Notes under the pieces: generated by a model
Told to the model about the DNA's origin: nothing
Databases searched by the model: none
Seen by the model: only the letters and a program-made list of their open reading frames with translations
Shown: piece by piece, positions 1 through 64,000 of the stretch
Layout of the letters: each line of letters starts with the position of its first letter
How positions within the stretch are numbered: the stretch's first letter is position 1
Position numbers and translations under genes: made by a program
Source: Pseudomonadota bacterium
GTDB taxonomy: Bacteria; Pseudomonadota; Alphaproteobacteria; Rhizobiales; MH13
NCBI GenBank assembly: GCA_039024915.1
Contig: JBCCPK010000003.1
Location: 62,001 to 126,000, forward strand
Length of the DNA stretch: 64,000 bases
Reading direction: 5' to 3'

Positions 1-28
1 TGCAAGCTGGCATGCCAGATAGGGTCAT
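1..28 (-). other. possible 5' end of a minus-strand gene cut by the window edge
   Basis: An in-frame ATG on the minus strand opens a reading frame (M-T-L-S-G-M-P-A-C) that runs off the left edge. It would continue the minus-strand operon of secD, secF and the Mth938-like gene. There is no clear ribosome-binding site and only nine residues are visible, so this is only a hint. In related genomes a phytoene/squalene synthase-family gene often follows the Mth938 gene, but nothing here can confirm that. Confidence 0.15.
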
Positions 29-102
29 GCGTTCGCAGATGATCGGCAGCGTGCTGATTGGGGTTATCTGGCACCCGCGTCTCCGTTTGCGGTTGTTCCC
101 GG

Positions 103-489
103 TTAGGTCAGCGCCATGAGCGCAGCGGCCACCCGCCGATCTTCGGACAGAAGGATATTGTAGGTACGAACGGCTGCGCGGGTTGCGCTTACCTCGGCGG
201 CAAGACCGGCTTCGCGGACCGCATCAAGTGTTGTTTGGGGCAGAACCGCAACATGGGCCCCGGTCCCTATGACCAGAAGATCAAGGTTGTCCGCCAGGTC
301 CAGGATCGGTTGCAAATCACGGGTGGCGAGAGCGGAAGCAGACGTGGGCGCGGCCCAGCTTTGCGTGCGCCCCGGCATTGTCATGATACTCCCCTGATGC
401 GACATACCTGCGAAGCGAAACCCGGCGTCGAGCATCGCATCAATCGGCACCTGTTGCGGCAGAAAGCGTTCGGCGCTTTGCTCGTCCAA
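103..489 (-). CDS. Mth938-like domain protein (DUF498 family)
   Basis: This 128-residue protein has the compact Mth938/DUF498 fold pattern: a G-F-R-F-A-G-M-S-H-x-G-S segment near residues 23-34, the central L-L-V-I-G-T-G strand, and a late segment resembling T-x-x-A-x-R-T-Y-N-I-L, followed by a short E-D-R-R-V-A-A-A-L helix. Bacterial members are uncharacterised; the mitochondrial relative NDUFAF3 assists complex I assembly. It lies 11 bases after secF on the same strand, the usual position for this gene in alphaproteobacteria, so it is probably co-transcribed. The frame opens with TTG at 489 and no ATG precedes it, so the exact start is uncertain. A direct role in Sec export is not established. 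Confidence 0.8.
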   Translation of the reverse strand: MDEQSAERFLPQQVPIDAMLDAGFRFAGMSHQGSIMTMPGRTQSWAAPTSASALATRDLQPILDLADNLDLLVIGTGAHVAVLPQTTLDAVREAGLAAEVSATRAAVRTYNILLSEDRRVAAALMALT

Positions 490-500
490 CGCTTTGGTGC

Positions 501-1487
501 CTACACCACCGCACCGGCATTGGGGTCTTCGCTATCGACCGTGGCGCGCTTTGCACCTTTGGGCGCCTCAGGCTTGTCGTCTGACGACGGCCTGAGCTTG
601 AGGAAGATGAGCACAGGACCAGCGACGAAGATCGAGGAATAGGTACCGACCAGCACACCCCAAATCATCGCCGCAGTGAAGGATCGAATGATCTCGCCAC
701 CAAAAATAAACAGTGAACCCAACGCGATGAGGGTCGTGACCGAGGTCATGATCGTACGCGACAGCATCGAGTTGACGGACAGATCAATAAGATCGTCGAT
801 CGCCATCTTCTTGTACCGCCGGAGATTTTCTCGCACACGGTCGTAGACGACCACGGTGTCATTCAACGAATAGCCTACAATCGTCAGGATCGCGGCGATG
901 GACGACAGGTTGAACTCCAGCCCCGTCACCGCAAACAGCCCGAGGGTCAGGATCACATCGTGGACGGTGGCTATGATCGCTCCTATGGCGAACTGCCACT
1001 CGAAACGCACCCAAATGTAAATCAGGATCGCACAAAGCGCAGCCAGAACTGCGGTGATCCCAGCGATGGCCAGTTCGCCCGAAACGCGCGGTCCGACCAC
1101 TTCAAAGCGGCGATATTCGATGCCCTCTTCGCCCAACTCCGCTCGGACCGTGTTGACAACGGCCTGCTGCGCCTGATCGCCACCAGGTTGCTGCTCAATG
1201 CGGATGAGCACATCGGTTTCGTTGCCGAAGCTTTGAACCTCGACGTCGCCAAACTGGAGCTGGTTGAGCTGGGTGCGTATTCCGCCAACATCTGCTGGCC
1301 CGTCCGTTGTACGGATTTCAATGACGGTGCCGCCACGGAAATCGATACCCAGATTGAGCCCAAGGAAACTAAAGACGCCCAGAGATACCACCATCATAAC
1401 GATGGAGAAGGGAAAGGCCCAGTTGCGGTAGGCCATAAAGCGCAGCTTTGGCTCTGCAGGAAGCAACTTGATGAGCGCAAACGACAT
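501..1487 (-). CDS. secF: Protein translocase subunit SecF
   Basis: SecF is the membrane partner of SecD. The pair uses the proton-motive force to pull proteins through SecYEG after SecA-driven insertion. The 328-residue product has a first membrane helix at about 25-45, the periplasmic D-F-R-G-G motif that marks SecD/SecF P1 domains, and then a five-helix RND-type block. That block includes the V-G-Y-S-L-N-D-T-V-V-V-Y-D-R-x-R-E-N signature. Length is normal. The ATG at 1487 has a strong GGAG ribosome-binding site. It lies 19 bases after the secD stop and is followed by the Mth938-like gene, forming a yajC-secD-secF operon. The last 25 residues are charged and variable. Confidence 0.97.
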   Translation of the reverse strand: MSFALIKLLPAEPKLRFMAYRNWAFPFSIVMMVVSLGVFSFLGLNLGIDFRGGTVIEIRTTDGPADVGGIRTQLNQLQFGDVEVQSFGNETDVLIRIEQQPGGDQAQQAVVNTVRAELGEEGIEYRRFEVVGPRVSGELAIAGITAVLAALCAILIYIWVRFEWQFAIGAIIATVHDVILTLGLFAVTGLEFNLSSIAAILTIVGYSLNDTVVVYDRVRENLRRYKKMAIDDLIDLSVNSMLSRTIMTSVTTLIALGSLFIFGGEIIRSFTAAMIWGVLVGTYSSIFVAGPVLIFLKLRPSSDDKPEAPKGAKRATVDSEDPNAGAVV

Positions 1488-1506
1488 ACGTATCTCCTCG
1501 CCGCCG

Positions 1507-3111
1507 CTAGATCGGCAGAGCCTTTGGACGGCGTGACTTAACCCACAGGGCGATCATCAGACGGGTCATGGTGTATGCGGTAAAAACAGTCGTTACGATA
1601 CCGATCGCCAACGTGACGGCAAAGCCACGCACCGGGCCAGACCCTAGCTGAAACAGAATGACGGCAGCTATGAGAGTGGTGATGTTCGCATCGAGAATGG
1701 TGCGAAGCGCTTCGCGGAAGCCGACATCAATGGCCATAATGGTCTTGCGGCCCCGGCGAACCTCTTCACGAATGCGTTCGAAAATGAGCACGTTTGAATC
1801 GACTGCCATACCGACCGTGAGCACGATCCCTGCGATGCCCGGCAACGTCAAAGTGGCACCGAGGACGGATAAAGCCGCGATAATGAGCGAGATATTCACA
1901 AACAAGGCAACGTTGGCGAACAACCCGAAAAGGCCGTAAGACAAGCCCATAAACAGCAAGACGCCAATGGCGCCAATGACACCGGCGATCTCGCCTGCGG
2001 CGATTGAGTCGGCACCAAGGCCCGGCCCCACAGTTCGCTCTTCAACGATCGTTAACTCAGCCGGCAACGCCCCCGCGCGCAGTAGGATGGCTAAATCGTT
2101 GGCCAGCTCGGGCGTAAAGTTCCCCGAAATCTGGCCCGAACCACCCAGAATGGGCTCCCGAATAACGGGGGCCGAGATCACCTCATCATCCAGGACAATC
2201 GCGAAAGGCCGCCCGACGTTTTCGGTCGTCGCTTGTCCGAAAGTCGTCGCGCCTGAGGTGTTGAAACGGAAAGAGACGATGGCCTCCTGCGTTTGCTGGT
2301 CAAAGCCCGGCTGCGCGTCGGCCAACTGATCGCCCGTTATCAGCGCCCGAGACTGCACCAAATAGGGTATCGGCGGATCATCGACCGAATACAAAAGCCG
2401 GGTGCCCGCTGGCGCTCGACTTTGGACCGCCTGTTGCGGGCTCATCTCATCGCTTAAAAGGTGGAACGAAAGCGCGGCTGTCTGACCCAGAATGTCCTTC
2501 AGCCTTTGTGGATCGCCCAGCCCGGGCACCTGAACCAGAACACGGTCTTGACCTTCTCGCTGGATCGTTGGCTCCGTCGTGCCAAGCTGGTCGATACGGC
2601 GGCGGATAACCTCGATCGATTGTTCCACCGCTTGCGCCAAACGCGCATCAATCCCATCTTCAGTGAGCGTCAGGCGCGCCAGCCCATCGGTCGCGACGTC
2701 CACAGCGACGTCCGGGGCCTGGCCACCAAGCTGAAGCGGATTGATGGGAACCGACAGGCCCGTCAGCAGCGTTTCAGCCTCATCAAGTCGGTCCAGATCG
2801 CGGATGCGTAACTGGACGGTTTCGCCTTGCGCCCCCAGACCTGTGTAACCAATCCGCTCGGTGCGCAGTGTACGGCGAACATCATCGCGCAGGGCTTCTA
2901 TGCGATCTTCCACCAAACTATCGCGCTCAACCTGCAGCAGCAGATGCGCGCCACCTTGCAGATCAAGGCCCAGGACGATCTGCCGTTTTGGTAAGAAGTC
3001 GGGCCAGCCATCGACTTGCTCGCTATCAAACGCGTTGGGCAACGCAAACGCGACAGACAGAACCGCGAATGCGATGATGAGAGCGATTTTCCAGGGTTTA
3101 AAGTAGAGCAT
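1507..3111 (-). CDS. secD: Protein translocase subunit SecD
   Basis: SecD works with SecF to complete Sec-dependent export at the inner membrane. The 534-residue product starts with one membrane helix (about 8-28), followed by the L-G-L-D-L-Q-G-G-A-H-L-L-L motif of the periplasmic P1 head. A long periplasmic region with a D-R-V-L-V-Q-V-P-G-L sequence comes next. The C-terminal six-helix half carries G-M-A-V-D-S-N-V-L-I-F-E-R-I-R-E, the family signature. Separate SecD and SecF, rather than a fused SecDF, is common in proteobacteria. The gene lies between yajC and secF on the minus strand with short gaps, consistent with one transcript. Confidence 0.97.
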   Translation of the reverse strand: MLYFKPWKIALIIAFAVLSVAFALPNAFDSEQVDGWPDFLPKRQIVLGLDLQGGAHLLLQVERDSLVEDRIEALRDDVRRTLRTERIGYTGLGAQGETVQLRIRDLDRLDEAETLLTGLSVPINPLQLGGQAPDVAVDVATDGLARLTLTEDGIDARLAQAVEQSIEVIRRRIDQLGTTEPTIQREGQDRVLVQVPGLGDPQRLKDILGQTAALSFHLLSDEMSPQQAVQSRAPAGTRLLYSVDDPPIPYLVQSRALITGDQLADAQPGFDQQTQEAIVSFRFNTSGATTFGQATTENVGRPFAIVLDDEVISAPVIREPILGGSGQISGNFTPELANDLAILLRAGALPAELTIVEERTVGPGLGADSIAAGEIAGVIGAIGVLLFMGLSYGLFGLFANVALFVNISLIIAALSVLGATLTLPGIAGIVLTVGMAVDSNVLIFERIREEVRRGRKTIMAIDVGFREALRTILDANITTLIAAVILFQLGSGPVRGFAVTLAIGIVTTVFTAYTMTRLMIALWVKSRRPKALPI

Positions 3112-3153
3112 GGTGGCCTTGAGCGAAGCGCAGAAAGAGGATGGAGGGCTGCC

Positions 3154-3504
3154 CTATTTGCCTTTGTCGTTTGCCGCAACCGGTTCGGCTTTGGTGCGCA
3201 CGTCCTGTATCATGGAGCGCACCAGACGAACTTTCACGCCGTCGGCGAGCTGCACTTCGATCTCGTTGGCGGCATCGTCCATGACTTTGGTGACTTTTCC
3301 GATCAGTCCGCCCGAAGTGACGATGGTGTCGTTGCGCCGCACATTGGCAATCATCTCGCGATGCCGCTTCATCTGCTGGCGCTGTGGCCGAATGATCAAA
3401 AACCACATGATGACGAAGATCAGGATGAACGGCAGAATGGACATGACCAGACTACCTCCACCGGCGGCACCAGCGGCTTGTGCATAGGCGGGGGTTACCA
3501 ACAT
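3154..3504 (-). CDS. yajC: Preprotein translocase accessory subunit YajC
   Basis: YajC is a small single-pass membrane protein that co-purifies with SecDF and SecYEG. The 116-residue product has a hydrophobic helix at about 20-38 (I-L-P-F-I-L-I-F-V-I-M-W-F-L) followed by the diagnostic I-R-P-Q-R-Q-Q-M-K-R-H motif. The C-terminal domain contains V-x-x-N-D-x-I-V-T-S-G-G-L-I-G-K-V. I place the start at the ATG at 3504, which has an AAGGAGAA ribosome-binding site immediately upstream, rather than the TTG one codon earlier. It is the first gene of the yajC-secD-secF run, so the operon promoter should lie just above 3504. Confidence 0.95.
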   Translation of the reverse strand: MLVTPAYAQAAGAAGGGSLVMSILPFILIFVIMWFLIIRPQRQQMKRHREMIANVRRNDTIVTSGGLIGKVTKVMDDAANEIEVQLADGVKVRLVRSMIQDVRTKAEPVAANDKGK

Positions 3505-3834
3505 CAACTTCTCCTTGTGGTCGAAGACGCAAACTCCGTTATCGGAAGCCCCGCTTCAACCGTACTTACAACCTAGGGATCGGGCTGCATGGGGTGCAGC
3601 CGTTCCGCCGTTATGTGGCCCTCAAACGCAGGTGATGCAAGCGGGCTGACGGACTTCAAACCAGACACCGCTAACACTATTGCGTTTTGTGCGTGCCGTA
3701 CCAATGCATCACGCAGAGGCCTTGGCACCAAACCATCAAGCGGTTTAAAGGCGCTTTGTCGATTACGGGTTTGTTGAAGCGCCCACAAGTGTGATGCGCG
3801 CCCCTGATGCAGGTTTCATCGCAAAAGTACGGCC
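3505..3834. other. divergent intergenic region between yajC and the DUF815 gene
   Basis: About 330 bases separate two genes read in opposite directions, so both promoters should be here. I see no tRNA, no convincing ORF and no clear terminator or operator. Short frames on both strands lack protein character. The ribosome-binding site of yajC lies at the left end. Confidence 0.5.
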
Positions 3835-4701
3835 ATGAGCGATTTGTTGCGGATTGAAGGCCTTTTGGAGCGCGTTGCCGACGCGCTTGATCGTCTATCG
3901 CCATCTGTGGACCGGCAGATCAACCTGTCTGCGGCGAACGCGTTTGTATGGCAGGCCGAATCGAACACGCTTACGCCCGTCGAAAGCGTCAACGCCCTTC
4001 CGCTCAGCTTACTGAAGGGTATCAACCGCTCGCGCGATACGTTGGTGGATAACACCGAGCGATTTGCACGAGGGCTCGCTGCCAACAATGCCCTTCTTTG
4101 GGGCGCACGTGGGCAAGGAAAGTCGTCCTTGGTCAAAGCTGTTCACGCCTCCATCAACGAGGGTCGCGATACACAAACAGCGCTGAAACTGATCGAAATT
4201 CATCGCGAAGACATCGCCAGCCTGCCCGCACTCTTGTCGATGCTGCGAGGCTTACCGAACCGGGTAATCCTCTTTTGCGATGACCTGTCGTTCGACCCCG
4301 GCGAAACAACCTACAAGTCGCTGAAAGTCGCGCTTGAAGGCGGGATCGAGGGCCGGCCTGAAAACGTGCTTTTCTACGCAACGTCCAACCGCAGGCATTT
4401 GCTGCCTCGCGACATGATGGACAATGAGCGCGCAACGGCGATCAATCCAGGCGATGCGGTGGAAGAAAAGGTGTCTCTGTCCGACCGGTTCGGGCTCTGG
4501 TTGGGGTTCCACAAATGCTCGCAAGACGAATATCTCGCGATGATCGACGCCTATCATGGCCACTTCGAACTGCCCGGTTCAGCATCCGACTATCACGCAC
4601 AAGCGCTGGAATGGGCAACCACGCGTGGAGCGCGCTCCGGACGCGTGGCCTGGCAGTTCATTCAGGACGCTGCTGGCCGTGCTGGTTTAGCCCTGCGGTA
4701 G
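3835..4701 (+). CDS. DUF815 family AAA-type ATPase
   Basis: This 288-residue protein matches the DUF815 (PF05673) family, a predicted ATPase common in proteobacteria with no firmly assigned role. A Walker A loop G-A-R-G-Q-G-K-S-S sits at residues 90-98, and a Walker B-like strand V-I-L-F-C-D-D-L-S-F lies near 143-152. Between them is the E-I-H-R-E-D-I-x-x-L-P segment typical of the family. The domain has a sensor-like A-T-S-N-R-R-H-L-L-P-R region, and the C-terminal end includes R-S-G-R-V-A-W-Q-F. The start is the ATG at 3835. Its 3' end overlaps the 3' end of the convergent LysM/LytM gene by 15 bases. Confidence 0.88.
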   Translation: MSDLLRIEGLLERVADALDRLSPSVDRQINLSAANAFVWQAESNTLTPVESVNALPLSLLKGINRSRDTLVDNTERFARGLAANNALLWGARGQGKSSLVKAVHASINEGRDTQTALKLIEIHREDIASLPALLSMLRGLPNRVILFCDDLSFDPGETTYKSLKVALEGGIEGRPENVLFYATSNRRHLLPRDMMDNERATAINPGDAVEEKVSLSDRFGLWLGFHKCSQDEYLAMIDAYHGHFELPGSASDYHAQALEWATTRGARSGRVAWQFIQDAAGRAGLALR

Positions 4702-6369
4702 ATAAGGTGCTGGATCGACCGGCGTTGTGCCGCGGCGAATCTCGAAGTGCAATTGAGGGGTATCGACATCACCCGTTGCCCCTGCCCGCGCGATAATCTC
4801 GCCGCGGCTGACACGATCGCCTCGGCTGACCATGATCCGGCTGTTGTGGGCGTAGGCTGTAACATAGCCGCCACGATGCTGGACTAAGACCAAGTTTCCG
4901 AAGCCGCGCAACTCGTTTCCAGCATAAACAACCTCGCCATCTTCAGCCGCACGGATCGACGCCCCTTCGGGCACAGCGATGTTGATGCCATCATTGCGGG
5001 CACCGTTCACCTGGGTGCCGAAACCAGAGACAACGCGTCCACGGATCGGCCAGCGGAACTGAAGCGGGCTCTCGGTTGCTTGGGCTGGTTCGGCAGCCGG
5101 TGTTTGGCGGCTTGCGACCTCGGGCTCGGCTTGAGCTGGTGGTTGTGGGGGCGTGTAGCTTCGGGCGGCAACCTCCTGCGCGGGCGTTCGCGTCACGCGG
5201 GGCGCAGTTGCCGTTTGCGACACGACCGGCAATGTTGGTGCAGTGGAAGCGACCTGCTGGGCTGCCGCACCGCCGCGCACATTCAACCGCTGACCAATAC
5301 GGATCGCACCGGGATCGGATAGGCCGTTGGCGCTTGCAAGTTGTGAAACGGTCATCCCGTAGCGACGCGCAATGTTGAAGGCTGTATCGCCCGACACAAC
5401 CGTGTGGACACCGCTTGTGGCCACCGTCTGGGGAGCCGTTTGCTGGGTGCTCGCTCGCGCTGCCGATGTCGGCCTTGGAGTGGGTCTGGGAACCGATGCC
5501 GTGCGCTGAACCGGCTGGGCCGCCGTCTGCGGGGCCTGCGCGGGCGTTGCAGCCATCGAGTAGGTCGGGATGATGATAGTCTGCCCCGCACGAACCACGC
5601 TTGCGTCCTGCAAACCGTTGGCCTGTTGGATCGCAGCCACCGGAACGCCGTAGCGTCGTGAGATCGAGAACAGGGTCTCACCGGCGCCCACCTGAACCCG
5701 CGTACCACCGACGGTCGACCAACCGGCGGGTCTTCCATGGGTGGGTTGCACCGTTTGGGGTGTTGAAGCCTGCGGTAGTGTGGTTGGAGCGGGAAGTGTT
5801 GCCGGTGCGGAAACCGCTTGCGGAACAAGCGGCTGAGGCTGGCTCGTTATTGGCTGAGGTGCGGCGAAGGTCTGTGGTTGCGGCAACGGCGCTGGCTGCT
5901 GCACAGGCTGAGACGGCTGGGCGCCGACCATCGCCGGCGGAAAGACGCCGCGTGCCGTCTGCGGTGCCTGGGCAACCTGTTGAGTCACGGGCTGCGGAAG
6001 CGGCTGAGGTGTTGTCCGGAATGGAGCTTGGGACGGCGCCGTGGTGCCGGTTACCACGCCATAACCCGGGGCTTGTGTGTTCGGCGGTGTGTAACCGGTT
6101 GGAGCTGCGAGTGGTTGGGTCGAAGGCTGCACCAAAGCAGGCTGTGTGGCGGGCTGCGTAGCAGACCTGACAGGCGGCATTGGCTGACCAACCTGCACCG
6201 GATGTACGGGCTGAGCTTGCACCATGGCTGGTGCGGGATCGCTATCCACGCCGAAGAAACTCAAACGGTTCGAGTCAGATGAACAGGCGGACAACACCAG
6301 CGCGGCCGCTGAAACCAGACCGAGGCGCGCCACCGCAAAACGCGGCTGACCGGCGAAACAGGTACGCAT
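4687..6369 (-). CDS. NlpD-like LysM/LytM lipoprotein (degenerate M23 domain)
   Basis: This is an envelope protein with the architecture of the amidase activator NlpD. A lipoprotein signal ends in L-S-A-C (Cys29). A long Pro/Gln-rich spacer follows (about 45-215), then LysM domains at about 224-269 and 322-364 and a C-terminal LytM/M23 domain at about 439-560. The zinc ligands of active M23 peptidases are altered: the H-x-x-x-D pair is Asn459 and Asn463, and the H-x-H motif is Q-L-H (Gln539, His541). His508 in the A-H-N motif is kept. NlpD of E. coli is likewise degenerate and activates AmiC, so this protein probably binds peptidoglycan and switches on an amidase rather than cutting. It follows pcm, as nlpD does in many proteobacteria. 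Confidence 0.85.
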   Translation of the reverse strand: MRTCFAGQPRFAVARLGLVSAAALVLSACSSDSNRLSFFGVDSDPAPAMVQAQPVHPVQVGQPMPPVRSATQPATQPALVQPSTQPLAAPTGYTPPNTQAPGYGVVTGTTAPSQAPFRTTPQPLPQPVTQQVAQAPQTARGVFPPAMVGAQPSQPVQQPAPLPQPQTFAAPQPITSQPQPLVPQAVSAPATLPAPTTLPQASTPQTVQPTHGRPAGWSTVGGTRVQVGAGETLFSISRRYGVPVAAIQQANGLQDASVVRAGQTIIIPTYSMAATPAQAPQTAAQPVQRTASVPRPTPRPTSAARASTQQTAPQTVATSGVHTVVSGDTAFNIARRYGMTVSQLASANGLSDPGAIRIGQRLNVRGGAAAQQVASTAPTLPVVSQTATAPRVTRTPAQEVAARSYTPPQPPAQAEPEVASRQTPAAEPAQATESPLQFRWPIRGRVVSGFGTQVNGARNDGINIAVPEGASIRAAEDGEVVYAGNELRGFGNLVLVQHRGGYVTAYAHNSRIMVSRGDRVSRGEIIARAGATGDVDTPQLHFEIRRGTTPVDPAPYLPQG

Positions 6370-6480
6370 TACACTTACTCACAACACACAAACCGATGGT
6401 TTGCAGCAAAACACCATTAATCTTTCCGAAGGCTTAAGCTGGCTCGAAAATGTGTGCGCGAAGGCGAGAAGTAGCGGCCG

Positions 6481-7128
6481 CTAAAGCGTGCGGGCCAGAC
6501 CCGGTGTAAGGGGTGCCGCGAAGGTCGATCCGATGACTTCGGGGGACTTCAATCCCTCGGGCGTGTTCACAAAACACAGCCACTTCTGCGGCTGGTCTGC
6601 CTTGCCGAAGGGTACGATCAACCGCGCACCTGGAGTGATCTGCTCAAACCACATCTGCGGCAAACGCTCGACCGCTGCGGTGACAATGATCGCGCCGTAA
6701 GGGCCGGCTGGCGGCCAACCGGCAGAGCCATCGGTCAAGATCACCTCAGCCCGCTCAATACCCTGCTGGGAGAGGTTTGTGCGCGCGGTCTCAGCCAATT
6801 GCCGGAATCTCTCAAGCGCGATGACCCGCCTGCACAACCGGGACAACAGGGCGGTGAGGTAGCCAGAGCCCGCGCCAATTTCGAGAACAGTGCTGTCCGG
6901 TGAAATGTCGGCGCTCACCAGCAAGCGCGCCAGCACCGTCGGCGCTTCCATGGTCTGTCCGCAGCCTATTGGGATCAACCGGTCAGCATAGGCATCATCG
7001 GCGTAGGTCTTAGGGGCGAAGGCATGGCGTGGGGTAGTCTCGAAGGCGTTGAGGATGGATCGGCTCGTCACACCGGTCGAGCGCAGACTCAGGACGAGAT
7101 TTGCGCGGCGGACGGTTTCCTCATCCAC
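6481..7128 (-). CDS. pcm: Protein-L-isoaspartate O-methyltransferase
   Basis: Pcm methylates isoaspartyl residues in aged proteins so that they can revert to aspartate, using S-adenosylmethionine in the cytoplasm. The 215-residue product has the substrate-side G-C-G-Q-T-M-E-A-P loop near residue 54, the SAM-binding V-L-E-I-G-A-G-S-G-Y-L-T motif, and a V-I-A-L-E-R acidic loop. The C-terminal part has the G-A-R-L-I-V-P-F-G strand. Its start is a GTG at 7128, ten bases after the surE stop; a nearby ATG at 7124 is out of frame. The surE-pcm-nlpD-like order is classical. A second, more divergent homologue lies at 33445-34104. Confidence 0.93.
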   Translation of the reverse strand: MDEETVRRANLVLSLRSTGVTSRSILNAFETTPRHAFAPKTYADDAYADRLIPIGCGQTMEAPTVLARLLVSADISPDSTVLEIGAGSGYLTALLSRLCRRVIALERFRQLAETARTNLSQQGIERAEVILTDGSAGWPPAGPYGAIIVTAAVERLPQMWFEQITPGARLIVPFGKADQPQKWLCFVNTPEGLKSPEVIGSTFAAPLTPGLARTL

Positions 7129-7137
7129 GGCCCTGGC

Positions 7138-7917
7138 TCACGATGAATTGCCCTGCATGCCCAAGGCACTCTCGACGGCACCCAAACTGGCGGCATCAGT
7201 CATATCGATCGACAATGGAGTGATCGAGATGTAGCCCGCACGCACCGTCTCCAGGTCGGAGCCGGCATCGGGCTGTGGCATCTCACCTGTATAGGTCAAC
7301 CAGTAATAAGGATTGCGGCGTCCATCGTTGCGCGCGTCAATGGTGAGAAAATCGATGTTCCGGCGGCCCTGTTGGGTGACGCGAACCCCTTCAACTGCGT
7401 CCGGCGTACGGTCGGGGAAGTTGATGTTAAGCAGGCTCTGCTTGGGCAACTCCAACGAGGCGAGCTTCTCGATTAGGTCCGGAGCAAGGGCTTCGGCGGT
7501 CTCAAATGGTGGCTGCGAACGAGATGCGAAGGAATAGGCCTGCGAAAGGGCGATGGATTTCACACCCAAGATTGTGCCTTCGATTGCGGCTGCGACGGTG
7601 CCGGAATAGGTTATGTCCTCTGCAAGATTCTGGCCCCGATTGATCCCAGACAGCAACAAGTCAGGTCGCTCAGGCATGACATGGCGTACAGCCATAAGCA
7701 CACAATCGGTCGGCGTCCCGCGCACCGCGAAGCGACGATCATCCAACTGTCGCAGGCGCAGAGGATCATTGAGTGACATGGAGTGGGCAACTCCCGATTG
7801 ATCGGTTTCCGGGGCAACCGTCCACACTTCCGCCCCTACTTTCTCCGCGACCCGCTCGAGATGCTGCAGGCCGGGGGCATGGATACCATCATCATTTGTG
7901 ACCAAAATGCGCATCAT
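7138..7917 (-). CDS. surE: 5'-nucleotidase SurE
   Basis: SurE is a metal-dependent phosphatase acting on nucleoside 5'-monophosphates, linked to stress and stationary-phase survival. The 259-residue product begins with the metal-binding [14 protein letters not shown] motif. It contains the family's V-A-P[12 protein letters not shown] segment and the [13 protein letters not shown] core, followed by [11 protein letters not shown]. Its ATG at 7917 overlaps the serS stop codon as ATGA, which suggests translational coupling with serS. Pcm follows ten bases downstream. Confidence 0.96.
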
Positions 7918-9344
7918 ACCACCTCGGTGCCATCAGGCTGTATCGCTGTGGTCCCGCCCATGTAGGGCAGCAGCGCTTCGGGCACCGTGATGCCGCCTTC
8001 AGCGGTTTGATAGGTTTCCATCACGGCGATCAGCGCGCGGCCCGTTGCAACGCCGGATCCGTTGAGCGTGTGCACAAATTGAGGTTTGCCGTCTTCGTCC
8101 CGGAAACGTGCGTTCATGCGCCTTGCCTGAAAATCACCGCAGACCGAGCAGCTCGATACTTCGCGATACCGTCCCTGCCCGGGAAGCCAAACCTCGATGT
8201 CATAGGTCTTTCGGGCACCAAATCCCATGTCGCCGGTACACAGCACAACCGTGCGGGTGTGCAGCCCGAGATCGGCAAGAACCTTCTCCGCGCAAGCGGT
8301 CATACGCTCGAGTTCCGCTTCGCTTTCCGTTGGGTGGGTGATCGACACCATCTCAACCTTGTTGAACTGGTGCTGGCGCAAATAGCCTTTGGTATCGCGC
8401 CCAGCGGAGCCGGCTTCCGCTCGGAAACACGGCGTTAGCGCGGCCACCCGCAAAGGAAGTGTTTCCGCGTGGAGGATTTCCTCCCTGACAAGGTTGGTCA
8501 GCGGAACTTCGGCAGTTGGGATCATCCAGTACTGCTCAGTCGTAGGAGCGTTCTCGAGAACCTCCTCGAAAAGGTCCGCGGCCGACTTTCGCTTTGCCAT
8601 CAGGTCTTCGGTGTGGGCATCGGTCCAGAATAAGTCGAGGGCATCGCGAGCTTTTTCGCCACGTCCGGGGATATCGGCGCCAATAAACAAATCATCAGCA
8701 AATTTCGGCAACTGCCCGGTGCCAAACATCGCTTCATCGCGCACAAGCAGCGGCGGCGCAACTTCGGTGTAACCGTTCTGCCGGGTGTGCGTGTCCAGCA
8801 TGAACTGCCCCAAGGCCCGTTCGAGCTTTGCCAATGCTCCCTTCATGACGCAGAAGCGGGAGCCTGCGAGCTTGGCCGCTGTCTCGAAATCCATCAGGCC
8901 CATCGCCTCGCCGATTTCGAAATGCTCCTTGGCTTGGAACTCCAGTGAGCGCTTGCTGCCAGACGTGCGGACTACGACATTGTCGTCTTCATCCGCACCA
9001 ACAGGGACATCCGGCAGTGGCGCGTTGGGCAGACGCGCCAGCGCCGCATTGAGCTTTTCGGTCAGTTCACGCTCGGTGTCTTCACCGGCCTGAATGAAGG
9101 CCTTATGCTTGGCGACCTCATCGATAAGCCGCTGTGCCTCGGCCTCGTCGCCGGTAGCCTTTGCCTTGCCAATCGCCTTGGATGCCACATTGCGCGCATT
9201 CTGCGCATCTTGCAGCCTCTGAAGATGCTCGCGGCGGGCGTCATCAAGCGCCAGAATCTGGGCTGACGCGGGTCCCTCGCCGCGGCTTCGCAGAGCTTGA
9301 TCAAGTGCGTCCGGATCGTGACGAATGAGGCGAATATCAAGCAT
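7914..9344 (-). CDS. serS: Seryl-tRNA synthetase
   Basis: SerS charges tRNA-Ser and tRNA-Sec with serine. The 476-residue protein has the N-terminal coiled-coil arm (about 30-110, rich in Ala, Lys and Glu) that grips the tRNA variable arm. A class II catalytic core follows, with motif 2 in [14 protein letters not shown] and motif 3 in [15 protein letters not shown]. It is somewhat longer than the typical 420-430 residues, the extra length being in a loop around 230-270. It is the upstream gene of a serS-surE-pcm run and overlaps surE by four bases. Confidence 0.97.
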
Positions 9345-9402
9345 GCAAGAAAATCCGGGAGGCGGTTACGCGAACTGGTGCAGGCCGCAGGAATGCTCCG
9401 CC

Positions 9403-10671
9403 TTATGAGGACGCTTGTTGAGCCTCGTCAGGATCATCGTTGTCGAGCTCGGCCCGTTCTTCGGCCCGGCGCTTTTCAACGAGTCGCACGCACCAGATGC
9501 TCGCCTCGTAAAGAAGCAGAGTTGGCACCGCAAGACCCACCTGACTTATAGGATCGGGCGGCGTCAGGAAGGCGGCGGCCAAAAAGGTGCCGACAATGGC
9601 GTACTTGCGCTTCTTGGCCAGGCCATCAGCGGTCACCACGCCCATGCGGCCCAGGAGCGTCAACACGATCGGCAACTGGAACACCAGACCAAACGCAAAG
9701 ATGAGGGTCATGATCAAGCTGAGATATTCGCTCGTCCGCGCCATGAGCTGAATGGACGCCTGTCCATCACCCCCTTGTTGCTCAAACGAAAGAAAGAAGT
9801 TCAGCGCGAGCGGCATAACGACGAAATAGACAAGCGCCGCCCCGACCACGAACAGGATCGGTGTCGCAACAAGATAGGGGATGAATGCCCCGCGTTCATG
9901 TTTGTAGAGGCCCGGCGCCATGAACATATAGATCTGGCTTGCGATCACAGGGAAAGCGATGAAGAGCGCGCCGAACAAGGCGATCCGCAGCTGCGTGAAG
10001 AAATACTCCTGCGGCGCGGTGAAGATGAGTTCGAGATCGGAAGCCTCATCCTGGGCTCGGTCGAAGGGGACAAGCAGAATGTTGAAGATCTGATCGGCGA
10101 TGAAATAGCAGCCGATGAACGCCACACCGAGCGCGATGACGGCAAAAAACAGCCGCTGGCGCAGTTCGATCAGATGCTCAATCAGCGGCGCCCGAGATTT
10201 TTCGACTTCATCCTCTTCCAGATCATCCTCGAACGGATCGTCTTCAGGCGGCAAGGTCGAGCCTGCGGCAGCGGAAGCCGGCGTCAGCGACAATGGTTCA
10301 TCAATGGGCGCAGGCTTGCCCACCGTTTTGTTGGGCAGCTCATTGCCCGCAGAGGATGCTTCACCCGTGGTGGCAGACGACGATGCCGCCTTCGTGGTGG
10401 TCCGCCTCGTGGATGGCTTTTTGGTGGTGGCGGCACTTCGGCTGGGAGCCTTCTTGGTTGATGCTTTGCCCTCTGACGCTTTTTTGGCGGAAGGCTTTTT
10501 GGCAGAAGGCTTTTTGGCCGCAGGTTTCTTAGATGCGGGCTTAGTGGCCGCGGGCTTCCTGCCAGATGGCTTGCGCGCAGCGGGCTGGCGGCGAGGTTTG
10601 TCCGCAGCCGCGCTCTCGCCGCTCGTCTCCTGTTCCCCGTTGCCCTGGTTTGGATCGGCTTTCTCAGCCAT
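9403..10671 (-). CDS. tatC: Sec-independent translocase TatC with histone H1-like N-terminal tail
   Basis: TatC is the six-helix receptor for twin-arginine signal peptides. The core (about 160-422) is normal in length and sequence: S-R-A-P-L-I-E-H-L-I-E-L-R-x-R, then F-T-A-P-Q-E-Y-F, and a C-terminal F-L-T-P-P-D-P-x-S-Q block. In front lies a tail of about 155 residues. Residues 25-100 are Lys/Ala/Pro/Ser-rich with K-K-P-A-A-K-K-P-S-A repeats, and residues 142-158 are strongly acidic. The ATG at 10671 overlaps the tatB stop by eight bases, and there is no other ATG before the second half of the core. The tail is therefore probably translated. TatC's N-terminus faces the cytoplasm. Such a tail is not part of the standard family. 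Confidence 0.93.
   Translation of the reverse strand: MAEKADPNQGNGEQETSGESAAADKPRRQPAARKPSGRKPAATKPASKKPAAKKPSAKKPSAKKASEGKASTKKAPSRSAATTKKPSTRRTTTKAASSSATTGEASSAGNELPNKTVGKPAPIDEPLSLTPASAAAGSTLPPEDDPFEDDLEEDEVEKSRAPLIEHLIELRQRLFFAVIALGVAFIGCYFIADQIFNILLVPFDRAQDEASDLELIFTAPQEYFFTQLRIALFGALFIAFPVIASQIYMFMAPGLYKHERGAFIPYLVATPILFVVGAALVYFVVMPLALNFFLSFEQQGGDGQASIQLMARTSEYLSLIMTLIFAFGLVFQLPIVLTLLGRMGVVTADGLAKKRKYAIVGTFLAAAFLTPPDPISQVGLAVPTLLLYEASIWCVRLVEKRRAEERAELDNDDPDEAQQASS
10475..10594. repeat. 15-bp degenerate tandem array inside the tatC tail
   Basis: Eight consecutive 15-base units can be laid out from 10475. Units two (10490-10504) and three (10505-10519) differ only at the last base. On the coding (minus) strand each unit encodes a pentapeptide of the A-K-K-P-S / A-x-K-P-A type. 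The periodicity preserves the reading frame, so the tail could expand or shrink by slippage without harming the TatC core. It is a coding repeat, not a CRISPR or operator array. Confidence 0.8.
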
Positions 10672-11101
10672 CGGCTACGCTTTGCTCTCCCTCAGCTTGC
10701 GCCTTGGACGCAGCTTTGGACTTTACCGATGCTGTTTTGCTCGGCTTAGGAGCAGCCGTCTGAGAGCGCGTAGCGGCCGACGCGCTTGTCTGGGCTGTAT
10801 CAACCGCTTCCTTCACCGTGTTTCCAACATCGGTGAGCGGGCGCATTTCCTTGGCGATAGTCTGTTTGATTTTGGTGGCCGGGTTAAGCGAGCGCACATC
10901 GTTGATTGTCTGTCGCACATCATCAAGCTCAGCTTCTTTCAGCGCATCATTGAACTGGCGTTGGACCTGACTGGTCATCGAACGCGCCTGTCGGACAAAG
11001 CGGCCCACCGCTCGCAACATTCCCGGGAGCTCGCGTGGACCGACCACGAGGATCGCGATCGCCGCAACCACCAAGAGCTCCACGCCACCAATATCGAACA
11101 T
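10664..11101 (-). CDS. tatB: Sec-independent translocase TatB
   Basis: TatB forms the Tat receptor complex with TatC. The 145-residue product shows the standard plan: N-terminal M-F-D-I-G-G-V-E-L-L-V-V membrane helix, the G-P-R-E-L-P-G hinge, then an amphipathic helix (A-V-G-R-F-V-R-Q-A-R). A longer charged and low-complexity C-terminal part follows, with A-K-x-S-x-A-S-K-A-Q near the end. It lies between tatA and tatC on the minus strand and overlaps tatC by eight bases, consistent with a coupled tatABC operon. Confidence 0.95.
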   Translation of the reverse strand: MFDIGGVELLVVAAIAILVVGPRELPGMLRAVGRFVRQARSMTSQVQRQFNDALKEAELDDVRQTINDVRSLNPATKIKQTIAKEMRPLTDVGNTVKEAVDTAQTSASAATRSQTAAPKPSKTASVKSKAASKAQAEGEQSVADG

Positions 11102-11175
11102 GCGCGTCCTCGTTCAACGGTCGCTCCAGACCGCGACAAACGCAGCCCGTTCGGCCGAACAAGCGGTAGGGCTGG

Positions 11176-11397
11176 TTAGCCTTGCTTGGACTCTTCGGCG
11201 GTCTTGCTGGGAGACACCGTCTCCTCGGCGGTATGCTCTATCGTCCGCCCCTCGTCCTTCTCATCATCGGCAAGCCCCGTCTTGAAGCTCTTGATGCCTT
11301 TGGCGAGGTCGCCCATGAACTCGGAAATCTTGCCGCGTCCAAACAGTAGGACAATCAGCAGGACCACCAGCAAAATTTGCATCCAACCTGGAACCAT
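11176..11397 (-). CDS. tatA: Sec-independent translocase TatA
   Basis: TatA oligomerises to form the passage through which folded Tat substrates cross the inner membrane. The 73-residue protein has one short membrane helix ([14 protein letters not shown]), the F-G-R-G-K hinge and the amphipathic [13 protein letters not shown] helix, then an acidic tail. I choose the ATG at 11397, preceded by AAAGGAGA six bases upstream, over a GTG six codons earlier. It heads tatABC. The lone ABC ATPase gene precedes it by about 150 bases. Confidence 0.95.
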
Positions 11398-11548
11398 CAG
11401 TCTCTCCTTTGGCACGCCTAACCCGATGGGCGCGCAAATGGCAGCGAACGGCTTGTCGCCACCTCTTCGTCATAAAGCCAAACAGCACGACACCCGGCTT
11501 GTCTACACGCGGCCTTGCTTTCTCATCTGTGTATGTAAGCGTCGGCGC

Positions 11549-12634
11549 CTAGTTTTGGAAGACCATTGCGCCTTCTGGGTGAACGCGAATGCCCACCTTA
11601 TCACCGGGCTTGTGTCGATCGATGTCCGCCGAGCGTGCAAAAACCGGTCGGTCCAAGCCCTCAAACATGAGGCGAACGAGATCAATCTCACCTAAAAACT
11701 GAACCGCGGTCACCGTGGCACGCGGTCCGTTGGACTGCTCGTCAGCATCACTAAGCTCCACCGCAGAATGACGAATGCCAACCAAAAGCTGTGTCCCATC
11801 CGCGTGTGCCTTGGCGTCGATTTCGCCAAGGGGCGTGTGCGCCTTTCCGCCCTTTGCGACAGCGTCGAATTCGTTGAGTTCGTGAAAGAAACGGGCAGCG
11901 AACGCGTCAACCGGTTGGTTGTAAAAGTCGCGCGCGGAGCCATCCTGGACGATCCGACCGTCACGCATAAGCACGATGCGGTCAGCGATGCGCAGCGCTT
12001 CATCGGGATCATGAGTGACAACAAGTGTTGTCGTTCCTAGCTCACGAAGAATTCCGAGCGTTTCGTCTCGGACGCGGTCACGTGTCCGGCGATCGAGACC
12101 CGAAAACGGCTCGTCCATCAAGATGATGCGTGGCTTGGGCACGATGGCGCGAGCGAGTGCGACACGCTGCTGCATGCCGCCTGACAACATATGCGGATGA
12201 TCGTTGGCCGTTTGCGCAAGACCGACCCTTTCGAGAGCCTCTCGGGCTTCGCGATTTGCTTCGGCTGGCGTGAGCCGTGAAAGCCCGAAGCGAACGTTAT
12301 CGAGAACCGTCAAATGCGGAAACAGGGCGAAATCCTGAAACATCAGGCCAACTTCGCGCTTTTCAGGCGGGACAAATGTATCGTCAGCGACGACCACTTT
12401 CTGATCGAGGCGGATAGTGCCCGATTGTGGCCGCTCGGTTCCCGCTAGAATGCGAAGCAAAGTGGTTTTGCCGCATCCCGAATGACCGAGCAGGCAAACG
12501 ATCTCACCTTGTTCAACTGTCAGTGAGACACCGCGAACAGCGGACTTCTTACCGAAATAGTGGACGACGCCGTCGATCTCGACCTTGGACGCAACTCTGC
12601 TTTCGGGCTGCTCCAACCCGCTTTGGCCGTGCAT
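11549..12634 (-). CDS. ABC transporter ATP-binding protein (FbpC/PotA-like)
   Basis: This 361-residue ATPase belongs to the iron/polyamine/sulfate importer group. It has Walker A G-H-S-G-C-G-K-T-T, Q-loop F-Q-D-F-A-L-F-P-H, signature L-S-G-G-M-Q-Q-R, Walker B R-I-I-L-M-D-E-P and the H-loop T-H-D, in order within the first 240 residues. A TOBE-like C-terminal domain follows. F-Y-N-Q-P and the Phe-rich F-A-A-R-F-F-H-E resemble FbpC (ferric iron) subunits. No permease or binding-protein gene is beside it, so the substrate is unknown. It sits four bases after scpB and precedes tatA, as an extra gene between two conserved pairs. Confidence 0.85.
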   Translation of the reverse strand: MHGQSGLEQPESRVASKVEIDGVVHYFGKKSAVRGVSLTVEQGEIVCLLGHSGCGKTTLLRILAGTERPQSGTIRLDQKVVVADDTFVPPEKREVGLMFQDFALFPHLTVLDNVRFGLSRLTPAEANREAREALERVGLAQTANDHPHMLSGGMQQRVALARAIVPKPRIILMDEPFSGLDRRTRDRVRDETLGILRELGTTTLVVTHDPDEALRIADRIVLMRDGRIVQDGSARDFYNQPVDAFAARFFHELNEFDAVAKGGKAHTPLGEIDAKAHADGTQLLVGIRHSAVELSDADEQSNGPRATVTAVQFLGEIDLVRLMFEGLDRPVFARSADIDRHKPGDKVGIRVHPEGAMVFQN

Positions 12635-12637
12635 CGC

Positions 12638-13444
12638 CTAAGCGTCCTCGCCCCGCGCCGGGCCAGGCTCATTCGCCTCGCTGTCGCCGTCTTCATCCGA
12701 GGGCCATAGCGCCATCGATGCGCGCTCCGCTTGCTCATCGGCTTCATCCATGGGGTCTTCGTCCGGCTTTTCAGCGCCAGAAAGCCCCGGGAGGATCGGC
12801 GAATTGGGGTCCGGAACAGTCTCGAGCAGGCCAGCACCTCTGAGTTCCTCAAGGCCCGGCAAGTCACCGATACTGTCGAGGGTAAAGTGGTCCAGGAAAT
12901 CCGGGGTCGTGCCGTAGGTGACCGGCCGACCAGGCGTACGACGACGGCCACGCATGCGCACCCAACCGGCCTCGAGCAAGACGTCGAGCGTTCCCTTAGA
13001 AGCTGCAACGCCTCGGATATCCTCGATTTCGGCACGGGTGACGGGTTGGTGGTAAGCGATGATCGCAAGTGTCTCGAGTGCAGCCCGGCTGAGCTTGCGC
13101 GGCTCGCGCGCTTGGGCTTCGAAAAGCCAATCAAGATCGGGAGCGGTGCGAAGAGCGTACCCACCTGCAAGACGTATCAGCCGGACGCCGCCGTCATACT
13201 TACTCTCCAGCGCCTCAATTGCCGTAGAGACGGTCGTATCGCCAACGTAGGTTGCCAGCTGCTTGGCCGTGATCGGCGCATCGCTTGAAAACAGCAGTGC
13301 CTCGACGACCCTGACAGCCTCCTCAGGCGCCATATCCGGCGTTGGCGGGTTGCTTTCCTGTTCGGGCCCATCGCCTTGGGGCAAATCGCCCAAAGGCAGT
13401 TCTTGCGATCGATCGCCACCAACGTTGCGAGACGGCGCGCTCAT
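12638..13444 (-). CDS. scpB: Segregation and condensation protein B
   Basis: ScpB is the winged-helix (kite) subunit of the SMC-ScpAB condensin that compacts and segregates the chromosome. The 268-residue product has a 35-residue polar leader. Two winged-helix domains follow, with V-E-A-L-L-F-S-S-D-A-P-I near 46-57 and the conserved L-S-R-A-A-L-E-T-L-A-I-I-A-Y-x-Q-P-V-T-R-A-E-I-E-x-I-R-G-V core. Then comes R-x-x-x-P-G-R-P-V-x-Y-G-T-T. The C-terminal 70 residues are acidic and variable. Its ATG at 13444 overlaps the scpA stop codon as ATGA, so the two subunits are likely co-translated. Confidence 0.94.
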   Translation of the reverse strand: MSAPSRNVGGDRSQELPLGDLPQGDGPEQESNPPTPDMAPEEAVRVVEALLFSSDAPITAKQLATYVGDTTVSTAIEALESKYDGGVRLIRLAGGYALRTAPDLDWLFEAQAREPRKLSRAALETLAIIAYHQPVTRAEIEDIRGVAASKGTLDVLLEAGWVRMRGRRRTPGRPVTYGTTPDFLDHFTLDSIGDLPGLEELRGAGLLETVPDPNSPILPGLSGAEKPDEDPMDEADEQAERASMALWPSDEDGDSEANEPGPARGEDA

Positions 13445-14307
13445 GATGCACCACCGTCTGTCGACTGATCACCTGTTTCGGCGCGGGCTCGAACGAAGAG
13501 CGCCCGCAAAGGCGCGTCTTGGCGCAACTCAACCTGGCCCTCGCGCGCCAACTCTAGGCTTGCTGCAAAAGCAGCCGCCTTCATGCCCCCGCGACGAGCC
13601 CGCGCCGATGAACCGCGCTGAAGCGCGGCTTGGGCAGCCAGTACCACGTCGAACGGTGTCCATTCGGCAAGGCTGCCAAGCGCGCGTTCCACGAGTGCAC
13701 GCGCATCGGCCAAGGACCAAACCTCTCGCCGGGCGATGGTAATTGTTCGATCAAGGTGACGGGTCTGGATTTGCGCATAAGCGTTCAGCAGATCAAACAG
13801 TTCTGCGGTCCAAGTGGGATCACCGGGCACGCCTATTGGCCGATCATTACCCGTTGGAAAGATATGCAGCTGTTTTTGTGGCTGCCGCCACAGTTTCTGG
13901 GACGCTGTGCGGACCGCATCGAGCTTACGAAGGCGCAGCGCCAACGCCTCTGCCATCTCCTGCGGATCAGGTTCGTCGTCATCGGGGGGATCAGGAAGCA
14001 ACAACCGTGATTTCAGATAAGCGAGCCACGCCGCCATGACGAGGTAATCGGCAGCCAGCTCAAGTCGCCCTGCTCGCGCTTGTTCGATAAACTCCGCATA
14101 CTGATCGACGAGCGCAACAATCGACAGATTGCTCAAATCGACCTTTTGCGTGCGCGCCATCGCCAGCAGCAAATCTATCGGCCCCTCAAAGCCGGTGATA
14201 TCCACAATGAAGGAATCGGGCGCCAGGTCGCTTTCCGCGGGCTCTGCGGAGACCGCAGCCGCCCTGCGGGCTGCCGCACTGGATGCAAAGTCAATGACGT
14301 CAGACAT
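13441..14307 (-). CDS. scpA: Segregation and condensation protein A (kleisin)
   Basis: ScpA is the kleisin that bridges SMC heads. The 288-residue product has an N-terminal polar stretch. The conserved F-E-G-P-I-D-L-L-L-A-M-A-R-x-Q-K-V-D-L-S motif follows near 39-58, and then the A-x-D-Y-L-V-M-A-A-W-L-A-Y-L-K-S-R-L-L-L-P helix. The C-terminal winged helix, which contacts the SMC head, ends near the stop codon. Start is the ATG at 14307. It is upstream of and overlaps scpB by four bases; nagZ lies 179 bases further upstream. Confidence 0.94.
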   Translation of the reverse strand: MSDVIDFASSAAARRAAAVSAEPAESDLAPDSFIVDITGFEGPIDLLLAMARTQKVDLSNLSIVALVDQYAEFIEQARAGRLELAADYLVMAAWLAYLKSRLLLPDPPDDDEPDPQEMAEALALRLRKLDAVRTASQKLWRQPQKQLHIFPTGNDRPIGVPGDPTWTAELFDLLNAYAQIQTRHLDRTITIARREVWSLADARALVERALGSLAEWTPFDVVLAAQAALQRGSSARARRGGMKAAAFAASLELAREGQVELRQDAPLRALFVRARAETGDQSTDGGAS

Positions 14308-14486
14308 AATGATCCGGCGTTGTGCTTGTGGGTCGCAGGCAAGCGATCACTCTCAAGACCAGACAGTGGACGCATGCGGTTTAAGCGTATGTGTGCTGCT
14401 ACCACGCTCGGCGGGGTGTGAAAACGGCCAACTCCCAAGGCGCAGGTATTGTTGCCGCTCATCCCCTGCTTTTGCGGCAGAAAGGG

Positions 14487-15596
14487 CTACGCGTGGGTGG
14501 TCTTCGTGGGATCTACTATGCCGTCATCGTCGCTGCCGGAAAAATCAGCCAGCAACGCTTCCAATCGACTATCAAGTGCTGCCCGGTCAATCGACTGCCG
14601 CCCACGTCGCGCCAGAGCGCGGGCCGCTCGTTCCGCCGAGGTGCCGGTGAGTTCTGGCACGCTCTCCACAATGGCGTCCATTTCAGATTGGCTGCCATTG
14701 CAGTGCAGAACGATGTCGCAACCGGCCGCTATTGCAGCCTTGGCACGCTCATTGATCGAACCTGAAAGCGCACCCATCGACAAATCATCGGTCAGCAAGA
14801 GGCCGTTGAATTTCATGGTGTGCCGCACGTAGTCGATAACCGGTTTGGACAATGTGGCGGGCGTTTCGCTGTCGATCGCATCGAACAGCAGGTGCCCCGT
14901 CATCCCCATTGGCGCATCTTGCAGGGCGCGAAACGGGCTGAAATCGGTCAGCGCGAGCGTCGACTTCGTGGCCCGAATTCGCGGTAAACGCATGTGGCTG
15001 TCGTCGCGCGCGCGACCATGGCCAGGCATGTGCTTGATGACTGGAACGACACCGGACTCCAAATAGGCATCGTGCACTGCGCGCGCCAGCTTGATCACGA
15101 CCTCAGGCAAGCCGTGATAGGCGCGATTGCCAATGGCGTTGGTGCTTCCCGGTAGCCGCAAATCCAGCACCGGCGCACAGTTGACGTCGATGCCGACCGA
15201 CAGCAGATCATCAGCAATCATCCAGGCTGCGATCTGCGCCGCCTCAACGCCTCGACCTTCCGCAGCGACTTCCATCGCGCCGAACCGTCCCGCGGAAGGG
15301 TAGCGTCGCCAGTGCGGCGGCTTCAACCGCTGGACCCGCCCGCCTTCCTGATCGACCAAGATTGGCGCATGCCAGCCCAATTCGTCACGGACGCCCGCCG
15401 TAAGCTCCCGGACCTGGTTTGGACTTGCCACGTTGCGCGCAAACAGGATCACGCCCCACGGTCGGACGGTTCGAAGATAATCACGTTCGAACCCGCTCAG
15501 CCGACGACCGGCAAGCCCGCAGATCAAAGCGCGGGTCCCAAATATCGGCAGGTCAAGCCGCCCAGGTGCTGGATCAGCTGTTGCGCGGGTTGCCAT
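14487..15596 (-). CDS. nagZ: Beta-N-acetylhexosaminidase, glycoside hydrolase family 3
   Basis: NagZ removes N-acetylglucosamine from anhydromuropeptides in the cytoplasm during cell-wall recycling. The 369-residue protein carries the family features: P-W-G-V-I-L-F-A-R-N near 47-56, D-Q-E-G-G-R-V-Q-R, the K-H-M-P-G-H-G-x-x-x-x-D-S-H loop with the catalytic His/Asp pair, and the nucleophile region L-T-D-D-L-S-M-G-A-L. Length is close to the usual 340-360. It lies between the SPOR-domain protein and scpA on the minus strand, an arrangement common in Hyphomicrobiales. No signal peptide is visible. Confidence 0.93.
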   Translation of the reverse strand: MATRATADPAPGRLDLPIFGTRALICGLAGRRLSGFERDYLRTVRPWGVILFARNVASPNQVRELTAGVRDELGWHAPILVDQEGGRVQRLKPPHWRRYPSAGRFGAMEVAAEGRGVEAAQIAAWMIADDLLSVGIDVNCAPVLDLRLPGSTNAIGNRAYHGLPEVVIKLARAVHDAYLESGVVPVIKHMPGHGRARDDSHMRLPRIRATKSTLALTDFSPFRALQDAPMGMTGHLLFDAIDSETPATLSKPVIDYVRHTMKFNGLLLTDDLSMGALSGSINERAKAAIAAGCDIVLHCNGSQSEMDAIVESVPELTGTSAERAARALARRGRQSIDRAALDSRLEALLADFSGSDDDGIVDPTKTTHA

Positions 15597-15631
15597 ATCG
15601 AGGCGTTCTCAACACTGTCAGGGGCATGTAG

Positions 15632-17902
15632 TCAGCGCCGCTGAACGAAGCATTCTCCGCCAGCAGACTGGTAACGCTGACACAGGCTGTTCGCCGATGC
15701 CCGGTCCATGGGACCTATGCGCAAGCGGTGGAAGATACCTCGGTCACCAAGATCAACCCTTTGGATATCGGGCGAATACCCCGACAAAATGCTTCCGAAA
15801 CGACCTTGCAGGGAGCTGAACGTTGACGATGCCTGTTCTTCGGATCGCAAGCTTGCGAGCTGAACGACCCAATCGCCGGCCGGAGCGACGGTAGCCGTTT
15901 GCGTCGAGGCCGTTTGTGCGGGCGCAGCGGTCTGGCTCGGGGGCACCACTGCGGATTGATCTGTTTGCGCTGGCAGCGGGGCGTTTTGCGGCGTGGTCAG
16001 CTGGACAGGGCTTGGCGGTTGGGCAGGACTTGGCGTTTGGGCGACACTTGGCGTTGCCGGAGCGGTTGGTGCCGAAGGCGTCGTTGAAGCGACATCGACA
16101 GATGGTGCTGGCACCGCAGGCGCCGGTGTAACGGGTGCAGCCGCAAGCCCGGTACCCAACGCACTTGGCCTTGGTGTTGGGGCTGGCGGGCGAATTGACG
16201 GGGTACCGCCCGCCGGTGGTCCCAGTTCTGGAACAGTTGCAACCTCCGTCTGGGGCGTAACCTGCTGCAGCGCGGCTGGATCGATCTGCGGACCGCTATT
16301 TGGGCCCACTGCGATGGTCTCGACCGCTCTGGTGCTGAGGACCTCCGAGGTAACTGCTTCGACCGCAGTGTTCGTCTCGTCTACCGCGTTTTGAACGGTC
16401 TGTTCGGCGGTCTGTTGGGCAACGCCCGCAACGTCTTCGAGCGCAGCTGCAAGCTCAGATGGTGCATTCTCTGCAGTTTCGCCAACGGTTTCGGTCGCCT
16501 CCTCAGCAACGTCTACAACCGTACCATCAGCCAGCACGGTGACAGTCCGTACTGGCCGGCTCGCCGTTGAGCCCGGTGGTGCGGGGGCGATGTCCTCGGC
16601 TGGACCGACAGGGGTGACCTGGGAGGTGAGCGATTCTGCGCCAGGGGCTGGCAGAACAATGCGCGGATTGTCATCGTCTGCAGGACCGCCCTGTTCATCC
16701 AGCGCGCTGAAGACCGCGTCGCCTGGTTGTGCGGGCTGATCAGCAGTATCGTCGGTTTGTTCAACCTTGATTTCCGCGTCATCGGCAGCGATCAACTGCG
16801 GTGCTTCGCCTTCCGCTGAGCCGCCCGACAGCACCCCATACGCAACGGCGCCCCCAAGAGCGAGCACGCCAAGTGCGGCTAGAGTAAAAACTGTGCTGCG
16901 GTTCTTTTTTGGTTCCGGCTGATCATATTCCTCTAGCAGGTTGTCCTCGAAAGGCTCCGCTGTTTGAGGATCGTTCGGCCGGGGCGCCAGCGGCGGCGCA
17001 CCGGGATCAAAATCCGGATCACTGGCGAGGTCCGCCATGGGAGCATCCATGGACAAAGGATCGTTCGACGTCTCCGGAGAACGACCGGACAGCGCAGCAG
17101 TTCCGGCGACACCGCCCAAGGCAGCGGCAGCCATGTTGGCCGTAAGTGGGGGCTCTCCGGCGCGGTCCTCAAAGGGTTCCGCTGCTGCTCCGACATCCGG
17201 TGACGTTGACGCAGTGACGGTCGGCGTCACGTCGTCATCGACGGAAAACTCATCTAACGCGGCGAGGAGCGCTTCCTCATCGACCGATTGCTGAGGTCGC
17301 ACGGGATCAGGCTCGTCTGGCGTCAAGCTCAGCTCGGATACAGCAGCGGCCGGCGCAGCTGCCTCAACCGGTGGAGTATGGGTCGGCTCGACCGACGGCG
17401 ACGGCGCAGCTGTTTGCGCAGGCACAGCCGGTGCAGCCTGTGGGGCCGGCGGGGCAGGCGCAGCTGGCGGCGTGAGTGCGGGTTCGGCGGGCGGGACCGG
17501 CGCAGATGGTTCTGCACTCGGTGTCAGCAGATCCGAGAAGTTCAGATCCGCCAGCAGTTCGTCAGTGTCGGCAAGCGGGTCGTCCCCGGGGCCTGGCTGC
17601 AGGTCAAACTCCGATAGATCAAGTTCAGACGCGAGGATATCGCCATCGGCGAGCGCATCTTCGATGAGTTGATCATCGGTCAGTTCACGGCTTGATCGAA
17701 GATCGCGTGGCAGCAGCGCGTCATCATTGCTCAAGGGCTTGTCCGGGGTTTGGGCGCGCTGGGACCCCCGCGGCGGCTCGAGACCCGCGGCGCCCATAAG
17801 CCGCGCTAGTTCGTCAAGCGGATCAACTGTTCCAGCACCACTCGAATCGGTTTCGCCGGCTTGTTTCGCCTTAGGCGGATAATCGTCGCCAGACTGAGCC
17901 AT
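15632..17902 (-). CDS. SPOR-domain membrane protein
   Basis: This 756-residue bitopic protein has three parts. There is an acidic cytoplasmic half of about 335 residues, rich in Asp, Pro and Ala and including D-E-L-L-A-D-L-N-F. One membrane helix (A-A-L-G-V-L-A-L-G-G-A-V-A-Y-G-V-L) lies near 340-357. A long Pro/Ala/Thr-rich periplasmic linker follows, and then a SPOR domain from about 678 to the end (W-V-V-Q-L-A-S-L ... F-H-R-L-R-I-G-P). SPOR domains bind denuded septal glycan and mark division sites. The gene sits between argS and nagZ, a frequent alphaproteobacterial order. Its cytoplasmic half is unusually long and acidic; the partner of that part is unknown. Confidence 0.88.
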   Translation of the reverse strand: MAQSGDDYPPKAKQAGETDSSGAGTVDPLDELARLMGAAGLEPPRGSQRAQTPDKPLSNDDALLPRDLRSSRELTDDQLIEDALADGDILASELDLSEFDLQPGPGDDPLADTDELLADLNFSDLLTPSAEPSAPVPPAEPALTPPAAPAPPAPQAAPAVPAQTAAPSPSVEPTHTPPVEAAAPAAAVSELSLTPDEPDPVRPQQSVDEEALLAALDEFSVDDDVTPTVTASTSPDVGAAAEPFEDRAGEPPLTANMAAAALGGVAGTAALSGRSPETSNDPLSMDAPMADLASDPDFDPGAPPLAPRPNDPQTAEPFEDNLLEEYDQPEPKKNRSTVFTLAALGVLALGGAVAYGVLSGGSAEGEAPQLIAADDAEIKVEQTDDTADQPAQPGDAVFSALDEQGGPADDDNPRIVLPAPGAESLTSQVTPVGPAEDIAPAPPGSTASRPVRTVTVLADGTVVDVAEEATETVGETAENAPSELAAALEDVAGVAQQTAEQTVQNAVDETNTAVEAVTSEVLSTRAVETIAVGPNSGPQIDPAALQQVTPQTEVATVPELGPPAGGTPSIRPPAPTPRPSALGTGLAAAPVTPAPAVPAPSVDVASTTPSAPTAPATPSVAQTPSPAQPPSPVQLTTPQNAPLPAQTDQSAVVPPSQTAAPAQTASTQTATVAPAGDWVVQLASLRSEEQASSTFSSLQGRFGSILSGYSPDIQRVDLGDRGIFHRLRIGPMDRASANSLCQRYQSAGGECFVQRR

Positions 17903-18011
17903 CGCCTATGCCTTCGTTTACTAAGCTTTATACGTTGCCCAGCCAGATGGCGGGAATGAGGCAAACATTGCGCCTAATTTGCTAGGCGTTCCAATGCCTC
18001 AGGGCTTTGCC

Positions 18012-19802
18012 TTAACGCATATGTTCAGGTGCACCAACGCCCAGAACTGCCAAACCTTGCCCCAACGTGGTCATTACGGCGCGAACCAACGCAAGCCGCG
18101 CCACGGTCGAAGGTGAATCGTTAGGGTTAACAAATCGTAAGCCCTCCTCCCCCTTTCCGCGGTTCCAGTGGCTGTGAAGGTCGCTTGCGAGATCGTGCAG
18201 ATAGAACGCAAGCCTATGTGGCTCGCACTGCGTAGCGGCCGATGCGATTGTTTTAGGAAACGCAGAAAGAGTACGGATCAGACCAAACTCCCCGGGATGT
18301 AACAGCTTCGAAAGATCGGCGTTTTGAAGCGCTGCGTCCGAGAGATCACGACCGGGCATCTGCTCGGCTGCCTGGCGAAAAACCGAGGCACACCGGGCAT
18401 GGGCATACTGGACATAGAAGACAGGGTTGTCCTTGGACTGCTCGGTAACCTTCTCAAAATCGAAGTCGATCGGCGCGTCACTCTTGCGGTAGAGCATCAT
18501 GAAACGAACGGCGTCGACCCCGACCTCGTCAACCACCTCGCGCAAGGTCACGAAATCGCCGGACCGCTTGGACATTCGGACGGGCTCGCCGGCCCGGTAG
18601 AGCTTAACAAGCTGGCACAGACGGATATCCAGCGAAGCTTTGCCGCCGCTCATGGCGGTTACGGCAGCTTTCAGACGTTTGACGTAGCCACCGTGATCAG
18701 CGCCGAAGATATTGATTTGATTGGTATATCCACGCAGATATTTATCATAGTGATAGGCGATGTCTGACGCAAAGTACGTGTAGCTGCCGTCTGACTTCAA
18801 AAGTGCTCGGTCGGTATCATCACCAAATTGCGATGAGCGGAACAAGGTCTGTTCGCGATCTTCCCAGTCGTCGGCCGCCTCCCCTTTCGGCTTCTCAAGC
18901 CTGCCCTCATAGAGCAGCCCGCGGCTCGAAAGCGCGTCAATGGCTTGCGCCACACGGTCTCCAGAAGCTCCGGACTGCAAGCTTGCTTCGGAGAAAAAGA
19001 CATCGTGATGGACGTTCAAAGCGCCGAGGTCGCCGCGGATCATCTCCATCATGGCGTCAATCGCAACCCTGCGCACCATTGGAAGCCAATCGGATTCCTC
19101 TTGAACCAAGAGCGCGTCGCCATGTTCGCGAGCGAGCTGCTGGCCAACCGCAACCAGATAATCACCTGGGTACAGGCCCGCCGGTATCTCACCAATCTCT
19201 TCGCCCAACGCTTCCCGGTAGCGAAGAAAGGCGGACCGGGCGAGCGTATCAACCTGCCCCCCGGCATCGTTGATGTAGTACTCACGGGTCACCGGATATC
19301 CCGCGAAGGCGAGAATTTTCGCCAACGCGTCTCCAACGACCGCGCCGCGACAATGGCCGACATGCATCGGACCCGTTGGATTGGCAGAGACATATTCAAC
19401 GTTGGTTTTCGGCAAGCTCTCGGCCGTCCCAAGACTATCGGCGCCAAACTTTTTGCCTTCGGCGAGGATCCGCCCGAGCGCACCCTGCCATGCCGTTTGC
19501 TCAAGGCGTAAATTGATGAACCCGGGGCCCGCAACTTCCGCCGACTGTATTGCGCCATCCGCGCTCAACGCGGTCGAAAGAGCTTCGGCGATAGCGCGTG
19601 GGTTCTGCTTGAGAGGCTTCGCTAAAACCATCGCGGCGTTGGTCGCCAAATCACCATGCGATGGGTCTCGCGGCAATTCCGCCACAATCGCGCCAAGCGG
19701 CAACGCATCGCGATCGTGCCCGTCCAGCAAACCACTCGCATCAAGTGCGGTAAGAATTCTGGTCCGGTAGTCGGCAAACAGATCATAGGTTGGCTGCGAC
19801 AT
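18012..19802 (-). CDS. argS: Arginyl-tRNA synthetase
   Basis: ArgS is the class I enzyme that charges tRNA-Arg. The 596-residue product has the N-terminal Add-1 tRNA-binding domain and the HIGH-type motif in [15 protein letters not shown] near 137-151. The conserved Y-I-N-D-A-G-G-Q segment and the [15 protein letters not shown] motif at the KMSKS position follow. The C-terminal DALR anticodon-binding domain comes last. Length is normal. The ATG at 19802 lies 55 bases downstream of the dgt stop on the same strand; the SPOR gene follows. A tRNA-Arg(TCT) gene is elsewhere in the window at 48745-48821. Confidence 0.97.
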
Positions 19803-19857
19803 GAATAGCGATCTCGGCAGGTTTGAGGGCGCACAAGGCCGATGGCGATGCGATCAC

Positions 19858-21120
19858 TTAGGTGGATTGGCGGGATAGCGCAGCGCCGTATCGCAGGTCA
19901 GGCGTGTCGTCAAACGCCTGCGCGTGGAGCGAGAGGGCAAACCGGTCCGTCATGCCCGCGATGAAGTCGCATACTTGACGCGCGTGTTCCACTTCATTGG
20001 GCACAGTCGTTGATGACGCCAATTGCCAATCTGACGGCAGCTTAGCAGGAGACGCCATGAAATGCCCGAACAGCTCGCGTACAACCCTGTCCGCCTCGTC
20101 GCGAAGCTCGACAATCGTCTCATGGCGATACATCGCCTTGAACAAGAAGGCCTTACACAACCACAGGTCTTCAGCTACCGATGCAGGTAACACGGCAATT
20201 GGCTCATCAGCGGTCAGAACAGCCCGCGCAGTTGTGATCGATGCTGCCTCTAGGCGCGAGCGGATTGACTGTTCGAAGGCGTCGATCAACCGGGTTATCA
20301 GTCGTCGGGTGAATTCGCCCATACGGCGCGATGGCGGCAGGCCGGGGTGCTCGGCGTCGAGCGACAGCATGATCTCGCGCACCAGACCGATGTGCAGCAA
20401 ATCTTCCAATGCAAACAGGCCGGCGCGCACGCCATCGTCGATATCGTGAGCGGTGTACGCAATGTCGTCTGACAAGGCTGCAACCTGAGCCTCCAAGCTC
20501 GCATGGTGAGTCAACTCCATGGCAGAAGCGATGGATGGGTTTTCATCCAAAAAAGCTTTTAAGGCGAAGGGCATAGTGACCGTTTCTCCCGCGTACGCGT
20601 CGCTGCCATCATGGATGAGGATTGGGCCGTTGTGTTTTATGACCCCGTCAAGGGTCTCATGTGTTAGGTTAAGTCCATCGAAGGCTGCGTAACGCTGCTC
20701 AAGCTTGGAGACGATCCGCAAAGTCTGCGCGTTGTGCTCAAACCCGCCATAGGGCGCCATACAGGCGGCAAGCGCGTCTTCACCGGTATGCCCAAACGGC
20801 GTGTGGCCAAGATCATGGGCAAGCGCGAGCGCTTCGGTGAGGTCAGTATCGAGACCAAGGTTACGCGACACAGATCGAGCGATCTGTGCAACTTCGATCG
20901 TATGGGTCAGCCGCGTGCGGTAATGATCGCCCTCGGGATAGCTGAAGACCTGAGTCTTGTGGGCCAGTCGCCGGAACGCAGACGCGTGGACGATCCTGTC
21001 GCGATCGCGCCGAAAAGGGCTGCGTTTAGGGCTCTCTGCCTCGGGATGGCTGCGATCGAAGCGGCCGAGCGCAGATGCCGCGAGATGCGGAAGCTGGCCG
21101 CCAAAGCTCATGCCGGTCAT
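19858..21120 (-). CDS. dgt: dGTP triphosphohydrolase-like HD protein
   Basis: Dgt-type enzymes hydrolyse dNTPs to nucleosides and triphosphate. The 420-residue protein has F-R-R-L-A-H-K-T-Q-V-F near 31-41 and R-L-T-H-T-I-E-V-A-Q-I-A-R. The HD metal site is in A-H-D-L-G-H-T-P-F-G-H, followed by N-A-Q-T-L-R and H-D-I-D-D-G. This is the short deoxyguanosinetriphosphatase-like type found beside argS in alphaproteobacteria. I place the start at the ATG at 21120; the open frame extends 44 codons further, but that part lacks family similarity and overlaps the divergent erpA promoter region. Confidence 0.92.
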   Translation of the reverse strand: MTGMSFGGQLPHLAASALGRFDRSHPEAESPKRSPFRRDRDRIVHASAFRRLAHKTQVFSYPEGDHYRTRLTHTIEVAQIARSVSRNLGLDTDLTEALALAHDLGHTPFGHTGEDALAACMAPYGGFEHNAQTLRIVSKLEQRYAAFDGLNLTHETLDGVIKHNGPILIHDGSDAYAGETVTMPFALKAFLDENPSIASAMELTHHASLEAQVAALSDDIAYTAHDIDDGVRAGLFALEDLLHIGLVREIMLSLDAEHPGLPPSRRMGEFTRRLITRLIDAFEQSIRSRLEAASITTARAVLTADEPIAVLPASVAEDLWLCKAFLFKAMYRHETIVELRDEADRVVRELFGHFMASPAKLPSDWQLASSTTVPNEVEHARQVCDFIAGMTDRFALSLHAQAFDDTPDLRYGAALSRQST

Positions 21121-21264
21121 GCGCCTGTATCCATTTTGATCAGTTGATCCGGTCGAGAAGGTAAGGCAGCGGAATTGATCCTGGCGTATGCTATGCTTAC
21201 CTGTGAGCGGTCGCGATTGCCAAAAAGCTGGCTTGCAAACAGATTTTCGCATAGGATTTGCAAC

Positions 21265-21642
21265 ATGGACCAGATTGTAAACCCTGATTCATTGGCTGCC
21301 GAAGCGGTGGCAGGCGAGGAAGCCATCACAGTTAGTGACGCCGCGCTGTCGCGGGTGGCTAAGCTCCTTGAAGACGAGCCCCAAGGAACGATGCTGCGCG
21401 TCAGTGTTGAGGGCGGAGGCTGCTCCGGCTTCCAGTACAAGTACGAGCTTGTAAAGGAGATGATGGATGGCGACACGGTGCTTGGCGATGAGCGCGTAAA
21501 GGTGCTCGTTGACGATATTTCCAAGCCCTATCTGGCCGGCAGCATCATCGACTACAAAGTTTCGTTGATGGGCGCTGCATTCGAGATCAGCAATCCGCAG
21601 GCGACCGCGTCGTGCGGCTGCGGAACAAGCTTTTCCATCTGA
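21265..21642 (+). CDS. erpA: Iron-sulfur cluster insertion protein ErpA
   Basis: ErpA is an A-type carrier that delivers Fe-S clusters to target proteins. The 125-residue product shows the three-cysteine pattern: G-G-G-C-S-G-F-Q-Y near the middle and C-G-C-G-T-S-F at the C-terminus. The V-S-V-E-G strand precedes the first cysteine. I use the ATG at 21265, giving the family's usual length; an upstream in-frame ATG would add 30 non-conserved residues. The gene is divergent from dgt and followed 20 bases later by xthA. Likely clients in this window include IlvD. Confidence 0.93.
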   Translation: MDQIVNPDSLAAEAVAGEEAITVSDAALSRVAKLLEDEPQGTMLRVSVEGGGCSGFQYKYELVKEMMDGDTVLGDERVKVLVDDISKPYLAGSIIDYKVSLMGAAFEISNPQATASCGCGTSFSI

Positions 21643-21662
21643 ATTTGGCCTGAGACCCCTTC

Positions 21663-22445
21663 GTGCAAATCGCCACTTGGAACATTAACGGCGTAAAAGC
21701 ACGGATAGACACGCTCGTCGCGTGGCTGGAGGAGGCTGAGCCCGACGTGGCCTGCCTGCAAGAGATCAAGTCGGAAGATGAGCCGTTCCCGCGGGGCAAG
21801 CTTGAAGCTCTCGGTTACACGGTCGAAACCCACGGACAGAAAGGCTTCAACGGGGTTGCCCTGCTGTCCAAAACCCCGCTCGAAGACGTCGAGCGGGGTC
21901 TTCCCGGCGACGAAGATGATCCGCAGGCCCGGTTTATCGTTGGCACCGCAACAGCGCGCAGTGGGCGAAAGGTTCGGGTCGCCTGCCTGTATCTGCCCAA
22001 CGGTAACCCACTTGGCACCGAAAAATTTCCCTACAAACTGGCATGGATGGAGCGGTTAATCAGCTATGCGCGCCAGGCGCGCGACGTTGAAATGCCGATC
22101 GTTTTCGCCGGCGATTACAACGTCATACCCGATGCACGAGATCTCTACTCAGAGAAAGCGTGGCTGGACGACGCACTCTATCAGCCCGAAAGCCGAGCGG
22201 CCCTCAGGCGACTTGAAGCGCTCGGATACACCGATGCAGTCCGCGCGGTAAGTGATGCGCAGCATTACACATTTTGGGACTATCAGGGCGGCGCTTGGCA
22301 AAGAAACCATGGTATCCGGATTGATCACCTCATGGTGTCACCGGAATTGGCCGATACGCTCAGTTCCGTGCGGATTGATGATCATGTTCGCGGTTGGGAG
22401 AAGCCGTCGGATCATGTGCCTGTGATCGGCGAATTTTCGCTCTGA
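21663..22445 (+). CDS. xthA: Exodeoxyribonuclease III
   Basis: XthA is an AP endonuclease and 3' exonuclease in base-excision repair. The 260-residue protein carries the EEP-superfamily motifs: I-A-T-W-N-I-N-G-V-K-A-R, L-Q-E-I-K with the metal-binding Glu, G-D-Y-N-V-I-P near 150, R-I-D-H-L-M-V-S, and the closing K-P-S-D-H-V-P-V catalytic His. The start is a GTG at 21663, 20 bases after erpA, with only a weak ribosome-binding site. Co-transcription with erpA is likely. The gene ends ten bases before the convergent HD-GYP gene. Confidence 0.95.
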   Translation: MQIATWNINGVKARIDTLVAWLEEAEPDVACLQEIKSEDEPFPRGKLEALGYTVETHGQKGFNGVALLSKTPLEDVERGLPGDEDDPQARFIVGTATARSGRKVRVACLYLPNGNPLGTEKFPYKLAWMERLISYARQARDVEMPIVFAGDYNVIPDARDLYSEKAWLDDALYQPESRAALRRLEALGYTDAVRAVSDAQHYTFWDYQGGAWQRNHGIRIDHLMVSPELADTLSSVRIDDHVRGWEKPSDHVPVIGEFSL

Positions 22446-22454
22446 GGCTTCTTG

Positions 22455-23543
22455 CTAGGCGGCTTTGTCGCGCTTGAGATGCTGTTTGTGCTCGTCAACG
22501 ACGACGCGGAAGGCGCCAACCAGATCAAGATCGAGCTTGCCTTTCATCGTGCAAAGCTCAGCGTACGCCTCGTCGGGCGTCATGGACGCTTTGTAGGAGC
22601 GCGCATCGATCAGCGCACTGTAAATGTCGATAATCGTCAAACAGCGCACCATGTCATTGATCTGGTCGCCCGATAGACCTTCCGGGTAGCCGGAACCATC
22701 GAGAAACTCATGGTGTTGATAGGCAAGCTCAATAATCTGCGGGTTGGCATCGGTTGTCGCCTCGAGAATGAGCTTGCTCTCGTTCGGGTGTGACTTGATG
22801 ACTTTAAATTCCTCGTCCGTCAGTCGCCCCGGCTTGTCGAGGATGGTCAGTGGCACCGACATTTTTCCGATATCGTGCAGAAGAGCGCCCCGTGTGAAGA
22901 GCTGATGGTCGCTTTCTTCCACGCCCATCGCGCGTGACCATTGGGCGGCGAAGCCGGCAACGGCCATGCAATGGCGGGCCGTGTAGGAATGGTAGTTCGC
23001 AACGGAGTCGAGCCACGCGCCCAGACCATCATTGTCGAGCGCTGTTGTCACATCGTCAGTCGCCGATTCAACGGCGCCGATCACCTTCATCGGATCGGCG
23101 TCCTTGCTACCGAAGACGCCACCAAACGTCCGCGACAGGGACTGCGCTGCCTTAGCTGCTGGGAGCCTGGGCTTGGCGAGCAATTTGACAAACCGTTTGT
23201 CGAGCCTCTGAACCGCATCAAGCATGGCTTGGGGGTCGACGGGCATGGAGATCACCGTCGTATTTGAGCCGCCCAGCTCATGGGCGAGCCGCGCCAGGTC
23301 TTTACCCGGCAAGCACAGGATGCGGGGGATCTGTTCGATGCGCTGTGACAGTAGCCACCCGACCATTTTGTTGAGCGAGTTGGCCGGAAACGACGACAGT
23401 GCAATGACCACAATATCAGCATCGCGCAGGACTGCCGGCACGCGATTGGGGAGGACATGCGTGTCGACTGGCATGACGCCGTCGAACGCTGCCAACGCAT
23501 TCACTGCTTCGACTGAGCCGTCAGTAAGAGCCAGAATTTTCAT
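22455..23543 (-). CDS. HD-GYP phosphodiesterase with pseudo-receiver domain
   Basis: HD-GYP proteins hydrolyse cyclic di-GMP. The 362-residue product has an intact catalytic domain: H-D-I-G-K (His223, Asp224), H-H-E (277-279) and D-G-S-G-Y-P-E-G-L (282-290). Residues 1-118 fold-match a response-regulator receiver, but the expected phospho-acceptor strand reads D-I-V-V-I-A-L-S, with Ala in place of Asp, and the conserved Lys before the C-terminal Pro is missing. It is therefore probably not switched by phosphorylation. No histidine kinase is adjacent. The gene converges on xthA and precedes nothing on its own strand for about 70 bases. Confidence 0.85.
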   Translation of the reverse strand: MKILALTDGSVEAVNALAAFDGVMPVDTHVLPNRVPAVLRDADIVVIALSSFPANSLNKMVGWLLSQRIEQIPRILCLPGKDLARLAHELGGSNTTVISMPVDPQAMLDAVQRLDKRFVKLLAKPRLPAAKAAQSLSRTFGGVFGSKDADPMKVIGAVESATDDVTTALDNDGLGAWLDSVANYHSYTARHCMAVAGFAAQWSRAMGVEESDHQLFTRGALLHDIGKMSVPLTILDKPGRLTDEEFKVIKSHPNESKLILEATTDANPQIIELAYQHHEFLDGSGYPEGLSGDQINDMVRCLTIIDIYSALIDARSYKASMTPDEAYAELCTMKGKLDLDLVGAFRVVVDEHKQHLKRDKAA

Positions 23544-23616
23544 CGTGTACCGTCATCACCAACTCCGACGGTCATAGATAAAGTAACAGGGTAACGAGTT
23601 TATTAAGTCAGACGGC

Positions 23617-24585
23617 TTAACGAACGGCTTGTTGAGCCATTTCCGCGCGATGAATGCGCAGAACCGTCCCGCCCTCAGGGCCGCTCAACCACTGCTCGGC
23701 GAGTTGCATTGCTCGGGCACGGGTATCCACATCGGCAAGCGCCAAATACCGTTCCTGAATGGGGCGCACACGTTCGGTCTGCGACGGCGTGCGCGCAAAC
23801 TCACCGGCGACAATCAACCATTTGAGGCCGTCAACGGGATAGGGTTCGACGTGCGCGGCGCCGGTGAAGAGAAGCTCGCCAAGCGACAATTGCGCGTCGA
23901 GATGCCCTTTTCGTGCAGCCAGCGACAGCCACCTGCCGGCCTGCCGTGTATCCACCGTGCCGCCCTCACCTCGCAACAGCATCATGCCGAGGCGAAATTG
24001 TGCGTCCGGATCGCCAAAGTAGGAAGCCGCGTAGGTGTAGATCTGGCGCGAGCGATAGTGATCAGCTGCCAACACGTCAGCAATTCCGCTCGAATAATAG
24101 GAACCGAGCGCGACAAACGCGTTCGCCACGAAGCGCGCATGGGGCGTGTCCGGGCTATCGTCGGCGTGGGCGGTCGCGATCTGAGAAAAATAGGTGAACG
24201 CGCGAACATCGTCCTCGGTCACGCCATCGCCGGCAGCGTACATACGCGCCAGCTTCCAGCGTGCGATCGCATGCCCGCCTTCTGCAGCCGCTTCAAGCGC
24301 CGTAAGAGCGGTATCCGTATCACCTTGATAGTACGCAGACGTCCCAGCTGCAAAAGCGGCGGTGGGATCGTTGTTCCAGATATCGGCGTTCAAATTATCA
24401 GGTGGAGTCTGGCACAACGCAGAGGTACCGGAAACGGCCAAGGCGAGCGCAGCGACCAATGCTGTTACGAAACGGCGCGCATCACCCAAAAGGGTGTCCA
24501 CTCCGACAAACAATCGTGGGTGCGTCGATGGCGCGGCCAAGTCCGCGCTAGATATCAGCATATGTCTTCTTTTCCGCTCGTCCAC
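23617..24585 (-). CDS. exoR: ExoR-like periplasmic Sel1-repeat regulator
   Basis: This 322-residue protein has a hydrophobic export signal (about 38-57, ending A-L-C-Q) and tandem Sel1/TPR-like repeats. Examples are [15 protein letters not shown], then [15 protein letters not shown], then [13 protein letters not shown] and [11 protein letters not shown]. The order and the F-V-A-N-A-F-V-A-L segment match rhizobial ExoR. In Sinorhizobium, ExoR is a periplasmic protein that holds the ExoS/ChvI (ChvG/ChvI) two-component system in check and so controls exopolysaccharide and motility. The first ATG overlaps ilvD by 38 bases; a later start is possible. No exoS/chvI genes are in view, so the function is inferred. 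Confidence 0.68.
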
Positions 24586-26272
24586 CGGGATGGGTCACTG
24601 CACCAAACCGTGCCGGCCCGACCGTCTGTGCGTATTTCCAAAGCACCCCGGATGCATGATCGGTCTCCCGCGACTTCCAGGCTTTTTTACGTTCTGCCAA
24701 AACCTCGTCGGTCAAATCCACCGATATTGTGCCCTCAATGGCGTCGATGCTGATGATGTCGCCATTGTGCAACAGGCCGATCGCGCCACCGACGGCCGCT
24801 TCTGGACCAACATGTCCGATGCAGAAACCGCGTGTTGCGCCGGAGAACCTGCCATCGGTGATCAAGGCGACCTTGTCGCCCATCCCCTGACCGTACAGTG
24901 CTGCCGTCGTCGACAGCATCTCGCGCATGCCCGGGCCGCCTATCGGGCCTTCATATCGGATGACCAAAACCTCGCCTTCTTCATAGGACCGATTTTGAAC
25001 AGCATCGAAACACTCTTCCTCGGAATCGAAGCATCGCGCGGGACCGGTAAATTTCAGGTTGCTCATACCGGCAACCTTCACAATTGCGCCGTCCGGCGCG
25101 AGATTGCCGGCCAGTCCGACGACCCCGCCGGTCGGCGTGATTGGGTTAGAGGTCGGATAGACGACGTCTTGGTCGTCGTTCCAGTCGACCGTTTCCATGT
25201 TCTCCGCCATCGTACGACCCGTCACGGTCAGAGCATCGCCGTGGAGAAAGCCGCCATCGAGCAGTGTTTTCATCAGAAGCGGGATGCCACCCACCTCGAA
25301 CATGTCCTTGGCCACATATTTGCCGCCAGGCTTGAGGTCAGCAATATACGGGGTGCGCTTGAAGATTTCCGCGACATCGAACAGATCGAAATCAATGCCG
25401 ATCTCGTTGGCAATGGCCGGAAGATGAAGCGCAGCGTTCGTTGAACCACCCGAAGCGGCGACCACTGTCGCGGCGTTTTCCAGAGCTTTGCGGGTGACAA
25501 TATCGCGCGGACGGATGCCGCGAGCGAGCAGCTCCATCACCTTTTCACCGGCGGCAGCACAGAACCGATCGCGGATTTCGTAGGGTGCGGGCGCACCGCA
25601 GGAGTAGGGCAAGGCAAGGCCGATCGCTTCGGCGACCGTTGCCATCGTGTTGGCGGTGAACTGCGCGCCGCACGACCCGGCAGAGGGGCAGGCAACCTGC
25701 TCAAGCTCAGCGAGATCATCGTTCGACATCTTGCCAACCGAATGCATGCCAACGGCTTCAAAAACGTCCTGAACGGTGACCTGCTTGCCGCGGAAGTTCC
25801 CGGGCAGAATGGAACCGCCATAAAGAAAAACCGAGGGAACGTTAAGCCGGACCATCGCCATCATCATGCCGGGCAGCGACTTGTCGCAACCAGCCAGACC
25901 CACCAGCGCATCGTAACAGTGGCCACGCATGGTCAGCTCAACTGAGTCCGTAATCACGTCCCGACTGACAAGCGACGACTTCATGCCCTCGTGGCCCATC
26001 GCGATGCCATCGGTCACGGTGATCGTGCAAAACTCGCGCGGCGTTCCGCTTGCAGCGGCCACGCCTTTCTTGACGGCCTGAGCCTGACGCATAAGCGCAA
26101 TGTTGCAGGGCGCCGCTTCGTTCCAGCACGAGGCAACACCGACAAGCGGCTGGCCAATCTGCTCTTCTGACAGACCCATGGCGTAGAGATAAGAGCGGTG
26201 CGGCGCACGCTGCGGACCGGACGTCACATAGCGGCTGGGCAAACCCGACTTGTCAAAAACCTTGGCGTCCAT
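24548..26272 (-). CDS. ilvD: Dihydroxy-acid dehydratase
   Basis: IlvD makes the 2-keto acids that precede valine, isoleucine and leucine, using a labile Fe-S cluster. The 574-residue product has the three cluster cysteines in [25 protein letters not shown] and [16 protein letters not shown]. It also carries the C-terminal [15 protein letters not shown] segment. I start it at the ATG at 26272, preceded by GGGGAG, because the 36 upstream codons do not look like the family. It overlaps the 5' end of the exoR-like ORF, if that gene starts at its first ATG. Confidence 0.96.
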
Positions 26273-26601
26273 GGATCGGCTCCCCGAGCAATTGTTGTTA
26301 TTGGCGCTTGCGGCCCCGCAGAACAGACTTCGGCGCACCATGCTCGGCAGCGCGAGCATATCGACGCGAAGTGGGGCCAAAAGGCGGCACTGAGTTGATC
26401 AGCCCTTGTAGGCTAGTCCGCAATTCTCCGCTGTTGCCTTTCAGCCACATTTGCCCAACCTTCGGCCCAGCCTTAATCGGCCGTAAGCGAATTTAAGCAA
26501 ATGCTTATCAACGACTTATGCGATCTTTGCGCTGTGTCATGGCACCGTCCGGCGTTGTGTGCATGAACGGGACGCAGGTAGATTGCGGAGGGGACATCAC
26601 C
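26273..26601. other. divergent intergenic region between ilvD and ppk2
   Basis: About 330 bases hold the promoters and leaders of ilvD (minus) and ppk2 (plus). Both ribosome-binding sites are visible at the ends (GGGGAG for ilvD, GGAGGGG for ppk2). I looked for a branched-chain leader peptide with a run of Leu, Ile and Val codons and an attenuator before ilvD and saw none. The in-frame extension upstream of ilvD has an N-N-N-N run but no family similarity. Confidence 0.45.
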
Positions 26602-27549
26602 ATGAGCGACACGAAACCAAACGGCGCAGCCGAGGGTGCACCGCAGCTGCAGGCTCCTCCGACCGTTGCGGGCGACGAAGCGGCGCCGGTACCCCCCTAT
26701 GATCGCAAGGATCCCGACCAGGTTCGGCGTCTGTTTGAGACGGGCGAATACCCCTACAAAACCAAAATGCGTCGGCGTACCTATGAGGCCAATAAAGCTG
26801 AGCTTCAGGTCGAGCTGTTGAAGGTTCAACGCTGGGTCGAGGAAACCGGCCAGAAGATCGTGATCCTGTTCGAGGGACGTGACGCGGCCGGCAAGGGCGG
26901 CACCATCAAGCGTTTCATGGAGCACATGAACCCGCGCACCGCCCGGGTGGTTGCCCTCAACAAGCCGACCGAGCGCGAGCAGTCCCAATGGTACTATCAG
27001 CGCTACATCGAACACTTGCCGTCCGCCGGCGAAATCGTGATGTTCGACCGGTCCTGGTACAACCGCGCTGGCGTCGAACGCGTCATGGGCTTTTGTAAAC
27101 CACCAGAATATCTCGAGTTCATGCGCCAGACGCCGCAGTTCGAGCAGATGCTTTCACGCTCAGGCATCAAGCTGTTCAAATATTGGTTTTCGGTGACCCA
27201 GGAGGAGCAACGCCGCCGCTTCACGTCCCGCGAGCACGACCCGCTGAAGCAGTGGAAGCTGTCACCCATCGACAAGGCGTCGCTCGATAAGTGGGACGAC
27301 TACACCGAAGCCAAGGAAGCGATGTTCTTTTACACCGACACCGCTGACGCGCCCTGGACGGTCATCAAATCAAACGACAAGAAGCGCGCGCGGCTCGGGT
27401 GCATGCGCCATTTCCTGTCGTCGCTGCCCTACCCTGACAAGACACGTGACGTGGCCCGTGGACCTGACCCACTGATTGTGGGCCATTCAGCGGCGGTCAT
27501 CGGTCGCGATGACCACATTCTCGGGAAAACGCTGCATCCGGGGAGTTGA
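26602..27549 (+). CDS. ppk2: Polyphosphate kinase 2
   Basis: PPK2 enzymes transfer phosphate between polyphosphate and nucleoside di- or monophosphates. The 315-residue product has a 35-residue polar leader and then the kinase core. Walker A is G-R-D-A-A-G-K-G-G-T-I-K-R-F, the lid region has N-P-R-x-A-R-V-V-A-L-N-K-P-T-E-R-E, and the Walker B-like strand reads V-M-F-D-R-S-W-Y-N-R-A-G-V-E-R-V-M-G-F. The core length is typical of the one-domain class I form. The ATG at 26602 follows GGAGGGG. The gene stands alone and converges on valS with a hairpin between them. Confidence 0.93.
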   Translation: MSDTKPNGAAEGAPQLQAPPTVAGDEAAPVPPYDRKDPDQVRRLFETGEYPYKTKMRRRTYEANKAELQVELLKVQRWVEETGQKIVILFEGRDAAGKGGTIKRFMEHMNPRTARVVALNKPTEREQSQWYYQRYIEHLPSAGEIVMFDRSWYNRAGVERVMGFCKPPEYLEFMRQTPQFEQMLSRSGIKLFKYWFSVTQEEQRRRFTSREHDPLKQWKLSPIDKASLDKWDDYTEAKEAMFFYTDTADAPWTVIKSNDKKRARLGCMRHFLSSLPYPDKTRDVARGPDPLIVGHSAAVIGRDDHILGKTLHPGS

Positions 27550-27566
27550 TAGCACCAACTGAGTGC

Positions 27567-27582
27567 CCGCTAACGCTAGCGG
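27567..27582. terminator. hairpin between convergent ppk2 and valS
   Basis: A perfect six-base inverted repeat (CCGCTA, four-base loop, TAGCGG) lies exactly in the 33-base gap between the two convergent stop codons. It could act in both directions. Neither side has a convincing T tract, so intrinsic termination is only a suggestion. Confidence 0.4.
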
Positions 27583-30474
27583 TCAACCAGCGGCTAGCCG
27601 TTGCAAAGCCTCGCCAACCTTCGCCTTTTCAGCCTCATAACCCGCGCGCTTGTCACGCTCACCTTGCACCACCTCTTCCGGTGCACGCGCGGTAAATTTC
27701 TCATTGCCCAGTTTCTTATCGATCCGGGCGATCTCGCCATCAAGCCGTTCGAGCTCTTTTGCGAGGCGTGCGCGCTCGGCGTCGAGATCGATAACATCAC
27801 CAAGGTCAAGGCATAGCGTTGCTTCGCCAACGACCAGCTGAATGGAGCCAGCAGGCGCCTCCATCTCGATGCCCAGGCTGTCGAAGCGTCCAACCCGCTG
27901 GATGACGGCCTGTTGTGCAACGACGCGTGCCGCCGTCGCCGGATCGGCACCGACCAATTCGCCCTTGAGCTTGGCGCTCGGCGGTATGTTCATTTCTGCG
28001 CGCAGCGACCGCGTCGCCGTGATCAGGTCAATCACCCAGTTGATGTCGGTCGCGGCATCTGCTCGCTCGATGTTGAGCTCCGGCCACTGCGACAAAACCA
28101 GCAGTTCGTCGCGGCCGGTGTCGCCACCGGTGGCTGACCACAGCTCCTCGGTAATGAACGGCATGAATGGGTGCAGGACCTTCAAGATCACGTCGGTGAC
28201 GTAAGCCATGGTGGCCCGCGCTTCGTCTTTCGCAGGCCCATCATCTCCGTTCAAAGTCGGCTTCAGCAGCTCGACATACCAATCGCAAAAGAGCTTCCAG
28301 GTGAACCGGTAGGCTGCGCCTGCAGCATCGTTGAAGCGATATCCCTCAAGTGCCTCATTGATCTGGTTGAGCGCCCGGCTTGCTTCAGTCAGTATCCACT
28401 GGTTCACGGGCTGTTCGACCCTCTGTGGGTCAAAACCTGCCTGCGGCGCAGCACCGTTCAACTGCGCAAACCGGACCGCGTTCCAAAGCTTGGTCGCAAA
28501 ATTACGGTAGCCTTCGATACGCTGCGTTGACAGTTTGATGTCAGCGCCCGGCACGGCCATCGCCGCGAGCGTAAACCGAACGGCGTCAGCGCCAAACTCG
28601 TCGATCAGGATGAGCGGGTCGAGGACGTTGCCCTTCGACTTCGACATCTTGTCACCCTTCTCGTCGCGGACGAGATTGTGGATGTAGATGGTGTGGAACG
28701 GCTCGACCGGTGCACCGTCGCCCTCGCGGATGAAATGATTGCCCATCATCATCATGCGGGCGACCCAGAAAAAGATGATGTCGAAACCCGTTACCAGGAC
28801 ATCGGTCTGGTAATAGCGCTCAAGTTCAGGCGTCTTTTCGGGCCAGCCGAGCGTCGAGAATGGCCACAAGGCCGATGAAAACCAGGTGTCGAGGACATCG
28901 GGGTCCCGGGTCAGGATCTCGCCGGGCTTGAAATCGTTCATCTTGTCTTCGACCCATGCCTTCCATGGGCCTTCCGACGCCAGATAATGCTGGACGGCCA
29001 TATCGAGCGCGACCTCTTCGTCCTCGGCGACGAAAATGTGGTCGTCAGGTCCGTACCAGGCCGGGATCTGGTGTCCCCACCAAAGCTGGCGGGAGATGCA
29101 CCAAGGCTCGATGTTTTCCATCCACTGGAAGTAGGTCCGCTCCCAGTTTTTAGGGACGAAGTTGGTGCGACCCTCCTTGACCGAGGCGAGCGCCGGTTGC
29201 GCCATGACCTTGGCGTCGATGAACCACTGATCGGTCAACATGGGCTCGATGACGACTTTGGACCGGTCGCCAAAAGGCTGCATGACCTTTTTGTCCTCGA
29301 CCATGATCATCAGGCCTTCGGCATCGATGTCGGCGACAACCTGTTTGCGACAGTCGAACCGATCCATGCCTCGATAGACATCGGGGACCAGATTGATCAG
29401 GTCGACATGGTTCTCGTCCGGCGTCCCGCCTTGCTCGCGCATGGCTTTGGCCTTGCCCGCCTCGACCGCGTAAGGCTCGCCATCTGCGCGCATTGCACCC
29501 TTTTCGTCCATCAGTCGGAACAGCGGGATGTCGCCGCGCTTGGCTACCTGATAGTCGTTGAAGTCATGCGCGCCGGTAATCTTCACCGCGCCTGAACCGA
29601 ACTCCGGATCGGGATACTCATCGGTGATGATCGGAATAAGCCGCCGGTGTTCCTTCGGACCGACGGGGATTTCACACAATTGACCCACGATCGGCGCATA
29701 GCGCTCATCGTCGGGATGCACCGCTACAGCGCCGTCACCGAGCATGGTTTCAGGGCGGGTGGTGGCAATCGAGATATAGTCCCGGGTCTCGCGCAGAACC
29801 TCGTTCCCATCCTCGTCTTTTTCGACATATTCGTAAGTGGCACCCCCCGCGAGCGGGTACTTGAAGTGCCACATATGCCCGTCGACCTCGATGTTCTCGA
29901 CTTCGAGATCAGAGATCGCCGTCTGGAACTGCGGGTCCCAGTTCACCAGCCGTTTGCCGCGGTAGATCAGGCCTTTATTGTAGAGCTCAACGAAAACCTT
30001 GAGGACCGCCTTGGATAGGCCCTCATCCATCGTGAAGCGTTCGCGCGACCAATCGCACGACGCACCGAGCCGTTTGAGCTGGTTGACGATCGTACCGCCG
30101 GATTCCTCTTTCCACTGCCAGACACGCTCAACGAAAGCGTCTCTACCCATGTCGGCGCGCGATGGTTCTTGCCGTTCTGCAAGTTGCCGTTCGACAACCA
30201 TCTGTGTCGCAATACCGGCATGATCGGTGCCCGGCTGCCATAGGACGTCAAACCCCTGCATACGCTTCCAACGTACCAAAATGTCCTGCAGCGTGTTGTT
30301 GAGCGCATGGCCCATATGAAGCGAGCCGGTGACATTTGGCGGCGGAATGACAATGGAAAAGCTGGCTGCGCCGGGCTTGGCGCCGGCACCGGCAGCAAAC
30401 GCGCTGGCGCTCGTCCATAGCTGATTGATCCGCGCCTCAATCGTGGCGGGGTCGAAGGTGGTGTGCATATTCAT
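27583..30474 (-). CDS. valS: Valyl-tRNA synthetase
   Basis: ValS charges tRNA-Val and edits misactivated threonine. The 963-residue protein has the HIGH motif in P-P-N-V-T-G-S-L-H-M-G-H-A-L-N near 47-61, the CP1 editing domain with T-T-R-P-E-T-M-L-G-D, the K-M-S-K-S-K-G-N-V-L-D-P motif and the anticodon-binding domain. The C-terminal coiled-coil arm (about 890-960, heptads rich in Leu, Lys and Glu) is the tRNA-binding tail. Length is normal. It lies 203 bases downstream of popZ on the same strand, the pairing seen in Caulobacter and other alphaproteobacteria. Confidence 0.97.
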   Translation of the reverse strand: MNMHTTFDPATIEARINQLWTSASAFAAGAGAKPGAASFSIVIPPPNVTGSLHMGHALNNTLQDILVRWKRMQGFDVLWQPGTDHAGIATQMVVERQLAERQEPSRADMGRDAFVERVWQWKEESGGTIVNQLKRLGASCDWSRERFTMDEGLSKAVLKVFVELYNKGLIYRGKRLVNWDPQFQTAISDLEVENIEVDGHMWHFKYPLAGGATYEYVEKDEDGNEVLRETRDYISIATTRPETMLGDGAVAVHPDDERYAPIVGQLCEIPVGPKEHRRLIPIITDEYPDPEFGSGAVKITGAHDFNDYQVAKRGDIPLFRLMDEKGAMRADGEPYAVEAGKAKAMREQGGTPDENHVDLINLVPDVYRGMDRFDCRKQVVADIDAEGLMIMVEDKKVMQPFGDRSKVVIEPMLTDQWFIDAKVMAQPALASVKEGRTNFVPKNWERTYFQWMENIEPWCISRQLWWGHQIPAWYGPDDHIFVAEDEEVALDMAVQHYLASEGPWKAWVEDKMNDFKPGEILTRDPDVLDTWFSSALWPFSTLGWPEKTPELERYYQTDVLVTGFDIIFFWVARMMMMGNHFIREGDGAPVEPFHTIYIHNLVRDEKGDKMSKSKGNVLDPLILIDEFGADAVRFTLAAMAVPGADIKLSTQRIEGYRNFATKLWNAVRFAQLNGAAPQAGFDPQRVEQPVNQWILTEASRALNQINEALEGYRFNDAAGAAYRFTWKLFCDWYVELLKPTLNGDDGPAKDEARATMAYVTDVILKVLHPFMPFITEELWSATGGDTGRDELLVLSQWPELNIERADAATDINWVIDLITATRSLRAEMNIPPSAKLKGELVGADPATAARVVAQQAVIQRVGRFDSLGIEMEAPAGSIQLVVGEATLCLDLGDVIDLDAERARLAKELERLDGEIARIDKKLGNEKFTARAPEEVVQGERDKRAGYEAEKAKVGEALQRLAAG

Positions 30475-30677
30475 GATTGGCCTGAAGCTCTTCGAGGCGC
30501 TGGCGCCATGGAGACCTATTCCCGTGGGTGCACGTTAAATGCCCAGCGACCCGGTGCTGTCAACAGCCAGTCGGCTGCACGGCTGACGGGTCAGTTACGG
30601 GGTAGAATGCAACATTAAACTGCCGATGGGTATCACCGAGCATGATTCCGGTGCCAGTCCAGTGCTGGCTCCTGATA

Positions 30678-31481
30678 TCAGGGACGTGGGCCGCGTCGCG
30701 CAACTCGCTCGATTTCCTCGCGCACCAGCTTTTCAACCATCGTAGGCAGGTTTTCGTCGAGCCAACTTTTAAGCATTGGCCGCAACATGTCCTGAACCAG
30801 ATCTTCAAGCGTTCGCGCGTTGGTCGACAGCATGGTCGAAGCGAGGTCAGCGAACGCCGAGGACACCGCTTGGCTGTTCTCGTTTGACAGAAGCCCCGTG
30901 GCACTGGCGCGCACGGATTGTTCGATCTCCGAGCGAATAGGCTCGAGAGGTTCCATCGGCTCTTCAGTAAGCAAAGCCTCGGCAGGTTCCGCCGGGACCG
31001 GCTCGATGTCAGCTACCGCAGCGTCTGCGAAATCAACATCAGCATCCGGTTCAAATGGCTCGTCGAGTTTGACGGACGCTATGCCCAGGTCGAGAACATC
31101 GTCGTCTTCAGCATCGTCACCGGACGCGGTCGCCGCCTCGCCATCCGTCGATACCGCGTCAGCGCTCTCGGCCTGTTCATCACCACCAATATCAATCGCG
31201 TCAAAATCGATCTGATTGGTGTCTGCTGGTTCTGAGGGAGCAGGATCGGGGTCTTCAGCGGCTGCCTCATCATCTTCCGCTGGCGTCGCAAACAGAGCGT
31301 CGAGGTCGGCCTCGGAGATGGCCTCATCAGCTTCCGCAGGCTCTGCCACTGGCTCTTCAGCCGCAGCAGCATCAGCCGCCGCGTCTTTCTCACCTTCCGG
31401 CTCATCGTCAGAGATGATTTGGCGAATAGACGCCAAAATCTCTTCCATAGATGGTTCGGCGTTAGCACCAGACTTCGACAT
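30678..31481 (-). CDS. popZ: Polar organizing protein PopZ (DUF2497 family)
   Basis: PopZ self-assembles at the cell pole and anchors the chromosome origin through ParB. The 267-residue protein shows the family's two ordered ends. The N-terminal helix is S-M-E-E-I-L-A-S-I-R-Q-I-I-S-D-D (11-26), and the C-terminal oligomerisation helices contain L-E-D-L-V-Q-D-M-L-R-P-M-L-K-S-W-L-D-E-N-L-P and M-V-E-K-L-V-R-E-E-I-E-R. Between them lies a long acidic, Pro/Ala-rich disordered region of about 165 residues. Caulobacter PopZ is about 177 residues, so the linker here is much longer. Position next to valS supports the call. Confidence 0.9.
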   Translation of the reverse strand: MSKSGANAEPSMEEILASIRQIISDDEPEGEKDAAADAAAAEEPVAEPAEADEAISEADLDALFATPAEDDEAAAEDPDPAPSEPADTNQIDFDAIDIGGDEQAESADAVSTDGEAATASGDDAEDDDVLDLGIASVKLDEPFEPDADVDFADAAVADIEPVPAEPAEALLTEEPMEPLEPIRSEIEQSVRASATGLLSNENSQAVSSAFADLASTMLSTNARTLEDLVQDMLRPMLKSWLDENLPTMVEKLVREEIERVARRGPRP

Positions 31482-31685
31482 ATTCTCACGCGCTCAGCTG
31501 CACACACGCGCGCCTGCGGAAGCTTCCCTCAAGGCGCAGCCGCATAACGCACTGATTCGCGTGTATGAGTACAGCACGAGAGCGGCTGGCACCGGGCACA
31601 ACACCGGCGAGCGCCCTGCTTTTTTGGGGAAAACGACTGTGCCTCAGCAAAAGCTGCAAACGATAAGCGCAAGCGTTAGAGCCTG

Positions 31686-33107
31686 TTAGTCGCTGCCAAA
31701 AATCGGTCCGCCCCGACCGTCTGGTGTCCGCAGACCGTACCAAGCATCGCGGACAGCGTCGTAATGCTCGGTCGGATCGTAGCGCGCGACCTGCAAGCCT
31801 AGTGACTCGGCCGTCAGCTGACCGAGTGACGACGCCAGGGAGTAAGAGGCCACCACTACGTCACGGCGCGCTTCAACCTGCGTCAGCTGCGCCGAGATAA
31901 CGTCATCTTGCGAATCCAGAACATCAAGCGTTGTCCTTTGGCCAACCCGGCGCTCTTCGAGGACGCCAGCGAGAGCAGTCTGGGCGGCAGACACCTCTGA
32001 CTCGGACGCTTCAACCTGCGCTCGTGCCGACTGAAGCGCGGCGAACGAGCTCAAGACGGCAGCGCGAACCTGCTCTCGGGTGACAACCAGCTCCAGCCGG
32101 CGTTGCCCAAGTGTCTCGATCGACTGACGGACCCGCGATGTCACGCGACCGCCTTGGTAAATCGGCACCGACAGCTGAAGCGTCGCAGAGAAGCTGTCGT
32201 TAGGGCCGCCAGCGGCGCCCTGATCCCATGACCGTGAGCCGGAGCCCTGCAGGTCGAGCGTTGGTAGCAACTCACCTTCGGCGATGGCTACCGCGCTTTG
32301 GGCGACGTCAACGTTGGCCCGCCCCGCTAGTATGGCGGGGTGCGTGTTCAGCGCGCCAGCCAATGCGCCCTCAAGGTTGGACGGTATCCCGGAATAAGGT
32401 GCGGGGCTCCGCAGATTGCGCGGATCAGTGCCGATCACCTGACGGTAAACGGCGTTGGATGTGGTCAGATTTGCCCGCGCGACGCTCACCTGAGCTAGTG
32501 CGAAGGCACGGCGCGCATTGGCTTGCGCGACATCGGTTCGGGTCCCCTCGCCGACTTGAAAGCGCGCCTCAGCCGCTCGCACCTGTTCATTGAGGAACTC
32601 GAGGCTCTGCTGCCGAAGCACCAGAATCTGGCGATCGGCTATGACGTCCATGTAAGCCTGTGCGGCCGACACAAAAATGTTCTGCTCTGTGTTGATCAGC
32701 GATGATCGGCTCGCCCGAACGCCAGCTTCGGCTTGCGCCACGGCGTTTTGCGTCCGGAACCCGCGAAACAGTGGCTGCACCACCGACAAACTCAGGCTGC
32801 TGGGATACAAGGTGGTCGTCGTGTTCGGCCGACCATTGGGGCGATTACGGCTGACCGTGATCCCGGTTGACGCATCGAAGGTGATCGTCGGCCTGTAGCC
32901 AGACAATGCCTGCGGAACATCCTCATCGGTCGCACGTAGCGACGCGCGTTCCGCGTTCAGTTCTGGGTTGTGCTGGTAAGCGCGCGCCAGGGCGCCAGCC
33001 AAGGTTTCGGCGGAGACGGAAGACGGGGCGATTGCGAGCACCCAAGCGGCACCCGCAATGAGCAAAGATCTCATTGAGAAGGTATTACGGAACGTTGTCA
33101 TCGCCAC
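31686..33107 (-). CDS. tolC: TolC family outer membrane efflux protein
   Basis: TolC-type proteins form the outer-membrane duct for type I secretion and RND or MFS efflux pumps. The 473-residue product has a cleavable signal (about 13-33, ending V-S-A-E), then two repeated outer-membrane efflux protein halves. These contain the usual A-Y-Q-H-N-P-E-L and L-N-T-H-P-A-I segments and long Ala/Gln/Arg-rich helices. L-R-Q-Q-S-L-E-F-L-N-E-Q-V and V-G-Q-R-T-T-L-D-V-L-D-S-Q are characteristic. No inner-membrane pump gene is adjacent. The isoaspartyl-methyltransferase-like gene lies about 340 bases upstream on the same strand, a common pairing in rhizobia. Confidence 0.93.
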   Translation of the reverse strand: MAMTTFRNTFSMRSLLIAGAAWVLAIAPSSVSAETLAGALARAYQHNPELNAERASLRATDEDVPQALSGYRPTITFDASTGITVSRNRPNGRPNTTTTLYPSSLSLSVVQPLFRGFRTQNAVAQAEAGVRASRSSLINTEQNIFVSAAQAYMDVIADRQILVLRQQSLEFLNEQVRAAEARFQVGEGTRTDVAQANARRAFALAQVSVARANLTTSNAVYRQVIGTDPRNLRSPAPYSGIPSNLEGALAGALNTHPAILAGRANVDVAQSAVAIAEGELLPTLDLQGSGSRSWDQGAAGGPNDSFSATLQLSVPIYQGGRVTSRVRQSIETLGQRRLELVVTREQVRAAVLSSFAALQSARAQVEASESEVSAAQTALAGVLEERRVGQRTTLDVLDSQDDVISAQLTQVEARRDVVVASYSLASSLGQLTAESLGLQVARYDPTEHYDAVRDAWYGLRTPDGRGGPIFGSD

Positions 33108-33444
33108 AGCAGCGCCTTTTCACGTCTACTCACTACAAAGTCGCGTGCAACATACTCACCTGCGGCGCCTAACGGCGTCCCTGCTCCAGAACGGCGCGCC
33201 GGAATCAGGTGGCGAGATTGTCGCGCTCGGCAATGTATTAAAGAAGTGTTAGCGGTGGGCAAGCCGCGAGATGGTGATGCTGAGAGGCAATGCGGGGAAA
33301 TCAAACATTTGTCTGGAATCTGTGCAGATCAGCAACACCATGACAGAAAATTTACCAGCTTTTTAAACGGCTCACCGCTTGCCATTTGCCTCGCGCGTGG
33401 CGTCTCGGTCGCGCTCACACCCCGCCGTTATGAACGATGGCGGT
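33108..33444. other. intergenic region upstream of tolC
   Basis: This 337-base stretch separates the second isoaspartyl-methyltransferase-like gene from tolC, both on the minus strand. It probably holds the tolC promoter. A short CCGCC/GGCGG inverted repeat at about 33422-33442 sits at the 3' end of the upstream gene and could be a weak terminator, but it has no T tract. No ORF, tRNA or repeat array is apparent. Confidence 0.4.
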
Positions 33445-34104
33445 TCAGAACTCGAATTCCGGGACACGCTCGAAGCCCGGCAAAGGCGGGACAGCGGCGT
33501 TGAACAAGGGGATCACCGTGTAGCCATCGCCATCGCGACAGATCTTCACCGCCCGTCCAGCGCCGCCATAGCCGAGCGCCGTTATCAGCACGCCATCTTC
33601 ACGAAGCTGGCTGACCAAAGCTTCGGACACCTGTTCCATGGCGCCTGCCGCAAATATCGCGTCAAACGGGCCTTCAGAGGGATAGCCCGCCGTCAGGTCG
33701 CCCTCCAGAACCGCGACCGTGTCCACATCCGCGTCGGAGAGTGCGTTCGTTGCACGCTCCACCATGGCTTCAGTGGTCTCCAACGCAACGACCGTTCCGG
33801 CGATCTTGGACAGGATCGCACTGGAGTAGCCGGTCAGGCACCCCAGATCGAGAACAACGCTCGTGTCGCTCAGTTCTGCGGCCTGGATCATGCGAGCCAG
33901 GTGCATCGGCCGAATCATCCGTCGGACACTATCGCCATCAACGATCTCAATCTCGGCGTCGCTGTAGGCCAGCACGCGCTTGCTGGCTGGAATGAAAAAC
34001 TCCCGCGGGACGCTGAGAAAAGCGGCCAGAACATCGTAGTGCGATATGTCGAACGGTCGAAGCTGATTATCGACCATCTTGGTACGTTGCTGGTCCATAT
34101 TCAT
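33445..34104 (-). CDS. Divergent protein-L-isoaspartate methyltransferase-like protein
   Basis: The 219-residue protein belongs to the isoaspartyl-methyltransferase family but differs from the true Pcm in this window. Its SAM loop reads V-V-L-D-L-G-C-L-T-G-Y-S-S, and the substrate loop before it (R-R-M-I-R-P-M-H-L-A-R-M-I) lacks the usual G-x-G-Q-T-I-S-x-P sequence. It may act on another substrate or have lost activity. It starts D-Q-Q-R-T-K-M-V-D-N-Q-L-R-P, typical of a clade found upstream of tolC in rhizobia. I chose the ATG at 34104; the frame is open 30 codons further. It is transcribed toward tolC. Confidence 0.8.
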   Translation of the reverse strand: MNMDQQRTKMVDNQLRPFDISHYDVLAAFLSVPREFFIPASKRVLAYSDAEIEIVDGDSVRRMIRPMHLARMIQAAELSDTSVVLDLGCLTGYSSAILSKIAGTVVALETTEAMVERATNALSDADVDTVAVLEGDLTAGYPSEGPFDAIFAAGAMEQVSEALVSQLREDGVLITALGYGGAGRAVKICRDGDGYTVIPLFNAAVPPLPGFERVPEFEF

Positions 34105-34342
34105 GTCGGCGATCCATGCTCGGGTGTTGAGAGAGTGCCTTACCATGCGAGCGCCAGCCGTGTCAGCGGTCTTATGGCAGCATAACATGACCACCCAAAT
34201 GCACTGGACCGCTGCTAAGGTTTGCTCCCGGCCAGCCGGTGGAGCGACCCTTTACCGTTACGCGCGAATGTTGCGCCTCCAGTGGCAAAGCGCTTGCAGT
34301 GAACGCCCGTTCGGGCCAAAAGGCCTGCGCCGTGCCTGGCAT

Positions 34343-34416
34343 GGCCTCGTGGCGGAGTGGTTACGCAGAGGACTGCAAATCCTTGTACCCCGGTTCGATT
34401 CCGGGCGAGGCCTCCA
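34343..34416 (+). tRNA. tRNA-Cys (GCA)
   Basis: The cloverleaf can be drawn in full. The acceptor stem pairs GGCCTCG with CGAGGCC, the anticodon loop has GCA within A-C-T-G-C-A-A-A-T, and the T-arm carries the GGTTCGATTCC core. CCA is encoded, ending at 34416. Confidence 0.95.
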
Positions 34417-34548
34417 TTTTTTCGGCAAAGCGTTGCTCGCGCAGTCAAATGAGCGATTGCGGACGTGACGAGTGTGCTGGTCAGGCGTGAAAAAGAGGGT
34501 GGCGCGGGCGCAGGCGCTTTGTTATAGCGCTGCCCACCCAACACGTAT

Positions 34549-34624
34549 TCCCCGATAGCTCAGTTGGTAGAGCAAGCGACTGTTAATCGCTGGGTCGTAG
34601 GTTCGAGTCCTACTCGGGGAGCCA
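34549..34624 (+). tRNA. tRNA-Asn (GTT)
   Basis: The acceptor stem pairs TCCCCGA with TCGGGGA. The D-arm has AGCTCAGTTGGTAGAGC, the anticodon is GTT, and the T-arm has GGTTCGAGTCC. CCA is encoded at 34622-34624. It lies 132 bases after tRNA-Cys and upstream of the photolyase gene. Confidence 0.95.
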
Positions 34625-34674
34625 TTTGTCGTTCAGTTTCAATAGTTTCACGGCATTATGTCGCAACGCGATGA

Positions 34675-34703
34675 TGATCCGCAGCCTGGCGCGCGCCGTA
34701 TTC
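34675..34703 (+). promoter_or_regulatory. candidate ECF-type promoter before the photolyase operon
   Basis: An exact TGATCC (34675-34680) is followed after 16 bases by CGTATTC (34697-34703). TGATCC is the -35 element described for Rhodobacter sigma-E (ChrR-controlled) promoters, and CGT-type -10 boxes are common for ECF sigma factors. The -10 match is weaker than at the ChrR-like gene. The predicted transcript would start about 30 bases before the ATG at 34738. Confidence 0.35.
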
Positions 34704-34737
34704 CCGGCTCTTGACCACGACTGCTGATTCAAACTTC

Positions 34738-36180
34738 ATGACCGAGAAGCCTGCCCCAACCCTCGTATGGTTCCGCAACGATCTGCGCATCCACGACAAC
34801 CCCGCACTTGCGCGCGCCGCTGAATTAGGCGGACCGGTGTGCGCGGTCTATGCGCTCGACGAACGTCGCGAGCGCCCGCATGGAGATGCCAGCCAATGGT
34901 GGCTGCACCACGCATTGTTAGCCCTCGGCAAAAACCTCGATAAGCTTGGCATCCCACTGGTGCTGCGCCGCGGTGATGCGGGCCAGACCGTTCCCGTGCT
35001 CGCCGAAGAGATCGGGGCTGGTGCCGTCGTTTGGAACAGGCGTTACACCAAGGCCGGAATCGAACAGGACACCGAGATCAAATCGCACCTCAAGGATGCG
35101 GGGCTCTTAGCGGAGAGCCATAACGGTCATCTGCTCTATGAGCCGTGGACAGTGAAAACTGGCTCAGGCGAGCCCTACAAGGTGTTCACCCCATTCTCAC
35201 GGGCAGCTCGGGCGCTTGGGTCACCAGAAAGGCCCAAACCCGCGCCAACGACGATCAAGGGGCTTGAAAGCGCACCCGAAAGCGATGCGCTGGATGATTG
35301 GGGCCTGCTGCCAACCAAACCCGATTGGTCTACAGGGCTAGCCGAACGCTGGACCCCGGGGACGGAGGGTGCACAAGCACGGCTTCAGACCTTTATCCGC
35401 GAGAGCCTCGCCGGTTACCCCGACCGACGCAACTCGCCTGGCAAGGAGGCCACAACCCTCCTGTCACCGCACCTGAAGTTCGGCGAAATATCATCGCGCG
35501 AGCTCTGGCACGCGGCTGAGGTCAGCAATGCGCCACGCAGCTCGGTGTACAAGTTCCACCAAGAGCTTCTTTGGCGGGAATTCTCCTACCAGCTTTTGTT
35601 CTTCAACCCGGATTTGAGCGAGGAAAACTACGCCGACAAGTTCAACCGCTTTCCGTGGGCACCAACACACAAGCAGCCAACCAAAGATCACTTGCGTGCA
35701 TGGCAGAAAGGCCAAACTGGATACCCAATCGTTGATGCGGGGATGCGCGAGCTTTACGCGACGGGCTGGATGCACAATCGGGCTCGCATGATCGTCGGAT
35801 CTTTCCTCGTAAAGCACCTTCTGATCGACTGGCGACATGGTGAGGAGTGGTTTTGGGATACGCTTGTCGACGCGGACCCGGCCAACAATGCAGCCAGTTG
35901 GCAATGGGTGGCCGGTTCGGGGGCAGACGCCGCCCCCTATTTTCGCATCTTCAATCCGATCCTTCAGGGCGAAAAGTTCGACGCCGCGGGGGATTACACC
36001 CGCCATTGGGTGCCTGAGGTAGCGCAGCTACCGAAAAAATATCTCCACAAACCGTGGGAAGCTCCGGACAAGGTGCTCTCCGATGCAGGCATCATCCTTG
36101 GCGAAACTTATCCGCGCCCTATTGTCGATCACGCGGAAGCGCGCCAGCGCGCGCTCGACGCGTTCAAATCACTTTCCTGA
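34738..36180 (+). CDS. phrB: Deoxyribodipyrimidine photolyase, class I CPD type
   Basis: Photolyase repairs UV-induced pyrimidine dimers with light, using FAD. The 480-residue protein has an N-terminal Rossmann antenna domain (T-L-V-W-F-R-N-D-L-R-I-H-D-N-P-A-L) and a helical FAD domain. The FAD domain contains W-R-E-F-S-Y-Q-L-L, G-Y-P-I-V-D-A-G-M-R-E-L, H-N-R-A-R-M-I-V, and the family signature N-A-A-S-W-Q-W-V-A-G-S-G-A-D-A-A-P-Y-F-R-I-F-N-P. The start is the ATG at 34738; a TTG nine codons earlier is possible. It heads a four-gene plus-strand run with an FAD oxidoreductase, DUF1365 and a CFA-type enzyme, a combination known from light and singlet-oxygen stress regulons. Confidence 0.95.
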   Translation: MTEKPAPTLVWFRNDLRIHDNPALARAAELGGPVCAVYALDERRERPHGDASQWWLHHALLALGKNLDKLGIPLVLRRGDAGQTVPVLAEEIGAGAVVWNRRYTKAGIEQDTEIKSHLKDAGLLAESHNGHLLYEPWTVKTGSGEPYKVFTPFSRAARALGSPERPKPAPTTIKGLESAPESDALDDWGLLPTKPDWSTGLAERWTPGTEGAQARLQTFIRESLAGYPDRRNSPGKEATTLLSPHLKFGEISSRELWHAAEVSNAPRSSVYKFHQELLWREFSYQLLFFNPDLSEENYADKFNRFPWAPTHKQPTKDHLRAWQKGQTGYPIVDAGMRELYATGWMHNRARMIVGSFLVKHLLIDWRHGEEWFWDTLVDADPANNAASWQWVAGSGADAAPYFRIFNPILQGEKFDAAGDYTRHWVPEVAQLPKKYLHKPWEAPDKVLSDAGIILGETYPRPIVDHAEARQRALDAFKSLS

Positions 36181-36237
36181 GGGCTGCCACCACTCCGGGC
36201 GTCCTTGAACGAACAACGCACGGAAGTATCGCCCCGC

Positions 36238-37572
36238 ATGGCACGTGTCGCAATTATCGGTTCCGGGATCGCCGGAAACGCCGCAGCGTGGGCGCTGCAC
36301 AGTTTCACAGACCACGAGGTCACCCTCTACGAGAAGCGGGAGCGAGCTGGCGGTCATTCCGCAACGGTCGATATCGACTATGACGGGACGCCGATCGCAG
36401 TCGATACCGGCTTCATCGTTTACAATGGCCGTAACTATCCCGACCTGACGGCCTTGTTCGACCATCTGGGCGTTGCCACCGAATGGAGCGACATGAGCCT
36501 GGGTATCTCGGTGGGCAACGGTGCCCTCGAATGGTCTGGTGACCGGCCCGCCGCCTTGTTCGCCCAAAAGCGAAACCTCGTTTCGCCACGCTTCATAGGC
36601 ATGCTCTTATCAGTCCTGCGCTTCAATAAACGCGCCCTGCGTGACCTTGAAAGCGGGCGTCTTGCCGGTCTTTCCTTGGGGGAGTACCTGGCAAAAGAAG
36701 GCTTCTCGCGCGCCTTCATTGAAGACTATCTGGTCCCCATGGGCGCTGCGATCTGGTCCACGCCGGATGCCGATGTGCTGCATTTTCCGGCGCAGAGCTT
36801 TGTGCGGTTCTTCGCCAACCATCGCCTGCTTGAAATTCGCCCACCCGAGTGGCGCACTGTGACTGGAGGCAGCCGCAACTACGTGGCCGTGCTGACCGAG
36901 CCGCTGGGCGATCGGGTGCTGCTCGGAAGGCCGGTCACACGTGTCGAACGGCAAGGCGAGCACGTCGTCGTCACAGATCAGAGCGGCGAAACAACAACGT
37001 TCGATTATGCGATAATGGCAAGCCACTCGGACCAGTCCCTTGGTATGCTGGCCGATGCAAGCGACGCCGAGGCGGGCATCTTGAGCGCTGTCCGCTACCG
37101 TCCAAATCATGTGTTTCTGCATCGAGACCCAGCGCTTATGCCCAATCGTCCTGCCATGTGGTCGGCTTGGAACTATATGGCGGACGCGCGAGGCGCGGAT
37201 GGGCGCACCGGCGTTTCGGTGTCCTATTGGATGAACAAACTACAGAACATCGATCATACGACGCCGCTGTTCATCTCCCTTAATCCATTCACTGCTCCGG
37301 ACCCGGACAAGGTTTTCTTCGAGACGCACTATGACCATCCGCAGTTCGACGCAGCTGCCCTTGCAGCTCAGGACCGCCTACCGGCCGTGCAGGGCAGTGG
37401 GCGGGTCTGGTTCGTTGGCGCATGGACGGGATACGGTTTCCATGAGGATGGTTTGCGGTCAGGCCTGGACGCGGCGGAAGCTCTAGGCGCAATCATCCCA
37501 TGGCGCCGCTCGACCGCGCTGCTGCCGGCCAATGATGACGATCTGCCAATGTTGCCGCAGGCCGCCGAGTAG
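36238..37572 (+). CDS. FAD-dependent amine-oxidase-like oxidoreductase
   Basis: The 444-residue protein begins with a dinucleotide-binding fold R-V-A-I-I-G-S-G-I-A-G-N-A-A-A-W-A-L, then E-K-R-E-R-A-G-G-H-S-A-T. It ends with the F-V-G-A-W-T-G-Y-G-F-H-E-D-G-L-R-S-G FAD motif. This is the amine-oxidase-like clade that travels with DUF1365 and CFA-type genes in many bacteria. In Rhodobacter sphaeroides genes from such a cluster belong to the sigma-E regulon, and a flavoprotein desaturase (UfaD) acts in furan fatty acid synthesis; whether this is its counterpart is inference. It starts at the ATG at 36238, or the TTG at 36205, close behind phrB, and its stop lies five bases before the DUF1365 ATG. 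Confidence 0.82.
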   Translation: MARVAIIGSGIAGNAAAWALHSFTDHEVTLYEKRERAGGHSATVDIDYDGTPIAVDTGFIVYNGRNYPDLTALFDHLGVATEWSDMSLGISVGNGALEWSGDRPAALFAQKRNLVSPRFIGMLLSVLRFNKRALRDLESGRLAGLSLGEYLAKEGFSRAFIEDYLVPMGAAIWSTPDADVLHFPAQSFVRFFANHRLLEIRPPEWRTVTGGSRNYVAVLTEPLGDRVLLGRPVTRVERQGEHVVVTDQSGETTTFDYAIMASHSDQSLGMLADASDAEAGILSAVRYRPNHVFLHRDPALMPNRPAMWSAWNYMADARGADGRTGVSVSYWMNKLQNIDHTTPLFISLNPFTAPDPDKVFFETHYDHPQFDAAALAAQDRLPAVQGSGRVWFVGAWTGYGFHEDGLRSGLDAAEALGAIIPWRRSTALLPANDDDLPMLPQAAE

Positions 37573-37576
37573 TCGG

Positions 37577-38569
37577 ATGTTGGACGCGCCGAACCCGCAG
37601 CATGGTCACGTGGATCTCGGCGAGCCGACAGTGGCTGCCGCACCGGGCCATGCCGCCCCCGGTCATGCAGCAGCAGAGGCCATGCCCCACGACTGGCGAA
37701 GGCTGCGCGCGCCTGATGCACCGCTGACGATCTATGCCGGCATGGTCATGCACCAGCGCATGCGCCCGAAGGCCCATAGGTTCAGCTATGGCGTGTACGC
37801 CGTCTTGATGGACCTCGACCAAGCAGACGCACTGGACCGTCTCAGCCCACTGTTTTCCCACAACCGGTGGAATGCGTTCTCTGTCCATGATCGTGACCAT
37901 GGCCCGGCAGATGGTTCACCTTTGCGGCCTTGGGCCGACGCACTGTTGGCCGAAGGGGGGCTGGAACGGCCAGCGACGCGGATCGTTCTGCTTTGCTACC
38001 CGCGCATCTTTGGCGCGGTGTTCAATCCGCTATCGGTCTACTACGCCTACGATGCCGACGATGCGCTCGTTGGCGTCATCTACGAGGTTCGCAACACCTT
38101 TGGCGAGCGACATAGCTATGTCGCGCGGGTCGAAGATGGGCAGTTGCGACCGTCCGGTTTGCGGCAAACCCGCAAGAAGCTGTTCTATGTCTCGCCGCTG
38201 ATGGACATGGACATGCGGTACCATTTCAATCTCAAGCCGCCGGGCGAGAGCATTACCATCCGCATCCTTGAGCACGACCCTGAGGGGCCGATTTTGGCCG
38301 CAAGCTTTCACGGCGACGCGGTGCCGGTCACGACCCGCACGTTGCTCAAACAGGCGATGCGCGTGCCACTGCAGACAGCCAAGGTCGTAGGTGCAATCCA
38401 CTACGAAGCATTGCGACTTTGGTTAAAGGGTATAAGGTTAAGGCATCGGCCGCCCGCCCCACCGCGTCACTCGGTACGCGATGGGGTCGTCGCGGCAACG
38501 GATCATCCCGAAGCGGATAGCGGTGATCCTTGCGGCGTTTTGGAAGGGCGGTTCGGCACAAGAGGCTGA
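37577..38569 (+). CDS. DUF1365 family protein
   Basis: The 330-residue protein matches DUF1365 (PF07103). It has I-Y-A-G-M-V-M-H-Q-R-M-R-P-K-A-H-R-F-S-Y near 57-76, P-R-I-F-G-A-V-F-N-P-L-S-V-Y-Y, the N-T-F-G-E-R-H-S-Y segment, and K-K-L-F-Y-V-S-P-L-M-D-M-D-M-R-Y-H-F. The biochemical role of the family is not settled; members sit between an FAD oxidoreductase and a CFA-type methyltransferase in lipid-modification clusters. I use the ATG at 37577, just past the previous stop; an earlier start would overlap it. The C-terminal 35 residues are polar and not conserved. The frame closes 41 bases before cfa begins. Confidence 0.88.
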   Translation: MLDAPNPQHGHVDLGEPTVAAAPGHAAPGHAAAEAMPHDWRRLRAPDAPLTIYAGMVMHQRMRPKAHRFSYGVYAVLMDLDQADALDRLSPLFSHNRWNAFSVHDRDHGPADGSPLRPWADALLAEGGLERPATRIVLLCYPRIFGAVFNPLSVYYAYDADDALVGVIYEVRNTFGERHSYVARVEDGQLRPSGLRQTRKKLFYVSPLMDMDMRYHFNLKPPGESITIRILEHDPEGPILAASFHGDAVPVTTRTLLKQAMRVPLQTAKVVGAIHYEALRLWLKGIRLRHRPPAPPRHSVRDGVVAATDHPEADSGDPCGVLEGRFGTRG

Positions 38570-38610
38570 CTGAAACAGCCCGCCTGAACGGATTGCAGGA
38601 GGAGTGCGCC

Positions 38611-39897
38611 ATGAGCGATCTAACCATCGAAAGTGCTTTGAAAGATGGACGGGGCAGGTCCTTTTCGCTGGGTGAATACACGCACCTGACGAAAGAGAAT
38701 TTTTCTGACCTGACGGCGAACCTGCCGCGTGCGGTGCGCCGGGTTCTCGGCTTTGTTATCGGGCTGGAGCACGGTACACTTGCCATCACATTGCCCGGCG
38801 GCGAACGCTTTCGCATCGAAGGGCGGCAAGATGGGCCGGTTGCCGATCTCGAGATCCGTAGCTACGCCTTTTTGGCAGCGGTGGTGCGCCACGGGGATAT
38901 CGGTGTTGCGGAGAGCTTTTTCGAAGGTCACTGGACCTCGACCGATGTGACCAACTTTCTAGAGCTGTTCTGTTACAATGAGCAGATCATCCACGAGCGC
39001 ATCGACAGCAATCCAATTGCGCGGACGATCATGCGGATCAAGCATTGGCTGCATCGGAATACAAAGCGGCAGGCGAAGCGCAACATCTCGGCGCATTATG
39101 ATCTCGGCAACGGCTTTTACGAAGCCTGGCTCGACCCCTCGATGACCTATTCATCGGCCCTGTTCGAAGACGGTGCGAACGATCTGGAGACAGCACAGCG
39201 CGCCAAGTACGCCGCACTTGCCGATGCAACCGGCGTACAGCCGGGTGATCATGTTCTGGAGATTGGGTGCGGTTGGGGCGGCTTTGCCGAATATCTCGCG
39301 GGCAGCCGTGGGGCCTACGTGACGGGTCTGACGATCAGCCAGCAGCAGTTTGAGTATGCGACCGCGCGCATGCAGCGGCATGGGCTATCGGATCAGGTCG
39401 ACATCAAGTTGCAAGACTATCGTGACGAGCGCGGACTGTACGACCGGATCGTCTCTGTCGAAATGTTTGAAGCGGTGGGTGAGCGGTACTGGCCAGTTTA
39501 CTATCAGACCTTGAAGCAGCACCTCAAACCAGGTGGCAAGGCTGGGCTGCAAATCATCACCATTCAAGACCGCTTTTTTGAGCATTATCGTAAGGCAACC
39601 GATTTCATCCAGCAGTACATTTTCCCTGGCGGCATGTTGCCGACGCCAACACACCTTGAAAGCCTGGGAGCCGATTGCGGACTGCAGCTGACGGAAAGCC
39701 GCGGTTTCGGTCGGGACTACGCTAAGACATTGGCGATGTGGCGCGAGACATTCCTGTCAAAGTGGGACGAGATCGCACCGATGGGCTTTGACGAACGCTT
39801 CAAGCATATGTGGCTGTATTACCTGCATTATTGCGAGGCAGGGTTCAGCGCCGGCAACATTGATGTGCGCCAGGTGGTCTACGCCCACAAGCCGTAG
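38611..39897 (+). CDS. Cyclopropane-fatty-acyl-phospholipid synthase family methyltransferase
   Basis: These enzymes methylate or cyclopropanate unsaturated acyl chains of phospholipids using S-adenosylmethionine. The 428-residue protein has an N-terminal lipid-binding domain. The SAM domain follows with I-S-A-H-Y-D-L-G-N-G-F-Y-E-A-W-L-D-P-S-M-T-Y-S, V-L-E-I-G-C-G-W-G-G-F-A-E-Y, G-L-T-I-S-Q-Q-Q and S-V-E-M-F-E-A-V-G. The ATG at 38611 has a strong AGGAGG site. Because it shares an operon with the FAD oxidoreductase and DUF1365, it may make a branched or furan-fatty-acid precursor (UfaM-like) rather than a plain cyclopropane; that is inference. It ends 15 bases before the convergent SDR gene. 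Confidence 0.92.
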   Translation: MSDLTIESALKDGRGRSFSLGEYTHLTKENFSDLTANLPRAVRRVLGFVIGLEHGTLAITLPGGERFRIEGRQDGPVADLEIRSYAFLAAVVRHGDIGVAESFFEGHWTSTDVTNFLELFCYNEQIIHERIDSNPIARTIMRIKHWLHRNTKRQAKRNISAHYDLGNGFYEAWLDPSMTYSSALFEDGANDLETAQRAKYAALADATGVQPGDHVLEIGCGWGGFAEYLAGSRGAYVTGLTISQQQFEYATARMQRHGLSDQVDIKLQDYRDERGLYDRIVSVEMFEAVGERYWPVYYQTLKQHLKPGGKAGLQIITIQDRFFEHYRKATDFIQQYIFPGGMLPTPTHLESLGADCGLQLTESRGFGRDYAKTLAMWRETFLSKWDEIAPMGFDERFKHMWLYYLHYCEAGFSAGNIDVRQVVYAHKP

Positions 39898-39912
39898 GCA
39901 CCGGCTTGCCGT

Positions 39913-40710
39913 TCATCCATCGCTGCTCTTGCCACCCTCGAGCGGCTTGTCCTTCCAACCGGTGGTTCGTGACAGGATCCAATGGGACACGTCGTAGGGC
40001 AAAAGACGCAGCAGCTTCAATTGATATGTAAAGCGCTTGGGGAACGTAATCTCAAAGCGCTTGCTTTCGATCCCGTCCGCCATGCGCCGGGCGGCGTCGT
40101 CGACCTGCAGCAGGAAGGGCATCTCGAAAGGATTATCAGCCGTCGCGGGCGTATCGACGAAGCCGGGGTTCACGACCTGGACGGTGATGCCCAGCCGGTC
40201 GGTATCGAACCGCAAACCTTCAGCGAAATTGATCATCCCTGCCTTGGTCGCTCCGTAGGCGGCCGACGTTGGCAGCCCGACATAGCCCGTGACCGATGCA
40301 ACCATGGTGATCTGCCCACGCCTTCTGGGCTTCATCACCTCAATAAGCGGGACGACGCAGTTCGCAGTTCCCTTGAGGTTCACATCGAAGGTTTTGTGGA
40401 TCGCATCAAGCGGTGGTGCGGTGCCATCCACCGGGATGTATATACCGGCGTTGAGGACAGCGATATCGATCCCGCCATGCTGCTCCATCTCACCGACAAT
40501 GGCCGCCATCCGAGGCGCGTCGCTGACATCGCCAGCCGCGAGATAGACTTCTGAGCCAGAGGTATCGCTTTCGATTTCGGCTTTGAGTTCGGCGAGCTTC
40601 TCTTCACTGCGGGCCGTAAGTGCAAGGCGATAGCCGCGCCGTGCCATTTCAAGCGCCAACGCATATCCCAAGCCCGAACTCGCCCCAGTAACCCAAACCA
40701 ATTTCGCCAT
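39913..40710 (-). CDS. Short-chain dehydrogenase/reductase
   Basis: The 265-residue protein is a classical SDR. The cofactor motif V-T-G-A-S-S-G-L-G-Y sits at residues 7-16, N-A-G-I near 80-90, the catalytic Ser in M-V-A-S-V-T-G-Y, and Y-G-A-T-K-A-G with the catalytic Tyr and Lys. The V-N-P-G-F-V-D-T-P loop follows. The C-terminus has a basic, Trp-containing segment suggesting membrane association. An Ala and Arg at the end of the second strand (L-T-A-R-S) point to NADP. The ATG at 40710 is preferred. It lies 109 bases after the ChrR-like gene, probably in one transcript, and faces the CFA operon. SDR genes occur in ChrR-linked stress clusters. Confidence 0.88.
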   Translation of the reverse strand: MAKLVWVTGASSGLGYALALEMARRGYRLALTARSEEKLAELKAEIESDTSGSEVYLAAGDVSDAPRMAAIVGEMEQHGGIDIAVLNAGIYIPVDGTAPPLDAIHKTFDVNLKGTANCVVPLIEVMKPRRRGQITMVASVTGYVGLPTSAAYGATKAGMINFAEGLRFDTDRLGITVQVVNPGFVDTPATADNPFEMPFLLQVDDAARRMADGIESKRFEITFPKRFTYQLKLLRLLPYDVSHWILSRTTGWKDKPLEGGKSSDG

Positions 40711-40818
40711 GAATCTACAGCTTCCTGACAACATCCACCGCACACGCTACGCGCTGGCCGACGTTCGGGTTCAGTTCCGATGGAAAGAAAGTGCGACGAA
40801 CCGCAGGTCTTGTTCGAC

Positions 40819-41601
40819 CTAACGGCGTAATCCGTTGACGAACCGGCCAAAGGGCCCAGTCAATTCGACAGGCGCGTCCACCACCGCGAAGCAGATGCAA
40901 ACTTCGCCTTCGTCCGCTACAGGACGGTGGTTCACCGCATCATCAGCATAGGCAATGTCGCCAACGCCATAGTGACCGGTGCCGTCCGAAAAACCACCTT
41001 GCAGGACAACGGTGATTTCCGAACCATGGTGCGTATGGACCGGCACCGATTTGCCCCCATCGATACGCAGCAAGCTGACCTCAGCACCATCAACGTCCGG
41101 CAGACGATGCTCTGCAATGCCTGGCATCACCCGCTTCCACGGAACATCAGCCACTGACATGCCGATGAACATCTCAATAGACACCGAGCGGTGCGCCTCA
41201 ATAGAGGCCGCGCCATTTTCGGCACCATCGATGGACGCGAAGATGTCTGAAAGGGCAGCGTCAGCGTCATCAAACGCAACCGGTTCAATCGATGACAAGC
41301 CGCGCCCGTACTCGATATCGTCGTCACGCAAGGCATCGCCAACCTGATCGAGTGTGCGGATCCAGCGGTCACTTTTTCCGGTCAACTCGAGATGGGCTTC
41401 AACGGCGACGCTTACAGGGCGCGAAAGGGCCCCGATCGCATACTCGGCTAGCAGTCCCGAAACCATGTCAACTTGGCGAGTGGCAAGAACGTTCAAAGCA
41501 TACAATCCAATTTCAGTGTCAGTCGAAGCGCCAAATGCGAAGCAGCGCCTAAATATCCATGGTCGCCCAATACCCTCGCGGCAAAGATTGACCAAAATCA
41601 C
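40819..41601 (-). CDS. ChrR-like cupin anti-sigma homologue with degraded N-terminal zinc site
   Basis: ChrR holds sigma-E inactive until singlet oxygen appears. The C-terminal cupin domain keeps all ligands at the right spacing: His189, His191, Glu195 and His225. The N-terminal anti-sigma domain aligns well (L-L-A-E-Y-A-I-G-A-L-S, then A-H-L-E-L), but the two cysteines after the conserved His70 are Thr74 and Ser77, and the first His is not evident either. Zinc binding there is probably lost. The frame opens with GTG at 41601, yet homology begins only near residue 46, so a TTG or ATG at 41466-41505 may be the true start. No ECF sigma gene adjoins it. The SDR gene follows on the same strand. 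Confidence 0.82.
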   Translation of the reverse strand: MILVNLCREGIGRPWIFRRCFAFGASTDTEIGLYALNVLATRQVDMVSGLLAEYAIGALSRPVSVAVEAHLELTGKSDRWIRTLDQVGDALRDDDIEYGRGLSSIEPVAFDDADAALSDIFASIDGAENGAASIEAHRSVSIEMFIGMSVADVPWKRVMPGIAEHRLPDVDGAEVSLLRIDGGKSVPVHTHHGSEITVVLQGGFSDGTGHYGVGDIAYADDAVNHRPVADEGEVCICFAVVDAPVELTGPFGRFVNGLRR

Positions 41602-41923
41602 GGAGAGCCATCCGTATGATTCAAACCGTTTCGAATAAGCTCAACGTACCGGTCTTTACGGAACAGGAACTAAGCGGATCACCCTTTCATTGCGAATCTG
41701 GTGAACGTGTTTCGCGTCCGCATCATCGGCAGCAAAGTGCCACGAACACCACAACGATAACAGCCGTCGAATGCGCGCAATCAAATCGGTTTCTCGCCGC
41801 GAGGGAAAGAACGTACCATCCCGGACATCGCGTGACATTTCTTGATCCGTTATCACGCTCTTGATCGATCAGGCCCACTGGCGTACGCCAGCGCTCCACC
41901 CAGGGTCATGAACCCCTACGTGC
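41602..41923. other. divergent intergenic region between the ChrR-like gene and alaX
   Basis: These 322 bases sit where a ChrR gene usually has its partner ECF sigma gene. I checked the minus-strand frames and found only short, non-homologous peptides, so no sigma gene or recognisable remnant is here. The stretch does contain a candidate ECF-type promoter for the ChrR-like gene, annotated separately. Confidence 0.55.
41653..41681 (-). promoter_or_regulatory. candidate sigma-E-type promoter for the ChrR-like/SDR transcript
   Basis: On the minus strand TGATCC (41681-41676) is followed after exactly 17 bases by TAAAGA (41658-41653). This closely resembles the TGATCC / TAAGA-type promoters described for the Rhodobacter sigma-E (ChrR-controlled) regulon. 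It points at the ChrR-like gene, whose reading frame opens about 50 bases downstream, and so would allow feedback by a sigma factor encoded elsewhere. Confidence 0.5.
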
Positions 41924-42673
41924 TTGAGGGCCGATTTGGACGCTGCATATCTCGCCGATCCCTATCTTCGTACCGCCGAAACGCAGGTCGCGGGGCCTCA
42001 TGCCGATGGGGTCCTGGTGGCGCGAACAATTTTCTACCCGCAAGGGGGTGGCCAGCCTGGCGATCGTGGCACTGTGGAATTGTCCGATGGCACCATGATC
42101 GAGGTGTACACCACCCGATATGGCCCGGAACGCCAAACCGCTCTGCTTGTCTGCCGCCAGGATGACGATGCGCTGCCACCGGCATTGACGTCCTTGACGA
42201 CCGGCACGAAGATTGTCGGCCACATAGACTGGCCCCAACGTTACACATACATGCGTGTGCACACCGCACTGCACTTGCTGTCAGTCGTCCTTCCATTCCC
42301 CGTCACCGGAGGGCAGATCGGGGATGGCGAGGGTCGCCTCGACTTCAACATCGACGACGCTTCGCTCGATAAAACAGCGCTCAGCGAACAGCTTCAAGCT
42401 GTTGTCGATGCCGATCACCCGGTGACGCAGCGTTGGATCAGCGACGCTGAGCTCGATGCTAACCCTGGGCTTGTGAAGACAATGAGCGTTCAGCCGCCGC
42501 GCGGTTCGGGCAAGGTGCGACTTGTTCAGATCGGCGATATCGATTTGCAGCCTTGCGGCGGCACCCATGTGGCCTCGACCGCTGAAATCAGAACGGTCAT
42601 CGTGAGCAAAATCGAAAACAAAGGTCGCCAGAACCGGCGTGTACGCATCAAGCTGCTTGATGACGACGCTTAG
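41924..42673 (+). CDS. alaX: Alanyl-tRNA editing protein (AlaX type)
   Basis: AlaX proteins are free-standing editing domains that hydrolyse Ser- or Gly-tRNA-Ala. The 249-residue product has an N-terminal part like the C-Ala/second domain of AlaRS (F-Y-P-Q-G-G-G-Q-P-G-D-R-G) and the zinc-binding editing core: H-T-A-L-H-L-L with two His near 109-113, and C-G-G-T-H with Cys and His near 207-211. This is the AlaX-II layout. The frame starts at TTG 41924 or TTG 41936; an ATG nearby is in another frame. It lies 24 bases before the sulfurtransferase gene, likely the same transcript. Confidence 0.87.
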   Translation: MRADLDAAYLADPYLRTAETQVAGPHADGVLVARTIFYPQGGGQPGDRGTVELSDGTMIEVYTTRYGPERQTALLVCRQDDDALPPALTSLTTGTKIVGHIDWPQRYTYMRVHTALHLLSVVLPFPVTGGQIGDGEGRLDFNIDDASLDKTALSEQLQAVVDADHPVTQRWISDAELDANPGLVKTMSVQPPRGSGKVRLVQIGDIDLQPCGGTHVASTAEIRTVIVSKIENKGRQNRRVRIKLLDDDA

Positions 42674-42697
42674 TTTCGAGGCCTGAAGGGGGAACCT

Positions 42698-43567
42698 ATG
42701 CAGCGTGATGACGTCTTTGTCAGTCCACAATGGCTCCTTGAGCGGGCAGACCATCCCGATGTGATCGCCGTGGACGCGAGTTGGTACCTGCCGACGATGA
42801 CGCGCGAGGGTCAGCCGCGAGATGCGCGTATGGAGTATGAGGCAGGGCATATTGGCGGCGCGGTCTTCTTCGATCTCGACGCCATCTCGGACCAAAAGTC
42901 CGATCTGCCCCATATGATGCCGGACCCGGTCACGTTTGCTTCGGCCATGCGGCGTCTTGGTCTCTCTAACGCCCACACGCTCGTTGTTTATGACGGTCTG
43001 GGCCTGTTTTCCGCTCCGCGCGCCTGGTGGATGCTACGCTCGTTCGGTGCCAAACGTGTCTACTTGCTCGATGGCGGCTTGCCGGCATGGATCGAAGCTG
43101 GCTACCCGCTATCCGACCAACCGGTGCGTCGCCAGCCGTCGCACTTCGTTGCGCAATTCGACAGTTCGTCGGTCGCGCATTCGGCAGATGTGCTCAAAGC
43201 GGTGCAAGGCAATGACGCGGCTATCATTGACGCTCGTCCAAGGGCGCGCTTCGAAGGCGCAGAACCGGAGCCCAGACCGGGCTTGCGCGCCGGACACATC
43301 GCTGGCTCGCAGTCCCTGCCCTTCACTGGCGTCCAACAAGACGGCCGGATGCTTCCAACCGAAGCCCTGGAGAGCCTATTCAAGGATGCCAAGATCGATA
43401 CCGACCAGCCGATCATCACAAGCTGCGGTTCCGGTGTCTCAGCCGTAACGCTCGGGCTGGCCCTTTCCCTGGCCGGAGCACAGGATGTGCGTATTTATGA
43501 TGGGTCCTGGGCGGAATGGGGCGCAGACCCCGACCTGCCTATCGGCAAGGGTCCGCAGACGTCGTAA
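42698..43567 (+). CDS. sseA: 3-Mercaptopyruvate sulfurtransferase
   Basis: SseA transfers sulfur from 3-mercaptopyruvate to thiols or cyanide. The 289-residue protein has two rhodanese domains. The first carries the inactive D-A-S-W-Y-L-P and H-I-x-G-A-V-F-F-D-L-D segments. The second carries the active-site loop C-G-S-G-V-S-A-V-T near 243-251, the Gly-Ser-Gly-Val pattern that favours mercaptopyruvate over thiosulfate. D-A-R-P-R-A-R-F and G-H-I-A-G-S-Q-S-L-P-F also match. The ATG at 42698 follows AAGGGGGAA. It lies directly after alaX. Confidence 0.94.
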   Translation: MQRDDVFVSPQWLLERADHPDVIAVDASWYLPTMTREGQPRDARMEYEAGHIGGAVFFDLDAISDQKSDLPHMMPDPVTFASAMRRLGLSNAHTLVVYDGLGLFSAPRAWWMLRSFGAKRVYLLDGGLPAWIEAGYPLSDQPVRRQPSHFVAQFDSSSVAHSADVLKAVQGNDAAIIDARPRARFEGAEPEPRPGLRAGHIAGSQSLPFTGVQQDGRMLPTEALESLFKDAKIDTDQPIITSCGSGVSAVTLGLALSLAGAQDVRIYDGSWAEWGADPDLPIGKGPQTS

Positions 43568-43608
43568 CCCCGCCAGGGTGCCTGTCGAACCGGCCGTAAC
43601 ACAATAGG

Positions 43609-44691
43609 TCAACGGATCGGCGGGGCATAAAGAATACCCCCATCAGACCAGAGCGCGTTTAGGCCGCGACCGATACCCAAAGGCGAGTCTTCGCCGATCG
43701 TCCGATCGAACACTTCGCCATAATTGCCGACTTGCGCGATCACCTGGTAGGCCCAGTCTGTGCGAAGCCCAAGAAACTCGCCGAAGTTGCCGGCGCCTCC
43801 GACGAGCCGCGCAATCGCAGGCGATGTTGTATCGCGAAAACTGTCCACGTTCTGGCTGGTCAGACCCAGTTCTTCGGCATTGATCATGGCGAACAGTACC
43901 CATCGGGCGGCATCAAACCAGCGTACGTCATCGTCGCGAACGGCCGGGCTGAGCGGCTCTTTCGAGATGACTTCGGGCAGGACGATATGCGCCGATGGGT
44001 CTGCGAGGTTGAGCCGCTGGGCATACAGCCCGGATGTATCATGGGCGTACGCATCGCAAGCGCCCGCATCGTAGGCCGACACAACATCTGCGACATTCTC
44101 AAATGTGACGAGCTCAATGTCGATTGAGTGCGATGCGAAGAAGTCTGTCACATTGAGCACAGTAGTCGTGCCAGCGTTGACGCAGATTTTAGCATCCGCC
44201 AGTTCGAGCGCGGAGGTCAGCCCCAGGGACTGAGGCACCATGAAGGCCTGACCGTCGAAATAGTTGACACCGATAAAGCTGATACCAAGTCCGGCCTCGC
44301 GCGCCATCGTCCACGTCGAGTTGCGGGACAGAACATCGATCTCACCTTCGATGAGCGCGTCAAAACGGGCCTGGGCGGCCAGCGGTGTAAACTCGACCGC
44401 CTGGGCATCCCCCAGCACAGCCGCCGCAATGGCGCGGCAGTAATCAACATCGAATCCGCGCCATTCGCCCGCCTCATCGATGCTGGAAAAGCCTGGCTGA
44501 CCTTGCGACACCCCGCACTGAAGGAAGCCACGCGCCAGCACGTCATCGAGCGTTGACGTCCCTTCATTCGCCAGAGCAGCCGGCGCAGCCATCGTCATTG
44601 CAAGACCGAAAACGCACAGGGCAATGAGCCCCGTTTTGGCTGTTTGGCGCGGATGGGCAAGTCCTTGGGGAACGACTGTCTGTTGGGTCAT
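43609..44691 (-). CDS. Periplasmic amino-acid-binding protein (AapJ/BztA-like)
   Basis: The 360-residue protein has a signal peptide (about 18-41, ending A-A-L-A) and then a type 2 periplasmic binding fold. It shows V-L-A-R-G-F-L-Q-C-G-V-S-Q-G-Q-P-G-F-S, G-F-D-V-D-Y-C-R-A-I-A-A-A, L-S-R-N-S-T-W-T-M-A-R-E, and a late G-L-x-T-D-W-A-Y-Q-V-I. These segments match the general L-amino-acid / Glu-Asp-Gln-Asn binding proteins AapJ and BztA. Those are normally followed by permease and ATPase genes (aapQMP), but here the neighbours are sseA and metC, so it is an orphan binding protein or works with a distant transporter. It diverges from metC. Confidence 0.88.
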   Translation of the reverse strand: MTQQTVVPQGLAHPRQTAKTGLIALCVFGLAMTMAAPAALANEGTSTLDDVLARGFLQCGVSQGQPGFSSIDEAGEWRGFDVDYCRAIAAAVLGDAQAVEFTPLAAQARFDALIEGEIDVLSRNSTWTMAREAGLGISFIGVNYFDGQAFMVPQSLGLTSALELADAKICVNAGTTTVLNVTDFFASHSIDIELVTFENVADVVSAYDAGACDAYAHDTSGLYAQRLNLADPSAHIVLPEVISKEPLSPAVRDDDVRWFDAARWVLFAMINAEELGLTSQNVDSFRDTTSPAIARLVGGAGNFGEFLGLRTDWAYQVIAQVGNYGEVFDRTIGEDSPLGIGRGLNALWSDGGILYAPPIR

Positions 44692-44868
44692 CTACCGGTT
44701 CAATGTTCACGTTGGCTGGTCTTCGGGTTTTCAATGGCGCCACAAGGCTGTTCGCTCGAGCCGTGACGTCCGGTTTGACGCACCATAGCACGAAGAACTT
44801 TCCCAAAGCTTCCGCATGCGCTAGGCGAAATGAGGGCCGCAAAGCGGTGAACTGAAGGCTTTCGACGC

Positions 44869-46080
44869 GTGACACACTCCTCCCGAACGGGCCCGCCAGC
44901 GCCCGATCTATCAGACACTGCTATCGACACGCAGCTATCGCACCTTGGTCGCGATTCCCACCGATTCCATGGTTTTGTGAACCCACCTGTGGTGCGGGCA
45001 TCGACAGTGCTGTTTCCAAGTGTGGAGGCAATGGAGAACCCGCGCGATGTCCGCTACACGTACGGGCTGACGGGTACGCCGACGACTGAAGCGCTGACGC
45101 AGGCAATCGACGCGTTGGAGCTGTCTGCCGGTACGGTCTTGGTGCCATCAGGGCTGGCAGCCGTCACTCTGCCCATTCTGGCGGTGGCGAAGCCGGGCAT
45201 GCGCATCCTGGTCCCAGACAATGTCTACTGGCCGACGCGGCGTTTCTGCGACGGCACGCTTGCACGGCTCGGGGTCGAAACGCTCTACTATGATCCGCTC
45301 ATTGGCGGAGGCATCGGCGCGCTGATGAAAGAGGGTGGGGAAACCATTCTTTTCACCGAGGCTCCCGGCTCCAACACGTTTGAAATGCCCGATTTGCGTG
45401 CGTTTGTGAGCGCTGCAAAGAGCGCCGACGCCATAACAATGATCGACAACACCTGGGCGACACCGCTGATCTACAAGCCCATTGCCGAGGGCTTCGATTT
45501 CTCGATCCAGGCGGGTACCAAATATTATGGTGGTCATTCGGATCTTCTGATTGGATCGGTCTCGGCATCCAAACGCCTTTGGCCAGCGCTGCGCGAGACG
45601 CACCAGTTCATGGGGCTGCAGGCGGGAACAGAAGAGATATTTCTCACCTTGCGGGGCATGCGCACCTTGCGTGTACGCCTTGAACAGCATGAACGCTCGG
45701 CGCTGGAGATGGCGCAATGGCTCGACGAACAGCCTTTCGTGGAGCGCGTGATGCATCCCGCGCTGCCGTCTGATCCGGGGCACACCCTGTTTATGGACCT
45801 GTTCAACGGGCGCGGCAGTGGGTTGTTCGGGTTTGCTTTACGCGGCACGCGTGAGCAGGGTCGGGCCATGCTCAATGCGTTGTCGCTGTTTGGGCTTGGC
45901 TACTCTTGGGGAGGCTATGAGAGCCTGGCGGTTCAGGCGCAACTGGACCACTGCCGGACGGTTCAGGGCTGGTCGGGTGGCCCGGTGGTGCGGCTGCAGA
46001 TCGGGCTTGAGGACGTGGCGGACCTAAAGGCCGACATAGCGCGCGCAGCGCAAGCAGCAGGCCTGCCGGTGGCGAACTGA
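44869..46080 (+). CDS. metC: Cystathionine beta-lyase (Cys/Met metabolism PLP enzyme)
   Basis: MetC cleaves cystathionine to homocysteine in methionine synthesis. The 403-residue protein shows the fold-type I features: Y-G-L-T-G-T-P-T near 61-68, the V-P-S-G-L-A-A-V-T-L-P segment, D-N-T-W-A-T-P-L near the cofactor, the PLP lysine in Q-A-G-T-K-Y-Y-G-G-H-S-D, and G-L-G-Y-S-W-G-G-Y-E-S-L near the C-terminus, typical of cystathionine beta-lyases. The start is a GTG at 44869. It diverges from the AapJ-like gene and converges on the GT39 gene with a three-base gap. Confidence 0.92.
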   Translation: MTHSSRTGPPAPDLSDTAIDTQLSHLGRDSHRFHGFVNPPVVRASTVLFPSVEAMENPRDVRYTYGLTGTPTTEALTQAIDALELSAGTVLVPSGLAAVTLPILAVAKPGMRILVPDNVYWPTRRFCDGTLARLGVETLYYDPLIGGGIGALMKEGGETILFTEAPGSNTFEMPDLRAFVSAAKSADAITMIDNTWATPLIYKPIAEGFDFSIQAGTKYYGGHSDLLIGSVSASKRLWPALRETHQFMGLQAGTEEIFLTLRGMRTLRVRLEQHERSALEMAQWLDEQPFVERVMHPALPSDPGHTLFMDLFNGRGSGLFGFALRGTREQGRAMLNALSLFGLGYSWGGYESLAVQAQLDHCRTVQGWSGGPVVRLQIGLEDVADLKADIARAAQAAGLPVAN

Positions 46081-46083
46081 AGA

Positions 46084-48702
46084 CTAGCGCAGCTGCGCGG
46101 CTGCCGCATCGTTGGTGAGAACATCAATCGTCACCGCGTCCCAGCCGTTGAGGACGATACCTTCGACGCGTGCCACAGCCCGCACTGCAGCACCCTCTTC
46201 TGCCAGCGCCCGCCGAACCGCATCGGCCTCAGGCTGGGTCACAAAGGCAGCACGACACCCCTCGCCCGCAAGAAACGCGGCCACGCCCTCCGGCTCGGTC
46301 TCCAAAATGAGATCGGTGCGGGTCATCAAAACAAGGCTCGGCTCACGGTAGCCCAGCGTCGCCAATTCAGGATCTGCGCAAACCACGGCATCTAGCGCGC
46401 CCGCCAATTGCGGCGTGATCCATAACGTCCTTGCGCTGGGCAGATGCCCCGCGAACGATCCGGCAAACAGGCACAGTGCACAGGCCACGATGCAAAGGCT
46501 TGCGGCGCGGGCATGACGATGCAGAAGAAAGCCCCATGCGATAAGAGCCAGCAAGATGACCGCGGCCCCGAACGCCGCGCCGCTGGGCGCGATACCATCG
46601 CCCCACTCGGTCAGCAAAAGCGGCATCGCAATCGCAAGGGCAACCGGAACGGCAAAGATCACCAGCTTAACGAGGCCTGCCCAGAACCCCGCAGGCAGTT
46701 TTTCAAACGCCACCATGCGCGCCGCGAGCACCGCCAGTGCCGGATAAAGTGGCAGCGCATAGTGCGGCAGCTTCAGCGCGGTCAGCTCCAACATGACAAG
46801 CGCGGGCACAATCCAGGCGATGAGAAATTTGGTGCCGCGATCTTTCCAGGTACGCAGTGCAAACGGAACTGCCAGCAAGGCAAGTGGCCCAATAGGCCAT
46901 CCCAGGGTCGGCAGTGACACGAAGGTTATGAGACCCGGAAAAAGCGAGGGATCGCCCGGCTCGCCTTCAAAGGCTGCTGCAAGCTCCCGTCCCACCGCCA
47001 CATCGAAGAAGCTGCCGCCTGATGTCAGCGAGATCGCCACAAACCATGGCACCGCCAGAAGCGCCATCCACAAGATGCCGTAGCCGGGCCGCAAGCGGCG
47101 CACCCATAAAAGGCGTCGATCGGCAAGGCTCGCGAAAGCACCGGTTGCCAGGACGATGGCCGGCATCACCGGCCCTTTGACGAGCAAACCGGCGGCCATC
47201 GCAGTCCAGAAGATCGCCGCATGATAAAAACGGACCGCGCTGTCGCGCTTGCTGATAAAGGCACGGGCAAGGATTGCCTGAGCGATGACCGTAAGCGCCA
47301 AAAGGACGGCATCCGTTTTGGCGAGACGTGCCTCTGCCGCAACCAGGATCGTGCATGAAAACAAAATTGCCGCCGCAAAGGCGAGCGGCGGCGGGCCAAA
47401 GCTCAGCGCCAGCCAATACACCAGTAGGGCCGCCAGACCGGCTGCGACCAACGATACCGTTCGGTAAATCCAAACGGGCGGCGCGTCACCCTCAACATCC
47501 GCACCGCTTATGATAAGCGCTGCCGACTGCAACCAATAGATCCCGATTGGCTTGTCGTACCGCGCCCTGTCCTGAAAGCGTATGTCGACGAAATCGCCGG
47601 TAGCCACCATTTGGCGGCTGGCCTGCGCGTAGCGCGATTCGTCGCGATCGATCGGGGGGATTGTCGCAACACCCGGCACGAACGCCGCGGTAGCGATCAG
47701 CGCAACGCACAGCACGGCCACCAGACGCACGCGGGCCAACCCATCGAAAGCGGCGGTCAACCATGCGGCCGGCCGATCCAGCCATCCAAGGCGCTCACCG
47801 ATCCTTTGCCGTTGGGCTTGGACCTGTGTCCGCAGATGCCCAACACCATCGCGCATGCGCGCTGCACCTGCCGCAGAGCTTTCGCGCAGTGATGTTGCTA
47901 AGGCGGCGGCTCGCCCGTCTTCGCCACCAGCCTCGCTTTCATCATGATCATCAGCTGGGACGTCGAACAGATCGGCAGCGTCACCTTCTGCTGGCGCCCA
48001 CAAACCCGCGCGAACAGCTGCGGGTATGCTCAGCCCGGTCTGTGACGAGCTGCCATCGTCTTCGCTAGCCTGCTCTGCGGTAGACTTTGCACTTGCTGAA
48101 GCACGCCTGCGCGGTGCGGTGGCCTTTCTGGTGGACGTTTTTCTGGCCGTCGTGGTGCCAGTCCCTGCCTTCGCGCGCTTGCGTCTGGCGGGCTTTGTAC
48201 CGGCCCCGGTTCGCGACGTGGTGGAGCGGCTTCTTTTGGCTGCCGTAGCCTCGATGCCCTCGGCGCTACCCTCAGCTGCGGCTGCTGCGTCCTCTGACGC
48301 TGTGGAATCGCTTCCCGATGCAGGCGTCGCCGCGCGGGATGATCTGCGTTTAGCGGTGGTCGATTTGGCCGTCGTGCTGCGGCGCGCGGGCTTGCGCCGA
48401 CTGGGTTTGGCCTTGTCGCCAGCGCCCTTGGCCTCGTCTGGGGTTGCGTTCGCGGATGCCTCCCCTGCACCCGCTGCCGCGCTTTCAGCCTGGTTCGGTG
48501 CTGACCTATCGCTTTGTCGAGGCGTCCGGGAAGAGGCTGTAGACGAACGCTTGCGCGCCGCCGCTGGTTTGCGCGTGGCGGTGCCTGTGCGCTTACGCGT
48601 GCCAGTACCAGCCCGACGTTTGGGTTTTTTCTGTCCCGAGCTATCGCCGTCGTCAGATGATGCACCATCCGCATCGTCGGAATCGTCGGGAGGGGAAACC
48701 AT
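46084..48702 (-). CDS. GT39/ArnT-like membrane glycosyltransferase with basic N-terminal tail
   Basis: From about residue 325 the protein is a polytopic glycosyltransferase of the ArnT/PMT (GT-C) type. It has a first membrane helix at about 326-343, then I-D-R-D-E-S-R-Y-A-Q-A-S with the catalytic Asp-Glu (354-355), R-Y-D-K-P-I-G-I-Y-W-L-Q, A-R-L-A-K-T-D-A, and about ten more membrane helices. The core of roughly 550 residues matches ArnT length. In front lie about 320 extra residues. Residues 24-210 are rich in Arg, Lys, Ala, Ser and Thr (K-K-P-K-R-R, A-R-R-K-R-A-K), resembling histone H1 tails, and 235-265 are acidic. The lipid-linked sugar donor and acceptor are unknown. Confidence 0.85.
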   Translation of the reverse strand: MVSPPDDSDDADGASSDDGDSSGQKKPKRRAGTGTRKRTGTATRKPAAARKRSSTASSRTPRQSDRSAPNQAESAAAGAGEASANATPDEAKGAGDKAKPSRRKPARRSTTAKSTTAKRRSSRAATPASGSDSTASEDAAAAAEGSAEGIEATAAKRSRSTTSRTGAGTKPARRKRAKAGTGTTTARKTSTRKATAPRRRASASAKSTAEQASEDDGSSSQTGLSIPAAVRAGLWAPAEGDAADLFDVPADDHDESEAGGEDGRAAALATSLRESSAAGAARMRDGVGHLRTQVQAQRQRIGERLGWLDRPAAWLTAAFDGLARVRLVAVLCVALIATAAFVPGVATIPPIDRDESRYAQASRQMVATGDFVDIRFQDRARYDKPIGIYWLQSAALIISGADVEGDAPPVWIYRTVSLVAAGLAALLVYWLALSFGPPPLAFAAAILFSCTILVAAEARLAKTDAVLLALTVIAQAILARAFISKRDSAVRFYHAAIFWTAMAAGLLVKGPVMPAIVLATGAFASLADRRLLWVRRLRPGYGILWMALLAVPWFVAISLTSGGSFFDVAVGRELAAAFEGEPGDPSLFPGLITFVSLPTLGWPIGPLALLAVPFALRTWKDRGTKFLIAWIVPALVMLELTALKLPHYALPLYPALAVLAARMVAFEKLPAGFWAGLVKLVIFAVPVALAIAMPLLLTEWGDGIAPSGAAFGAAVILLALIAWGFLLHRHARAASLCIVACALCLFAGSFAGHLPSARTLWITPQLAGALDAVVCADPELATLGYREPSLVLMTRTDLILETEPEGVAAFLAGEGCRAAFVTQPEADAVRRALAEEGAAVRAVARVEGIVLNGWDAVTIDVLTNDAAAAQLR

Positions 48703-48744
48703 GACGCAAAGCGCCTCTTTGCAGTGCCGCGCCGCGGCTTGGAT

Positions 48745-48821
48745 TGGCGACCTCGGCAGGATTCGAACCTGCGACCGTCGGATTAGAAGTCCGGTGCTCT
48801 ATCCAGCTGAGCTACGAGGCC
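48745..48821 (-). tRNA. tRNA-Arg (TCT)
   Basis: On the minus strand the acceptor stem pairs GGCCTCG with CGAGGTC (one G-T pair). The D-arm has AGCTCAGCTGGATAGAGC, the anticodon is TCT within A-C-T-T-C-T-A-A-T, and the T-arm carries GGTTCGAATCC. CCA is encoded. It lies just upstream of the GT39 gene. Confidence 0.95.
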
Positions 48822-48880
48822 AATACGCGAAGAGATGGTCGGGGAAAAGGGGGCTTGCGGTTTGGAGGCGACACAGTTGT

Positions 48881-49186
48881 TCAGTGTGTCCAGGGGGTCC
48901 GACGATCATACTTGAAATTGTCTGCGTAAGCGACGCGTCTGCGAACCCGTTCTTTTGGCGCATCAACGCGGAAGGCAAGCCCATTTCGCTCCGCGTACGC
49001 GATTGCATCTTCCTTGCTATCAAATTGCAGCTTGATCTGAGCTTTCATGTCGGAGGATGACGTCCAACCCATCAGCGGCTCGACACTGCGCGGCTCATCA
49101 CGGCTAAACTCGAGAACCCAGGATTTCGTCTTGCCTAAACCAGACTGCATGGCCGTTTTGGCCGGACGATAGATCCGCGCAACCAT
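48881..49186 (-). CDS. Complex I accessory subunit, NDUFS4-like (ETC complex I)
   Basis: The 101-residue protein matches the ETC complex I subunit family (PF04800), the bacterial counterpart of mitochondrial NDUFS4. It has A-R-I-Y-R-P-A-K-T-A-M-Q-S-G near the start, W-V-L-E-F, the M-G-W-T-S-S-S-D segment, A-I-A-Y-A-E-R-N-G-L and the closing Y-A-D-N-F-K-Y-D-R-R-T-P-W-T-H, which is near-invariant. The family is restricted mostly to alphaproteobacteria and mitochondria. The ATG at 49186 has GGGAGG eight bases upstream, so I prefer it to the GTG at 49201. The gene stands alone between tRNA-Arg and tRNA-Pro, far from any nuo operon. Confidence 0.92.
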   Translation of the reverse strand: MVARIYRPAKTAMQSGLGKTKSWVLEFSRDEPRSVEPLMGWTSSSDMKAQIKLQFDSKEDAIAYAERNGLAFRVDAPKERVRRRVAYADNFKYDRRTPWTH

Positions 49187-49263
49187 CGTTGAACCTCCCA
49201 CGCACCAGCGGCTTTCTCGCGGCTAGCGATCAGCCTCGATACGAACCGATCGTTTTTACAGAT

Positions 49264-49340
49264 TGGTCGGGGCAGCAGGATTTGAACCTGCGACCCCCTG
49301 CTCCCAAAGCAGGTGCGCTACCAGGCTGCGCTATACCCCG
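49264..49340 (-). tRNA. tRNA-Pro (TGG)
   Basis: On the minus strand CGGGGTA pairs loosely with TGCCCCG. The anticodon is TGG within C-T-T-T-G-G-G-A-G, the D-arm has AGCGCAGCCTGGTAGCGC, and the T-arm has GGTTCAAATCC. CCA is encoded at 49264-49266. I saw no repeated copy of its 3' end nearby that would suggest an integrated element. Confidence 0.95.
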
Positions 49341-49564
49341 AGACCATGTCTGTTTCCGACCGTTCGACGGCCTCACACTATGTGCGAAGGCTGAACGATC
49401 CCCGAATGGACGGCCAGATAGCACTGATATCAGGGGATGAAAATGGCTTTCTCAAGCTTTGGCAGCTGTTTTGGGGCCTGACTGGAGAGCCGCGTTAGCG
49501 TGGTTTGAATGCAACGACGCCGTCATTGTGTTGGACGGGGGGACGGAAGTCTCGTCGCCGCTTG

Positions 49565-51379
49565 TCAGCTGTTGATCACGTGACTTCGCACCGATGCCAG
49601 GTCGGCAGGGGTGGCGGCGTATGTCGGGAACCGCTCAAGTCCCGAGTTGGCTGGCAATCCGGAGGCGTGTGCCGTGAAATTGCCGTTCGCTGGATCTGCA
49701 AGCTGCGGGTCAGTTTGAACGGAATTGGCCTCTTGTGCGGTTGTCGTCTGGAGGTCGGGCAACAGCGCTATAACCGTGCCGTTAATCTGCGCTCTGGGCG
49801 AATTGGCAAACACATTGTTGTCTGTGCCTGCGGCCAGGGCGCTCACATTGTACGTCCGGTTCCACCAGAACCCGCTATCGTCAAAGATATTGCCGAACGA
49901 AACCAATGTTCCACCAGGGGAAACGACATAATGGTTACTTGTGTTGTCGGCACGGACGATCACGTTCCGGCGCATTGTGGTTGCATCGCCGGCCTCTCGT
50001 ACCGCGCCTACCGTGAAGTTCCCGTAGGTTCGGTTGCCCTCAAAAAGGTTGGTTCCTTCGCTCAGATACCGCACGAAATGAGCCTGTCCGCCGGTCGCGC
50101 CGATGCACCAGTTATCGCGGACCGTTGATGTGGCGTGCGATCCTATCAGGATTTCGCCTTCTTCGATCTTGCATCGCTCCACCACCACATCATCAGCCCA
50201 CGAACCGCCACCAAGATCGCCCGCAAAGATCGAGCAGTCTTCGATCGTGATGCGGTCGTACAGGTCGCTGACGTCCGCTGTGTGTCCACCGATGGCAGCC
50301 ATGGACTGGGAGCTACCCGAAACACCGCGGAAATGGCAGCGCCGGAACGTTCCCGTCTGGCCGCTGCCGCTAGGCGTGTAGAATTCCAATGCGATTGCGC
50401 TTTCGCGTGTATCAACGAAGTCCTGAATGCAGCACACGCCTTCCATCAAACCGCTCGCGGCAAGCAGGGAGTGCACTGGGTGGGTTTGGTTGAGCACAAT
50501 GTTGGTGGCCAGAAAGTTGAACCCTGCGCGGATGCCGTTGCGATGGAGCTGACGGCCAAACTCCAAATATCTCAGTGTCGCATCGTCACCGAACGCCGGG
50601 CCGCTTGCATGGGTGTAGCTGTAGGTCTTGCCGTTGGTGCGCGGGTCGCTACCGTCAAGCGGGTGAACGTAAAACGTATAGGTACCCGGTGGCAGCTCAC
50701 CGTTCGCGCCCGCACCATCCTGTACATGGTAGGTGCCGGGCGTTGCCTGCACCGCCGCAACACTTTCAACCCAAGTGGGAACCGTACCGTCTTCCCCCAT
50801 AAACGGAACGAGGCGGTTGCTGCCGCTATCGGGGGCCGCCTCAATCGTCCCGTCAAAACTGTAGACGCTGGTGTGGCTGTCGCCGCGCTCAGCGCTCGTC
50901 TGCCAAGATGTCACGACGGTCTCGGCACAGATGAGGGGCAGCCCATGGCTCGCGAAGTCGCCGTAACCTTCAAGGCGGATACCATCAAGCGCACGAAAAT
51001 CGAGGTTGCCTTCATTGATGGCCGAGCCCGCTGCGATCCCTATGGATTGGCCGTTTGAGCTGAGGGAAAGCGCTTGAGCCAGACTGGCAAGCGGCGTTGC
51101 CATGCTGCCATCGTTGCTGTCTGAGCCAGTCACCGAGTCGACATGGAAGTCGAAACCGCCCGCGAGCGCTGCGCCGCCAAGATGCGGCAGCCCTAAACCC
51201 AACCCCAAAGACAGCATGCTCAAACCCCCTGCGAGCCATTGACGGCGGCTCAAACCTGGCACCGGAGGGGCTGGCTGAACCGAAGTGGCTATTTGAGGGT
51301 TGTTGCTAAGGGCGGGGAAAGAGCGTCGGGTATTCCCCGATCCGGGGGCATCGACCGTGTCAGCGTTGCAGGTCGGCAT
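49565..51379 (-). CDS. Tat-exported protein of probable right-handed beta-helix fold
   Basis: I do not recognise a named family. The 604-residue protein has a 40-residue polar leader and then a twin-arginine signal, L-S-R-R-Q-W-L-A-G-G-L (Arg45-Arg46), a hydrophobic stretch and an A-L-A-G cleavage region. The mature part starts with F-H-V-D-S-x-x-G-S-D-S-N-D-G and A-T-P-L-A-S-L-A-Q-A, the usual opening of pectate-lyase-like beta-helix proteins. It continues with short Asn/Gly/Cys-rich rungs such as I-E-D-C-S-I-F, V-V-E-R-C-K-I and F-E-G-N-R-T-Y-G-N. It may bind or cut a polysaccharide. The start overlaps the DUF192 stop by 20 bases, so co-transcription is likely. The start codon is uncertain. 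Confidence 0.72.
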   Translation of the reverse strand: MPTCNADTVDAPGSGNTRRSFPALSNNPQIATSVQPAPPVPGLSRRQWLAGGLSMLSLGLGLGLPHLGGAALAGGFDFHVDSVTGSDSNDGSMATPLASLAQALSLSSNGQSIGIAAGSAINEGNLDFRALDGIRLEGYGDFASHGLPLICAETVVTSWQTSAERGDSHTSVYSFDGTIEAAPDSGSNRLVPFMGEDGTVPTWVESVAAVQATPGTYHVQDGAGANGELPPGTYTFYVHPLDGSDPRTNGKTYSYTHASGPAFGDDATLRYLEFGRQLHRNGIRAGFNFLATNIVLNQTHPVHSLLAASGLMEGVCCIQDFVDTRESAIALEFYTPSGSGQTGTFRRCHFRGVSGSSQSMAAIGGHTADVSDLYDRITIEDCSIFAGDLGGGSWADDVVVERCKIEEGEILIGSHATSTVRDNWCIGATGGQAHFVRYLSEGTNLFEGNRTYGNFTVGAVREAGDATTMRRNVIVRADNTSNHYVVSPGGTLVSFGNIFDDSGFWWNRTYNVSALAAGTDNNVFANSPRAQINGTVIALLPDLQTTTAQEANSVQTDPQLADPANGNFTAHASGLPANSGLERFPTYAATPADLASVRSHVINS

Positions 51380-51824
51380 GGATGACGCGATCGCCCGGCT
51401 CAAGCCCGATGCGGTCGGCTGTGCCGGCAACAAATTCCAGCACCGCTATGACCGGCCCGCGCGACGGGACGCTGCGCCTCGAGAGTGGCTCGGTATCGCG
51501 CTCGATGCGGTGAACGATCCCGTCTTCGGCGATGAAGACCATGTCGAGCGAAACGAACGTATCCTGCATCCAGAATGAAGCTTCACGCGCTTGGGCAAAT
51601 GGAAAGAGCATCGCGTAGTTATCGGGGAGCGAGCGGCGATGCATCAGTCCCAACGCCTGCTCCTGCGCGGTGCGGGCGATCTCAATCTGGAACGTATGTT
51701 CGCCGGTTTTGGTCTCGACAACGAGACTGGATTGCTCAAACGCCAGGGCTGACGCGAGCAAGAACAGACTTGTCGCGACAAAAACGGCGCTTGTCGCGAC
51801 AACTTTGTTGCCTATTGCGCTCAT
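51360..51824 (-). CDS. DUF192 family exported protein
   Basis: The 154-residue protein has a signal-like helix (about 9-28, ending A-L-A-F-E) and the DUF192 (PF02643) domain. The domain shows E-I-A-R-T-A-Q-E-Q-A-L-G-L-M-H-R-R-S-L, M-L-F-P-F, F-W-M-Q-D-T-F-V-S-L-D-M-V-F-I, and the closing V-L-E-F-V-A-G-T. Its role is unknown. It follows the cold-shock gene on the same strand, an order common in Hyphomicrobiales. I start it at the ATG at 51824; the frame is open further upstream and an ATG at 51854 is an alternative. It precedes the beta-helix gene with a slight overlap. Confidence 0.86.
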   Translation of the reverse strand: MSAIGNKVVATSAVFVATSLFLLASALAFEQSSLVVETKTGEHTFQIEIARTAQEQALGLMHRRSLPDNYAMLFPFAQAREASFWMQDTFVSLDMVFIAEDGIVHRIERDTEPLSRRSVPSRGPVIAVLEFVAGTADRIGLEPGDRVIHADLQR

Positions 51825-51962
51825 GTTGCGCGCTCGGGCCGCTCTGCTTACCATTCGGTCATCATAGATCGGCTGGCGCACACGACAAGCGCCGCTTGGT
51901 AGCCGCCAGCGAGGGGTAAGCACGCTGAAAAATAAACAGCGCGCACTCCGTGAGGCATACAT

Positions 51963-52556
51963 CTAATGGGATGCGGGGATCGCGGTGCCGGTAACGGGCC
52001 GAACCTCTGCTGCCATCTTGCCCTTCGGCCCATCGCCGTACCGGACCATGACTTCCTGGCCGGGGCGCAGCTCCGTTAGGCCGAAGCGGCGCAGAGTTTC
52101 CATGTGAACAAAGATGTCCTCGGACCCCTCGCCCTGGGTCAGGAAGCCAAAACCGCGAATGCGATTAAACCATTTGACGGTCGCCCGCTCGAGGCCTGAG
52201 GTCGGCGTAACATTTACATGGGTCCGCGAGGGCGGCAGTTGAGAAGGGTGGATGGCGGTCGACTCATCCATGGAAATGATTCGAAGCGCCTGTAGTCCAC
52301 GCGGACGGTCGAGTACTTCGCAAACAATCCGCGCACCTTCATAGGCAGTCTGATAGCCATCGCGGCGCAAGCAGGTAACGTGCAGCAGAATATCACGCGC
52401 GCCATCATCGGGCACGATGAAGCCGAAGCCCTTGCCCACATCAAACCACTTGATATGCCCTGCCACCTCGAAAACATCGAGATTGGGATCATCACGCCCT
52501 ACCTCTTCGCCAAGCTCTTCAAGAAGCTTGGGGTCCAAGGGTGGTTTTCCCGTCAT
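51963..52556 (-). CDS. Cold-shock protein with two cold-shock domains
   Basis: The 197-residue protein contains two nucleic-acid-binding cold-shock domains. The first (about 30-95) has G-H-I-K-W-F-D-V-G-K-G-F-G-F-I-V-P-D and D-I-L-L-H-V. The second (about 122-185) has A-T-V-K-W-F-N-R-I-R-G-F-G-F-L-T and D-I-F-V-H-M. The RNP1/RNP2 aromatic residues are present in both. Single-domain CspA-type proteins are about 70 residues; this double form is typical of Hyphomicrobiales, where it precedes DUF192. I choose the ATG at 52556. Confidence 0.92.
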   Translation of the reverse strand: MTGKPPLDPKLLEELGEEVGRDDPNLDVFEVAGHIKWFDVGKGFGFIVPDDGARDILLHVTCLRRDGYQTAYEGARIVCEVLDRPRGLQALRIISMDESTAIHPSQLPPSRTHVNVTPTSGLERATVKWFNRIRGFGFLTQGEGSEDIFVHMETLRRFGLTELRPGQEVMVRYGDGPKGKMAAEVRPVTGTAIPASH

Positions 52557-52769
52557 GCTTACCCACCTAACCTGCGCAGTCCGCCGCTGCCACAATCGCC
52601 ACCGTTGGCGCGCGCCGCACAGCGCTACACCAACTGATTCTTATGGCAAGAATGCCCCTCGCGCTTCTGGCGGGGCAAGCCCCTTAACCATATCTTTACC
52701 TATCCGATGTGGTCGCAAAGGCACACATTTTCGTGGACCGTGACGTATTTGCTTCGCCTCTCGCTAGGC

Positions 52770-53540
52770 TCAGCTCGCCATTGAGACGGCTTGGGTGAAA
52801 GCGGAGCCGATTGAGCCGCGGACAATGCAGGCAGCGAGGTTGTCGAGGGGGGTGTGCTCTCGATTTATGATTGCCAAGGTCGCACCTTGACTGGCCGCTA
52901 GCCGGGGAAGGCTGGCGGCGGGCTCGACAACTAATGATGAGCCCAGAACAAGGAAAAGCTCGCAATCGGCAGACCACTGCGCCGCGCGCTGCAAGGCGGC
53001 TGGGTCAAGGTTTTGGCCGAAAGAGATCACGGCTACTTTGACCAGCCCTCCGCATGATTCGCATCGGGGACAGGCACCGGTGCGCTCGATAACCCCCCGG
53101 ACCGCTTCAAGCTCCATAGCGCGCGAGCACTCAAGGCACCGTCCGAACGTTGCGTTGCCATGCAGCTCGACGATGCGCTCGCCCGACACCCGACCACGTT
53201 TGTGCAACCCGTCAATGTTCTGCGTGATGATCCCGTGCAGCTGTCCACGCTTGTACAAGGTGTCGATGCACCCGTAGCCCTGATTCGGTTGGGCGATCGC
53301 GAAGTCGTCATTCATGATGAAGCGCCGACGCCAATCCTCAAGACGCGCTGCTTCGTCTGAAACGAACTGCTGATAGGTGATCGGCTGCATCCGCGACCAA
53401 ATTCCATCCGGACTGCGATAGTCTGGAATACCCGACTCGGTTGACATGCCTGCACCGGAAAAGACGGTGATCAGGTCCGTTGACGCGATCAGGTCGGCAA
53501 GTTTCTCAACGCTTGCCTTTTGGCCCGGTTGCTCGGTCAT
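52770..53540 (-). CDS. cobB: Sir2-family NAD-dependent protein deacylase
   Basis: Sirtuins remove acyl groups from lysines using NAD. The 256-residue protein has G-A-G-M-S-T-E-S-G-I-P-D-Y-R-S near 29-43, T-Q-N-I-D-G-L-H with the conserved Asn/Asp, the catalytic His in V-E-L-H-G-N, and four zinc cysteines as C-L-E-C and C-P-R-C-(E-S-C). It ends with G-S-S-L-V-V-E-P-A. It lacks the Tyr-Arg pair of the E. coli-type desuccinylase pocket as far as I can see, so a deacetylase is the likelier activity. It is transcribed away from tRNA-Glu and lies upstream of the cold-shock gene. Confidence 0.91.
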   Translation of the reverse strand: MTEQPGQKASVEKLADLIASTDLITVFSGAGMSTESGIPDYRSPDGIWSRMQPITYQQFVSDEAARLEDWRRRFIMNDDFAIAQPNQGYGCIDTLYKRGQLHGIITQNIDGLHKRGRVSGERIVELHGNATFGRCLECSRAMELEAVRGVIERTGACPRCESCGGLVKVAVISFGQNLDPAALQRAAQWSADCELFLVLGSSLVVEPAASLPRLAASQGATLAIINREHTPLDNLAACIVRGSIGSAFTQAVSMAS

Positions 53541-53690
53541 CGATTTTGGGCTCGCCGCCGCTCAACACAAAGATCCAACGAAAAAAGCATCCGTGCGCAT
53601 TTGCCCAGAGCGGGTGCCCTGTTTTTGTCAGTGATCGGCTTGAACACGCTTTCCAGCTTGCCTATAAGGCCGCCTTGCGCAGTGCGCTGC

Positions 53691-53766
53691 GCGCCCATCG
53701 TCTAGTGGTCTAGGACGCCGCCCTTTCACGGCGGAAACACGGGTTCGAGTCCCGTTGGGCGTGCCA
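53691..53766 (+). tRNA. tRNA-Glu (TTC)
   Basis: The acceptor stem pairs GCGCCCA with TGGGCGT (one G-T pair). The D-arm has CGTCTAGTGGTCTAGGACG, the anticodon is TTC within C-C-T-T-T-C-A-C-G, and the T-arm has GGTTCGAGTCC. CCA is encoded at 53764-53766. Confidence 0.95.
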
Positions 53767-53810
53767 ATTCTCCGTCCTTTTAGCGTACGAACAGCAGATT
53801 TGATGGCAGC

Positions 53811-54233
53811 TCAAGCTGTCATCTGCATGGGCTGCTGGCCGCGCATCAGGTCCTCAAGCGTGTAACGATCGAGGACTTCGACGAAACCGTCATAGGCCGC
53901 AGCAAAAATACGATTGACGGGGGTCACCTGCCGAACAACGCAATCGACCGGCTCACCGAAACAGTCAACCACAATCCGCGTTGGTTCCGTAATGCGCAGA
54001 ACCGACCCAAGATTGATCTCGCTCGGGTCCATGGCAAGTTTGATACCGCCGCCGCGACCGCGCGCGGTGTGTAGTATGCCTTCGCCAGCAAGCTGCGCGA
54101 CAAGCTTTTGAATGTTGTACTCACTGATCTTCTGACGCTGGGCGATTTCGCTGGAACGAACCGCTTCTGGCATGGCTTGGGCGCAGTCAATCAATATCCT
54201 TATTGCGTACGATGTTTGCTTTGATAGCCGCAT
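53811..54233 (-). CDS. Rrf2-family transcriptional regulator with two cysteines
   Basis: The 140-residue protein has the Rrf2 winged helix: M-R-L-S-K-Q-T-S-Y-A-I-R-I-L, I-S-E-Y-N-I-Q-K-L-V-A-Q-L, and the wing G-R-G-G-G-I-K-L. Relatives (IscR, RirA, NsrR) carry three cysteines that hold an Fe-S cluster near 92-105. Here only Cys91 and Cys98 remain, and the third position is Thr104. It may bind a cluster with another ligand, use a two-cysteine redox switch, or bind no metal. Its closest character is the NsrR/RirA-like group. It stands alone between tRNA-Glu and the PNPOx-family gene. Confidence 0.86.
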   Translation of the reverse strand: MRLSKQTSYAIRILIDCAQAMPEAVRSSEIAQRQKISEYNIQKLVAQLAGEGILHTARGRGGGIKLAMDPSEINLGSVLRITEPTRIVVDCFGEPVDCVVRQVTPVNRIFAAAYDGFVEVLDRYTLEDLMRGQQPMQMTA

Positions 54234-54317
54234 GGGCCTGTCTCCCGATTAGGGTCCCAAGGTAATCGCTCAGACGGCAGAAACCAAGTGCCGCGACCTC
54301 TATGCCTTTGGCTGGCT

Positions 54318-54920
54318 CTACGGAACCAGCCAACTGGAAGACAGCTGCCCTTCCTTGTCCCAGGCAAACTTGGCTCGGCGGTGGCCCTGATGGGCGAGAT
54401 AAAGCCATTCAAGCGAGTGGATTTGGAGGGTCACTGCTGCGAAGTGGTTTTTGCCAGCATCTGGATCGTCTGCTGCCAGAAAGGCCAGGTCTTCAGGCGA
54501 TGGCACCTTGGTCCCCGGTGTCGCGACGACCCGATAGCACTCCCGTGAAAACGGGCGCGTCGCGTCCCACGCCGTCTGATGCAGCTCGGTATCCAAGTGA
54601 ACACGCGCAACAGCCGCAAGCCGAACCTGAATCTTCGCACGGGCATCATAGATATGAACACTCGCGCGGGGGTTATCTCGCAACTGGGCGAGTTTCGGTG
54701 CGCGGGTATCGGTGTGGAAACGGAGGGTTCGATTCGTACGATCGAAGCCCCGATTGACGACAGTACGCTGCTCAATGGAGCCATCGGCGTTGGCCGTGGC
54801 AACGGTCAAGGTGTGAAACGCAGAGCGGCGATCTTTCACCCCGCGCGACAGCAAGCCCAAAGCGTGCTCAAGCGAGGCTTCGAGCGAGTTGTAGTAGCTG
54901 GGAAGTGGTTGTTCGGACAT
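54318..54920 (-). CDS. Pyridoxamine 5'-phosphate oxidase family flavoprotein
   Basis: The 200-residue protein has the FMN split-barrel fold of the PNPOx family. R-S-A-F-H-T-L-T-V-A-T is near 31-41, then Q-R-T-V-V-N-R-G-F-D, the L-R-F-H-T-D-T-R-A-P-K strand, and the C-terminal L-E-W-L-Y-L-A-H-Q-G-H-R-R-A. The true PdxH substrate signature is not fully present and the order of segments fits the general PNPOx-like group, so I leave the symbol empty. I choose the ATG at 54920. It precedes the Rrf2 gene and follows recJ on the same strand. Confidence 0.8.
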   Translation of the reverse strand: MSEQPLPSYYNSLEASLEHALGLLSRGVKDRRSAFHTLTVATANADGSIEQRTVVNRGFDRTNRTLRFHTDTRAPKLAQLRDNPRASVHIYDARAKIQVRLAAVARVHLDTELHQTAWDATRPFSRECYRVVATPGTKVPSPEDLAFLAADDPDAGKNHFAAVTLQIHSLEWLYLAHQGHRRAKFAWDKEGQLSSSWLVP

Positions 54921-54968
54921 GCCATCTGAGGTGTGCCGGGCAACGCTGACCGTCAACCCCAATCTGCA

Positions 54969-56789
54969 CTAGCGATGAGGCAGTGCGGCATCGACGACCC
55001 GCAGTTGGGGCGTGTCTCGGCCTTGCCAACTGTTGCGAGAAACCGTTGCAGCGATGTGAAGGGGCGCACCGTCACGCGCCTGCAGGAGCGCGTCGCCCAG
55101 CTGTGTCCCGACGGCACGGAACGCGATAGCGTCGACTATTCCACCTGCTCCGTCGGCCAGTGTCGCTTTGACGTGATTGGTGCCAACCGGTGATGCTTTG
55201 CGTACGACGTGACTTGCGAATGCGAAAATAGGCTCCGGAAAGCCTTGGCCAAACGGCTCTATACCTTCGAGCGCGGCCACCAGCTCCATAGACGCGCCCG
55301 TTGCCGTCAAAACCGCATCGATGCTCAGCGTGCGTACCGCCAGATGCTCTTGTGCAGCGCCTTGCATGGTCTCCGTGAGGAAACGCGTCGCGTCTTCCCA
55401 ATCATCGTCGGCAAGTGTCAGGCCGGCCGCCATAGCGTGTCCACCGCCCTTGACTATCTGCCCGGCCTCCAATGCGGCGTGCACCGCAGCGCCGATATCC
55501 ACACCCGGAACGGAACGGGCGGAGCCCGTCCATTGATTGGGCGACGAGCGCGTGAAGGCGACGCTGGGCTTGTGAAAGCGCTCTTTCAGGCGTGCGGCAA
55601 TCAGACCTGCGACGCCCGGATGCCATGTCTCGTCGCGAACAAACAGAACGGGCGCGTCCGCTTCGTTGGATTCGATCATGGCGATCGCTGCATCAACTGC
55701 TTCAGCTTCGAGCGCCTGGCGCTGCGCGTTCAATGTGGTCAACTCATCCGCGATCGAAGCCGCTTCCTCCAGATCGTCCGTCGCGAGCAGACGGGCGCCC
55801 ATTGCCGCATCTCCTATCCGGCCACCGGCGTTGATTCGCGGTCCCAAGACATAGCCGAAATGGAAAGCTTGCAGCGCCGTTTGCAGATTGGCACGCGTGA
55901 CAAGTGCCGAAAGACCAGGATTGTTGGCCTTTCGGGCCATCTTCAGCCCTTGAACGACGAAGGCCCGATTAAGCCCGATAAGCGGAACGACATCGGCAAC
56001 GGTGGCCAGGCCGACACAATCGAGAAGGCCCAGCAGGTCCGGCAAGTCCGATCGCTGCCGGGCTCGGAGGGAGCGATTGGCGGCGACAAGGGCCATGAAC
56101 GTCACGCCCGCAGCGCACAGATGGCCCAAGCCGGAAACATCATCCGGACGGTTTGGATTGACAAGCGCGTCCACGGGCGGGCCGAGATCACGCATCTGAT
56201 GATGGTCAAGGACAAGGACAGAAAGACCGATCCCTTTCGCATGGGCCAGTGCCTCATGGCTGGTCGCGCCGCAGTCCAATGTGATCAACAGGTCGATGCC
56301 ATGAGCCGCTAGCGCTTCAATGGCCGGAGCATTGGGGCCATAGCCTTCGGTTATCCGATCCGGAATATGGATATGGACATCGCATCCCAAAGCGTGCAGC
56401 CATCTGCCGAGGATGGCGCAGGATGCTGCACCATCCACGTCGTAGTCACCGAACAGACCGATTGTTGCGCCAGCCTCCACGCAATCTGCGAGCATCTCCG
56501 CAGCGTCGTCCATCCCGCGCAAACTTGATGGATCGGGCATCAAGGCACGCAGGCTTGGGTTCAGCGCCGCCGCCGCTTCGTCGGGACGGACGTCACGGCC
56601 TGCCAAGATGCGCGCGACCTGTGGATGAGCATCTGTCGCCTGCTGAATCGCCAGCGGCCGAGGATCGTCGGGCTCCAGTCTGCGGGACCAAAGTTGGCCC
56701 GATATCGAACGATCAACGCCTAGGACTGCCCTACTGGCATCGGGGCAAGCGCTCGGCGTGGCCAGATCAGTCGAGATGGAACTTCTCAA
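54969..56789 (-). CDS. recJ: Single-stranded-DNA-specific exonuclease RecJ
   Basis: RecJ degrades single-stranded DNA 5' to 3' in recombination and mismatch repair. The 606-residue protein has the DHH phosphoesterase motifs: G-D-Y-D-V-D-G-A-A-S-C near 112-122, T-L-D-C-G-A-T-S, L-D-H-H-Q and V-N-P-N-R-P-D, then the DHHA1 domain with G-G-G-H-A-M-A-A-G and an OB-fold. Length is normal. The frame opens with a TTG at 56789 inside the end of glpX (23-base overlap), and no later ATG or GTG precedes the conserved region. Coupling to glpX translation is likely. Confidence 0.93.
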   Translation of the reverse strand: MRSSISTDLATPSACPDASRAVLGVDRSISGQLWSRRLEPDDPRPLAIQQATDAHPQVARILAGRDVRPDEAAAALNPSLRALMPDPSSLRGMDDAAEMLADCVEAGATIGLFGDYDVDGAASCAILGRWLHALGCDVHIHIPDRITEGYGPNAPAIEALAAHGIDLLITLDCGATSHEALAHAKGIGLSVLVLDHHQMRDLGPPVDALVNPNRPDDVSGLGHLCAAGVTFMALVAANRSLRARQRSDLPDLLGLLDCVGLATVADVVPLIGLNRAFVVQGLKMARKANNPGLSALVTRANLQTALQAFHFGYVLGPRINAGGRIGDAAMGARLLATDDLEEAASIADELTTLNAQRQALEAEAVDAAIAMIESNEADAPVLFVRDETWHPGVAGLIAARLKERFHKPSVAFTRSSPNQWTGSARSVPGVDIGAAVHAALEAGQIVKGGGHAMAAGLTLADDDWEDATRFLTETMQGAAQEHLAVRTLSIDAVLTATGASMELVAALEGIEPFGQGFPEPIFAFASHVVRKASPVGTNHVKATLADGAGGIVDAIAFRAVGTQLGDALLQARDGAPLHIAATVSRNSWQGRDTPQLRVVDAALPHR

Positions 56790-57765
56790 GCAGCGTATGC
56801 TTGCCCTTGATCCACCTTACCGTTTTCGTCGAGGAGCGCATGCACACTGTTTCGGTGGTGATGACCCCATTACCGAAGTGAACCCCATTGAGCAGATTGC
56901 CTTCGGTCACGCCCGTGGCGGAGAAAATCACGTCGCCACCGGCTAGCTCGTCGACCTTATAGATCTTTGTTGGGTCTGTGACTCCCATCCGAAGGGCCCG
57001 ATCACGCTTGTCTTTGGTATCGAGAATGAGGCGGCCCTCCATCTGTCCGCCAACACAGCGAAGCGCAGCTGCAGCCAGCACACCCTCCGGAGCGCCGCCG
57101 ATTCCCAGATAGAGGTCAATTCCTGTCTCAAGCGGATCGGTGCAATGGATGATACCAGCGATATCGCCATCGGGAATCAGCCGGAGGGATGCACCCAGCT
57201 GGCGAACTTCCGCAATGAGTGCCGCGTGGCGTGGCCTATCAAGCACGCAGGTTGACACCTCGGAGATCGGGACGCCTTTGGCATCGGCAACCGCCTTGAT
57301 GTTCTCCGTCGGGCTCTTTTCCAGACTGACCAAGCCGTCAGGATAACCCGGACCGATTGCGATCTTGTCCATATAAACGTCTGGAGCGTTGAGCAGGCTG
57401 CCTTTTTCGGCAAGCGCAACCACCGCGAGGGAGTTGGGCAAGTTTTTCGCGCAAACCGTTGTGCACTCAAGCGGATCGAGCGCGATATCAACTTCCGGAC
57501 CGTCGCCCGAGCCAACCTTTTCGCCGATATAAAGCATGGGCGCTTCGTCGCGCTCACCTTCCCCGATGACGATCTCACCGACAATTGGAAGCTTGTTCAG
57601 CTCGCGCCGCATGGCGTCCACTGCAGCCTGATCGGCTTCGGTTTCGTTGCCCCTGCCGCGCCAACGCGCCGCCGAGACCGCCGCACGCTCAGTCACCCGG
57701 ACCAGCTCAAGCGTTAGGATGCGCTCGAGAACGAGTTCGCCGGGGGTGATGATCGAGTCGGTCAT
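56767..57765 (-). CDS. glpX: Class II fructose-1,6-bisphosphatase
   Basis: GlpX dephosphorylates fructose 1,6-bisphosphate in gluconeogenesis and, in autotrophs, sedoheptulose bisphosphate. The 332-residue protein has the lithium-sensitive phosphatase fold: I-G-E-G-E-R-D-E-A-P-M-L near 67-78, the metal site D-I-A-L-D-P-L-E-C-T-T, G-P-G-Y-P-D-G-L and the G-I-G-G-A-P-E-G-V-L-A-A-A-A-L segment. Start is the ATG at 57765. It follows hom by 59 bases and overlaps recJ, an order widely seen in Hyphomicrobiales. Confidence 0.95.
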   Translation of the reverse strand: MTDSIITPGELVLERILTLELVRVTERAAVSAARWRGRGNETEADQAAVDAMRRELNKLPIVGEIVIGEGERDEAPMLYIGEKVGSGDGPEVDIALDPLECTTVCAKNLPNSLAVVALAEKGSLLNAPDVYMDKIAIGPGYPDGLVSLEKSPTENIKAVADAKGVPISEVSTCVLDRPRHAALIAEVRQLGASLRLIPDGDIAGIIHCTDPLETGIDLYLGIGGAPEGVLAAAALRCVGGQMEGRLILDTKDKRDRALRMGVTDPTKIYKVDELAGGDVIFSATGVTEGNLLNGVHFGNGVITTETVCMRSSTKTVRWIKGKHTLLEKFHLD

Positions 57766-57824
57766 GGGGGGCAGGCCTTTGCTTGAGAAACGGTGCCCGC
57801 TCTTACCATGGCCCGATCACGCTC

Positions 57825-59141
57825 TCACCGCTCAATGCGTATGATCTGTGGGGTTGCGTTAACATGACCATCCTTGACGATCGACGCCATCGCCTCGCGA
57901 ACAGCCTGCTCCATGGTCTCATGGGTGATTATGATCACAGGTTGATGCGTGTACGCAGCCTCGTCCGTTGGCCTGCGGCGCTGGACGATCGACTGCAGCG
58001 AAATGCTGTGCTCAGCCATCCGATTGGCGATCGCAGCGAACGCGCCCGGGCGATCTTCAACCGATAGGCGAATGTAATACCCACCCTCATGTGAGCGCAT
58101 GCGCGCCTTTTGATAGGGTTTCAGCGCAGCGCGCGGAAGCCGAAGTGGATTGGGCGCAAGGCCGCGGGCAAGGTCCTGCAAATCTGCGAGGACCGAGGCC
58201 GCAGTGGCGTCTCCGCCAGCGCCGGGTCCAGACAGGACAATCTCTCCGAGCAGGTCGGTGTCGATCGCGACCGCATTGAGAACACCGTGCACCTGCGCCA
58301 GCGAACTATCGGCGGGCAGCATGGTAGGATGGACCCGCTGTTCAATGCCGCTATCGGTCGCCTGCGCGACCCCAAGAAGCTTGATCCGGTAACCCAGTTC
58401 CTTGGCGGCCTGCATGTCTTCGGGCGTGATCGCGCGGATACCTTCGATGTAAAGATCGTTAGCCTCCACCTCGGTACCGAAAGCAAGGCTGGTCAGAAGA
58501 GCGAGTTTATGGGCCGTATCGAAGCCGTCGATGTCAAAGGTCGGGTCGGCTTCGGCGTATCCGAGAGCCTGTGCATCGGCGAGGACCGCATCGAAGGCCG
58601 CGCCCTCGCGTTCCATGCGGGTGAGAATGTAGTTGCAGGTCCCGTTGAGGATGCCGGAAACGCGGGTGACCTTCTGACCCGGAACCGCATCGCGCAGAAC
58701 GCGGATAGCCGGGATGCCGCCAGCAACCGCAGCTTCGTAGAGAAGGGGTGTGCCGTTTCGCTCCGCAAGATCGGCGAGCGCCAATCCATGCGCAGCCAGC
58801 AGGGCTTTGTTGGCCGTAACCACCGGTTTTCCAGCTTGAAGCGCCGCCTCCACCAGTGCTTTGGCCGGTCCATCTTCGCCTCCGATCAACTCGACAACGA
58901 CATCAACGTCGGTGGCACCGGCAAGCTCAGTCGCATCGCCGTAAAATGTAAGCCCGCTCTGGTCAAAGCCGCGGTCGGCGTCGCGATTGCGGGCGCTGAC
59001 GGCTGAGATCACAAGGGGCCGAGCACCCTCAGCCTGCAAGTCGCTGCCGCGGCTCAGAAGCAGCCGCGCCAATGCGCTGCCGACTGTACCAAGGCCGGCA
59101 ACACCGACCTTCAAAGGGCTCTCGGATGGGGGAATGCTCAT
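57825..59141 (-). CDS. hom: Homoserine dehydrogenase
   Basis: Hom reduces aspartate semialdehyde to homoserine for threonine and methionine. The 438-residue protein has an N-terminal NAD(P) fold (V-G-V-A-G-L-G-T-V-G-S-A-L), P-V-V-T-A-N-K-A-L-L-A, the catalytic Y-E-A-A-V-A-G-G-I-P and G-I-L-N-G-T-C-N-Y-I-L-T, and a C-terminal ACT domain from about 355 (R-L-S-V-E-D-R-P-G-A-F-A). The ACT domain suggests feedback by threonine. The ATG at 59141 lies 52 bases after the aminotransferase stop. Its product feeds the methionine branch that metC (44869-46080) also serves. Confidence 0.96.
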   Translation of the reverse strand: MSIPPSESPLKVGVAGLGTVGSALARLLLSRGSDLQAEGARPLVISAVSARNRDADRGFDQSGLTFYGDATELAGATDVDVVVELIGGEDGPAKALVEAALQAGKPVVTANKALLAAHGLALADLAERNGTPLLYEAAVAGGIPAIRVLRDAVPGQKVTRVSGILNGTCNYILTRMEREGAAFDAVLADAQALGYAEADPTFDIDGFDTAHKLALLTSLAFGTEVEANDLYIEGIRAITPEDMQAAKELGYRIKLLGVAQATDSGIEQRVHPTMLPADSSLAQVHGVLNAVAIDTDLLGEIVLSGPGAGGDATAASVLADLQDLARGLAPNPLRLPRAALKPYQKARMRSHEGGYYIRLSVEDRPGAFAAIANRMAEHSISLQSIVQRRRPTDEAAYTHQPVIIITHETMEQAVREAMASIVKDGHVNATPQIIRIER

Positions 59142-59193
59142 GGTCGCAGGTCCAGACGAAAAGGCGATGACCTTTTCGCCCGCAAGCCGGAAA

Positions 59194-60411
59194 TCAGCGG
59201 TGGGCGCTCAGGTTGACGACGTTATGCAAGCTCTCATCGGCCGTTTCAAGGAAGCGGCGCAGATTGCGGGCCGCCTGGCGGATGCGATCCTTGTTTTCGA
59301 CAAGCGCGATGCGGACATATTCGTCCCCATGCTCACCAAAACCAACACCTGGTGCGACGGCCACGTCGGCCTTCTCGATAAGCAACTTGGAGAACTCCAG
59401 ACTGCCAAGATGGCGGAACTTTTCCGGTATGGGCGCCCAAGCAAACATGGACGCCGCCGGAGCGGGTATTTCCCAGCCGGCCCGACCAAAGCTCTCAACA
59501 AGGACATCGCGCCGCCCCTTATAGGTCGCGCGCATATCGTCCACACAGTCTTGCGGGCCGTTGAGCGCGGCGCTTGCCGCAACCTGAATGGGCGTGAATG
59601 CGCCGTAGTCAAGGTAGGATTTGACACGTGCAAGCGCTGCAATCAGGCGCTCATTACCCACCGCGAAGCCCATACGCCAGCCAGCCATCGAATAGGTCTT
59701 CGACATAGAGGTGAATTCGACCGCAACGTCCTTTGCACCGGCGACCTGCAGGATTGAAGGCGGCGGATTATCGTCGAAATAGACCTCAGAGTAGGCAAGA
59801 TCGGAGAGCACAATCAACTCATGCTGGCGGGCGAAGGATACCACGTCACGGTAAAAATCAAGGCTGGCGATGTGCGCTGTCGGATTGGAGGGATAGCACA
59901 ACACCAGTGCAAGCGGGCGCGGTATCGAATGGCGAACTGCACGCTCAAGCGCATGGAAAAACTCCGGGCCTGGCTCACAGGGAACCGACCGAACCGATGC
60001 GCCGGCCATCAAAAAGCCGAAGGCATGAATCGGATAGCTCGGATTTGGTACCAAGATCACGTCGCCGGGGGCCGAAATAGCCTGCGCCATGTTGGCGAAA
60101 CCCTCTTTCGAGCCGAGCGTCGCGACGACTTCGGTGTTCGGGTTGAGCTTCACACCGAACCGGCGCTGATAATACGCAGCCTGCGCCTTGCGAAGGCCTG
60201 TTATGCCGCGCGATGCCGAATAGCGATTGGTCCGTGGCTTGCCGACGGTCTCGATCAGCTTAGCGTTGATATGCTCCGGCGTTGGTAGGTCGGGATTGCC
60301 CATACCAAGATCGACGATATCCGCGCCTTGCGCGCGCATCTTTGCCTTGATCTGGTTGACCTGCTCAAACACGTAGGGAGGCAGGCGGCGCACGTGATGA
60401 AATTCGTTCAT
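59194..60411 (-). CDS. Class I/II aminotransferase (AlaC-like)
   Basis: The 405-residue PLP enzyme is close to the AlaC/LL-diaminopimelate aminotransferase-like group. It has D-L-G-M-G-N-P-D-L-P-T-P near 35-46, N-R-Y-S-A-S-R-G-I, P-N-P-S-Y-P-I-H, C-Y-P-S-N-P-T-A, the PLP lysine in S-M-S-K-T-Y-S-M-A-G-W-R-M-G, and R-I-A-L-V-E-N near the end. Such enzymes make alanine or related amino acids; the position upstream of hom links it to aspartate-family metabolism. I choose the ATG at 60411, preceded by a GAGAAGG site, over one seven codons upstream. It diverges from phaC. Confidence 0.88.
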   Translation of the reverse strand: MNEFHHVRRLPPYVFEQVNQIKAKMRAQGADIVDLGMGNPDLPTPEHINAKLIETVGKPRTNRYSASRGITGLRKAQAAYYQRRFGVKLNPNTEVVATLGSKEGFANMAQAISAPGDVILVPNPSYPIHAFGFLMAGASVRSVPCEPGPEFFHALERAVRHSIPRPLALVLCYPSNPTAHIASLDFYRDVVSFARQHELIVLSDLAYSEVYFDDNPPPSILQVAGAKDVAVEFTSMSKTYSMAGWRMGFAVGNERLIAALARVKSYLDYGAFTPIQVAASAALNGPQDCVDDMRATYKGRRDVLVESFGRAGWEIPAPAASMFAWAPIPEKFRHLGSLEFSKLLIEKADVAVAPGVGFGEHGDEYVRIALVENKDRIRQAARNLRRFLETADESLHNVVNLSAHR

Positions 60412-60778
60412 GGCAGCAACCTTCTCAGGCATAGTCGTAAGTTCTGTTAGGGGAACTCGACAAGCGCAAGAACCAAGTTGGCCGTCGCGTCACGATCCCC
60501 AGCGAGGCATTTGCCTAGCGAGAAGCCGACGAGCAACACATCCATGGCATTTTTGCGATGCATCAAGTCCGTTGTTGCAAATGTTTCTCACAAAGCCCCT
60601 AAGGCCGCAATGCGCATAAGGACGCTTAAATTCCCTGCGCAATGCATCCCAACGGAGCCTTGTGGTGGATAAGGCTGCAGGGGCATAATGAATCAAACGT
60701 AAAACAGCGACCATGAAGCGCTGAAATGTGAACAGAATGTCGGGCAGTGTGGTCCGACTGAGGGAAGGAAGCGGACTT
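60412..60778. other. divergent intergenic region between the aminotransferase gene and phaC
   Basis: About 370 bases hold the promoters of the two divergent genes. Two copies of GCAATGC lie 32 bases apart (60606-60612 and 60638-60644), about three helical turns. They could be operator half-sites for a PHA regulator, but the match to known PhaR motifs is not convincing. The phaC ribosome-binding site (AGGGAAGGAAG) lies at 60761-60771. No ORF or RNA gene is seen. Confidence 0.4.
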
Positions 60779-63700
60779 ATGGCGGAAACGGGTGACACCT
60801 CCCCCGGGAAGAAAGGCGCTAGCGCGCGCAAAACCCATAGCGGAAAAGCGCCGCCAAGGACCAATGCTCCTAAGTCTGCCTCGGTCAATGCGGAAATCCG
60901 CGCCAAGGCAGCCGCGGCAGCTCGCGCTGCCCGCCGGGGCAAGCCCAACACGACCGCGAATGCTGCAGGCACAAAAACCAAAGCAGCCCAAGCGAAGGCC
61001 GCTGCCAACGGAAAAGCAAGCGCCACCACCAAGGCCACCGCCAAAGCCAAGGCTGCCGTAACAAAAACGCCAAAAGCGACAGCGGCACAGCGGGCCAAGG
61101 CAACAAAAGTGAGCGCAACAAAAGTGAGTGCAGCAAAAGCCTCGGCGAAGCAGGCCGCTCCGAAGCCAAAAGCAACAAAAGCACCGGCAACCAAAAAGAC
61201 GACAACGTCTGCGACCGCCAAGAAAACGATCGCAAAACAAGCGGCAAAGACGACACAGGCGAAATCTGGGCGCACCACAAAGCCCAAAGCGGCAGCGAAG
61301 CCCGCCGCAGCGTCTGCGCAAGCCAAACGCAAGCCATCACAAACGGCTAAGGCGAAGGTTGAAAAACCGGCAAACGCAGCACCGGCTAAGAGAGCCGCCG
61401 CAAGGAAACCGGCGGCTCAGAGCAAAACCGAAACGACGAAATCGGTAGAGAGGCAAAAGTCGCCCTCCGCACGCAGACGACCAAGCGCAGGGAAAGCGCC
61501 CACGACAAGAGCGACGACCGCCAGGACCTCAGCCGCAAAAAGTCGGGCGAAGCCAACCAGCACGGCCGCCGCAAGCAAAGCTGGCGAAAGCAAGCCGCCA
61601 GCAGTGCGAAAAGCAGCGGCCAAACGTGCTGCTCAACCCGCGACCAAAACGAGTGCGCCCGTTAAGGCGCCCGTGAAAAGGGCTGCAAGCACCAAACCGC
61701 CCGCAGACAAGCGTCGGAAAGTGCCGGCCGCCCCAAAGGCCGAGAAGGCCCCGGCTGCGCGTCGCGCTCAATCCAGACCAGCGAAGCTGCAACCCGAACC
61801 GAGCCCAGCCCCCGCGCCGAAGATGAAGGCAGCACCAGAGATCAAAAGAGCGGAAAAGCCCGTCTCGCAGCCAAGCCCAAAACCAACGGCCAAGGCACCC
61901 CCGCCACCCGAAAGGCCCCTCACCGACTACAGCATCAATGATCCCGATGCTTTTGCCGCGAACCTCAGCAAATATGTCGAAGAGAGCGGAAGGGTTTGGG
62001 CCGCCTACCTGAAGCCACGCGAGGACGGGAACGTCAGGCCGGTGCAGGCCGACGAGATGGGCGAAGTGGTCAAGACGCTCAGCCAGGTCAGCGAGTATTG
62101 GCTCTCCGATCCGAAAAGGTTGGTTGACGCTCAAACCCGGCTTTGGACCGGCTTTTTCGATCTATGGGCCCATTCGGTCTCTCGGCTCAGCGGTGAACCT
62201 GCCAAGCCTGTTGTCGAGCCCTCACCGGGAGATCGGCGTTTCAAGGACCCCGATTGGTCAAGCAACGAGTTGTTCGACACGGTCAAGCAGGCCTATCTGC
62301 TGCTCTCGAAGTGGGCCGAAGGCCTTGTCGATGAAGCAGCTGAGCTGGACCCCCACACACGGCACAAAGCCCAGTTTTATATGCGCCAGATCGCAAGCGC
62401 GCTGTCGCCAACGAATTTCGTGGGCACCAATCCCGAGCTGATCAAGGAAACGCTGTCATCGAACGGCGAAAACCTTGTTCGGGGTTTGAAAATGCTCGCA
62501 GAGGACATCCGCGAAGGTCAAGGCGATCTGAAGGTCAGGATGACCGATACAAGCCAGTTCAAGGTCGGCGAGAACATGGCGACGACACCTGGCAAGGTGG
62601 TGCATCGCAATGACGTGTGCGAACTGCTGCAGTACTCGCCAACCACCGACACAGTGCTCAAGCGACCGCTTCTTATCGTTCCGCCCTGGATCAACAAGTT
62701 CTACATCCTCGACCTGAACGAGCAGAAGAGCTTCATCAAATGGGCGGTGGCACAGGGGCACACCGTCTTCGTGATCTCGTGGATCAACCCAGATGAACGC
62801 CACGCGGGCAAAAGCTTCGAGCACTACATGCGCGAAGGCATCATGGAAGCTTGCGATGTCGTCCACGCCATCACCGGCGAACGGCAAGTCAACACCATCG
62901 GCTACTGCGTCGGGGGGACGCTCCTATCGGTCACCCTCGCCTATATGGCAGCAACAGATGATGACCGGATCGCCTCAGCCACCCTATTTACAACGCAGGT
63001 CGATTTCACGCATGCAGGCGACCTCAAGGTGTTTGTCGATGAGGAGCAGCTGAAGGTTCTCGAGGGTCAGATGGCCCAGAAGGGCTTCCTCGATGGCAAG
63101 AAAATGTCGTCTGCGTTCAATATGTTGCGCGCAAACGATCTGATTTGGCCTTACATCATCAACAACTACCTCAAGGGCAAAAACCCGATGCCCTTCGACC
63201 TGTTGTACTGGAACAGCGACTCAACGCGGATGCCTGCGGCCAACCATGTTTTTTACCTGCGCAACTGTTACCTCGAAAACAATCTGAGCAGGGGCAAGTT
63301 GGTCCTGGATGATGTCAAGCTCGACCTCGCCGACGTTACCGTGCCGATCTACAATTTAGCAGCGCGCGAGGACCACATCGCACCACCGGAATCTGTGTTC
63401 CTCGGCTCGCAGTTTTTCGGTGGAGACGTTCGCTATGTCCTCGCAGGATCAGGCCATATTGCTGGCGTCATCAACCCGCCCAACAAGAAGAAATATCAGT
63501 TTTGGACCGCCGGTCCGCCGCGCGGCCGCTACGAGGACTGGGTCGAACAGGCCAGCGAAACGCCGGGCTCGTGGTGGCCTGACTGGCAGGTTTGGATTGA
63601 GGGGCTCGCACCTGACCGCGTACCCGCGCGCCAGCCTGGTGGCAAAAAATACCCGCCGCTGGGAGATGCGCCAGGCACTTACGTGTTGGCCAAGGCCTAA
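60779..63700 (+). CDS. phaC: Class I poly(3-hydroxyalkanoate) synthase with histone H1-like N-terminal tail
   Basis: PhaC polymerises hydroxyacyl-CoA into storage granules. Residues from about 380 to 973 form a normal class I synthase: N-terminal PhaC domain, lipase-like box G-Y-C-V-G-G with Cys710, Asp865 in R-E-D-H-I-A-P and His893 in S-G-H-I-A-G-V. Ahead of it are about 378 residues almost wholly of Lys, Ala, Pro, Thr, Arg and Ser, with repeats such as A-T-K-V-S and A-K-K-T. I use the ATG at 60779, seven bases after AGGGAAGGAAG; an upstream ATG at 60728 lacks such a site. Comparable tails occur on the granule proteins PhaF and PhaM, which tether granules to the nucleoid, so this synthase may bind DNA itself. 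Confidence 0.92.
61100..61159. repeat. 15-bp tandem units inside the phaC tail
   Basis: Four 15-base units follow each other in frame (61100-61114, 61115-61129, 61130-61144, 61145-61159). The first two differ only at the last base. They encode pentapeptides of the A-T-K-V-S / A-A-K-A-S type, and weaker units continue downstream. The unit length equals that of the array in the tatC tail. Confidence 0.75.
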
Positions 63701-63888
63701 AGTCGTCAGCGTCGTCCGCGTAACGCGCGCGCTGATCAGCACGGCTTAGCTGGGAACTGAGCACGGCTTCGCGCGACAGCAGCTTCTGTACTGCGTCGTA
63801 TTGATCCCAAGCGGGCTGCGGTCGTCCGTGCCTTGCAGTGCGGCGACTGAGGAAAACCACCCTGTGAATCACCCATGGAAAGCCGGGC

Positions 63889-64000
63889 TTAATTCGCGCT
63901 GCCGGCAGCCTTTGGTTTCGGCTCGAGCGGAACAACAGCTTCGGTGACAGGCAGCTTGGCAGGTTCCACAGAACCGGGCGCTGCTGCGGGCTTTGGCTGA
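63889..64000 (-). CDS. 3' end of a minus-strand gene with Pro/Ala/Lys-rich tail (partial)
   Basis: A minus-strand frame enters from the right edge and stops at TAA (63889-63891). The visible 36 residues read as a low-complexity end, with K-P-A-A-A-P-G-S, K-L-P-V-T-E-A-V-V and E-P-K-P-K-A-A-G-S-A-N. No domain can be recognised. The gene converges on phaC across a gap of about 190 bases with no evident terminator. Open frame and codon use are consistent with coding, but the fragment is short. Confidence 0.5.
   Translation of the reverse strand, partial: QPKPAAAPGSVEPAKLPVTEAVVPLEPKPKAAGSAN

Follow-up and report, generated by a model that had tools for sequence, protein, structure and literature searches.

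Whether a polyhydroxyalkanoate (PHA) synthase can fasten its own granules to the chromosome is the question raised by a phaC gene in the stretch of alphaproteobacterial DNA analyzed here (64,000 nucleotides, hereafter the window). PhaM, PhaF, and PhaH, all described as tethers between PHB granules and the nucleoid, are separate proteins (PMC13052382). The original prediction for this locus placed tether and polymerase in a single polypeptide, with the basic tail of the synthase as the tether.

An intact class I PHA synthase with a long basic N-terminal tail

The window phaC is a genuine, single uninterrupted reading frame (Table 1), the start of which is supported by GGGAAGGAAG, a purine-rich stretch at 60762-60771, and by an N-terminus shared with the phaC genes of G003 and G002, two other members of the genus, whose frames open only 5 codons 5' of the shared start. 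A misplaced start codon was ruled out by this conserved N-terminus. Profile, catalytic residues, and fold all identify the protein as a class I PHA synthase: TIGR01838 matched residues 443-970 with 780 bits (cut-off, 622.65), the PhaC box reads GYCVGG, the first 15 rows of a fold search were solved PhaC structures (9knj/k/l, 5xav, 6k3c, 5hz2, and 5t6o), a sequence search against solved structures gave five matches, all of them to the same PhaC proteins, and the core was mostly confident in the AlphaFold2 model. Cys710, Asp865, and His893 are the catalytic residues, roles that we take from established knowledge of PhaC, and the enzyme is probably active. The protein ends three residues past the TIGR01838 match, and its long extension is N-terminal, with none at the C-terminus.

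Table 1. Features of the phaC locus (window coordinates)
Feature	Coordinates	Strand	Description or basis
Probable ribosome-binding stretch	60762..60771	+	Purine-rich, 5' of ATG 60779
phaC, class I PHA synthase with basic N-terminal tail	60779..63700	+	973 aa plus stop; one intact ORF
Conserved start element of tail	60779..60811	+	MAQTGDSTPSK in G003, MAQSSDSTPSK in G002
Basic tail, predicted disordered, residues 1-376	60779..61906	+	Net +81, pI 12.0; composition and predicted disorder
Sole helix predicted in tail, residues 34-52	60878..60934	+	AlphaFold2, low confidence
Synthase core, residues 377-973	61907..63697	+	Part used to find and align relatives
PhaC_N (PF07167), residues 485-656	62231..62746	+	Pfam match
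Cys710 in GYCVGG, catalytic	62906..62908	+	Invariant in 35 aligned rows
Asp865, catalytic	63371..63373	+	Invariant in 35 aligned rows
His893, catalytic	63455..63457	+	Invariant in 35 aligned rows

The tail is dominated by a few residue types (fractions: Ala, 0.29; Lys, 0.18; Arg, 0.07; Pro, 0.11; Ser plus Thr, 0.19; Asp plus Glu, 0.03), lacks Phe, Trp, Tyr, and Cys, and has no run longer than 11 residues without a basic one. It is predicted to be disordered, with AlphaFold2 pLDDT below 50 at residues 1-37 and 48-379. A PHA synthase with a fused basic, histone-like tail, as originally predicted, was thus borne out by the single frame, the strong net charge, and the TIGR01838 core. The Ala/Lys/Pro-rich composition also stood, but the "Ala-Lys-Pro repeats" were overstated, since the tail holds one AAKP and a tandem-repeat search found only three arrays, all of them short (20 to 40 bases); the character of the tail lies in its composition, not in a periodic repeat. 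A fresh tandem-repeat expansion was ruled out as the origin of the tail, as the arrays are all short and all four Ala codons are used. Searches with the tail gave no match in Pfam at E ≤ 10 (query, 60779-61915), hence no histone-like profile, and none in the PDB at E ≤ 1. A scan of its own genome at E ≤ 0.01, in which 150 of 358 candidates were scored, recovered the tail alone.

Tail composition within the genus

Among the other members of the genus, an N-terminus could be read in two, and both have a basic tail (190 residues in G003, 204 in G002), giving a twofold variation in tail length within the genus; G001, whose contig starts at the core, was left out of this comparison. Cores within the genus are 81 to 89% identical with dN/dS of 0.05 to 0.07. 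The tails of G003 and G002 are 45% identical to one another and each is 54% identical to the window tail, values that are only rough given the gaps in the alignments, and saturated synonymous sites left dS of the tail uncomputable. The net charge per residue is +0.18 in the genus members and +0.22 in the window, and hydrophobic residues plus Cys and His make up 3 to 5% of the tails. Neutral drift simulated to 54% identity yielded a mean charge of +0.11 to +0.13 per residue and a mean of 13 to 16% hydrophobic residues plus Cys and His. Individual runs attained +0.18 to +0.23, so charge by itself is not enough to reject drift, but the observed 3 to 5% lay below all 300 simulated runs in each of nine settings. 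With simulated drift giving far more hydrophobic residues than observed, the composition of the tail looks to have been kept by selection in the genus.

TatC, encoded at 9403-10671 on the minus strand of the window, has a Lys/Ala/Pro-rich basic N-terminal tail of its own (residues 1-117) and a sub-cut-off match to HC2. This tail carries +18 across its 117 residues in the window, compared with +4 for the G001 TatC and -8 for the G003 one, figures that depend on uncertain start codons; the N-terminus of TatC is long in both relatives too, but not strongly basic. Within the genus, the charge of the TatC tail is not kept, whereas that of the PhaC tail is kept in three members.

Basic stretches elsewhere in the genome

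Of the 110 stop-to-stop frames in the window that reach 150 residues, none equaled the phaC tail in net charge per 150 residues (39; runners-up, 33 to 37, all Lys-poor frames) or in Lys (33, versus 21 for the next). For a wider background we used 864 kb of the genome, made up of 800 kb of sampled stretches and the window, and searched for 100-residue stretches that carry a net charge of +10 or more, contain 10 or more Lys, and have no more than 15 hydrophobic, aromatic, Cys, or His residues. Five of 735 ORFs contained one: PhaC, TatC, a PMT-type glycosyltransferase, a pseudouridine synthase, and UvrB. The window, which was not randomly chosen, holds three of these ORFs, and two of the carriers other than PhaC belong to membrane-protein families. 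Such stretches are rare, yet other proteins of this genome carry them too. Their presence on TatC, UvrB, and others, proteins unrelated to granules, weakens a granule-specific reading, so that the inference of anchoring is not unique, and the phaC tail may stick to any polyanion.

We regard as unlikely, but as the main rival to direct DNA attachment, an explanation in which the tail serves no granule-specific purpose, being a decoration that sticks to polyanions in general or is common to the lineage, and the synthase is one carrier among several. The five ORFs speak for it, as do a Lys/Ala/Thr-rich protein by nuo-type genes, an rplU-type protein with a KAETPKAE linker, and the variable length of the phaC tail. 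It sits less well with the synthase stretch being the most charged of the five per 100 residues, with the diverging fates of the PhaC and TatC tails in the genus, with the failure of simulated drift to give the tail's scarcity of hydrophobic residues, and with the occurrence of the same kind of tail on PhaC of other clades, described below.

Several of these proteins merit description in their own right. The PMT-type glycosyltransferase (window 46084-48702, minus strand, 872 aa) has an Arg/Lys-rich, disordered-looking N-terminus. The protein by the nuo-type genes, which were read by eye, is a 288-aa frame (L238:1255-2121, minus strand, G000 contig C6) that matches HC2 weakly; its Lys/Ala/Thr-rich part is a long linker, and its C-terminus resembles a helix-hairpin-helix. 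The rplU-type protein (L215, G000 contig C4; ribosomal L21 by eye) has a C-terminal HHH_5 match. HC2 (PF07382) itself gave two weak matches in the genome, both below cut-off and neither in the phaC tail.

Comparison with known tethers

In PhaF of Pseudomonas, a helix that binds the granule is followed by a disordered, histone-like tail that binds DNA (PMC5658603, PMC3574117), the free DNA-binding domain being disordered (PMC3574117). A single chain thereby binds both granule and DNA, the arrangement that we propose for the window synthase. As a yardstick, a phylum-wide search with PF05597 matched 65 of 398 genomes at E ≤ 0.001, 43 of them above cut-off; among the 30 loci returned, eight had a long PhaF-like Lys/Ala/Pro tail, and in these eight, the only ones covered by the charge figures, the tails carried +0.19 to +0.20 per residue and 8 to 22 AAKP motifs, against +0.22 and one in the window; some of the remaining loci had shorter basic tails. 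The window tail thus resembles that of PhaF in being Lys/Ala/Pro-rich, disordered by prediction, and of similar charge per residue, whereas PhaF is a phasin (PF05597) and not an enzyme, bears its tail at the C-terminus, and has more AAKP.

PhaM of Cupriavidus necator connects PHB granules with the nucleoid and forms complexes with PhaC (PMC13052382), but it is a separate protein, while in the window the link would be inside the synthase; the accessible part of PMC3556143 contains none of the terms sought for a PhaM tail. PhaH of Caulobacter crescentus is an alphaproteobacterial granule-to-nucleoid tether (PMC13052382) that uses a helix-hairpin-helix domain, a domain to which the window synthase has no Pfam match. 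Both proteins were compared by description. AlgP of Pseudomonas aeruginosa is a histone H1-like protein that spaces granules (PMC9239181, PMC13052382), though these are polyphosphate granules and no enzyme fusion is involved. Its example, together with the expectation that such a polycation should bind any polyanion, lends weight to a quite improbable alternative in which the tail binds polyphosphate or RNA instead of chromosomal DNA and couples PHA granules to polyphosphate granules or polysomes; the closest granule-bound analogue, PhaF, binds DNA (PMC5658603), which argues against it.

A synthase tail as an anchor is not a new idea. For PhaC2 of Cobetia, a C-terminal basic extension of about 380 extra residues, mostly unordered and with weak HC2 matches, was proposed in silico in 2021 as a DNA anchor of the carbonosome (PMC8686332). 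Both proteins are class I synthases with a long basic, mostly unordered extension, but the Cobetia tail is C-terminal with weak HC2 matches and the window tail is N-terminal, free of Pfam matches, and alphaproteobacterial; for these reasons we take the window tail as an arrangement independent of that in Cobetia. In the literature within reach, which excludes most subscription journals, we came across no description of an N-terminal tail on an alphaproteobacterial synthase, nor any experiment testing a synthase tail as a DNA anchor, and literature listings for Chelatococcus and Ancylobacter held no account of such a tail.

Distribution of tails among alphaproteobacterial synthases

Synthase matches were present in 84 of 101 genomes (own and relatives), in 316 of 397 genomes of the order (E ≤ 1e-100), which is probably Hyphomicrobiales judging from named loci, and in 242 of 385 genomes of the class (E ≤ 1e-120). 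The samples read from the order and class were chosen toward long frames, so their counts are not frequency estimates. From the order, 40 of the matches listed were read, 38 of them frames of at least 690 aa; 23 had an Ala/Lys/Pro/Arg-rich N-terminal extension, strongly to barely basic, and the other 17, including G245 with its ambiguous start, were not counted as extended. Long open frames 5' of many relatives looked non-coding and were left out of the tail counts. Net charge in the 32 PhaC tails measured ran from +0.04 to +0.22 per residue, with the window tail the highest of the 32. Among 80 named loci, tails that passed our criteria were found in Ancylobacter rudongensis, A. gelatini (start uncertain), and two MAGs. 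At class level, three of 20 long frames among the matches listed had a basic N-terminal tail and 17 did not; tailed PhaC outside the order were those of G941 (+33 in 136 residues, +0.24 per residue), G525 (+22 in 105, +0.21), and G828 (+14 in 93).

The G941 protein (L224) is of interest as a compact candidate, its short tail being very PhaF-like and containing AAKPAAK. Two further synthases from outside the order extend past the profile match, by 54 residues ending in AAAKPKPPAKAKPKAKK in L233 (G1052) and by 31 residues in L223 (G1009), and may be small C-terminal versions. One of the named loci that point to Hyphomicrobiales, Bauldia litoralis (L072), has a core identical to that of G019, from the same order.

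A tree of 129 synthase cores, built with FastTree, a quick method, comprised 12 tailed and 115 untailed rows plus two unscorable ones (G001 and L126); G078, with an extension of only +5, was scored as untailed. Tail state changed at least seven times with the unscorable rows omitted (eight if both are counted as untailed), counts that cannot tell gain from loss. The genus of the window formed a supported clade (100) within a 70-row branch (support, 95) without any other tail, which makes an independent origin in this genus the simplest account. The 115 untailed synthases of the 127 scored also bear on an improbable explanation in which the tail tunes the enzyme without tethering it, through solubility, dimerization, lag phase, or a charged brush against granule fusion. 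The tail does join the N-terminal region of the synthase, reported to influence dimerization and granule morphology (PMC10867992); such a number of basic residues would, however, seem excessive for tuning of this kind, and the majority of the scored synthases have no such tail.

The remaining PHA system and gene neighborhood

The suggestion that the synthase anchors granules by itself goes beyond the evidence, as the genome also encodes three Phasin_2 proteins (by our reading, short phasins that have no long basic tail), PhaR (PHB_acc_N match), and a second PHA synthase whose N-terminus has no such tail. The genome check for phaF and other phasin genes gave a divided answer: the Phasin_2 proteins were found, while a PhaF/PhaI-type phasin (PF05597) was not, with no match in the genome at E ≤ 0.001 and none in the window synthase at E ≤ 1. 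Four HHH_5 matches in the genome were considered as candidate tethers and rejected, their frames reading as RuvA, UvrC, the rplU-type protein, and NusA, names that we assigned by reading the sequences. The joining of tether and polymerase in one polypeptide is upheld as far as the fusion, the PhaF-like charge, and the kept composition are concerned, and holds only if the tail is a tether.

Genes for an aminotransferase, homoserine dehydrogenase, glpX, and recJ lie 5' of phaC, with the same neighbors in G003 and in G037, a member of another family. On the 3' side a convergent gene (L053:15890-19471, minus strand) encodes a large protein, of GGDEF/EAL type by eye, with an Ala/Pro-rich C-terminus; it has matches beside phaC in G001, G002 (partial, at a contig end), and G003, and none in the G037 stretch.

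A proposed link between synthase and nucleoid

A PHA synthase remains at the surface of its own polymer product. We propose that the polycationic, disordered N-terminal tail of the window synthase would bind nucleoid DNA without sequence specificity, much like the C-terminal tail of PhaF. Each nascent granule would then start on the nucleoid and, because the synthase remains on the polymer surface, stay attached through it, an attachment that would keep granules spread out and shared at division. The fusion, the intact catalytic residues, the predicted disorder, the PhaF-like charge density, the composition kept in the genus, and the similar tails elsewhere are consistent with this proposal; enzyme activity, DNA binding, granule tethering, and a segregation benefit are inferred. 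Counting against a tether are the lack of AAKP tandem repeats and of a histone-like profile match, the many PhaC extensions elsewhere that are mildly basic, down to +0.04 per residue, the second synthase without such a tail, and the large untailed majority in the core tree. Direct attachment to DNA is the most likely reading, with non-specific stickiness as its main rival and the other explanations lesser ones, and we judge the case that an active class I synthase attaches granules directly to nucleoid DNA by its own tail to be evenly balanced.

On a wider scale, we tentatively suggest, with somewhat more doubt than confidence, that in several alphaproteobacterial lineages the polymerase has repeatedly gained a histone-like DNA-binding tail, such that granules start on and are inherited with the chromosome with no separate tether. 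If the synthase is its own anchor, one gene would set how a bacterial organelle is initiated, positioned, and inherited, and if the tail was acquired repeatedly, nucleoid attachment of granules would appear to be favored by selection. Such a tail would also offer a simple handle on granule number and spread in bioplastic strains.
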